Part shown: one piece after another, positions 1-37,026 of the stretch
Numbering within the stretch: the first letter of the stretch is position 1
Layout of the letters: every line of letters begins with the position of its first letter
NCBI GenBank assembly: GCA_021648495.1
Contig: JAKIST010000002.1
Coordinates: forward strand, 1-37,026
DNA: 37,026 bases
Origin: Draconibacterium sp.
GTDB taxonomy: Bacteria > Bacteroidota > Bacteroidia > Bacteroidales > Prolixibacteraceae
Direction: 5' to 3'
The notes under the pieces: generated by a model
Databases searched by the model: none
What the model saw: only the letters and a program-made list of their open reading frames with translations
Told to the model about the DNA's origin: nothing
Position numbers and translations under genes: made by a program

Positions 1-581
1 ATATGCCAAGAGACAGTAAACCAAGAAAAAGACCATGAGCGTAAACATATTGTCTTTATTTAATAAAACTAAATTCAAATCAATTAAATTCTTTAATAAA
101 TCCATCCCTTCTTTTCCCTTCCTTCCTCATCACAATATATAAATTATTATACAGATAGTACTGACTATGATGAACGCTACATAAGGAAATGACGGCATAG
201 AAGTATTTGATAAACTGCAATAATACCCTCCAACTATAAAGATGTGCGTACACAAAGCAAAATATGATGCAAGAAGTAAATAACCTCTATATTCTTTGGA
301 CTTGATTTGAAGATTCATAATTTAGCAATTGATAAGTGAGTCCACTCCGAAAAGTCATCAATGCCAAAAATGTTTCTTTTGGCGACATTTCCATTTTACT
401 CAATAATTTAATGGGTAAAATCAAAAAGATGCAATATTTATCGACAATCTCCTATAAAGACACGATAAGGAAGGATACAAAAATAAAGTATCATTCCTAA
501 GCTTGTTAACACACTTTGTTAAAATGAATTATTAATTCCCTTAAATACCTGTTTCATTGGGAATGGAAGTTGTTATTATAC

Positions 582-899
582 CTACGGCGGATTAGATGTA
601 GTTTTACGATTGACCAATCTAGAATTCGTTTTAATTAGGAACCATTTCACAAACTTATGTTCCCCAAAAAGAGAACCAATGGTAAAAAGCAAGACCTGGT
701 AGACTAAGTAAATGGCTACAAATTTAACAATGAATGAAATGATCGCATTATCAATCTCGATGCCCATTGTTTTGAATAAGAATTTTCTGACTACTACTGT
801 CGAGCTACCTGTTATTGCAAAAATGATAAATATCCATATCATTCTCTTGTCAGTCTGAACTCCCCACTTTTCTTTCCAAATATTCCAAATTCTTTTCAA
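582..899 (-). CDS. small membrane protein, DUF6787-like
   Basis: ORF 582..947(-); the 947 start is TTG and an internal TTG at 899 gives MKRIWNIWKEKWGVQTDKRMIWIF...GSLFGEHKFVKWFLIKTNSR, resembling small Bacteroidota DUF6787 proteins. Family call from memory. Confidence 0.4.
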   Translation of the reverse strand: MKRIWNIWKEKWGVQTDKRMIWIFIIFAITGSSTVVVRKFLFKTMGIEIDNAIISFIVKFVAIYLVYQVLLFTIGSLFGEHKFVKWFLIKTNSRLVNRKTTSNPP

Positions 900-972
900 T
901 TGTTTCGATTTTCGATATAATGTATATGACAGATTAAACTGTCTCAAATGTACCTATAACCTTTTCAAAACC

Positions 973-1806
973 ATGGCCGCTGGCTCTCTTGAAGCCAATG
1001 AATTGTCCGAAGCTCCGGCTCTTGTTTTGAAAGGCGCAAGAAACCCGCTTACAGAAACCATTCACCGTTGGATGGAAAGGAGAGCTGTACGTTTTTCAAT
1101 TTGGGTATTTATTGCCTTGGCAATTGGTGGGGCAGTAGAAATTATTCCGATGATTTTTATAAAATCGAATATCCCTACGATTGAATCGGTAAAACCTTAC
1201 ACGCCGCTTGAGTTGGAGGGGCGCGATATTTACGTTTCCGAAGGTTGTTATACTTGCCACTCGCAGATTGTCCGTCCGTTCCGTTGGGAAACAGACAGGT
1301 ACGGCGAATATTCAAAAATTGGCGAATTTGTTTACGACCATCCTTTCCAGTGGGGTTCGCGCAGGACCGGGCCAGATTTGGCGCGCGCAGGGTTTATTGG
1401 TGGCCCGATGTATAAAAATTCGGCATGGCATTACAACCATTTTATGGATCCACAGAAAATGAACGAGCAATCGATTATGCCAAAATATACCTGGTTTGCT
1501 AAAAAAGAGATAAATCTCGATATGGTTCCCAACAAAATTAGGGCGATGCAAACCTTGGGAGTTCCTTACCCGGAAGGTTACGACGAGATTGCCGTTGACG
1601 ATTTAATGAAACAGGCAAAAGAAATTGTGGCAGATCTTAAAAAGTCAAATATTGAAATTGAACCAACAAAACAGATGGTTGCAATGATTGCTTACATGCA
1701 TAAATTGGGAAGGGACATTGCCCCGCCTCCAGTTGAACTTGTTGAACCTTCGGGTGAAAAAGATACAGTTGATAAGTTACATTTTATTAATACTGAACAA
1801 AAATGA
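973..1806 (+). CDS. ccoO: cbb3-type cytochrome c oxidase subunit II (CcoO), apparently the C-terminal part of a CcoN-CcoO fusion
   Basis: GRDIYVSEGCYTCHSQIVRPFRWETDRYGEYSKIGEFVYDHPFQWGSRRTGPDLAR with CxxCH heme motif. N-terminal MAAGSLEANELSEAPAL... resembles the CcoN-CcoO linker. Confidence 0.92.
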   Translation: MAAGSLEANELSEAPALVLKGARNPLTETIHRWMERRAVRFSIWVFIALAIGGAVEIIPMIFIKSNIPTIESVKPYTPLELEGRDIYVSEGCYTCHSQIVRPFRWETDRYGEYSKIGEFVYDHPFQWGSRRTGPDLARAGFIGGPMYKNSAWHYNHFMDPQKMNEQSIMPKYTWFAKKEINLDMVPNKIRAMQTLGVPYPEGYDEIAVDDLMKQAKEIVADLKKSNIEIEPTKQMVAMIAYMHKLGRDIAPPPVELVEPSGEKDTVDKLHFINTEQK

Positions 1807-1994
1807 AAATAGTAAGTAATTTACTGGAAAATATTGAAGGGATCGAGACCTATTATATCATTGGATTACTCATTTTTTTTGTACTGTTTATTGTGATTAT
1901 TGTTCGAACAATAAGAAGGCCGAACAAAGAAATGGATGAGATTAAAAATTCAATATTAGAAGATAACGATTTAGATAAAACAGTTGCATCATAA
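1803..1994 (+). CDS. ccoQ: CcoQ-like small membrane subunit
   Basis: 63 aa, one TM segment (YYIIGLLIFFVLFIVIIVRTIRRPNKEMDEIKNSIL), overlaps the ccoO stop, followed by ccoP. Confidence 0.75.
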   Translation: MKIVSNLLENIEGIETYYIIGLLIFFVLFIVIIVRTIRRPNKEMDEIKNSILEDNDLDKTVAS

Positions 1995-2011
1995 CTTTAG
2001 AAATTAGGAGT

Positions 2012-2584
2012 ATGTCAAAAGAAAATAACAGTACCGATCGCTACGACGATAAGTTAATGGATCATGATTACGATGGCATTCGGGAATTAGATAATCCACC
2101 TCCACGATGGATTATGGCAATGTTTTATATTACAATTGCTATTGCTATTATTTATGCGGCTTATTATTTTTGGTTGGGTGTTGGCGATAATCAGGATGCT
2201 GAGTACGCCAGAAAATCGAAAATGCACGAACAGGAATACCAGATCGTCAACTTGTCGTCCGAGCAATTGGTCCTGCTAACCGATGTGGGTGAAATAGAGG
2301 AGGGAAAAGCAATATTTAAAGAGATGAACTGCTTTGTCTGCCACGGAATGAATGGCGAGGGAAATGCAATTGGGCCAAACCTTACCGATGAATTTTGGAT
2401 TCATGGTTGCGGTTTTCAAAATGTTTTTAACATCATAAAAAATGGGGAACCATTAAAAGGGATGGCTGCATTTAAAGGGCAAATTAGCGACGAAAAAATT
2501 CAAAAAGTGGCAAGCTACATTATAACTTTAAAAGGAACAAACCCGGCAAATGCAAAAGCTCCGCAAGGTGAAAAATGTGAATAG
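2012..2584 (+). CDS. ccoP: cbb3-type cytochrome c oxidase subunit III (CcoP), mono-heme
   Basis: N-terminal DHDYDGIRELDNPPPRWIMAMFYITI, single TM region, CFVCHGMNGEGNAIGPNLTDEFWIHG heme c motif, ...ASYIITLKGTNPANAKAPQGEKCE. Confidence 0.9.
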   Translation: MSKENNSTDRYDDKLMDHDYDGIRELDNPPPRWIMAMFYITIAIAIIYAAYYFWLGVGDNQDAEYARKSKMHEQEYQIVNLSSEQLVLLTDVGEIEEGKAIFKEMNCFVCHGMNGEGNAIGPNLTDEFWIHGCGFQNVFNIIKNGEPLKGMAAFKGQISDEKIQKVASYIITLKGTNPANAKAPQGEKCE

Positions 2585-2630
2585 TAGAAAACTTTAAAGA
2601 GGATGTCCCAAAAAAACCAACAATCGTTAT

Positions 2631-2701
2631 TGTCATGTCGAGCATAGTCGAGACATCTATATTTAAATGATAGAGATTCTTCGACTACGCTCAGAATGAC
2701 A
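2631..2701. repeat. intergenic imperfect palindromic repeat (copy 1)
   Basis: TGTCATGTCGAGCATAGTCGAGACATCT...AGAGATTCTTCGACTACGCTCAGAATGACA; the arms are approximate reverse complements. Confidence 0.75.
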
Positions 2702-2745
2702 GCCAAATAAATTAGGTTTTTCTCCTTTCTTTTCAAATTAAATAA

Positions 2746-4110
2746 ATGTCAGAAAAAGATATTTCATTCAGGGATCGGCCAATAAACATGGACGCAAAGG
2801 GAAGCCGCAAATGGGTTTATGCAAAAAAACCAAAAGGGGAATGGTACACCCGGCGGACCATTTTTAGTTGGTTTGTCCTGCTTTTTTTTATTGGTGCGCC
2901 TTTTATTAAAATCAATGGAAACCCTTTTATATTGCTTGATATTGCATCGCGGAAATTTATAATATTTGGTGCTATTTTTTGGGCGCAGGATACTTTCATC
3001 CTCGCTCTTTTAATGCTCTCGTTTGTACTTTTTATCTTGCTTTTTACGGTAACTTTTGGACGGCTTTGGTGCGGCTGGGCTTGTCCGCAAACTATTTTTC
3101 TGGAAATGGTTTTCCGAAAAATTGAGCATTTAATAGAAGGGGATTACAAAAAACGGTACAAACTTGATCATGGTCCGTGGACAAGCGAAAAAATTATTAA
3201 AAAAGTTATTAAACATGCCATTTTCATATTCATATCAATGGCCATGACCAATACTTTTTTGCTTTGGTTTATTGGACCGGAGAAATGGTTTAATCTAATT
3301 TCACAGCCCATCCACGAAAATCTGTCAGGATTTATTATCATGTTACTTGTTTCAGCATTTTTCTATTGGGTTTACTCTTTTTTCCGCGAGCAAATTTGTA
3401 CAATGGTTTGTCCTTACGGACGAATGCAAAGTGTTTTGCTCGATTCAAAATCGATAGTTGTAAGCTACGATTATAAAAGCGGCGAACCCCGCGGGGCAAA
3501 AAACAGCGGCGATTGTATCGACTGTGGGCAGTGTATTTCGGTGTGCCCAACCGGTATCGATATTAAAAACGGGACTCAACTGGAGTGCATTAATTGTGCG
3601 GCTTGCGTGGACCAGTGCAATAGCGTAATGAAATCTATTGGGAAAAAACCGGGCTTAATCCGGTTCGACTCGGAAAACGGAATTAAAAACGGGCATAAAC
3701 CAATTTGGAATGTGCGAAACCGGTCGTACTCCGTGGTTTTGCTCATTCTCTTTTCATTTTTTATTTACACGTTAATTTCACGCCCGGTTATCGAAACTAC
3801 CATCCTACGAACTCCCGGTTTGCTTTTTCAGGAAAATGCGGACAATACCATTTCGAATGTCTATAACATAAAAATTGTAAATAAAACACACGAAAAGATA
3901 CCCTTGCAAATTCGGTTGATTTCGCAAAAAGGTGAGATTAAAATGGCAGGCAACAAAATGGAAATCCTGGATCAGTCGATGTTTGAATCGACCTTTATTT
4001 TATTTATTCCCAAAAAACAGGTTAAAAGCGATAAAACCGAAGTTGAATTTGGAATTTACAGCAACAATGAATTAATTGAAACGTATAAAACTACCTTTGT
4101 TGGGCCATGA
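2746..4110 (+). CDS. ccoG: cytochrome c oxidase accessory protein CcoG (FixG-like, 4Fe-4S)
   Basis: GRLWCGWACPQTIFLEMVFRKIEHLIEG, CTMVCPYGRMQSVLLD, and two ferredoxin-type clusters CIDCGQCISVCPTGIDI / CINCAACVDQC. Confidence 0.95.
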   Translation: MSEKDISFRDRPINMDAKGSRKWVYAKKPKGEWYTRRTIFSWFVLLFFIGAPFIKINGNPFILLDIASRKFIIFGAIFWAQDTFILALLMLSFVLFILLFTVTFGRLWCGWACPQTIFLEMVFRKIEHLIEGDYKKRYKLDHGPWTSEKIIKKVIKHAIFIFISMAMTNTFLLWFIGPEKWFNLISQPIHENLSGFIIMLLVSAFFYWVYSFFREQICTMVCPYGRMQSVLLDSKSIVVSYDYKSGEPRGAKNSGDCIDCGQCISVCPTGIDIKNGTQLECINCAACVDQCNSVMKSIGKKPGLIRFDSENGIKNGHKPIWNVRNRSYSVVLLILFSFFIYTLISRPVIETTILRTPGLLFQENADNTISNVYNIKIVNKTHEKIPLQIRLISQKGEIKMAGNKMEILDQSMFESTFILFIPKKQVKSDKTEVEFGIYSNNELIETYKTTFVGP

Positions 4111-4184
4111 AAATGACTTGTCATTTATAGAGTTCACCTAATTTTTTGTTAGGCAAAATGAGTAAATGACAGCTACGAACAATC

Positions 4185-4261
4185 TGTCATCTCGAATGAA
4201 GCACGAATGAGAAATCTGCAAATCTGGAAGAGATTTCTCCTCATTCTTTGTCGAAATGACA
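4185..4261. repeat. intergenic imperfect palindromic repeat (copy 2)
   Basis: TGTCATCTCGAATGAAGCACGAATGAGAAATCT...AGATTTCTCCTCATTCTTTGTCGAAATGACA; same layout as 2631-2701, different core. Confidence 0.7.
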
Positions 4262-4282
4262 ATCAATTTATAATTTTGAATT

Positions 4283-4723
4283 ATGAAATTTAATTGGGGA
4301 ACAGGAATACTGATCTTTTTGATACTGTTTTTATTGGCGTGTACGGCTTTTATCGTTTTTGCGTTCAACCAGGATGTAAACCTTGTACATAAAAATTATT
4401 ACGAAAAGGGTGTCGATTATACCGAACAAATGAATATTGAAGCACGCTCGTTGAAGTACAAAGAAGCAATTACTTTAAAATCGGAAAACGATTTTATAAG
4501 GCTTGAAATAGAGGCAAAATTAGCAACAATAATCGATTCTGGGAATGTGCTTTTATACCGTCCTTCGAACAGTAAACAAGATATTCTTTTTCCGGTTGAA
4601 AAAGCTGTGAAAGAGGTAAAAATCCCCAAAGGAGATTTAATTCACGGAAGATACATTTTAAAGTTTTTTTGGTATTCCGAAGGACTAAAATATGAAATTG
4701 GACAAGTTGTTAACATTCAATAA
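4283..4723 (+). CDS. ccoH: CcoH/FixH-like protein
   Basis: MKFNWGTGILIFLILFLLACTAFIVFAFNQDVNLVHKNYYEKGVDYTEQM; position after ccoG. Confidence 0.85.
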   Translation: MKFNWGTGILIFLILFLLACTAFIVFAFNQDVNLVHKNYYEKGVDYTEQMNIEARSLKYKEAITLKSENDFIRLEIEAKLATIIDSGNVLLYRPSNSKQDILFPVEKAVKEVKIPKGDLIHGRYILKFFWYSEGLKYEIGQVVNIQ

Positions 4724-4725
4724 AT

Positions 4726-5475
4726 ATGGCAATCTTAATAACAGCTTTAATATTGGGTTTTATGGGCAGTTTCCATTGTGCCGGAATGTGCGGCCCAATT
4801 GCAATTGCATTGCCGCTCCATGGAAATACCGTTTCACAAAAAATATATGGCGGAACTTTATATAATTTGGGGAGAACCTTGACTTATGGAATAATGGGCA
4901 CTGTTTTTGGCCTGCTTGGCCAGGGAATCCAACTCATTGGTTTTCAGCAAAAGGTATCGGTAATTATGGGGGCGTTGATGATAATTTATGTAATTTTCCC
5001 CGCGCTTTTTAAAAACCAATACCGAATGGATAAAAGCTGGTTTTCGTTTGTTGGGAAATTAAAATCAACAATCGGGAAAATATTTTCCACCCGCTCGTTT
5101 TCAAGCCTCTTTTTTATTGGGCTGTTAAACGGCTTGTTGCCCTGCGGCCTGGTTTATATGGCAATTGCCGGGGCAATTGGAACCGGCAATGTTATGCTTG
5201 GAACATTTTATATGGTTTTGTTTGGCTTGGGAACTATTCCAATGATGCTCTCAATTTCGTTGGCGGGAAATGTGATGAGCCTCGCCGCCCGGGAGAAAAT
5301 AAATAAATTAATTCCGGTACTTGTAGTTGTGGTGGGGATATTTTTTATTCTTCGTGGATTAAGTTTGGGCATTCCGTATTTAAGTCCGCCAAAGCAAAAA
5401 ATTGAGCAGAAATTTGAACAGGGTCTCGAAAAGAATACAGCTGATTTGCATAAGGAATCGATAGGAATTTTTTAG
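4726..5475 (+). CDS. sulfite exporter TauE/SafE family (DsbD/UreH-like) membrane protein
   Basis: MGSFHCAGMCGPIAIALP, GLLNGLLPCGLVYMAIAGA; multiple TM segments; end of the cco cluster. Confidence 0.85.
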   Translation: MAILITALILGFMGSFHCAGMCGPIAIALPLHGNTVSQKIYGGTLYNLGRTLTYGIMGTVFGLLGQGIQLIGFQQKVSVIMGALMIIYVIFPALFKNQYRMDKSWFSFVGKLKSTIGKIFSTRSFSSLFFIGLLNGLLPCGLVYMAIAGAIGTGNVMLGTFYMVLFGLGTIPMMLSISLAGNVMSLAAREKINKLIPVLVVVVGIFFILRGLSLGIPYLSPPKQKIEQKFEQGLEKNTADLHKESIGIF

Positions 5476-5591
5476 GTCAAAAAATAAGCTATTATGAGTT
5501 TCACAATTTTTGTGCTTTTATAAAAAGTTTGACACCCGGGTGATTGTGCAACCAAAAGAATCCTCATTTTGCCAAAGCACCAACTAAATGT

Positions 5592-5599
5592 TAACTTTG
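5592..5599 (+). promoter_or_regulatory. candidate Bacteroidota -7 box upstream of res
   Basis: TAACTTTG matches TAnnTTTG, 25 nt before the ATG. Confidence 0.4.
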
Positions 5600-5624
5600 A
5601 GAATAGATAGATAAAAACCAATAG

Positions 5625-8288
5625 ATGAAATATTCAGACCCATTTAAAATACTGCCGCCCAACGAAAGATGGGCACCCACACAAAGCCAAATAGATGCTT
5701 TTCAAAATGCTTATGAAAAGCTTTTGCCACCATTGGTTTACAAAATTCGATTGGCTGTTACAAAATGGAGAGACGAAGATTATAAGGGTGCTTCCGAAAC
5801 ATCAAAATCTTTAATGAATTTTTGGTTCAACCAAGAACATTTAATCAGACAAACAAAATTTGCTTTTTTCTTTTCTCAAAGAGAAGCCGTTGAATCCATT
5901 ATTTATTTGTATGAAGTTGCAAAAGCAAAAGACAAATATGAATTAATGCGTTTTGATTCTTCAGGACGTGTAAGTACAGGAATGTTTGACGAAAGCTGGA
6001 CAAGATATGTTATAAAGATGGCGACTGGTGCCGGCAAAACAAAAGTTATGGGTTTAGTTTTGGTCTGGAGTTATTTTCACAATCTATATGAAGTTGACAG
6101 CCCACTTTCTAAAAATTTCCTGGTAATTGCTCCAAACATAATTGTTTTAAACCGATTACGAAAAGACTTTGACGGATTGAAAATGTTTTTTGAAGAACCG
6201 TTTTTACCAGAAAATGGCGTTGGCGATAAAGACTGGAAAAATGATTTCCAACTAACCTTACACATTCAGGACGAACTAAAACCAATTACAGAAACAGGCA
6301 ACATTTTTCTTACGAATATTCACAGGGTATTTTTTAACGAAGAAACTGAGCAAAGTTTCGAAAACACTTTTTTGGGAGTAAAACCAAAACCTGATGCAGA
6401 CACTTCAAAAGGCCTGGACTTGGGAAAAGTGTTGCGAAGTGACAAAATAAAAGATTTGCTTGTGTTAAATGATGAAGCACACCACATTCACGATAGTTCT
6501 TTGGCCTGGTTTAAAAGTATTGAAGATATTAGCAACAAACTGAAATTAAAAACCGGGTATGGAATTGGTTTGCAAACCGATTTTTCAGCAACTCCAAAAC
6601 ACAACAATGGCGCAATCTTCGTTCAAACGATTTGCGATTACCCTTTGGTTGAGGCAATTAAACAGAATGTTGTTAAGTCGCCAGTTCTGCCCGATGAAGC
6701 TTCAAGACAAAAAATTCAGGAAAAAGATTCTTCTGATTTTATTGAACGATATAAAGATTTCATTCATTTAGGTTATTTAGAATGGGAACAGCAATATAAA
6801 GAGCTAAAAAATTATAAAATACCAATCCTTTTCATTATGACAACGAGCACCAAAGAAGCAGACCAGGCGGCTGCATTTTTGGAAAGTAACTACACAAAAA
6901 TGAAAAATGCAGTTTTGACAATTCACACAAATAATTCGGGTGAAATAAAAGAAACTGCAACAACAAAAAAAGCAAAAGAAGAATTAGAGAAACTACGAAA
7001 AGCCGCTGATGATATTGACAAAGATTATTCGCCTTACAAAGCCGTTGTTTCTGTTTTAATGCTTCGTGAAGGTTGGGACGTGAGAAATGTAACAACCGTT
7101 GTTGGACTTCGCCCTTTTGGTGCCGATTCGAAAATACTACCTGAACAAACCATAGGGCGTGGTTTGCGAAAAATGTTTCCGTTGGTGAAAGAAGAAAAAT
7201 TAGTTGTTGTGGGTACTCCTGCTTTTTTAGAGTTTGTTGAAAGTTTGAAAACTGAAGGTGTTGAATTTCAATACAGCCCGATGGGAAAAGGCTCTAAAGG
7301 CAAAACACCAATTATTGTGGAAGTGGACAAAGAAAATCCAAATAAAGATTTAGACGAATTGGATATTCCAATTCCGCAAATGAGCCCAAGAATTTACCGT
7401 GAGTTTAAGAATCTTGAATTAATTGATGTAAGTAAATTCAAAAACGAAAAAGTATCATTGAAAAAATTCAATAGTAATGCGTTGAAAGAAATAGTATTCA
7501 ACGACATTGAAGGAGATTTTTCACATAAAACTGTTTTTAAAGATACTGTTCCCGATTACCGCAATGTAATTGGATTTTTCACTTCTGCAATTCTAAAAGA
7601 TAGCCGATTGGTTAGCGGGTTTGATATTTTGTATCCCAAAGTTGAGAGTTTTATTAAATACCAACTCTTTAGCAGGGAAGTGGAACTAAGCGACCCTCAA
7701 ACTTTGCGTAATCTCTCGGAACTGCATCCAAAAGAAATTTTAAAAACAACTTTCAAAAAAGCTATTGACGAATTAACCGTAACCGATAAAGGAACTGCTG
7801 AAGTAAAAAACTACATTTCTCTAAAACTAACCAAACCAAAAATAGCCGAAAACCAACCTTTCCTTGTGCCTAAAAAATCTGTATTCAATAAAATTATTGG
7901 CGATAATCCATTTGAATTGGAATTGGCTTCTTATCTGGAAAACAGATTTGATGATGTGGTTTCGTATGCAAAAAACACCATGGGCGAAGGAGGTGTAAAT
8001 TTCAAAATTGAATATCAAGCCAAAGACGGTAACATAAGAGAATATTATCCCGACTTTTTTGTAAAAACCCAACCCAATACTTTTTTCATTTTAGAAACAA
8101 AAGGGCGTGAAGATTTAGACGACCTGTTAAAAATTAAACGTCTTTCCATTTGGTGTATAGATATTAATAAGGTGCAAAGTGATTATACTTACACGCCAAT
8201 TTATGTGAAACAGGAAAAATGGGAAGATGTAAAGAACGATTTGAAATCATTCACCGATGTAATTAAAATTTTTAAGGTTGAGAGATGA
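5625..8288 (+). CDS. res: type III restriction endonuclease Res subunit (SF2 helicase plus C-terminal nuclease-like domain)
   Basis: KMATGAGKTKVMG (Walker A), LLVLNDEAHHIHD (DEAH), TDFSATP, EQTIGRGLRKMFP; C-terminal EYYPDFFVKTQPNTFFILETKGRED fits PD-(D/E)XK. Confidence 0.9.
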   Translation: MKYSDPFKILPPNERWAPTQSQIDAFQNAYEKLLPPLVYKIRLAVTKWRDEDYKGASETSKSLMNFWFNQEHLIRQTKFAFFFSQREAVESIIYLYEVAKAKDKYELMRFDSSGRVSTGMFDESWTRYVIKMATGAGKTKVMGLVLVWSYFHNLYEVDSPLSKNFLVIAPNIIVLNRLRKDFDGLKMFFEEPFLPENGVGDKDWKNDFQLTLHIQDELKPITETGNIFLTNIHRVFFNEETEQSFENTFLGVKPKPDADTSKGLDLGKVLRSDKIKDLLVLNDEAHHIHDSSLAWFKSIEDISNKLKLKTGYGIGLQTDFSATPKHNNGAIFVQTICDYPLVEAIKQNVVKSPVLPDEASRQKIQEKDSSDFIERYKDFIHLGYLEWEQQYKELKNYKIPILFIMTTSTKEADQAAAFLESNYTKMKNAVLTIHTNNSGEIKETATTKKAKEELEKLRKAADDIDKDYSPYKAVVSVLMLREGWDVRNVTTVVGLRPFGADSKILPEQTIGRGLRKMFPLVKEEKLVVVGTPAFLEFVESLKTEGVEFQYSPMGKGSKGKTPIIVEVDKENPNKDLDELDIPIPQMSPRIYREFKNLELIDVSKFKNEKVSLKKFNSNALKEIVFNDIEGDFSHKTVFKDTVPDYRNVIGFFTSAILKDSRLVSGFDILYPKVESFIKYQLFSREVELSDPQTLRNLSELHPKEILKTTFKKAIDELTVTDKGTAEVKNYISLKLTKPKIAENQPFLVPKKSVFNKIIGDNPFELELASYLENRFDDVVSYAKNTMGEGGVNFKIEYQAKDGNIREYYPDFFVKTQPNTFFILETKGREDLDDLLKIKRLSIWCIDINKVQSDYTYTPIYVKQEKWEDVKNDLKSFTDVIKIFKVER

Positions 8289-9199
8289 ATGAACAGCTTT
8301 TAAATATTGATACTATTCAAAACCGAATTTATACACTACGGGGTGTTCAGGTGATGCTCGATGTTGATTTAGCCGAAATCTATCAAGTTCAGACTAAGGT
8401 TTTCAATCAGGCAGTTAAAAGAAACAGCAATAGATTTCCTGAGAGTTTCCGGTTTCAGCTTAGTGAAAATGAGTGGGATCACTTGAGGTCACAAATTGTG
8501 ACCTCAAGTAAGGTTAATCCTTTAAGGTCACAAAATGTGACCTTAAATAGTTCGCACGGTGGTCGCAGGTATCTTCCTTATGCTTTTACAGAACAAGGGG
8601 TTGCCATGCTTTCGGCAGTTCTTAGAAGCGATACCGCTGTTAATGTAAGCATACAGATTATGCAGGCCTTTGTTGAAATGAAAAAGTTTATTGCTACCAA
8701 TGCCCTCTTGTTTAATCGTCTCGAAAAAGTGGAATTGAAACAAATTGAAAATGACCAAAAATTTGAACAAATTTTTAATGCCATCCAAGATAAAAGTATA
8801 AAGTCCAAACAGGGAATATTTTTTGAAGGCCAGGTTTTTGATGCGTACTCGTTTGTTGCCGATTTGATACGGTCTGCCGAAAATTCGATTGCCCTTATTG
8901 ATAATTACATTGACGATACGGTGTTGACACTTTTTACCAAACGTATGCCACAAGTTAAGGTTACTATTTTTACCAAACGAATAAATAAACAGTTGGCGCT
9001 CGACCTGAAAAAACACAACGAACAATATTCACCCATTCAAATTAAGGAGTTTACCAACTCACACGACCGCTTTTTTATTATTGATGAAAAAATGGTTTAT
9101 CATTTTGGGGCAAGTTTAAAAGATTTGGGTAAAAAATGGTTCGCCTTTTCTAAATTTGATAAAGAGGCCTTGCGTATTCTGAATAAATTAAACCAATAA
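8285..9199 (+). CDS. ORF6N-domain protein with C-terminal PLD-like/ORF6C-type region
   Basis: IYTLRGVQVMLDVDLAEIYQVQTKVFNQAVKRNSNRFPESFRFQLSENEWD...YLPYAFTEQGVAMLSAVLRS; C-terminal RSAENSIALIDNYIDDTVLTLFTKR...HDRFFIIDEKMVYHFGASLKDLG. Overlaps the res stop. Confidence 0.85.
   Translation: MNEQLLNIDTIQNRIYTLRGVQVMLDVDLAEIYQVQTKVFNQAVKRNSNRFPESFRFQLSENEWDHLRSQIVTSSKVNPLRSQNVTLNSSHGGRRYLPYAFTEQGVAMLSAVLRSDTAVNVSIQIMQAFVEMKKFIATNALLFNRLEKVELKQIENDQKFEQIFNAIQDKSIKSKQGIFFEGQVFDAYSFVADLIRSAENSIALIDNYIDDTVLTLFTKRMPQVKVTIFTKRINKQLALDLKKHNEQYSPIQIKEFTNSHDRFFIIDEKMVYHFGASLKDLGKKWFAFSKFDKEALRILNKLNQ
8481..8509. repeat. perfect palindrome inside the ORF6N gene (14-bp arms, 1-nt centre)
   Basis: ACTTGAGGTCACAA-A-TTGTGACCTCAAGT read directly. 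Confidence 0.95.
8521..8547. repeat. second perfect palindrome inside the ORF6N gene (12-bp arms, 3-nt centre)
   Basis: TTTAAGGTCACA-AAA-TGTGACCTTAAA; shares the GGTCACA/TGTGACC core with 8481-8509. Confidence 0.95.
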
Positions 9200-9223
9200 T
9201 AAATATACACAACTGCAGATAAA

Positions 9224-11383
9224 ATGAATTTAAACGATACCGATAAAACCAAAATAATTGAACTGATAAAAGCAGGCGAAAAACTTCCCAAGGAATTTAT
9301 CTACAAACTTTTTGCCGATGAAGAAGATGTATTCCTTTTTTGGAATGGAAGAAAAGAAGAGGTAACAAATGTTGCCTTACCTTTCCATAGTATAGAGCAT
9401 ATTGATGAACCCAGAAAGGAAGCAGACAAACCACAAACAAGTATGTTTGAAACCGATTTCAGGGGCAGACAACTTAAAGGTTGGACAAACAAACTAATTT
9501 GGGGAGATAATAAATTAATTCTTTCCTCTTTGGCAAATGGTCCCATGCGCGAAGAAATTGAAAAAGAAGGTGGACTTAAACTCATTTATATCGACCCGCC
9601 TTTTGCCGTTGGTGCCGACTTTGGTTTTAATATTAAGATTGGTAGCGAAACTGCTGAGAAAAAACAAAGCATTATTGAAGAAATTGCATACCGTGATACT
9701 TGGGGAAAAGGAATTTCTTCTTACTTAACAATGATGTATGAACGGCTGAAATTGATGCACAATTTATTGGCGGAAGATGGGAGTATTTATGTGCACATAG
9801 ATTATCGAGTAAGTGCTTATTTAAAACTACTATTAGACGATATTTTTAGAGTTGACAATTATAAAAACGAAGTCATTTGGGCATATCGAGGAATGGCTGT
9901 TTCTACAAATCACTATGTCAGGAGACATGATGTAATACTTTTCTATTCTAAATCGGATAATAACAAATTTAACTGGGAACAAATTTCTGAAGAATTTACT
10001 GATACAACAATTAGAAAATACAAACATAAAGATAAAGACGGTCGCCTTTTTAGATTACACGGCAGGAATATTCAAGGCTCTCCTATTAAAAACAATACAG
10101 ATATTGATTTAATATGGTTAGAATCTAACCCAGAACTTTGCAATGTTGATTATTTGGATGAGAAAGTCGGCACAAAACCAAGAGATTGGATTGTAATGGA
10201 TTACATTAATGTTATGTCTGATGAAAAACTTGGCTATCCCACCCAAAAACCCGAAGCCTTATTAGAACGCATCATCAAAGCCAGCAGTAACGAAGGAGAT
10301 CTGATTGCCGATTTCTTTTGCGGTAGCGGAACTACGGCAGCAGTTGCCGAAAAGTTGGGCAGAAAATGGATAACAACCGATTTGGGTAGGTTTTCAGTTC
10401 ATACTACCCGCAAAAGAATGATTGGCGTTCAACGTGAATTGCAATCAAAAGGGAAAAATTTCAGGGCATTTGAAATACTTAATCTTGGTAAATATGAACG
10501 CCAGTTTTTTATGGATGATTTATCCAACGGAAAATTAAAAGCCAAAGAAGATTTGTATGTCGAATTAATACTGGAAGCATACAAAGCAAAAAGAATAGAA
10601 GGACATAAAACTTTACACGGTAGCAAGGCGGGGCGTTTTGTAAATGTTGGCCCTTTGGATGTTCCGGTAACGCAAAGCCGCTTATTAGATATTTTTGAAG
10701 AGTGCCGCCAAAAATTATATACACAGGTTGATGTTTTAGGTTTTGAATTTGAAATGGGCTTAACCCCACAATTTATTCAGGAACTCAGAGAAAAAGGCGT
10801 TGCAATTACATTAAAATACATTCCAAAAGATGTATTCGATAAACGCGCCGTTGAAAAAGGACAAGCCCGTTTTTACGATGTTGCTTACTTAAACACCAAA
10901 GAAAAAATCACAGGTAAATCCATCACAATAGAATTAACTGATTTTGTTACACATTACACACAAGACGATATTGAAGACATCCAACAATCGATGCGGGCAG
11001 GTAGCAAAGTTGTGATTGAAGATGGACAGATTATAAAAATAGAAAAGGACAAAAATGGAATAATTTTAAAAACTGTTTTAACCGAAAATTGGTTTGATTG
11101 GATTGATTATTGGGCAATTGACTTCGATTATGAATCAAAAAAAGAAATCATAAAAATCCACAATGACAAAGACGATACTTCGACAAGCTCAGTAGAAGAA
11201 AAGTGGACAGGTAATTATTTGTTTGAAAACGAGTGGCAAAGTTTCCGAACCAAGAAAAATCCAACTCTCGAATTTACATGTATCCCACACGAATATAAAG
11301 AATCAGGAAAATATAAAGTAATGGTAAAAGTGGTTGACATTTTGGGAATTGACACAAGTAAAATAATAGAGGTAATAATTTAG
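9224..11383 (+). CDS. mod: type III DNA-methyltransferase Mod subunit
   Basis: LIYIDPPFAVGADF (DPPY-type motif), TQKPEALLERIIKASSNEGDLIADFFCGSGTTAAVAEKLGRKWITTDLGRF (AdoMet motif). Confidence 0.92.
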   Translation: MNLNDTDKTKIIELIKAGEKLPKEFIYKLFADEEDVFLFWNGRKEEVTNVALPFHSIEHIDEPRKEADKPQTSMFETDFRGRQLKGWTNKLIWGDNKLILSSLANGPMREEIEKEGGLKLIYIDPPFAVGADFGFNIKIGSETAEKKQSIIEEIAYRDTWGKGISSYLTMMYERLKLMHNLLAEDGSIYVHIDYRVSAYLKLLLDDIFRVDNYKNEVIWAYRGMAVSTNHYVRRHDVILFYSKSDNNKFNWEQISEEFTDTTIRKYKHKDKDGRLFRLHGRNIQGSPIKNNTDIDLIWLESNPELCNVDYLDEKVGTKPRDWIVMDYINVMSDEKLGYPTQKPEALLERIIKASSNEGDLIADFFCGSGTTAAVAEKLGRKWITTDLGRFSVHTTRKRMIGVQRELQSKGKNFRAFEILNLGKYERQFFMDDLSNGKLKAKEDLYVELILEAYKAKRIEGHKTLHGSKAGRFVNVGPLDVPVTQSRLLDIFEECRQKLYTQVDVLGFEFEMGLTPQFIQELREKGVAITLKYIPKDVFDKRAVEKGQARFYDVAYLNTKEKITGKSITIELTDFVTHYTQDDIEDIQQSMRAGSKVVIEDGQIIKIEKDKNGIILKTVLTENWFDWIDYWAIDFDYESKKEIIKIHNDKDDTSTSSVEEKWTGNYLFENEWQSFRTKKNPTLEFTCIPHEYKESGKYKVMVKVVDILGIDTSKIIEVII

Positions 11384-11400
11384 CCAACTTCTCTTTATTA

Positions 11401-11520
11401 ATGAATCAAAACAAAAACAATATTTGCATCCATTGCGGTGCCGACTGCGGAAAAACCCCGGTTATTTGGAACGACTTGCCATTTTGTTGTAACGGCTGCC
11501 TTACCGTTTATTGTTATTGA
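11401..11520 (+). pseudogene. truncated 5' fragment of a ccoI-like Cu P-type ATPase gene
   Basis: Translates MNQNKNNICIHCGADCGKTPVIWNDLPFCCNGCLTVYCY*, matching the start of the ORF at 12985 (MKSVKNNICIHCGADCGKHPVIWNELPFCCNGCLTVYQLL); about 6 mismatches over about 95 nt. Confidence 0.9.
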
Positions 11521-11634
11521 ATGAACTCAACCCTCAGGCTTTGTAAAATAATAAATGCTTCAAATTTAACGAAGTTTTTTTGGTTTTTAGCAACTTGATA
11601 AATTTCGTATAGCCATGTTTATACAAAGATTTAG

Positions 11635-11663
11635 CAAAGAAGATAAAAAGCAAAAGAACAAGT
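11635..11663 (+). repeat. 29-bp repeat, inverted partner at 31092-31120
   Basis: CAAAGAAGATAAAAAGCAAAAGAACAAGT; exact reverse complement at 31092-31120. Confidence 0.9.
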
Positions 11664-11730
11664 TAAAAAGGAGTAGTTATTGTTTTACAATGCCTCACTA
11701 TATTTAAACAGTTTCTAAAAATTACTAAAT

Positions 11731-12849
11731 ATGAAAAATTTTAATAAACTAATTTCAACTATTGAACAAGTGCACGGGCAATTGCAGGCATCGGCTGTAA
11801 ATGCAGTTAACCAGGCCCTTACAGTTCGAAATTGGCTTATCGGTTATTATATTGTTGAATTTGAACAAAACGGCGAAGATCGTGCAATTTATGGTGACCG
11901 ATTAATTGAAAAGTTAACAGAAAAGCTGAACCATATAAAAGGTATCGATAGAAGATCCCTTTTTAAGTTTAGGCAATTCTACCTTTTTTATCCTCAAATA
12001 AGACAGGCACTTAACAACTCATTTTTAGGAGGTGACAATGTGGGGTCACTGTCCCCACTTTTATCTTACGAATCAAATATGGGGTCGGCGACCCCACAAT
12101 TGGAAAATCAAGTTTTCACTCCACCTCATAAAATAATTTCAAAACTTTCATACACTCACATTGAACAACTTTTAAGTATTGAAAATCCACTTAAACGCAC
12201 ATTCTACGAACTTGAAAGTATAAAAGGAACCTGGAGTGTACGTGAGTTGAAACGACAAATCAATAGTCTCTGTTTTGAGAGAAGCGGTCTTTCGGAAAAA
12301 CCTGAAAAATTATCTGCATTAATAAACCAAAATACTGTACCACAAGCACCAACCGATATAATAAAGAATATTTATTCCTTTGAATTTCTTGACATTAACA
12401 TAAAGCCAATCGTAGAGGAATCGGATTTAGAGACAGCTTTGCTCAATCACTTGCAGGAATTCATTCTTGAGATGGGAAATGGATTTTGTTTTGAAGCACG
12501 TCAAAAAAGAATTTTAATTGGTAATGAATACTATTTTATCGATCTGGTTTTTTACCATAGGATTCTTAAATGCCATGTACTTATTGATTTAAAAATCGGA
12601 AAATTTGAACATGGAGACATCGGTCAGCTTAATACCTATCTTAATTATTTTAAAGCAGAGATTGGGGAAAAATCGGACAATGCTCCAGTAGGGATTTTAT
12701 TGGTCGCCGAAAAAGACAATGCATTGGTAAAATATGCAACAGCGGGTATGGACGAAAATCTATTTGTTCAGCAGTACCTCATCAAATTGCCGAGTACCAA
12801 TCAACTTAAAACATACATCGAAAGAGAACTCAAAAAAACCGATTTATAA
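11731..12849 (+). CDS. DUF1016 / PDDEXK nuclease domain protein (YhcG-like)
   Basis: TVRNWLIGYYIVEFEQNGEDRAIYGDRLIEKLTEKL...GIDRRSLFKFRQFY...LKRTFYELESIKGTWSVRELKRQINSLCFER; NGFCFEARQKRILIGNEYYFIDLVFYHRILKCHVLIDLKIGKFEHGDIGQLNTYLNYF. Confidence 0.92.
   Translation: MKNFNKLISTIEQVHGQLQASAVNAVNQALTVRNWLIGYYIVEFEQNGEDRAIYGDRLIEKLTEKLNHIKGIDRRSLFKFRQFYLFYPQIRQALNNSFLGGDNVGSLSPLLSYESNMGSATPQLENQVFTPPHKIISKLSYTHIEQLLSIENPLKRTFYELESIKGTWSVRELKRQINSLCFERSGLSEKPEKLSALINQNTVPQAPTDIIKNIYSFEFLDINIKPIVEESDLETALLNHLQEFILEMGNGFCFEARQKRILIGNEYYFIDLVFYHRILKCHVLIDLKIGKFEHGDIGQLNTYLNYFKAEIGEKSDNAPVGILLVAEKDNALVKYATAGMDENLFVQQYLIKLPSTNQLKTYIERELKKTDL
12040..12096. repeat. two G/C-rich inverted repeats inside the DUF1016 gene
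   Basis: GTGGGG-tcactgt-CCCCAC (12040-12058) and TGGGGTCG-g-CGACCCCA (12080-12096). Confidence 0.9.
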
Positions 12850-12899
12850 ATTTTATTTTGTAAATAAAACTAATTCAAAAAAAATAAAATGAAACGACC

Positions 12900-12980
12900 A
12901 TGAGAAGAAATCACACAAAGAAGCATGATCATAATTCATGGGGAGTTCCATCTGTTACCTTAAAAAATAAACAATTATAA
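12900..12980 (+). CDS. possible 26-aa small ORF just upstream of ccoI
   Basis: MRRNHTKKHDHNSWGVPSVTLKNKQL*, stop 4 nt before the ccoI ATG. Too short to support on composition alone. Confidence 0.25.
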   Translation: MRRNHTKKHDHNSWGVPSVTLKNKQL

Positions 12981-12984
12981 ACAG

Positions 12985-15384
12985 ATGAAATCGGTTAAAA
13001 ACAATATTTGCATTCATTGCGGTGCCGACTGCGGAAAACATCCGGTTATTTGGAACGAGTTGCCATTTTGTTGCAACGGCTGCCTTACCGTTTACCAGTT
13101 GTTGGATGAAAACAAACTCTACAATTATTACAAGCTTGAAGAAACTCCGGGAATTAAAATTGAAACCACCGAATTTGGAAATAAATATGCATTCCTCGAT
13201 AACGAAGAGATAAAAGAAAAACTCATTTCATTCTCTGAAAGTGGAATTTTAAAAGTTAAATTTTATATCCCTGTAATTCACTGTGCATCGTGTATTTGGC
13301 TGCTCGAAAATTTGCATTCCATAGACAAAGGAGTAAAATATTCGTTTGTGAATTTTACAAAAAAAGAGGTTGATGTTACTTTCGATGAATCACAGATAAG
13401 TTTGCGGAAACTCGTTGAATTGCTTTCGTCAATTCATTACACTCCCGACCTTTCGTTAAGTCTTTCGGATAAAGATGAAGACGACCAATCGTATAAAAAA
13501 CTACTTTACAAAATTGGGGTTGCCGGGTTTGTTTTTATCAATGTGATGACGTACAGTTTGCCCGCCTATTTTAACGGCAAACCCTTAGACGACAAATTGC
13601 AATCGGTATTAAGTATTTTAAGTTTTATTTTGGTTGTTCCGGTGGCGTTATACAGTGGCAGCGACTATTATATTTCGGCATTTAAAAACCTTCTGAAAAA
13701 AAATGTTAGCATTGATTTACCAATCGCCCTTGGAATTATTGTGCTCTTTTTTGTTTCGGGCTACGAAATACTTTTTGCTAACGGCCCTGGTTATTGCGAC
13801 AGCCTTTCCGGGTTAATATTTTTTCTATTGCTTGGTAAATGGTACCAGGGGAAAACCTACGAAGCACTTTCGTTCGACCGAAATTACAAATCGTATTTTC
13901 CAATTGCAGTTACTAAAATCAATAAACAAATTGAAGAGAGTGTTTTGCTCGAAAAAATTGAAGTTGACGATGAATTGATAATCCGTAATAAAGAATTGAT
14001 TCCTGCCGATTCCATTTTAATTGAAGGTGAAGGTAGGATTGATTACAGTTTTGTAACCGGGGAATCGAGCCCGGTTATAAAGAAAATCGACGATTTTATT
14101 TATGCCGGTGGGCGGCAAATGGGCGAAATCATTAAAATCAGGGTGAAAAAAAAGGTGAGTCAAAGCCACCTCACCAAACTCTGGAACCAGGACAAAACCT
14201 ACCATAAACCAAGCGATTCATTAAAACCGCTTTCCGATAAAATCAGCAAATATTTTACCTTGATAATTATCGCTATTGCAATTTCAGGCTTCACTTTTTG
14301 GATGATAAAAGGAGAAACGCACACTGCTATTTTTGTTTTCACCGCGGTATTAATTGTCGCCTGCCCGTGTGCGCTGGCACTTTCAATTCCATTCACTTTT
14401 GGAAATACCATGCGTATTTTTGGCAAAGCCGGGCTTTACATTAAAAACACCAATGTAATAGAAAAACTATCGCACATAAATACAATCGTTTTCGATAAAA
14501 CCGGAACGCTTACCAAACCCAACGAAAGCAAAATAGAATATCTGGGATCGGCACTTTCCGACGATGAAAAAAATGCCATTTATTCACTGGCAAAACAATC
14601 TACTCATCCCTTAAGTACTGCAATTGTAAATTATTATGGAAATGCAAAATATCAAAAACCAGAGCATTTTGTCGAAGTTTCGGGGCGGGGTATTTTTGGC
14701 AAAGTAAATAAGCTAAAAATAAAAATTGGCTCGGAAGAGTACGTTACAAATTCGGCTGGATTAATAGAACAAAAAGCCTCGGTGGTTTATGTTTCGATAG
14801 ATAACAAATTGGCCGGGTTTTATAAAATAAGCAATCAATACCGCGATGGTTTTGAACGCGTTTTAAATAACCTGAACAATAACTTCGAACTGTATTTGGT
14901 TTCCGGCGACAACGATTCGGAGGCTGAAAACCTGAGCACTTATTTTGAAAGGAACAATCTGTTGTTCAACCAAAAACCCAGCGACAAAGCCAATTTTATT
15001 AAATTGTTACAAAAACAAGGGAACTCTATTTTAATGACCGGCGACGGCTTAAACGATGCCGGGGCTTTAATGCAAAGCGATGTGGCGTTGACAGTTGCCG
15101 ATAAAGTATATCATTTTTCGCCAGCCAGCGATGCCGTTTTAGAGTCGGACAAGTTTGAGCATCTCGCCCAATTTATTCGATTTACAAAAACTTCGTTGAA
15201 CATTGTTAAACTCAGTTTCCTCATCTCGTTTTTGTACAATATTATAGGAATTGCCTTTGCAATTACGGGAAATTTATCGCCCATTGTAGCGGCTATTTTA
15301 ATGCCCGTCAGTTCGGTTTCGGTGGTTGCATTTGCAACGTTCGCAACACGTGCAATTGGCAAATTAAAATTGCAAAAGAAGTAA
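12985..15384 (+). CDS. ccoI: heavy-metal (Cu) translocating P-type ATPase, CcoI/FixI-like
   Basis: CIHCGADCG...FCCNGCLTVY metal-binding N-terminus, HCASCIWLLE, CPCALALSIP, VFDKTGTLTK, MTGDGLNDAGALMQSDVALTVA. Confidence 0.95.
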   Translation: MKSVKNNICIHCGADCGKHPVIWNELPFCCNGCLTVYQLLDENKLYNYYKLEETPGIKIETTEFGNKYAFLDNEEIKEKLISFSESGILKVKFYIPVIHCASCIWLLENLHSIDKGVKYSFVNFTKKEVDVTFDESQISLRKLVELLSSIHYTPDLSLSLSDKDEDDQSYKKLLYKIGVAGFVFINVMTYSLPAYFNGKPLDDKLQSVLSILSFILVVPVALYSGSDYYISAFKNLLKKNVSIDLPIALGIIVLFFVSGYEILFANGPGYCDSLSGLIFFLLLGKWYQGKTYEALSFDRNYKSYFPIAVTKINKQIEESVLLEKIEVDDELIIRNKELIPADSILIEGEGRIDYSFVTGESSPVIKKIDDFIYAGGRQMGEIIKIRVKKKVSQSHLTKLWNQDKTYHKPSDSLKPLSDKISKYFTLIIIAIAISGFTFWMIKGETHTAIFVFTAVLIVACPCALALSIPFTFGNTMRIFGKAGLYIKNTNVIEKLSHINTIVFDKTGTLTKPNESKIEYLGSALSDDEKNAIYSLAKQSTHPLSTAIVNYYGNAKYQKPEHFVEVSGRGIFGKVNKLKIKIGSEEYVTNSAGLIEQKASVVYVSIDNKLAGFYKISNQYRDGFERVLNNLNNNFELYLVSGDNDSEAENLSTYFERNNLLFNQKPSDKANFIKLLQKQGNSILMTGDGLNDAGALMQSDVALTVADKVYHFSPASDAVLESDKFEHLAQFIRFTKTSLNIVKLSFLISFLYNIIGIAFAITGNLSPIVAAILMPVSSVSVVAFATFATRAIGKLKLQKK

Positions 15385-15414
15385 GACAACGAGGTGTAAC
15401 AATTAATTTCTTAC

Positions 15415-15422
15415 TATTTTTG
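15415..15422 (+). promoter_or_regulatory. candidate -7 box upstream of the GT2 gene
   Basis: TATTTTTG matches TAnnTTTG, 19 nt before the ATG at 15442. Confidence 0.4.
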
Positions 15423-15441
15423 CACTAACAAAAAATTCAGG

Positions 15442-16188
15442 ATGATTAACGACAAAAAAATTGTAGTTGTGCTCCCGGCGTACAATGCTGCAAAAACACT
15501 GGAAATTACCTACAACGAAATAGACTTTAAAATTGTTGACGATGTTATTTTAGTTGACGATTTAAGCAAAGACGACACGGTTGAAGTGGGCAAAAAACTG
15601 GGGATAAAACACATTGTTGTTCACAAGGAAAACAAAGGTTACGGTGGCAACCAAAAATCGTGTTACAACAAAGCACTAAAAATAGGTGCCGACATCGTAA
15701 TTATGCTCCACCCCGATTATCAATACACCCCGAAATTAATTCCTGCAATGGCAAGCTTGTTGGCAAGCGAATTATATCATGTTGTGCTCGGCTCTCGTAT
15801 TTTAGGGAAAGGTGCTTTAAAAGGAGGAATGCCACTGCTGAAATATGTTGCAAACCGCGGGTTAACATTTATTCAAAATATATTAATGGGAGCCAAGCTC
15901 TCGGAGTACCACACCGGTTACCGTGCATTTACAAAGGAAATTCTCGAAACTATTGCTTTCGAAGAGAACTCCGATAATTTTGTTTTTGATAATCAAATGC
16001 TGGCGCAAATTTGGTATGCCGGTTACGGAATTGCTGAAATTACCTGCCCCACAAAATATTTCGACGATGCATCGAGCATCAACCTGAGAAACAGCAGTAT
16101 TTATGGAATTGGCGTTTTAAAAACTTCAATTCAATTCAGGTTGCAAAAGTGGGGATTAATAAAAAACAAAATCTTTCAATTAAAATAG
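15442..16188 (+). CDS. GT2 family glycosyltransferase (polyprenyl-P-sugar synthase-like)
   Basis: KIVVVLPAYNAAKTLEITYNEI...VDDLSKDDT...ENKGYGGNQKSCYNKAL...HPDYQYTPKLIPAM...GSRILG...YHTGYRAF. Confidence 0.88.
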   Translation: MINDKKIVVVLPAYNAAKTLEITYNEIDFKIVDDVILVDDLSKDDTVEVGKKLGIKHIVVHKENKGYGGNQKSCYNKALKIGADIVIMLHPDYQYTPKLIPAMASLLASELYHVVLGSRILGKGALKGGMPLLKYVANRGLTFIQNILMGAKLSEYHTGYRAFTKEILETIAFEENSDNFVFDNQMLAQIWYAGYGIAEITCPTKYFDDASSINLRNSSIYGIGVLKTSIQFRLQKWGLIKNKIFQLK

Positions 16189-16194
16189 TAAAAA

Positions 16195-18258
16195 TTGAAT
16201 CTCACAAAATATTTACGGTTCAGCGTTTTGCTACTCCCAATTCTATTTTTATGGATTGGATTTAGCATCCATTTGGCAAAATTTGGGAATGACCCCAATT
16301 ATGTCTATTTGGTAAACGCTACTGCACTTTGTGATGGGAAAGGTGTTGGATATATTGATCATCCGGGAACAACGGTAATACAAATTGGTGCGGTAGCCAT
16401 TACTTTAAAGCATTTGTTTTCGAATCCTGAAAATGAAACGTTGGTGAGGCACGTTTTTGATGATTCACATACTTTTATTCTGAGTATCCGGAATGTATTG
16501 ATGCTTTTAAATGCTTTAATATTATTCTTGCTCGGTTGGATAGCCTTTAAAAAAACTCGTTCGATTTGGGTAGCTTTATTATTACAAGCTTCAACATTTA
16601 TTACAGCCAATACGCTGGACCACGTTTTTACAAAAGTTTCACCCGAGCCGTTTCTGTTCTTTTTAACTGCTGTTTTTGTAATTGTAGTACTTTGGTTTTA
16701 TGCCGATAAAAACAAAAACACGTGGAAATTTGTAACTGTTTTTACACTCTTAGTTGGTGCCGGACTGGCGACAAAAGCTACATTTTTACCATTGGCAATT
16801 TTCCCATTTATTGTTCTTCCAACCCTGAAAAAGAAATTGATTTATTCTTTCGGGGTTATTCCTTCGTTTGTACTGTTTACAATCCCGATAATTCCGGAAT
16901 ACAAACAGATGTATTACTGGTTTCGCGGGTTGATGAGCCATTCGGGAACATACGGACATGGCAAAAAAGGGATAATTGATGTACACACTTACTTCCCCGA
17001 TTTATTACGCATTTTAGAAAATAACCCAATTTTTGCAGTTGTTCTCATTGTTGGGTTGATTGTGGTCGCTGTTTCAATTCTTAGGTCGTATAATAAAAAA
17101 AGTGAAAAAGAGTGGGATATAAAAATATTAACAGGATTGGTAGCTAGCGCGGGTTTTGGAGTTTTAATGGTGGCGAAACATTACCACTCAAATCATTATT
17201 TGATTCCCTGTTTATTGCTCTCGGGTGTTATTGTATTTTTTATTCATAAAATTTTAGAACGAACGAACGTTCCAGTGTTTGTTAAAAAATACGATCTGCC
17301 TTTTTTAGTTGCTGCACTTGTTTTCTTTATTTTTTTCGTACAAATTCCAAATATTAAATATTTTAACGATGGTTATAAATTAACCAACGAGGAAATGGAT
17401 TCTACCAAGGCGATGATCGATCGCGATTATTCTGATTATACACGAATTTACTATTATCCAAATTCATTAAATCCGTACTCAGCTTTAAATTTTGGCGATG
17501 TTTACACAAAACGTAGAATGTTGCCTCAAATAAAAGAGGTTTATGGAAATATTTATTTTTATCACTCTTTTGAAAAGACTATAAAAGATTGGGATACCGA
17601 AGTTTTTTTAGACGATTTGGTCAAACAAAAGGGGAATAAAATACTTTTAATTGGCGGCCCCCGTGATGAAAAGGTTGTTCAAGAAATGGGGGAACAAGGA
17701 TTCCCTTTGCAAGAAATCTATAAAGGACGACTGCAGGTAATTTACAAATTAGATACTTTAAAGTACAAACAATTAAATGTTGGAAAAGGTGGAATTCTTA
17801 CAGAGAATATTTATTGCAATGCCGAAATACTAACTCCAGACAATCAGATTTACCTGGGATCTAATGGAAAGGAATTTGGCAACGCTTACAATCGCACAAA
17901 TGAAAAAGCACGCTCAGGAAAGCACTCTGTTAAAATGGATAGCAAAACTAAATACGCGCTTGAATATAACCTCAATAATTTAAAACCCGGAGATATTATT
18001 GAAGTAGAAGTTTGGCGGTTTTCAGATAATGAGAGTGGTCTGCTGGTTGTTGCTTCAAAAGATGCTAAACAATTTTACAAGTCGAAAAAAAACGCTGAAA
18101 AGACCGATGAAAATGGATGGGATCTTATACATATAAAATTCACCGTTCCTTCTAATTTACAAAATAATTCGTTAAAAATATATCTTTGGAACAAGGATAA
18201 AATGCTTGGGTATTTTGATGATCTTTCCATTAAAAAAATAAGCCCAAAACATGATTAA
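16195..18258 (+). CDS. GT-C/ArnT-like integral membrane glycosyltransferase with C-terminal beta-sandwich-like module
   Basis: Many TM segments with early PNYVYLVNATALCDGKGVGYIDHPGTTV; C-terminal SGKHSVKMDSKTKYALEYNLNNLKPGDIIEVEVWRFS...LKIYLWNKDKMLGYFDDLSI. Start is TTG in the track. Confidence 0.75.
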   Translation: MNLTKYLRFSVLLLPILFLWIGFSIHLAKFGNDPNYVYLVNATALCDGKGVGYIDHPGTTVIQIGAVAITLKHLFSNPENETLVRHVFDDSHTFILSIRNVLMLLNALILFLLGWIAFKKTRSIWVALLLQASTFITANTLDHVFTKVSPEPFLFFLTAVFVIVVLWFYADKNKNTWKFVTVFTLLVGAGLATKATFLPLAIFPFIVLPTLKKKLIYSFGVIPSFVLFTIPIIPEYKQMYYWFRGLMSHSGTYGHGKKGIIDVHTYFPDLLRILENNPIFAVVLIVGLIVVAVSILRSYNKKSEKEWDIKILTGLVASAGFGVLMVAKHYHSNHYLIPCLLLSGVIVFFIHKILERTNVPVFVKKYDLPFLVAALVFFIFFVQIPNIKYFNDGYKLTNEEMDSTKAMIDRDYSDYTRIYYYPNSLNPYSALNFGDVYTKRRMLPQIKEVYGNIYFYHSFEKTIKDWDTEVFLDDLVKQKGNKILLIGGPRDEKVVQEMGEQGFPLQEIYKGRLQVIYKLDTLKYKQLNVGKGGILTENIYCNAEILTPDNQIYLGSNGKEFGNAYNRTNEKARSGKHSVKMDSKTKYALEYNLNNLKPGDIIEVEVWRFSDNESGLLVVASKDAKQFYKSKKNAEKTDENGWDLIHIKFTVPSNLQNNSLKIYLWNKDKMLGYFDDLSIKKISPKHD

Positions 18259-18262
18259 AGTG

Positions 18263-19699
18263 CTATTTAAATTTAATTTTGAATAATGCAAACCACCACA
18301 TTTTTAAAAGAAGCAGTCCATGTTTGAATCTCGAAATATTGGTGTCACCATAAATTCTTTCCTGATATCTGATTGGCATATCAATTATTTTTAGGTTTAG
18401 TTTGAAAGCGCCAAAAAGTAAATCATAATCTCCAAAAGGATCAAAATCTCCAAAATAAGAACGATTTGCCGCCAATTTCAAATAGTCTTTCCTGAACATA
18501 ACTTTTGTGCCGCAGAGTGTGTCTTTAATTGGTTGTTCCAATAACCAGCTAAAAGCCATACTAAAAAATTTATTTCCCAACGTATTTAAAAATCGCATAG
18601 CATTCTTTTCCATCGGGTAAATCAAGCGGGTACCATTTATAAACCCACCTTTGTTTTGCGCAATAGCATTATAAAATTTTGGAAGTTGCTCGGGAGGCAC
18701 GGTTAAATCTGCGTCCAGGATCATTAGAATATCCCCGGTGGCAATGTCATATCCAGCCCGCACTGCATCACCTTTTCCTTTTCCGGGTTGTTGTAACATT
18801 TTTATATCGTGCGATGTTTTGTATTTTTCTTTTATTTCCTGAATTTTTGCCCAGGTATCATCAGTTGAATTTCCTTCAACAAAAATTATTTCAATATGGT
18901 TTCCAAATTCAGGCAATCTAAGAATTGCATTTTCAATATTTCCACTTTCATTTCTGGCAGGTATTAATACCGAAGTTGAATATTTTGTTGTTATCTCGTC
19001 CTCTTTTATGCTTACTATGGGTTGAGCAAAAGAATACTGATTAAGTGCAAAGAGGTTAAAGAAAGGAAGCCTTGAAACGAACTTATTTAGAAATCCGGAG
19101 AATAGTGGGATATAATAAGGGGAAAGCATCGATGAGTTCTGTTTGTATGTTTCAAAACCCGACAGATACAAAAGGTTTGCCAAGTCTTTTGTGGAAATCC
19201 AACTTTGTTCTGGCCCCTTTTTTTTGATTCGGATAAACTCTGCAAATTTAATAAAGGGTTCCCAAAAAATATTGTAATAAGTAACAATAATTTTGGTTTC
19301 GTTATAACAAACTTTATGCAACTCTTCAAAAACACTCTGAATGTCAACCAGGTATCCAATCAGGTTCGAAAGAATAATAACATCGTATTTTTGCTCTAAT
19401 TGAATATTTTCTGCAGGTGAGCAGACGAAATTAATTGAAGGGAATTGCTTTTTTGCTTCTTCAATCATCTTTTCGCTCACGTCAATTCCAGTCTTTTCTT
19501 TGCCTTTTATTTTTCCAAGTAATTCACCTGTGCCACAACCAATTTCAAGAACAGAAGATTCATTATGAATAAAAAAGTTGCAATAGTTTGTGATACTGTC
19601 CCAATAGTATCTTTTCCTTTTTCTGTATTTGATTCTTGAATTTGCTGCTTGGTTGAAATAATCCTTTATACTTTGTTTCTTTTCTTTATAAATGTCCAT
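18263..19699 (-). CDS. fused SAM-dependent methyltransferase (N-terminal) and GT2 glycosyltransferase (C-terminal)
   Basis: N-terminal VLEIGCGTGELLGKIKGKEKTGIDVSEKMIEEAKKQFP; C-terminal TSVLIPARNESGNIENAI...VEGNSTDDTW...PGKGKGDAVRAGYDIATGDILMILDADLTVPPEQL...LCGTKVMFRKDY. Confidence 0.9.
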   Translation of the reverse strand: MDIYKEKKQSIKDYFNQAANSRIKYRKRKRYYWDSITNYCNFFIHNESSVLEIGCGTGELLGKIKGKEKTGIDVSEKMIEEAKKQFPSINFVCSPAENIQLEQKYDVIILSNLIGYLVDIQSVFEELHKVCYNETKIIVTYYNIFWEPFIKFAEFIRIKKKGPEQSWISTKDLANLLYLSGFETYKQNSSMLSPYYIPLFSGFLNKFVSRLPFFNLFALNQYSFAQPIVSIKEDEITTKYSTSVLIPARNESGNIENAILRLPEFGNHIEIIFVEGNSTDDTWAKIQEIKEKYKTSHDIKMLQQPGKGKGDAVRAGYDIATGDILMILDADLTVPPEQLPKFYNAIAQNKGGFINGTRLIYPMEKNAMRFLNTLGNKFFSMAFSWLLEQPIKDTLCGTKVMFRKDYLKLAANRSYFGDFDPFGDYDLLFGAFKLNLKIIDMPIRYQERIYGDTNISRFKHGLLLLKMWWFALFKIKFK

Positions 19700-19769
19700 C
19701 TGTTCTCTAACTTATTTGAATAATTAAACTAACGCAAACTATGTTAATTTATATTGTTTTATTTTTTTT

Positions 19770-20480
19770 CTACTCAGGAACCCCACTTCTAAAATGGCTC
19801 ATTCCGGCAACAAATTTCGAATTTTTATCTAAACGAAAAGGAAACTGGTTAGTAATTTTTTCAGCTTCACTGTCCCATTCCAGATCGTATTTTAATTCAA
19901 CAACCGTTTTTAAAGCTTCGCGGTAAAGCTGTGGAAAATGGTTCCAGGTTGAACGCAAAGAATAATACTCCAATTCATCGTCAACAGTAACACGGAACTT
20001 TTTGTTTAACGATGAATAGTAACTGCGCATGTACGAGTTTAACAAAACAGGTTGTAAATTGCTTAACCTTTCTCTAATTTCTTTTGGCAATTCGGCTTTT
20101 CCAAAAATATTTTTTAAAATAGATGCGTCAAAATTGTCTTTATTGATTTCGAATTCCGGAAGGCGAAATGATTTTTTTGTCCCAACAAAACCCTTTTTTA
20201 TTTTGAATTCCAAAACGGGAGAAATTGCCGTTCCGAAAACTTTTCCATACCAACGGATCCTGGCTTTCCAACGGTTTCCATTTCCAAAAAGATTGTCGAA
20301 ATAACAATCCAAGCCCGGTGTGTCGAAATAAATGTTGTTCACTTTCCGGGGATGAAAAACAGATACAAAAAACGCCTGGTTTTGTTTTATCACTGACTCG
20401 GCAGCCAAACGCGAAAATTCCAGGGCAACAAATTTCCGCTCGTAACGATATGTTTTTAATTCGGTGTACCCGTTTTGCAT
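19770..20480 (-). CDS. VTC-domain (polyphosphate polymerase-like, CYTH/TTM fold) protein
   Basis: YRYERKFVA, VNNIYFDTPGLDCYFDN, KARIRWYG, VLEFKIKKG, LLNSYMRSYYSS, FRVTVDDELEYYS, VVELKYD. Confidence 0.88.
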   Translation of the reverse strand: MQNGYTELKTYRYERKFVALEFSRLAAESVIKQNQAFFVSVFHPRKVNNIYFDTPGLDCYFDNLFGNGNRWKARIRWYGKVFGTAISPVLEFKIKKGFVGTKKSFRLPEFEINKDNFDASILKNIFGKAELPKEIRERLSNLQPVLLNSYMRSYYSSLNKKFRVTVDDELEYYSLRSTWNHFPQLYREALKTVVELKYDLEWDSEAEKITNQFPFRLDKNSKFVAGMSHFRSGVPE

Positions 20481-20488
20481 TTCAGTTC

Positions 20489-21169
20489 CTAAAAAGAGTA
20501 ATTATCTACAAACGAAACCCGTATTTCAGGGTTTAATTCATTCAACTTATTTTTAAAATCCTGAAGGTCTCCTGTATATTTAATTTCCACCCAAAATGCA
20601 GTTTCAATTAAATCGGACGTTTCATCGTAACGGACCAGTTTCGACGCTTTAAAGTTTTCCCTGACCAATTTATCCACATTTTCGAGCGATGGTTTCTTTG
20701 GGCCGGATCCGCTAACCGTTAAATATAAATTTTGTTGCCTGCTTTTTGTCGAACTTAAATGCCTCAACCAAATAATTACCAATAAAACAAAAGCCGCCAC
20801 AACTGATATTAAACGCTGATTTGCACCCAAACCTAAACCAATTGAAATGGTGAAAAACAAATACGCCAATTCTTCGGGCTCTTTAATTGCCGAACGAAAC
20901 CGGACGATAGACAAAGCACCTACCAAACCCAACGACAGTGCCAACGAAGATTTAACGATGGAAATAATGAGCATGGTGGTAAAAGCAATTAGAAAGAAGT
21001 TGGCCGCAAAGGCTTTTCGCCCCGATAAACTTTTGGCGCAACGTGTATATGTAAATTCCAAAATGAGTGAAAGCACCAAAATTATGACCGAATTAATTAG
21101 AAAATCAGAAATAGAGATTTGTGTATTTTCGGTTATTAAAAACCGTTGAAATAGATTCCATTTATCCAT
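20489..21169 (-). CDS. DUF4956 membrane protein
   Basis: SLALSLGLVGALSIVRFRSAIKEPEELAYLFFTISIGLGLGANQRLISVVAAFVLLVIIWL, typical DUF4956 core beside VTC. Confidence 0.88.
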   Translation of the reverse strand: MDKWNLFQRFLITENTQISISDFLINSVIILVLSLILEFTYTRCAKSLSGRKAFAANFFLIAFTTMLIISIVKSSLALSLGLVGALSIVRFRSAIKEPEELAYLFFTISIGLGLGANQRLISVVAAFVLLVIIWLRHLSSTKSRQQNLYLTVSGSGPKKPSLENVDKLVRENFKASKLVRYDETSDLIETAFWVEIKYTGDLQDFKNKLNELNPEIRVSFVDNYSF

Positions 21170-21180
21170 GTTATTTTTTT

Positions 21181-24150
21181 TTATTGATACAATTTTACTG
21201 CTAAATTTTTCTCTCGTCCTTCAATAATTTTCCCATCTAAAGTTAGCGTTGAACCCAATTCTATCTGGTAGAAAATTACATTATTTTTCATTTTTAAATT
21301 ATCGACAATAAGGGTTGCCGGCCCGTATTCGGGTTTTTTCACGAAAGCCACCAGTCCATAAACGGTATTGTTCATCGTTATTTTGTCCAAAATTATGTTC
21401 GATAAATCTTTTGCTGCCACACCAATATTTGCCTTGTCAATTTCACAATTCGAAACGATTAAAGTTGAATTTTCTCCCCCCGAAATTGCCTTGTCTGAGA
21501 TTTCACTCATTTTGCAACCTGAAATAGTAACGCTACTTCCTGAAAAATCAATGGCATCGTTCCCGATATTTTTGAAAGTGCAATTTACGACTTTCCCTGT
21601 ACTAAAATCGGAATCGAAAGCATCGGCAAAGGTATTTTCGAACTTGCAATTTGCAACTAAAAATTTTGAACGTACAGTATTCAATGCATCGTCGCAATTT
21701 ATATTGGAGCTAAAAGTACAATTTTCAAAAACAATATCTGCCTCGTAAAAAGCAACTGCCGCCGGAGTTTCCCAACCTGCTTTTCGTAAGCTCCCCAATC
21801 CCGAAAAAATAACATATTTCAATTCCGATTTTCCTTGGGGTTGTAGAATATTAAATCCATTCGCCGATTTGTCGCTTGAAGTAATTACAATTGGATTTTC
21901 TTCTGTTCCCAAAAATTGAATTGGAGCAAAACTGATAAAAGAAGCACCTTCGATTAAATCAATTTGAGTGCCCGGTTTTGCAATTACTACAAATGAACCG
22001 GGAATAACCACATCGGTTTTGAATTGATAATTTCCTTCAAATACTATCGATTTCCCCTCTGCATGAATATTTTCGGGCAGTTGTTTTCTAACCACAATCT
22101 GCCTCGAGGTTTCACTATCGTAAAACGGCCACTGACTTACTTCGGTTTCGAACATTTCGATTCCAATTTCAAATAAAATTTTTAACGGAACACCTTTGGT
22201 TGGAATTGAAATTTTGGGAGGGGCCACACCATTATACGATTCCAATTCTGGTTTCTCTTCAAAACTTTCAGGCAAACCTCCTTCCATAAAAGCACCTAAT
22301 ATTTTTACTTTTGCATTGTGAAAATTTAGTACATCAATTTGTTTCTTTTTTTTATTAAAATAGGCGTGAATTTGGAATGGGATCAGATTATTATTAATGT
22401 CAGATGTGTATTCTTTTTTAAATTTTTCAGGTGTAATTTTCGAAACCGCTAATCCAATTTTTTCAATGTTGCTTTCAATTTTTTCAATATTGTTTTGAAT
22501 GTATTCGGCTTGCCTTTTTATATAATTGAAATTGAATTTATAATAAGGGAATTCTTGTTTAATAAGTGTTGAAATTGAATCTGCTTGTGGCTGGAATTCC
22601 GAAATTAATTGATTTATAAATCCCGGGGTACTGTATTTTTTCAAAAAACCGATGTATTTTTTTCTGAAAAGGTTATCGGTAAAAACCTGGAAAAGCATCA
22701 ATTCTTCTTTGTTGAACGATGCAATTTTATCGGGGAGCAAAAGTCCTGTTATTTGTTCATCAATGCGTTTGTATATTCCTCCTTCAATGTAACCGTCGAA
22801 TGCAATTGGCTCCAATAAACACGTAACCGGGTTATAGTAAAACCGTTGATTGTGCCAGGTAAATCCGTGGTAAGCCTGCGTAATGTCTATTAATGCATAA
22901 TATTTCGCTAATTTGTTAATGTCGAAAATTTGAGACACCAATTTTGAGCGGTTTTTATATTGCAAAAGCAATTTTTGTGCTTCAACAAGCTGTAAGTTTA
23001 ATAGGGAATCCTTGCTTGTTCGACCCTCTTTAAAAGGGATTATCTTTGCCGCTCCAAAATAATCGATGTCCCATTCACGTTTGGTTTGATTTGTTTCTAA
23101 AACACGCTGCCAAAATAAACTTTCGTCGAAACGCACAATTGGCCCTTCTCTCCGATTTTGGTTTTCGATAAGTTGTTTCTCAAAATGTTCTTCCCATGCG
23201 TAAATCCCCAGCGATTCGTTGTTCAATTTTACCGGAACAAAGCCATAACGCGTAGTCAAAACATCTTCTTGCTTAAATACTTTATGCGCAATCCATTCGT
23301 ACAAAAAATTACGGGTTGCCGGATTTTGGATTGAGAAAGTTCGCATGTTGTTCCACGCAAAATCTTTTTTCAGTTTTATGCGGAATGACCATTTCTGACC
23401 CTGGATATGATCTACCAAATCGCCTTTTAACCGAAAACTACCGTTTAAAAAATCTTTCCCGGCATACAAAACCATATTGGCATAATCTTCATTGGAACTT
23501 ACCAAAACCGTTGTTTCAAAAGCTTGCAATCGTTTTTGTTTGAACTTATTTAAAACCAACTCATCGGTATGAATTTGCAAAGTTGGTACATTGTATTCCG
23601 GAAATACTTTCTTATTTCTGTGAATTATCTGAAGATCATCAAAATATACTGTATCTGAGTTGTTGTTCCAAACATAAATTTTTATTTTTCCAGAATAAAA
23701 ATTTGGGGGGACGTGATATTCGAGAAATATTTTCTTCCAGCCATTCGTTCCTTCTTCAACTACTTGTTTCTTTGCACTATAATATCCATTTCCACCGTCA
23801 ACCACTAATACACCGCTGTTGTTTTTACTTTTACGCCAAGCTGTAACCTGGATATAATCATCAGGTTTAACTCTTGATAGGTCAGTTGTTAATCCATAAG
23901 GGCTTCCCGGATACAATTTACTTGAGAACTTACCTGAATAAGAAAAATCACCGGACTGAGTGTTGATATTACTAAAAAAAAGATTCTTTTCTGATACCTC
24001 CTTAAATTGCTTTTTCTGATCATCAATATCTTCAACATTGCAAAGGAAAACCTCTTCATTATCTTTTTTCTCTTTTTGTCCTGTTGAAGAACAAGAAGAA
24101 ATTATAAGAATAAAATAAAATAATAATATCAGATTTTTTGATAATCTCAT
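21181..24150 (-). CDS. CotH-kinase family lipoprotein with N-terminal beta-sandwich-like module and C-terminal right-handed beta-helix
   Basis: Lipobox LILLFYFILIISSCSS; GSFRLKGDLVDHIQGQKWSFRIKLKKD...NPATRNFLYEWIAHKVFKQEDVLTTRYGFVPVKLNNESLGIYAWEEHFEKQLIENQNRREGPIVRFDE; C-terminal repeats FENCTFSSN/VANCKFENT/VVNCTFKNI/ISGCKMSEI/VSNCEIDKA. Confidence 0.88.
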   Translation of the reverse strand: MRLSKNLILLFYFILIISSCSSTGQKEKKDNEEVFLCNVEDIDDQKKQFKEVSEKNLFFSNINTQSGDFSYSGKFSSKLYPGSPYGLTTDLSRVKPDDYIQVTAWRKSKNNSGVLVVDGGNGYYSAKKQVVEEGTNGWKKIFLEYHVPPNFYSGKIKIYVWNNNSDTVYFDDLQIIHRNKKVFPEYNVPTLQIHTDELVLNKFKQKRLQAFETTVLVSSNEDYANMVLYAGKDFLNGSFRLKGDLVDHIQGQKWSFRIKLKKDFAWNNMRTFSIQNPATRNFLYEWIAHKVFKQEDVLTTRYGFVPVKLNNESLGIYAWEEHFEKQLIENQNRREGPIVRFDESLFWQRVLETNQTKREWDIDYFGAAKIIPFKEGRTSKDSLLNLQLVEAQKLLLQYKNRSKLVSQIFDINKLAKYYALIDITQAYHGFTWHNQRFYYNPVTCLLEPIAFDGYIEGGIYKRIDEQITGLLLPDKIASFNKEELMLFQVFTDNLFRKKYIGFLKKYSTPGFINQLISEFQPQADSISTLIKQEFPYYKFNFNYIKRQAEYIQNNIEKIESNIEKIGLAVSKITPEKFKKEYTSDINNNLIPFQIHAYFNKKKKQIDVLNFHNAKVKILGAFMEGGLPESFEEKPELESYNGVAPPKISIPTKGVPLKILFEIGIEMFETEVSQWPFYDSETSRQIVVRKQLPENIHAEGKSIVFEGNYQFKTDVVIPGSFVVIAKPGTQIDLIEGASFISFAPIQFLGTEENPIVITSSDKSANGFNILQPQGKSELKYVIFSGLGSLRKAGWETPAAVAFYEADIVFENCTFSSNINCDDALNTVRSKFLVANCKFENTFADAFDSDFSTGKVVNCTFKNIGNDAIDFSGSSVTISGCKMSEISDKAISGGENSTLIVSNCEIDKANIGVAAKDLSNIILDKITMNNTVYGLVAFVKKPEYGPATLIVDNLKMKNNVIFYQIELGSTLTLDGKIIEGREKNLAVKLYQ

Positions 24151-24171
24151 TTAATAAAAAATATGAAAGAC

Positions 24172-24179
24172 CAAAAATA
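24172..24179 (-). promoter_or_regulatory. candidate -7 box for the CotH-DUF4956-VTC operon
   Basis: CAAAAATA on + (TATTTTTG on -), 22 nt before the CotH ATG at 24150. Confidence 0.45.
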
Positions 24180-24199
24180 ACAAATCAAAAACATTCTTT

Positions 24200-24207
24200 T
24201 AACTTTG
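24200..24207 (+). promoter_or_regulatory. candidate -7 box for the T9SS cargo gene
   Basis: TAACTTTG, 19 nt before ATG 24226; divergent to 24172-24179. Confidence 0.45.
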
Positions 24208-24225
24208 CAATGCCTTTCTTTGAAT

Positions 24226-25683
24226 ATGAAAAATCTTTTAACAAATAGTATTCTAATCTTGCTGGTATTCTTTAACCAACAAAGTATAATTGCTCAAAAT
24301 GCTAATTATTATGGAAGTAAAGAAGAAGACATTGCAAATTCAATTGTTCAATACGATAATAATTTTTACATACTCGGAACTACTCGTGTAACGGAAAAAA
24401 GTTCAACAGATTATTATGTAGTACAATTAAACGCAAATGGAAGTTTGAAAAAAGAATTTACTTTCGGTGAAAAGCATGGTGACGTAGGGAAACATATTTT
24501 GGTAAATAAAGGTGGGATTTTTGTTTTGGGAAAATCCTGGGATGGTGGATTTCCAAATAACGATATGGTTTTGACCAAATTAGATTTTGAGGGAAAACAA
24601 AAATGGAAAAAATTTTACGGCGGCGAAAAAAATGATTTGGGGCACAAATTTATTATCACAAAAGATAATGGATTTGCCATGGTTGGTTTTAACCGAAGCG
24701 TGGATGACTTTGGCGATGTTTATTTGGTAAAAGCAAATAATGATGGTGAAATGGTTTGGGAAAATCATTTTGGAGGACGTTATGTCGATCACGGTTTCGA
24801 TGTAATTGAAAATGAAAAAGGAGAGTTTATAGTTGTTGGAACGCTCGGTGGTTTTTATAATCCAACCAGCACAGATTATTTAAATCACGATGCCGATGTA
24901 TTCATTATAAAAACCAACTCGTTGGGAGAAGAAATTTGGTTGAAGACTTTTGGTGGAGCAAGTCACGACTGGGCAAAAGAAATTATTGCAGCACCGGGAG
25001 GTGGATATTATGTTTGTGGTTCGACACAAAGCGAAGGTGCTGGGAGTTTCGATTTCTTTTTAATGAAAATTGACGATAACGGGAATAAATTATGGTCAAA
25101 AACTTATGGAGGGACAGACTTCGATTATGGCGAAACTATGCGAATAAGCAAAGATCAAAAATTATATATTTTGGGAAGTAGCGCCAGTTATTCGGATAAC
25201 TATAAACCAGATCATTTATTAATAAAAACCGATTTGGAAGGCGAAATAATTTGGTCGAATACATTTGGTGGAAATGGTTCTGATTACAGTAGCGCAATGG
25301 TTTGCACCAATGATTCGGGGTGTGTTTTTACCGGCTGGACGGACAATGGAAATATTGGAAAAAAAGACATTGTCTTTTATAAAATATCGAAAGATGGAAT
25401 ACCAAAATTTATTTCCTCCATACCTCGTGTAAACGACAGTATCGAGCAAATAAAAGTTTTCCCAAATCCGGTTAATAATAATTTTTCAGTATTGATTAAC
25501 ACCAAGTTAATAACCGACTTTAAATTAAATCTGTACAATATAAAAGGTGTATTAATTTATAACAAGATGATTCATCCAAATGTTCTTAGCACTCACCAAC
25601 CTCAATTTCCATCAGGAATTTACCTGTTTACAATTCAAAATAATAACAACGTTGTATTTAACGGGAAATTAGTTTTCAATTAA
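24226..25683 (+). CDS. secreted beta-propeller-like repeat protein with T9SS type A sorting domain
   Basis: Signal peptide MKNLLTNSILILLVFFNQQSIIAQ; repeats of W.KTFGG..D....I...DGGYYVCGST; C-terminal VFPNPVNNNFSVLIN...PSGIYLFTIQNNNNVVFNGKLVFN. Start moved from TTG 24205, which lies in the promoter box. Confidence 0.88.
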   Translation: MKNLLTNSILILLVFFNQQSIIAQNANYYGSKEEDIANSIVQYDNNFYILGTTRVTEKSSTDYYVVQLNANGSLKKEFTFGEKHGDVGKHILVNKGGIFVLGKSWDGGFPNNDMVLTKLDFEGKQKWKKFYGGEKNDLGHKFIITKDNGFAMVGFNRSVDDFGDVYLVKANNDGEMVWENHFGGRYVDHGFDVIENEKGEFIVVGTLGGFYNPTSTDYLNHDADVFIIKTNSLGEEIWLKTFGGASHDWAKEIIAAPGGGYYVCGSTQSEGAGSFDFFLMKIDDNGNKLWSKTYGGTDFDYGETMRISKDQKLYILGSSASYSDNYKPDHLLIKTDLEGEIIWSNTFGGNGSDYSSAMVCTNDSGCVFTGWTDNGNIGKKDIVFYKISKDGIPKFISSIPRVNDSIEQIKVFPNPVNNNFSVLINTKLITDFKLNLYNIKGVLIYNKMIHPNVLSTHQPQFPSGIYLFTIQNNNNVVFNGKLVFN

Positions 25684-25687
25684 AAAC

Positions 25688-26590
25688 CTATTTCGCTAAC
25701 ATTGAATCAAGGTCGTGAAATTGCCAGTTCAGCCAACCATTTTCAGGAACATGTTTAAATTCTAATATCCAATCGTGGGGGGAATTTTCACGTTCTATCG
25801 GATCCTGAAATTTACTTCGGTTAAGGCCAGTTCCCAAAAAATGGATTCCATCGTCGGAAACAGCATCAATTTTTTGAGATCCCATATCACCTAAAATAAG
25901 AATAACTTCAATTCCCCGCTCTTTAACTTTTACCAAACGGGGGTAAATTTCTTTTATAAATGTAGCGTCCGCATCATCGCAGGTAAAACTAAACCGTTTC
26001 AGGTTACTTTGTGCATAATTATATGGAGAAGGTAACCCGGGAACATTTTCCCAAATTCCATGGTGCATAATAAAAATCAGGTGAGTTGATTTTTCAATAG
26101 TATCGCACAAATTAACAATTATCCGATATTGATCATTCAATTGTTCGCAATCGTACGGAGTTAAATTTGTATTCAACACCATGTAACTAATTCCTTTATA
26201 CGTACTGGTATAATATGATTTTTTACCGCTCAACTCCTCAACCCAATTCCAATTACCGTTTCGGGCATCGTGATTTCCAAAAGCCCAATGCGTGTTTGGG
26301 TGTTTTAAATCGAAAAGTTTATCAATGTACTCCAGGGTTGTGTATTCAAGCAATGCTTCAGAACAAACATCTCCTCCCAGCCAAATCCCATCATATCCCG
26401 ACAAATCCATTTTTTCCAGACGTTCATCAAGCTTGTCGCCGGCAGTGTGCCACTGGTAGGTATGACCAACAAAAAGATATTTTAAAGTATCCGTTTGGCC
26501 GGAAACATTTAAAACCAAATACAATAAAAAGAAAAATAGAATACTCCCTTTTTTTATATCAAATGCGTTATTTCGTTTTAGTACTTGCAT
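25688..26590 (-). CDS. secreted calcineurin-like metallophosphoesterase
   Basis: Signal-like N-terminus; motifs VGHTYQWH, GIWLGGDVCSE, WAFGNHDARNG, LIFIMHHGIW, EVILILGDMGSQ. Confidence 0.8.
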   Translation of the reverse strand: MQVLKRNNAFDIKKGSILFFFLLYLVLNVSGQTDTLKYLFVGHTYQWHTAGDKLDERLEKMDLSGYDGIWLGGDVCSEALLEYTTLEYIDKLFDLKHPNTHWAFGNHDARNGNWNWVEELSGKKSYYTSTYKGISYMVLNTNLTPYDCEQLNDQYRIIVNLCDTIEKSTHLIFIMHHGIWENVPGLPSPYNYAQSNLKRFSFTCDDADATFIKEIYPRLVKVKERGIEVILILGDMGSQKIDAVSDDGIHFLGTGLNRSKFQDPIERENSPHDWILEFKHVPENGWLNWQFHDLDSMLAK

Positions 26591-26610
26591 CGTTTTATTA
26601 AACGTTGAAT

Positions 26611-28482
26611 TTAATAACTCGTTATTTTTGAATGTAGCTTTTTTATAAACATGTGCCGGTTATTCCTGTTCCAAACATACATCTTAACAATTGCCGATTT
26701 TGGGATATTTGCCGGAAACCGTGTGTGTACTGAAACCGTTTTCCATTCTTTATCATCAACATTCCACTCCAAAGGTTGAACTTCATATCTCAAGTTTTCC
26801 TTCCCGTTTTCAACAGAAATAACCAGTAAAACATCTTTGTTTTTTATTGTTTCATCGCTTTTGTATTGAATTTGTAACTCAGCTTTAAAAATCTCTTTTT
26901 GCAATAATTCGTCAACATAAACTACAATTGACGGACTATATTCACTCGAATTTTGTAGCTCAAATACATTTTCTCCATCTATGCTAATTACTTGTTTCGA
27001 CTTTGCCGGGTTAATTTCCAATTCACGTAAAAAGGTATCAGAACCAGAAATAGCTTTTCGGTTTTTAACCTTTTTATAAATGTGGATTGCATAATCGTAA
27101 CCACCCAATACTTTTATTTTTTGAACCGGGAAAAAGGACTTTATCTTTTGCAAATGACTATCGTTTTCTATAGATTCAAAACTTACCCGTCCTTCGTTGG
27201 GACCAAAATGTGCATCCCAAATTAAAATATCACCAAAATCCATTGAATTCGAAGGCTGTAATTTATCGCCAATTCCCCAGTTAGATTTTGTTTTATCGTA
27301 CGGATCGAGGTTTAAGTGAAAAATTAATTCAGGATTGAAATAATATATCTTTTCATTTTGTCCCTTTTGTTTCAAAAAATCGGCACTCTTTATTATCAGT
27401 TTGTCAATTCGCCCGGCTTTTAATGGAAGATGATTTTGATTAAAAAAAAGAAAAATCTGTGCAACTGCAATAAAGGAAAGTATTGCAAAAACTAAATTTC
27501 CTTTATTAATCCTTTCAAAAAGAAACTGAATACCTTTTACTCCTGTTAAAGCTGCCAGCGGAATAACTCCTCCCATCACCCGAATTAAACCAAGTGAGCC
27601 TCCCATTCCTTTCCACCAAACAAAACTATGTGCCGCAAAATAGGTTAACCAACTCCCGGTAATAACAATAAACAGAATAAAATTTTCATTTCTTATCTTA
27701 AATTTTTTCAATATTTCCACAGTCCAGGAAATGAGGCCGGGCACCAAAACCAATAAAAATGGTATTCCGAATATATAATTGCTTTTTTTAATAAAATGAA
27801 ATAATTCTCCACTACCGTACACACTTTCACCTTTTGGATAAGGGAATCTGTTTATTATCCACAAGAAATCGTTGAAAGCAAAATATCCAACAATGGAATA
27901 AAAAAGGGTTCCAACAGAAAGAAACAGGATTGAAAAATAAGAACGTTTTAACAAAAAAGCCAATGCGAAAACGGGCATCAAAACAATTCCCTCCATTCGA
28001 ACAAAAGGGATGAATGATAAAACAATTGCCGAAAATATAAACCTGTTTTTCATAAACAGATATACCGAAAAAATAAGTGTAAAACTGAAAAGCACTTCGG
28101 TGAGGCAGGTTATCATCAATAAAAAATAAATGGGAGCAAATGCGGTGAGAACAACCGTAAAAATCGCACCGGAAGGAAAAATTAGTTTTGAGATTTTAAA
28201 AACAAAAATCAGTGTTAAAACGGCGACTACCAAATTAAAAACCTGGGCACTTTTAAAACCAAACAAAGCAAATGACGCTGATAGAGTTGTGTAAACCGGT
28301 TTTCCCCAATGATCTAAAAATAAACGCGGATATTTAAAAGCAAATCTGGCTATTTGAAAATGTGAAATACTATCGGCTCCGCCAAAAGCTTTTTCATTAA
28401 AAATTAATAATAATAACTGTAACAGAATTAAAGTTGACAGAAAAAAGTAAAGAAGCCGTTTTTCAATTTTGTTACTTTCCAT
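26611..28482 (-). CDS. GT-C (ArnT/GT39-like) membrane glycosyltransferase with C-terminal extracytoplasmic module
   Basis: LLIFNEKAFGGADSISHFQIARFAFKYPRLFLDHWGKPVYTTLSASFALFG and many TM segments; C-terminal ...DKEWKTVSVHTRFPANIPKSAIVKMYVWNRNNRHMFIKKL. Confidence 0.78.
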   Translation of the reverse strand: MESNKIEKRLLYFFLSTLILLQLLLLIFNEKAFGGADSISHFQIARFAFKYPRLFLDHWGKPVYTTLSASFALFGFKSAQVFNLVVAVLTLIFVFKISKLIFPSGAIFTVVLTAFAPIYFLLMITCLTEVLFSFTLIFSVYLFMKNRFIFSAIVLSFIPFVRMEGIVLMPVFALAFLLKRSYFSILFLSVGTLFYSIVGYFAFNDFLWIINRFPYPKGESVYGSGELFHFIKKSNYIFGIPFLLVLVPGLISWTVEILKKFKIRNENFILFIVITGSWLTYFAAHSFVWWKGMGGSLGLIRVMGGVIPLAALTGVKGIQFLFERINKGNLVFAILSFIAVAQIFLFFNQNHLPLKAGRIDKLIIKSADFLKQKGQNEKIYYFNPELIFHLNLDPYDKTKSNWGIGDKLQPSNSMDFGDILIWDAHFGPNEGRVSFESIENDSHLQKIKSFFPVQKIKVLGGYDYAIHIYKKVKNRKAISGSDTFLRELEINPAKSKQVISIDGENVFELQNSSEYSPSIVVYVDELLQKEIFKAELQIQYKSDETIKNKDVLLVISVENGKENLRYEVQPLEWNVDDKEWKTVSVHTRFPANIPKSAIVKMYVWNRNNRHMFIKKLHSKITSY

Positions 28483-28493
28483 CCCTGAACAAT

Positions 28494-29219
28494 CTATCTT
28501 TTAAAAACATTATATTTCAAAATACACCACAAGGCACGAAACCCATCTTTGGCACTAATTTTTTTCCCTTCATCGTAGGTGCGCCCATAATACGAAATTC
28601 CAATTTCATAAATACGGATATTCGGCACCCTCGAAATTTTTGCAGTCACTTCAGGCTCAAACCCAAAGCGGGTTTCTTGCAAATTCAAATTCTTTATAAT
28701 ATCCGATTTAAATAATTTATAACATGTTTCCATATCGGTTAAATTTAGATTGGTAAACATATTGGAAGCAAAGGTGAGGAATTTATTCCCGATGGAATGC
28801 CAGAAAAATAGAATGCGGTGTGGGTTGCCCCCCATAAAACGCGAACCATAAACCACGTCTGCATTCCCTTCAGCAACAGGTTTTAACAAATCGTTGTATT
28901 CGCGTGGATCGTATTCCAAATCGGCATCCTGAATAATTATACATCCGCCTGTTGCTCTGGCAATTCCACGGTGAAGCGCGGCTCCTTTTCCCATATTTTG
29001 GGGCTGGTGAAAGAATTTTATTTCAGCCTCGGGATGCTCATTAATATAATCCTCAATCACTTCAACCGACTTGTCGGAAGAACAGTCGTTAACTAAAATT
29101 ATTTCTTTTTGGAACCCATAATTTAACTTCACTTCCAACACTCTGTCTAAAATTGGTTCAATGGTTCTCTCCTCGTTGTAAACCGGTATTATTATCGAAA
29201 GAATATTCATCTTTTCCAT
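28494..29219 (-). CDS. GT2 polyprenyl-phosphate sugar synthase-like glycosyltransferase
   Basis: [24 protein letters not shown]...[13 protein letters not shown]...[57 protein letters not shown]...[14 protein letters not shown] at 29219 or 29210 preferred, because a TAnnTTTG box (29247-29254, -) overlaps the ORF-track start. Confidence 0.93.
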
Positions 29220-29293
29220 GTAATACTTAATTGTTGAAAAGTTGGTCAAAGATAAAAGTTAGTATAAAAAAACCATCAAATTAGTTAGTTATT

Positions 29294-30934
29294 TCAATTT
29301 CCTTGTTTTTGAGTTGTGACAAACAAATAATTTGTTGTTAAAGAATTTTCTCTGGTGCCGGGATTTAAAAATTGCATATTAATTCGATTCATGCCGTTTT
29401 GTCGAATTTCATAAATAGTATCAAATTTAAATTCCATATTTATTATATCGTTGTATTTTATCGAATTTGTATAAATCCATGTCTCCGGTTTTTCAAAAAC
29501 GTCGTATAATTCTTCCCAGTTATTTATTTGGTCCACAGCGTCTTTTGCATAAAAAAACATTTCATATTCTTCCAATTCAAAATTATATAGATGTTTATCT
29601 TTCCCTGCATTTTTTTCGAAAAGAGTTAAAACTTGTTTTGCCCCTTGGTATTTATATAGGTCGGGCAATATTTTTACATTCAACAATAAACTTGAGGCCC
29701 CAATAACGATTGTTGAAATAAGTACTAATTTGTTAATCCTCTCAGCAGGTGTTTTTAATGCTATAAAAATTGCGAATGTTGAAGAAACAAAAATCGTTAA
29801 CGGAATCCAAATTGCATCTAATGCGAATACAATTGTGAGGAAAATAAAAGTTGCTCCGAGCCAACTAATTAATACGATTTGAGAACGGATAAAAAATAGT
29901 TGTAATCTTTTCGAAATTGCAGAGAAGTGGCTAGCCCAACTCGCCGTTACAATTGAAATTACCGGGATAGCAATTAAAAAGTAATTGGGTGCTTTGCCTT
30001 TTGCAATGCTTAATATGAATACAAAAAGCAGGACACTGCCCAAAAGATAAACTCCCCAAATGTTGTATCCCTTTTTTGTAATCCAGCTTTTTATTTCAAA
30101 TACAATTGCGCCTGTAACAAAAACGGTCCAGGGTAAAACCGCCCACAAAAGGGTGTGGATATAAAAAAACAGGTCGGAACTGGAACCTGCATATTCTCCG
30201 GTAATTCGTCCAATATTATTGGTTATGAAATAAAACTTTAACCCTTCTATCCCAAAATTGTTATACAACTGGAATAGCGTTGGTGAAATTACAACCGACA
30301 CAATTAAAATACCGAGAATCCATTTTGGGTGAAAAAGCTGGCGGAAATCTCTCTTCCCCAGTAAATATAACAATACTGCAAAAAATGGTAATATTGCTCC
30401 AACCGGACCTTTTGAAAGCATGGCAAGCCCAACACCGAAAAAGCCCAACACAAAACTTGCTGCTTTCCTCTTTTGTAAATAAGCCGCCAATTGCCACAAC
30501 GCCAAAATAACCCCGGTTTGTAAAACTGTATCGGTATGAAAATCGAAAAAATAGAGAAAAAATATTTGTGAAGTTCCAGCTAATAAGGCTGCAAGTTTTC
30601 CAACCTCGCCAGAAAATAGTTGTTTCCCCAAGCAATACGTAAAATAAATTCCAAGCAATCCGTATAAAAAAGGGAACAATTTGAATGCAAAATTGGTATT
30701 TCCAAAAAGTTGAATCCCAAAACCTGCCAGCCAGAAAAACAGGTGCGGCTTTTGGTCGTAAGGCACACCATTGATTTTAAGGTTAAACCAATCTCCAGAC
30801 TCCACCATTTGGCGCGAAATTGCCGCGTAAAGTCCTGAATCTCCTGTCAGATCGATGAACAAGCCAAAAATATATGCCAATCCAACAAGTAGAAAGGCAT
30901 ATCCCCACAATATTTTATTTACTTGAATTTTCAA
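29294..30934 (-). CDS. ArnT-like GT-C (PMT/GT83-type) membrane glycosyltransferase
   Basis: FIDLTGDSGLYAAISRQMVESGDWFNLKINGVPYDQKPHLFFWLAGFGIQLFGNTNFAFKLFPFLYGLLGIYFTY...GVGLAMLSKGPVGAILPFFAVLLYL...GKAPNYFLIAIPVIS. Confidence 0.93.
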   Translation of the reverse strand: MKIQVNKILWGYAFLLVGLAYIFGLFIDLTGDSGLYAAISRQMVESGDWFNLKINGVPYDQKPHLFFWLAGFGIQLFGNTNFAFKLFPFLYGLLGIYFTYCLGKQLFSGEVGKLAALLAGTSQIFFLYFFDFHTDTVLQTGVILALWQLAAYLQKRKAASFVLGFFGVGLAMLSKGPVGAILPFFAVLLYLLGKRDFRQLFHPKWILGILIVSVVISPTLFQLYNNFGIEGLKFYFITNNIGRITGEYAGSSSDLFFYIHTLLWAVLPWTVFVTGAIVFEIKSWITKKGYNIWGVYLLGSVLLFVFILSIAKGKAPNYFLIAIPVISIVTASWASHFSAISKRLQLFFIRSQIVLISWLGATFIFLTIVFALDAIWIPLTIFVSSTFAIFIALKTPAERINKLVLISTIVIGASSLLLNVKILPDLYKYQGAKQVLTLFEKNAGKDKHLYNFELEEYEMFFYAKDAVDQINNWEELYDVFEKPETWIYTNSIKYNDIINMEFKFDTIYEIRQNGMNRINMQFLNPGTRENSLTTNYLFVTTQKQGN

Positions 30935-31091
30935 TCCAGATTAATTTTAAAACAACAAATTAAACGAAATTACCGTAAATGTTATTTCTAAATTCGATTC
31001 AATCAATAATAATGAATAAAAGATTTGATTTTTCAGAGATAAAGCTGATTTTTATGTTTTGGAGTTGTAAACAAATAACCACTCGATTTCT

Positions 31092-31120
31092 ACTTGTTCT
31101 TTTGCTTTTTATCTTCTTTG
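31092..31120 (-). repeat. 29-bp repeat, inverted partner of 11635-11663
   Basis: ACTTGTTCTTTTGCTTTTTATCTTCTTTG, exact reverse complement of 11635-11663; weaker similarity continues for tens of nt. Confidence 0.9.
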
Positions 31121-31437
31121 AAAAATTCTTTTAATAGAACCACTATTTACAGATTTTTCAGCTCGTTAAAAAACAAAATATCTACGCATAAAACAAGCGT
31201 TTATTAATTTACAGCTCCTTTGGAAATCGTTTAATACATGATAATTTCGCTGGTAAATAGAAATGAAAAATTTGGTACAATACCAATTTAACCTTATTGA
31301 GTTTACATTGTTTACCTTTTAAAACATTATTTTTTTGAAAATTATCAAGATTTGTCGAATTTACTAAATGTAAATTCGAACAAGGCAAAGGCAATAAACT
31401 AATTTGCTGAACCGTTTCTGAAAGTGCTTTTTTAGCT

Positions 31438-31445
31438 TAATTTTG
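31438..31445 (+). promoter_or_regulatory. candidate -7 box upstream of coaD
   Basis: TAATTTTG matches TAnnTTTG, 15 nt before ATG 31461. Confidence 0.45.
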
Positions 31446-31460
31446 ACAAAAAATTACAAA

Positions 31461-31943
31461 ATGGAGAGAATTGCCATATTTCCCGGATCCTTTGATCCTT
31501 TTACAATTGGGCACGAATCGATTGTAAAAAGAGCTTTGCCCATGTTTGATAAAATTGTAATCATGATTGGTAATAATGCCAACAAAAAATCATTTTTCCC
31601 GATAGAGAAAAAATTAAAATGGATCAAACAAGTTTTTCGGGGAGAAGACAAAATTGAAGTTCAAACATACGATGGATTAACCGTTGATTTTTGCAAAGAA
31701 GTAAATGCAAAATATATTTTGCGCGGTTTGAGAACTGCTTCCGACTTTGAATACGAACGTGCTATTGCACAGGTAAACAAAAAAATGCATCCCGAAATTG
31801 AATCGGTGTTCCTGTTAACTTTGCCGGAACACACCCCGGTAATGGCAACTATTGTGCGCGATATTATCTTTCATGGCGGCGATGCAAGTATGTTTTTGCC
31901 AAAGGCTTTAGACTTTAATGAGTTTATGGCAGACAATAAATAA
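31461..31943 (+). CDS. coaD: phosphopantetheine adenylyltransferase
   Basis: MERIAIFPGSFDPFTIGHESIVKRAL...YILRGLRTASDFEYERAIAQVNKKMHPEIESVFLLTLPEHTPVMATIVRDI. Start set at the ATG rather than TTG 31443. Confidence 0.96.
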   Translation: MERIAIFPGSFDPFTIGHESIVKRALPMFDKIVIMIGNNANKKSFFPIEKKLKWIKQVFRGEDKIEVQTYDGLTVDFCKEVNAKYILRGLRTASDFEYERAIAQVNKKMHPEIESVFLLTLPEHTPVMATIVRDIIFHGGDASMFLPKALDFNEFMADNK

Positions 31944-31949
31944 ATGTGA

Positions 31950-33362
31950 ATGTACAAATTATTCGTTTTGTTTTTACTGATTTCAGGCACTTACTTTTCC
32001 GAAGGTTCCACAACTATTCAATGCGAAAACTTGGAGTATGCCGATCGTAAACTGGACTTTTTCCAATATTCAGATCCAATTGCCAAAGAAAGTGAATTTG
32101 TTTTTTCGCTTGAATTTGACAAGAATGGGAAATGCACTTCGTCAACTGACAATAAAACAACAAACTTTGTTTTTTGTGATTTTGGAATTTACCGGGGCAT
32201 GCTTTTTTTGGAGCCCGGCAAGACAATCAAAATACAGTTGCCCCCTTTACGTGAAAAGTCTTTCGCCGATAAAAAAAATCCATATTTTAGTCCGGTTGCC
32301 TTTTGGTTTACAAGCGAAAACAGTAAACAACTGAATAATAAGATTTCAGCTTTTTCTCAAAAATTGAACAGCTTAACCGACAAGTACTTTAATCAACTTT
32401 ATTTTAGGCAATCGAAAGAAATTTACGATTCGCTTGTCTTTTTATTGGACAAAGAGTTTTCTGGAATTCAATCGGAGGCGTTTATTTTTCATAAAAAAAT
32501 GAAATTGAAAACAATTGAAACAGAAGTGTTCAGGCAAAAACCAGAGCAATTTTCAAGTCTGTTTTCCGATGTCGCCCAGCAATTTTGGTTGTTTCCTGCT
32601 TTTCTCGAATTATTCGATAACGCTTTTAACGGGCAATTAAGTTTTGAGGCGAAGTCGGTTAAAGGAGAGAAAATTCGGGCTGCTGTTAATCATTCCAACA
32701 TCACTTTTTTGAAGGAGTTTGTAAAAAACAAGTATAAAATTTCGGGAGAAATAGTTGATTTGGTAATTTTGAAATTGTTGCATGACGCATTTTATTCGGG
32801 ATATTTTTCGAAAAATTCGATCCTAAAAATGGTCGGTTCGGAATTATTCACCAATAACTCAAACAAATTAATTCAAAAATCAGCCTTGCTAATTACTGCC
32901 AAACTAACCTTCCTGCAAAAAGGAACGGTTGCCCCACCCATTTGCCTCAATACCGTTGAAGGAGGGCAATTTTGTACGAACCAAACTTCCGATAAGTTTA
33001 AGTATATCGTTTTTGCCGACACGGAAATGATTGTGTGCCGCGAGCAATTAAAATATCTGGTGAAAATTGAACAACGTTTTCAAAAGTACCTCGATATTTT
33101 TATTGTGTTAAGAAAAACTGACCCTGTGGAAATGAAGAAATTTCTATCTGAAAATAATATTGCCGGGATAAAATTAATAGATGAAAACAACGAATTTAGC
33201 AAGAAATATAAAGTTAAATCGTTTCCACAATGTTATCTTTTAGATGAAAATCACAAAGTGGAATTCGTTTCGGCGAAAGCTCCATTGGATGGTTTCGAAC
33301 AACAATTTGGCAATTTCCTTCAACACAAACTTTTCGAACGCCAGCGAAATCAAACACGATAA
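31950..33362 (+). CDS. exported protein with C-terminal thioredoxin-like domain
   Basis: Signal peptide MYKLFVLFLLISGTYFSEGS; C-terminal KYIVFADTEMIVCREQLKYLVKIEQRF...KYKVKSFPQCYLLDENHKVEFVSAKAP (thioredoxin-like with cis-Pro). No CxxC at the usual site. Confidence 0.65.
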   Translation: MYKLFVLFLLISGTYFSEGSTTIQCENLEYADRKLDFFQYSDPIAKESEFVFSLEFDKNGKCTSSTDNKTTNFVFCDFGIYRGMLFLEPGKTIKIQLPPLREKSFADKKNPYFSPVAFWFTSENSKQLNNKISAFSQKLNSLTDKYFNQLYFRQSKEIYDSLVFLLDKEFSGIQSEAFIFHKKMKLKTIETEVFRQKPEQFSSLFSDVAQQFWLFPAFLELFDNAFNGQLSFEAKSVKGEKIRAAVNHSNITFLKEFVKNKYKISGEIVDLVILKLLHDAFYSGYFSKNSILKMVGSELFTNNSNKLIQKSALLITAKLTFLQKGTVAPPICLNTVEGGQFCTNQTSDKFKYIVFADTEMIVCREQLKYLVKIEQRFQKYLDIFIVLRKTDPVEMKKFLSENNIAGIKLIDENNEFSKKYKVKSFPQCYLLDENHKVEFVSAKAPLDGFEQQFGNFLQHKLFERQRNQTR

Positions 33363-33973
33363 AGTGAAATGATAGATTTTAAGTTGGCATAAGTATTTCC
33401 TACAATTTTATCCAATTCGTTTCGGTCGAACCATCTTATTTCAGTAATGTTTTCTTCTAATTGAGGATTTCCGTTTTCAATACCTGAATAATCCATTTCA
33501 AACCAAAAAGTTTGCTTTAAAATCCATTGTCCTTTTAATTTTTCGTACGGCGACTGAAAGATGTGAAAAGTTGAAGGCAATTGTTTTGTTATTTTGTGGT
33601 CCAAAATCCCACACTCCTCTTCAACCTCGCGCAGGGCAGCTTCCCGATTTGATTCTCCCACATCAATTTTCCCCTTTGGCAAGTCCCATTTTTTATTCCT
33701 GAAAATAAAAAGCAATTTGTTTTTTCGAATTACTATTCCACCGGCTGCCGGGACGGGATAAAAAGCCGACTGAAAAATATTTAAAAAGAAATGTTCCGGC
33801 ACAGGGTGCAGTAAAATTACCTCTTCAATATTATCCTTAATAAATCGAATAAACCAACTCTGAACATCATTCCTGTTCGCTAAATTATCTATTATTTGTG
33901 TTGGTTTAATTAATGTTATTTCCCTTTTAGCAGCAATCGTTATCTTCCGGTCGTTAAAAAAAACTTCGTACAT
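33350..33973 (-). CDS. NUDIX hydrolase
   Basis: KWDLPKGKIDVGESNREAALREVEEECGILDHK fits GX5EX7REUXEEXGU. ATG at 33973 chosen over the upstream alternative start. Confidence 0.9.
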   Translation of the reverse strand: MYEVFFNDRKITIAAKREITLIKPTQIIDNLANRNDVQSWFIRFIKDNIEEVILLHPVPEHFFLNIFQSAFYPVPAAGGIVIRKNKLLFIFRNKKWDLPKGKIDVGESNREAALREVEEECGILDHKITKQLPSTFHIFQSPYEKLKGQWILKQTFWFEMDYSGIENGNPQLEENITEIRWFDRNELDKIVGNTYANLKSIISLYRV

Positions 33974-34003
33974 TTGTTTTGAATTAATATTGTATATTTT
34001 ATT

Positions 34004-34636
34004 ATGGATTCTACTCAAATTGAAGTAACAAAAAAATTACTTAAAATTAATACCATAAAGATACAACCTTCAAATCCATTTACTTGGGCATCGGGTTGGA
34101 AATCACCTATTTATTGTGATAATAGAAAAATTCTTTCTTATCCGGCAACACGCACTTATATTCGCGACAGCTTTGTTGAAATAATAAAAGAAAAGTATCC
34201 CCAGGCGGAAGTAATTGCAGGAGTTGCAACGGGCGCAATTGCAATAGGTGCGTTGGTTGCAGATGTTTTAGGCTTGCCTTTTATTTACGTTCGGGCAAAA
34301 CCCAAAGGACATGGTTTAGAAAACCTGATTGAAGGAGACTTGGTTCCGCATCAGAAAGTAGTGGTTATTGAAGATTTGGTTTCAACCGGAATTAGTAGTT
34401 TAAAAGCTGCCGAAGCCGTGAATAATTTTGGAGGGGATGTAATTGGAATGCTTGCTATTTTTACTTATAATTTCGAACATGCGAAAGAAAATTTCAAGAA
34501 AGCAAATATTGAATTGACAGCATTGAGCCGTTACCAGATATTGATCGATACAGCCGTAGAAATAGGAGAAGTTACCCGCGATGAGGTGGATACGCTAATG
34601 AAATGGCGCGAAGACCCTACTTCTTGGGGGAGATAG
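34004..34636 (+). CDS. pyrE: orotate phosphoribosyltransferase
   Basis: NPFTWASGWKSPIYCDNRKILSYP...VIAGVATGAIAIGALVADVLGLPFIYVRAKPKGHGLENLIEGDLVPHQKVVVIEDLVSTGISSLKAAEAV. Confidence 0.95.
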   Translation: MDSTQIEVTKKLLKINTIKIQPSNPFTWASGWKSPIYCDNRKILSYPATRTYIRDSFVEIIKEKYPQAEVIAGVATGAIAIGALVADVLGLPFIYVRAKPKGHGLENLIEGDLVPHQKVVVIEDLVSTGISSLKAAEAVNNFGGDVIGMLAIFTYNFEHAKENFKKANIELTALSRYQILIDTAVEIGEVTRDEVDTLMKWREDPTSWGR

Positions 34637-34668
34637 ATAATAAGAATCCACAAGAATCCTAATATTAC

Positions 34669-34692
34669 ATCCTGCGTTTTGCGGGATTTTTT
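34669..34692 (+). terminator. Rho-independent terminator after pyrE
   Basis: ATCCTGC-GTTTT-GCGGGAT hairpin followed by a T run. Confidence 0.6.
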
Positions 34693-34711
34693 CCAATACT
34701 AATTTTTCCCA

Positions 34712-35161
34712 ATGAGTTTGAACAAATATACAAGCGATATAAAACTGGTCAATCACAATCAGCAGCTTGTTTTCAATTATCTTTCAAATTTCGAAAACCT
34801 ATCTTCGTATTTAAATGCGGGGTTAATAGAAAAGATTACCGAAAAGGTACCGCAAATAAAGATAACCGATTTTCAATCAGATCAAGATTCTTGTAAATTT
34901 AATGTAACCGGATTGGGAGTGGCAGAAATTAAAATTGTTAAACGAGAACCTTTAAAATCTATTAAAGTTGAAAGTTCGGGAGGCTTACCTTTGAGCTTTA
35001 CCTTTTGGATCCAATTAATTCCGGTTGACCAATTTCAAACAAAAATGCGCTTGACATTACATGCCGAAATGAGTATGATGATTAAAATGATGGCAGGAAG
35101 CAAATTGGAAGAAGGAATTAATAAGTTGGCAGATACACTTTCAAAATTGCCTTATCAGTAG
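34712..35161 (+). CDS. SRPBCC (START/Bet v1-like) family protein
   Basis: VFNYLSNFENLSSYL...FQSDQDSCKFNVTGLGVAEIKIVKREPLKSIKVESSGGLPLSFTFWIQLIPVDQFQTKMRLTLHAEMSMMIKMMAGSKLEEGINKLADTLS. Confidence 0.8.
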   Translation: MSLNKYTSDIKLVNHNQQLVFNYLSNFENLSSYLNAGLIEKITEKVPQIKITDFQSDQDSCKFNVTGLGVAEIKIVKREPLKSIKVESSGGLPLSFTFWIQLIPVDQFQTKMRLTLHAEMSMMIKMMAGSKLEEGINKLADTLSKLPYQ

Positions 35162-35196
35162 AATTAAAGCAAAAAATATACCTACTTTAAAACAAT

Positions 35197-35228
35197 TTTG
35201 ATTTATCGCTGTTCTTTCTTTAAGTTTG
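35197..35228 (+). promoter_or_regulatory. candidate Bacteroidota promoter for the cysK leader transcript
   Basis: TTTG (35197-35200), 20-nt spacer, TAAGTTTG (35221-35228), 18 nt before the leader ATG. Confidence 0.55.
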
Positions 35229-35246
35229 TTTAGAATTATTGAAAAT

Positions 35247-35324
35247 ATGAAAAATACAAAAGAAAATACATGCATGTGTTGTTGCTTCCCTGAAAACAGG
35301 GAAGGTATTTTTTATATTATTTAA
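35247..35324 (+). CDS. cysteine-rich leader peptide
   Basis: MKNTKENTCMCCCFPENREGIFYII*; Cys codons at 35271-35273 and 35277-35285; upstream of cysK. Confidence 0.75.
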   Translation: MKNTKENTCMCCCFPENREGIFYII

Positions 35325-35386
35325 CTGAATAAAAATTCAATTATTTATAAATAAAAGCCTTCCTAAGAAATTAGAGAGGCTTTTTT
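35285..35386 (+). promoter_or_regulatory. predicted transcription attenuator of cysK
   Basis: 1:2 hairpin CTTCCCTG-AAAA-CAGGGAAG (35285-35304); GGAAGG (35300-35305) complementary to CCTTCC (35358-35363) in the terminator arm; terminator 35353-35386. Confidence 0.75.
35353..35386 (+). terminator. intrinsic terminator between leader ORF and cysK
   Basis: AAAAGCCT tcct aagaaatt agag AGGCTTTT plus T tract; located 30 nt before the cysK ATG. Confidence 0.75.
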
Positions 35387-35416
35387 ATTTTAACCGATTT
35401 TAAAAACAAAATTATT

Positions 35417-36328
35417 ATGAAGGCAAACAACATTTTGGAAACCATTGGCAATACGCCACATGTACGTATGAACCGTTTGTATCCGGGCGATTACGAAGTT
35501 TGGGTAAAAGTTGAAAAAACAAATCCGGGAGGAAGTATCAAAGACCGGATTGCTCTGGAGATGGTGACAGATGCCGAGGCGAAAGGATTATTGAAAAAGG
35601 GCTCGGTAATTATTGAACCAACATCAGGCAACACAGGAATTGGCCTGGCTCTCGTGGCAGCAGTAAAAGGTTACCGCTTAATATTAACCATGCCGGAATC
35701 GATGTCGGTAGAACGTCGTAAAGTTTTATTGGCATTAGGGGCCGAACTTGAACTTACCCCAAAAGAAAAAGGCATGAAAGGTTCAATTTCAAAAGCAGAA
35801 GAGTTAGCGGCGGAAATTCCAAACTCATGGATTCCTTCGCAATTTACAAACCCGGCAAATATTGATGCCCATCGTAAATATACTGCACAAGAAATTATCA
35901 ACGATTTTCCGGAAGGGTTGGATTACCTGATTACGGGTGTAGGTACCGGAGGTCATATTTCAGGGGTTGGAGAAGTGCTTAAACAAAAATTTCCTGACTT
36001 AAAAGTTTTTGCTGTTGAACCAGAAGCAAGTGCAGTTATTGGTGGAGGAGCTCCCGGGCCACATCCAATCCAGGGTATTGGTGCGGGTTGGATTCCTGCA
36101 AATTTGAATACAGAAATTTTGGATGGTACAATCTCGGTAAGTAAAGAGGAAGCTTTTGAATATACGCAGAAAGCAGCCAAATTGGAAGGTTTGTTTGTTG
36201 GCATTTCTTCCGGTGCATCGTTGGCAGCGGTAGCTAAAAAAATTAAAGAGCTGCCAAAAGGGTCGCGCATCTTAACTTTTTCTTACGACCACGGCGAACG
36301 TTATTTATCAGTTGAAGGGTTGTTTTAA
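35417..36328 (+). CDS. cysK: cysteine synthase (O-acetylserine sulfhydrylase)
   Basis: [14 protein letters not shown]...[20 protein letters not shown] (PLP lysine), [65 protein letters not shown]. Confidence 0.96.
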
Positions 36329-36534
36329 AGAGAGTAGCAGTTTCCAACTGCTGCATGGGACCGTATCAAGAGTGATAATTATAGTGTTTTCGTCATCCTG
36401 TCCATCAACTAACGGATGTTTGAAAATTGTAATTCGAGAAAAAAAAAATAACATCGTCATCTTTGAACAACTTATTTTAAACTTTTCACCTAATTTTGAT
36501 TTATTCCAATTGTATGAAGTAATAAAATAGAATT

Positions 36535-36858
36535 ATGAAAAAGTTATTTTTCCTGACAATTGTTTTGGTATTGGTTTCCTGTAATTAAGGAACAAAAAAG
36601 ACAAATACTAAAAAGAAGGAAACTGAGCCTGTTGAGATTGTTGAAGCCACTATTAACATTGGCGGAATGACTTGCGAGATGAGTGTCGCTTCAATAGAGA
36701 AAGGTGTTAATGAATTGGAAGGAATTAAATCGCTTGCAGTTAGTTTAAACGATTCAACCGCAATTGTAAAATCCGATGTGGCAAAAATGGATTTGACCAG
36801 GATTGAAAAAGTAATCGAAAAACGGGGATATTCAATTAAAAGGGACGGTTCAAATTGA
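36535..36858 (+). pseudogene. heavy-metal-associated (HMA) domain lipoprotein gene interrupted by an in-frame stop
   Basis: MKKLFFLTIVLVLVSCN*GTKKTNTKKKETEPVEIVEATINIGGMTCEMSVASIEKGVNELEGIKSLAVSLNDSTAIVKSDVAKMDLTRIEKVIEKRGYSIKRDGSN*; TAA at 36586-36588, same frame on both sides. Confidence 0.8.
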
Positions 36859-37026
36859 TTCACCTCCTACTTTCGAAATGTTTTATTGAGATTTAGCTTA
36901 AATAGTGTGAATTTGGCTCAATATTTGTAAGTGCCCTAAAATATTTGAGGTACGTTTAACGTTTTTCATAAATTGTACGTTGTAAGCCAGAGGAATATAT
37001 TTTTTAGAAAACAATGAAACAGAATT

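Follow-up and report, generated by a model that had tools for sequence, protein, structure and literature searches.

In the Rhodobacterales, the uORFC-8-2 motif upstream of cysS consists of an upstream ORF with tandem Cys codons and a U-tract terminator, and ribosome-mediated attenuation was proposed for it (PMC8632094). Actinobacterial cysteine leaders are located upstream of cysteine operons; no conserved terminator hairpin accompanies them and an involvement of Rho was suggested (PMC1262725). The polycysteine leaderless sORFs of mycobacteria are, by the title of their report, cysteine-responsive attenuators (Canestrari 2020, cited in PMC13236596). Within the Bacteroidota, clues to leader-peptide attenuation upstream of amino-acid biosynthesis operons were described for Flavobacterium psychrophilum (PMC9723704), and sORFs reminiscent of attenuators were described for B. 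thetaiotaomicron (PMC7366714). In the searched text of these last two papers, no case of a cysteine leader-peptide attenuator in Bacteroidota could be identified.

Here, the region upstream of cysK in Draconibacterium sp. is described; the window is the whole stretch of 37,026 nt of contig JAKIST010000002.1 that was analyzed. The element in the window shares the Cys-codon uORF and the terminator with uORFC-8-2, but the latter is alphaproteobacterial, precedes a cysteinyl-tRNA synthetase gene and contains two Cys codons. As in the actinobacterial leaders, runs of Cys codons are found late in a small ORF before cysteine genes; the terminator hairpin, absent there as a conserved feature, is conserved here. 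The leaders of F. psychrophilum belong to the same phylum and likewise precede amino-acid operons, but the main text of that paper names no cysteine gene. Attenuation of this type is classic and, as far as could be searched, was not previously described for cysteine synthesis in Bacteroidota. The tentative view of the original prediction that no Cys attenuator of this kind is known from this phylum fits the literature searched, although the more general clues from F. psychrophilum precede it.

Organization of the cysK leader region

All features discussed here are located on the forward strand. A promoter candidate of the Bacteroidota type, TTTG-N20-TAAGTTTG, spans positions 35197-35228, with TTTG at 35197-35200 and TAAGTTTG at 35221-35228, separated by 20 nt. 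It is followed by a leader ORF of 25 codons, MKNTKENTCMCCCFPENREGIFYII, at 35247-35324 including the stop codon (ATG 35247-35249, TAA 35322-35324). The putative regulatory codons Cys-Met-Cys-Cys-Cys (CMCCC) occupy 35271-35285, the four Cys codons being located at 35271-35273, 35277-35279, 35280-35282 and 35283-35285. On inspection of the sequence, no Shine-Dalgarno site was apparent 5' of the leader in the window; such sites are rare in Bacteroidota. In several relatives a TAnnTTG-like box was observed about 8-12 nt 5' of the leader ATG.

Arm 1 (CTTCCCTG, 35285-35292) is separated by AAAA from CAGGGAAG (35297-35304), with which it forms a perfect 8-bp protector hairpin, 1:2, that is present in the MFE. 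Arm 2 (CAGGGAAGGT, 35297-35306), supported by a partner-swap test of arm2:arm3, has the core GGAAGG (35300-35305), which is complementary to CCTTCC (35358-35363) in arm 3. Arm 3 (AAAAGCCTTCCTAA, 35353-35366), supported by covariation of 2:3 and 3:4, is also the 5' arm of an intrinsic terminator, in which it is followed by the loop GAAA and by arm 4 with the T tract (35371-35386; TTAGAGAGGCTTTT at 35371-35384, T tract at 35381-35386). This terminator hairpin (35353-35386) has a free energy of -13.1 kcal/mol in the window and lies between the leader and the structural gene. The putative controlled gene is cysK (35417-36328), encoding cysteine synthase A of 303 aa, which scored 400.9 bits against NCBIfam TIGR01139 cysK (cut-off 350.95). 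All parts named in the original prediction, from the promoter-like sequence over leader, Cys codons, 8-bp hairpin, GGAAGG:CCTTCC complementarity and terminator to cysK, could be located where it had placed them. The fold of 35247-35416, which it had suggested as a check, was far better than that of shuffled sequences (dG -39.1 versus -21.7 ± 3.6; z -4.8; 0/200).

Downstream of cysK, at 36538-36858, a frame with a lipoprotein-like start (MKKLFFLTIVLVLVSCN) is broken by a stop codon, and the remainder after this stop resembles, by eye, a heavy-metal-associated domain. This frame is possibly a pseudogene or an assembly error.

Conservation of the leader among family cysK loci

Orthologs of cysK from the family Prolixibacteraceae were sampled, and the 89 loci with sufficient upstream sequence were counted. 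In 77 of the 89 loci, cysK is preceded by a small Cys-run ORF and then by a terminator, so that the check on orthologous upstream regions suggested in the original prediction came out in its favor; codons for the end product are thus clustered in an ORF before cysK both in the window, as CMCCC, and in these relatives. Cys leader and terminator were observed in 15 of 16 genera and in 31 of 32 loci of the genus to which the window belongs. The 12 family members in which the leader is absent include all 5 genomes of one genus. Typical family leaders are MKNTGNNMMMCCCFLKNGKGVVVF, MKANFSYMYMCCCYKQSGEGMFSTNI and MNFTYLNMICCCCLLKRRQI. In 68 leaders, Cys was found at the start of the run and usually also at the next two positions, encoded by TGT (166 codons) and TGC (84 codons). 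That Cys is kept while TGT and TGC interchange speaks for translation of the leader.

At three loci (L052, L056, L063) the leader was lost and the terminator hairpin was kept directly after the upstream gene, before cysK. The gap between terminator and cysK, usually 25-60 nt, was about 130-145 nt at six loci (L008, L010, L013, L024, L036, L038).

Pairing and spacing of the RNA arms

The native duplexes of arm 2 and arm 3 had a mean energy of -15.1 kcal/mol, compared to -12.4 ± 0.25 with swapped partners (0/5000) and -7.8 kcal/mol when arm 2 was shuffled. With one sequence per genus the native mean was -15.3 versus -12.4 ± 0.59 for swapped partners, with a median of 0 in the swap test. Covariation was computed on an alignment of 46 sequences and amounted to 0.242 for the antiterminator 2:3 (0.195 ± 0.012 shuffled), in which 7 pairs were changed on both sides, and to 0.374 for the terminator 3:4 (0.237 ± 0.011 shuffled), in which 93% of cells were paired. 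When the 2:3 helix was slid by one column, covariation was 0.244 versus 0.242 and pairing 68% versus 71%, which in part reflects register shifts. Since relatedness inflates the shuffle tests and the one-column slide scores similarly, the swap test at genus level carries more weight. Mutually suited changes of the two arms were seen in L047 (TGCAGAAAGG with CCTTTCTGCA), L033 (ATTCAGGGAGG with CCTTCCTGAAT) and L041 (ATCCCGAGAAGG with CTTTCCGGGAT). Swap tests and covariation together identify an antiterminator pairing that excludes the terminator.

The protector hairpin 1:2, a perfect 8-bp helix in the window and also a feature of some relatives, has no single conserved form across the family. 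Of the compensatory changes in arms 1-4 that the original prediction had suggested as a check, those in 2:3 and 3:4 were found; arm 1 is not conserved. The proposed logic of 1:2, 2:3 and 3:4 pairings is therefore retained for the two covarying helices, together with a canonical distance between stall site and arm 2, and is modified for 1:2, whose form is not constant.

Across the family leaders, a median of 14 nt separates the last Cys codon from arm 2, and arm 2 ends a median of 12 nt before the leader stop codon, so that a terminating ribosome would overlap arm 2. The terminator starts a median of 28.5 nt after the leader stop, and both its hairpin and its T tract are conserved. It had been proposed that a ribosome finishing the leader would allow 1:2 and the terminator to form; the 1:2 hairpin is not constant, and the commoner feature is the end of arm 2 shortly before the stop codon.

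Folding in the presence of a ribosome mask

For 73 sequences, the RNA left free by a ribosome was folded as far as the 3' end of arm 3, before synthesis of arm 4. When the last Cys codon was occupied by the ribosome, the antiterminator was probable in 70 of the 73 sequences; with the ribosome at the stop codon, it was probable in none (0/73). If no ribosome is placed on the window's leader, the antiterminator probability is held at 0.0007 by the 1:2 hairpin. When the full-length RNA was folded at equilibrium, the terminator was favored in 71/73 even with a stalled ribosome, and the switch must therefore be kinetic and decided during transcription.

The E. coli leaders thrL, leuL and trpL gave an identical signature, including the terminator winning at equilibrium; hisL of E. 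coli does not fit this simple mask calculation. With trpL, leuL and thrL the element in the window shares a small ORF in which codons for the pathway product are clustered, and a mutually exclusive antiterminator and intrinsic terminator; in trpL and leuL, arm 2 begins 14 nt downstream of the last regulatory codon, the same distance as the family median. It differs from the three in that Cys instead of Trp, Leu or Thr codons are used, cysK is the gene putatively controlled, the promoter candidate is of the Bacteroidota type and the protector hairpin is not uniformly conserved. A spacing by which a stalled ribosome would free arm 2 and one at the stop codon would block it is thus seen in the family medians, in the mask folding and in the E. 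coli control. The element has every defining feature of a classical attenuator that can be tested in sequence, except for a constant protector hairpin.

Related leaders in the genome and in the phylum

A covariance model of the element was searched across the 3.0-Mb genome and gave only two matches with E < 1e-10, both before cysK operons. The second element (C56:4236-4384; contig C56, L093) has the leader MKKTFSINNMMNMCCCMLFRHVEGVVISV and precedes an operon (L093 / L129:1349-4384) with OsmC, a second cysK (cysK2) and ATC hydrolase, which acts in a route that yields cysteine. This operon on contig C56 also contains two further small genes, which are similar to each other.

Matches to the model below about 40 bits were left out, since many of them extend over no more than its terminator half. 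Within the same order, Cys leaders were identified before cysE or cysE-cysK (L101-L104, L111, L114, L123, L125, L221, L234, L235, L242) and before cysK (L109). In the rest of the phylum, Cys leaders are located upstream of cysK (L284), cysH (L287), a uroporphyrinogen-III methyltransferase/siroheme gene (L278), a mercaptopyruvate-sulfurtransferase-like gene (L297) and metN (L290, L298), and mixed Cys/Met leaders precede O-acetylhomoserine sulfhydrylase (L282, L299). The distribution is patchy: when 30 cysE loci of other families were inspected, only about 6 had a Cys leader. In 80 named records from other orders and phyla, no credible leader with a Cys run was identified at cysK, and only three weak Cys-containing ORFs were seen, indicating that cysK is not generally accompanied by the element. 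Cys-run leaders were also observed before genes with no obvious role in cysteine metabolism, namely a peroxiredoxin (L288), a porin-like (L294) and a carbonic-anhydrase-like gene (L281).

The same covariance model identified leaders with other codon runs before genes of the matching pathway: Trp (L107, L108, L110, L116, L119, L120, L305), Asn (L113, L115, L122, L127, L283), Thr (L279, L292, L293, L296), branched-chain amino acids (L106, L112, L124) and Met (L118). The agreement of codon run and pathway suggests that leader-peptide attenuators form a set spanning the phylum.

Discussion

The occurrence in 77 of 89 loci, the conservation of Cys, the covariation, the advantage of native over swapped pairs and the spacing make it very unlikely that the element arose before cysK by chance. 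From these comparative features, the mask folding and the linkage to cysteine and sulfur genes we infer, with a probability of about 0.88, that cysK is under ribosome-mediated transcription attenuation in response to charged tRNA-Cys, which would involve translation of the leader, stalling, termination and a response to cysteine. Transcription would begin just 5' of the 25-codon leader. When Cys-tRNA is ample, the ribosome would clear CMCCC, reach the stop codon and sit on or near arm 2, which in the window could also be held by arm 1. With arm 2 blocked, arm 3 would be free, the 3:4 terminator would form and transcription would stop near 35386. Under a shortage of Cys-tRNA, the ribosome would stall on the Cys codons and cover arm 1, and arm 2, about 13 nt downstream of these codons, could pair with the emerging arm 3 before arm 4 exists. 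Once 2:3 had formed, RNA polymerase would proceed into cysK, which is thus probably read only when the cell is short of cysteine.

The same RNA switch could be driven by the nascent Cys-rich peptide as the sensor, if the CCC motif, on emerging from the ribosome, takes up a metal or reacts with an oxidant or electrophile, and if stalling follows from this signal instead of a lack of Cys-tRNA. The leaders are indeed rich in Cys with CMC and CCC motifs, and one precedes a peroxiredoxin (L288) and one OsmC (L093). However, the Cys run lies about 14 nt 5' of arm 2, as stalling at codons requires, genes of cysteine or sulfur metabolism lie downstream of most Cys leaders identified, and leaders built in the same way carry Trp codons in front of trp genes, Asn codons in front of asnA and Thr codons in front of aspartokinase genes, so that the codon run tracks the amino acid produced. 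Sensing by the peptide is therefore considered improbable. Slightly less probable still is that the leader is translated and regulation is Rho-dependent or translational, with the hairpin acting only as a partial constitutive terminator. Such a role would resemble the actinobacterial Cys leaders, which lack conserved terminators and for which a Rho mechanism was proposed (PMC1262725), but a strong hairpin and T tract are conserved about 28 nt past the leader stop and arm 2 covaries with the 5' arm of the terminator.

The structured and conserved 5' region could also be read as an RNA element binding a ligand or protein, with the ORF being incidental. No match to any described Rfam family (T-box, riboswitch or known leaders) was obtained at gathering thresholds, and at a relaxed E-value there were only weak, unrelated hits, none of them credible. 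The Cys codons, moreover, are exchanged for synonyms without loss of Cys, and arm 1 lacks the conservation expected of an aptamer, which makes such an element the least probable of these explanations, with very little chance of being correct.

Attenuation by a ribosome sensing charged tRNA-Cys would provide a concrete and testable mechanism for cysteine control in Bacteroidota, for which none was found in the literature searched. The Cys, Trp, Asn, Thr, branched-chain and Met leaders of the same build suggest that amino-acid pathways in this phylum are generally controlled by leader-peptide attenuation. More tentatively, and at somewhat below even odds, a large part of cysteine and sulfur metabolism in Bacteroidota (cysK, cysE, cysH, siroheme synthesis, O-acetylhomoserine sulfhydrylase, metN, sulfurtransferases and an OsmC-cysK-ATC hydrolase operon) may be governed by Cys- or Cys/Met-codon attenuators of one architecture, which would replace a dedicated transcription factor and belong to a phylum-wide set of attenuators for several amino acids.
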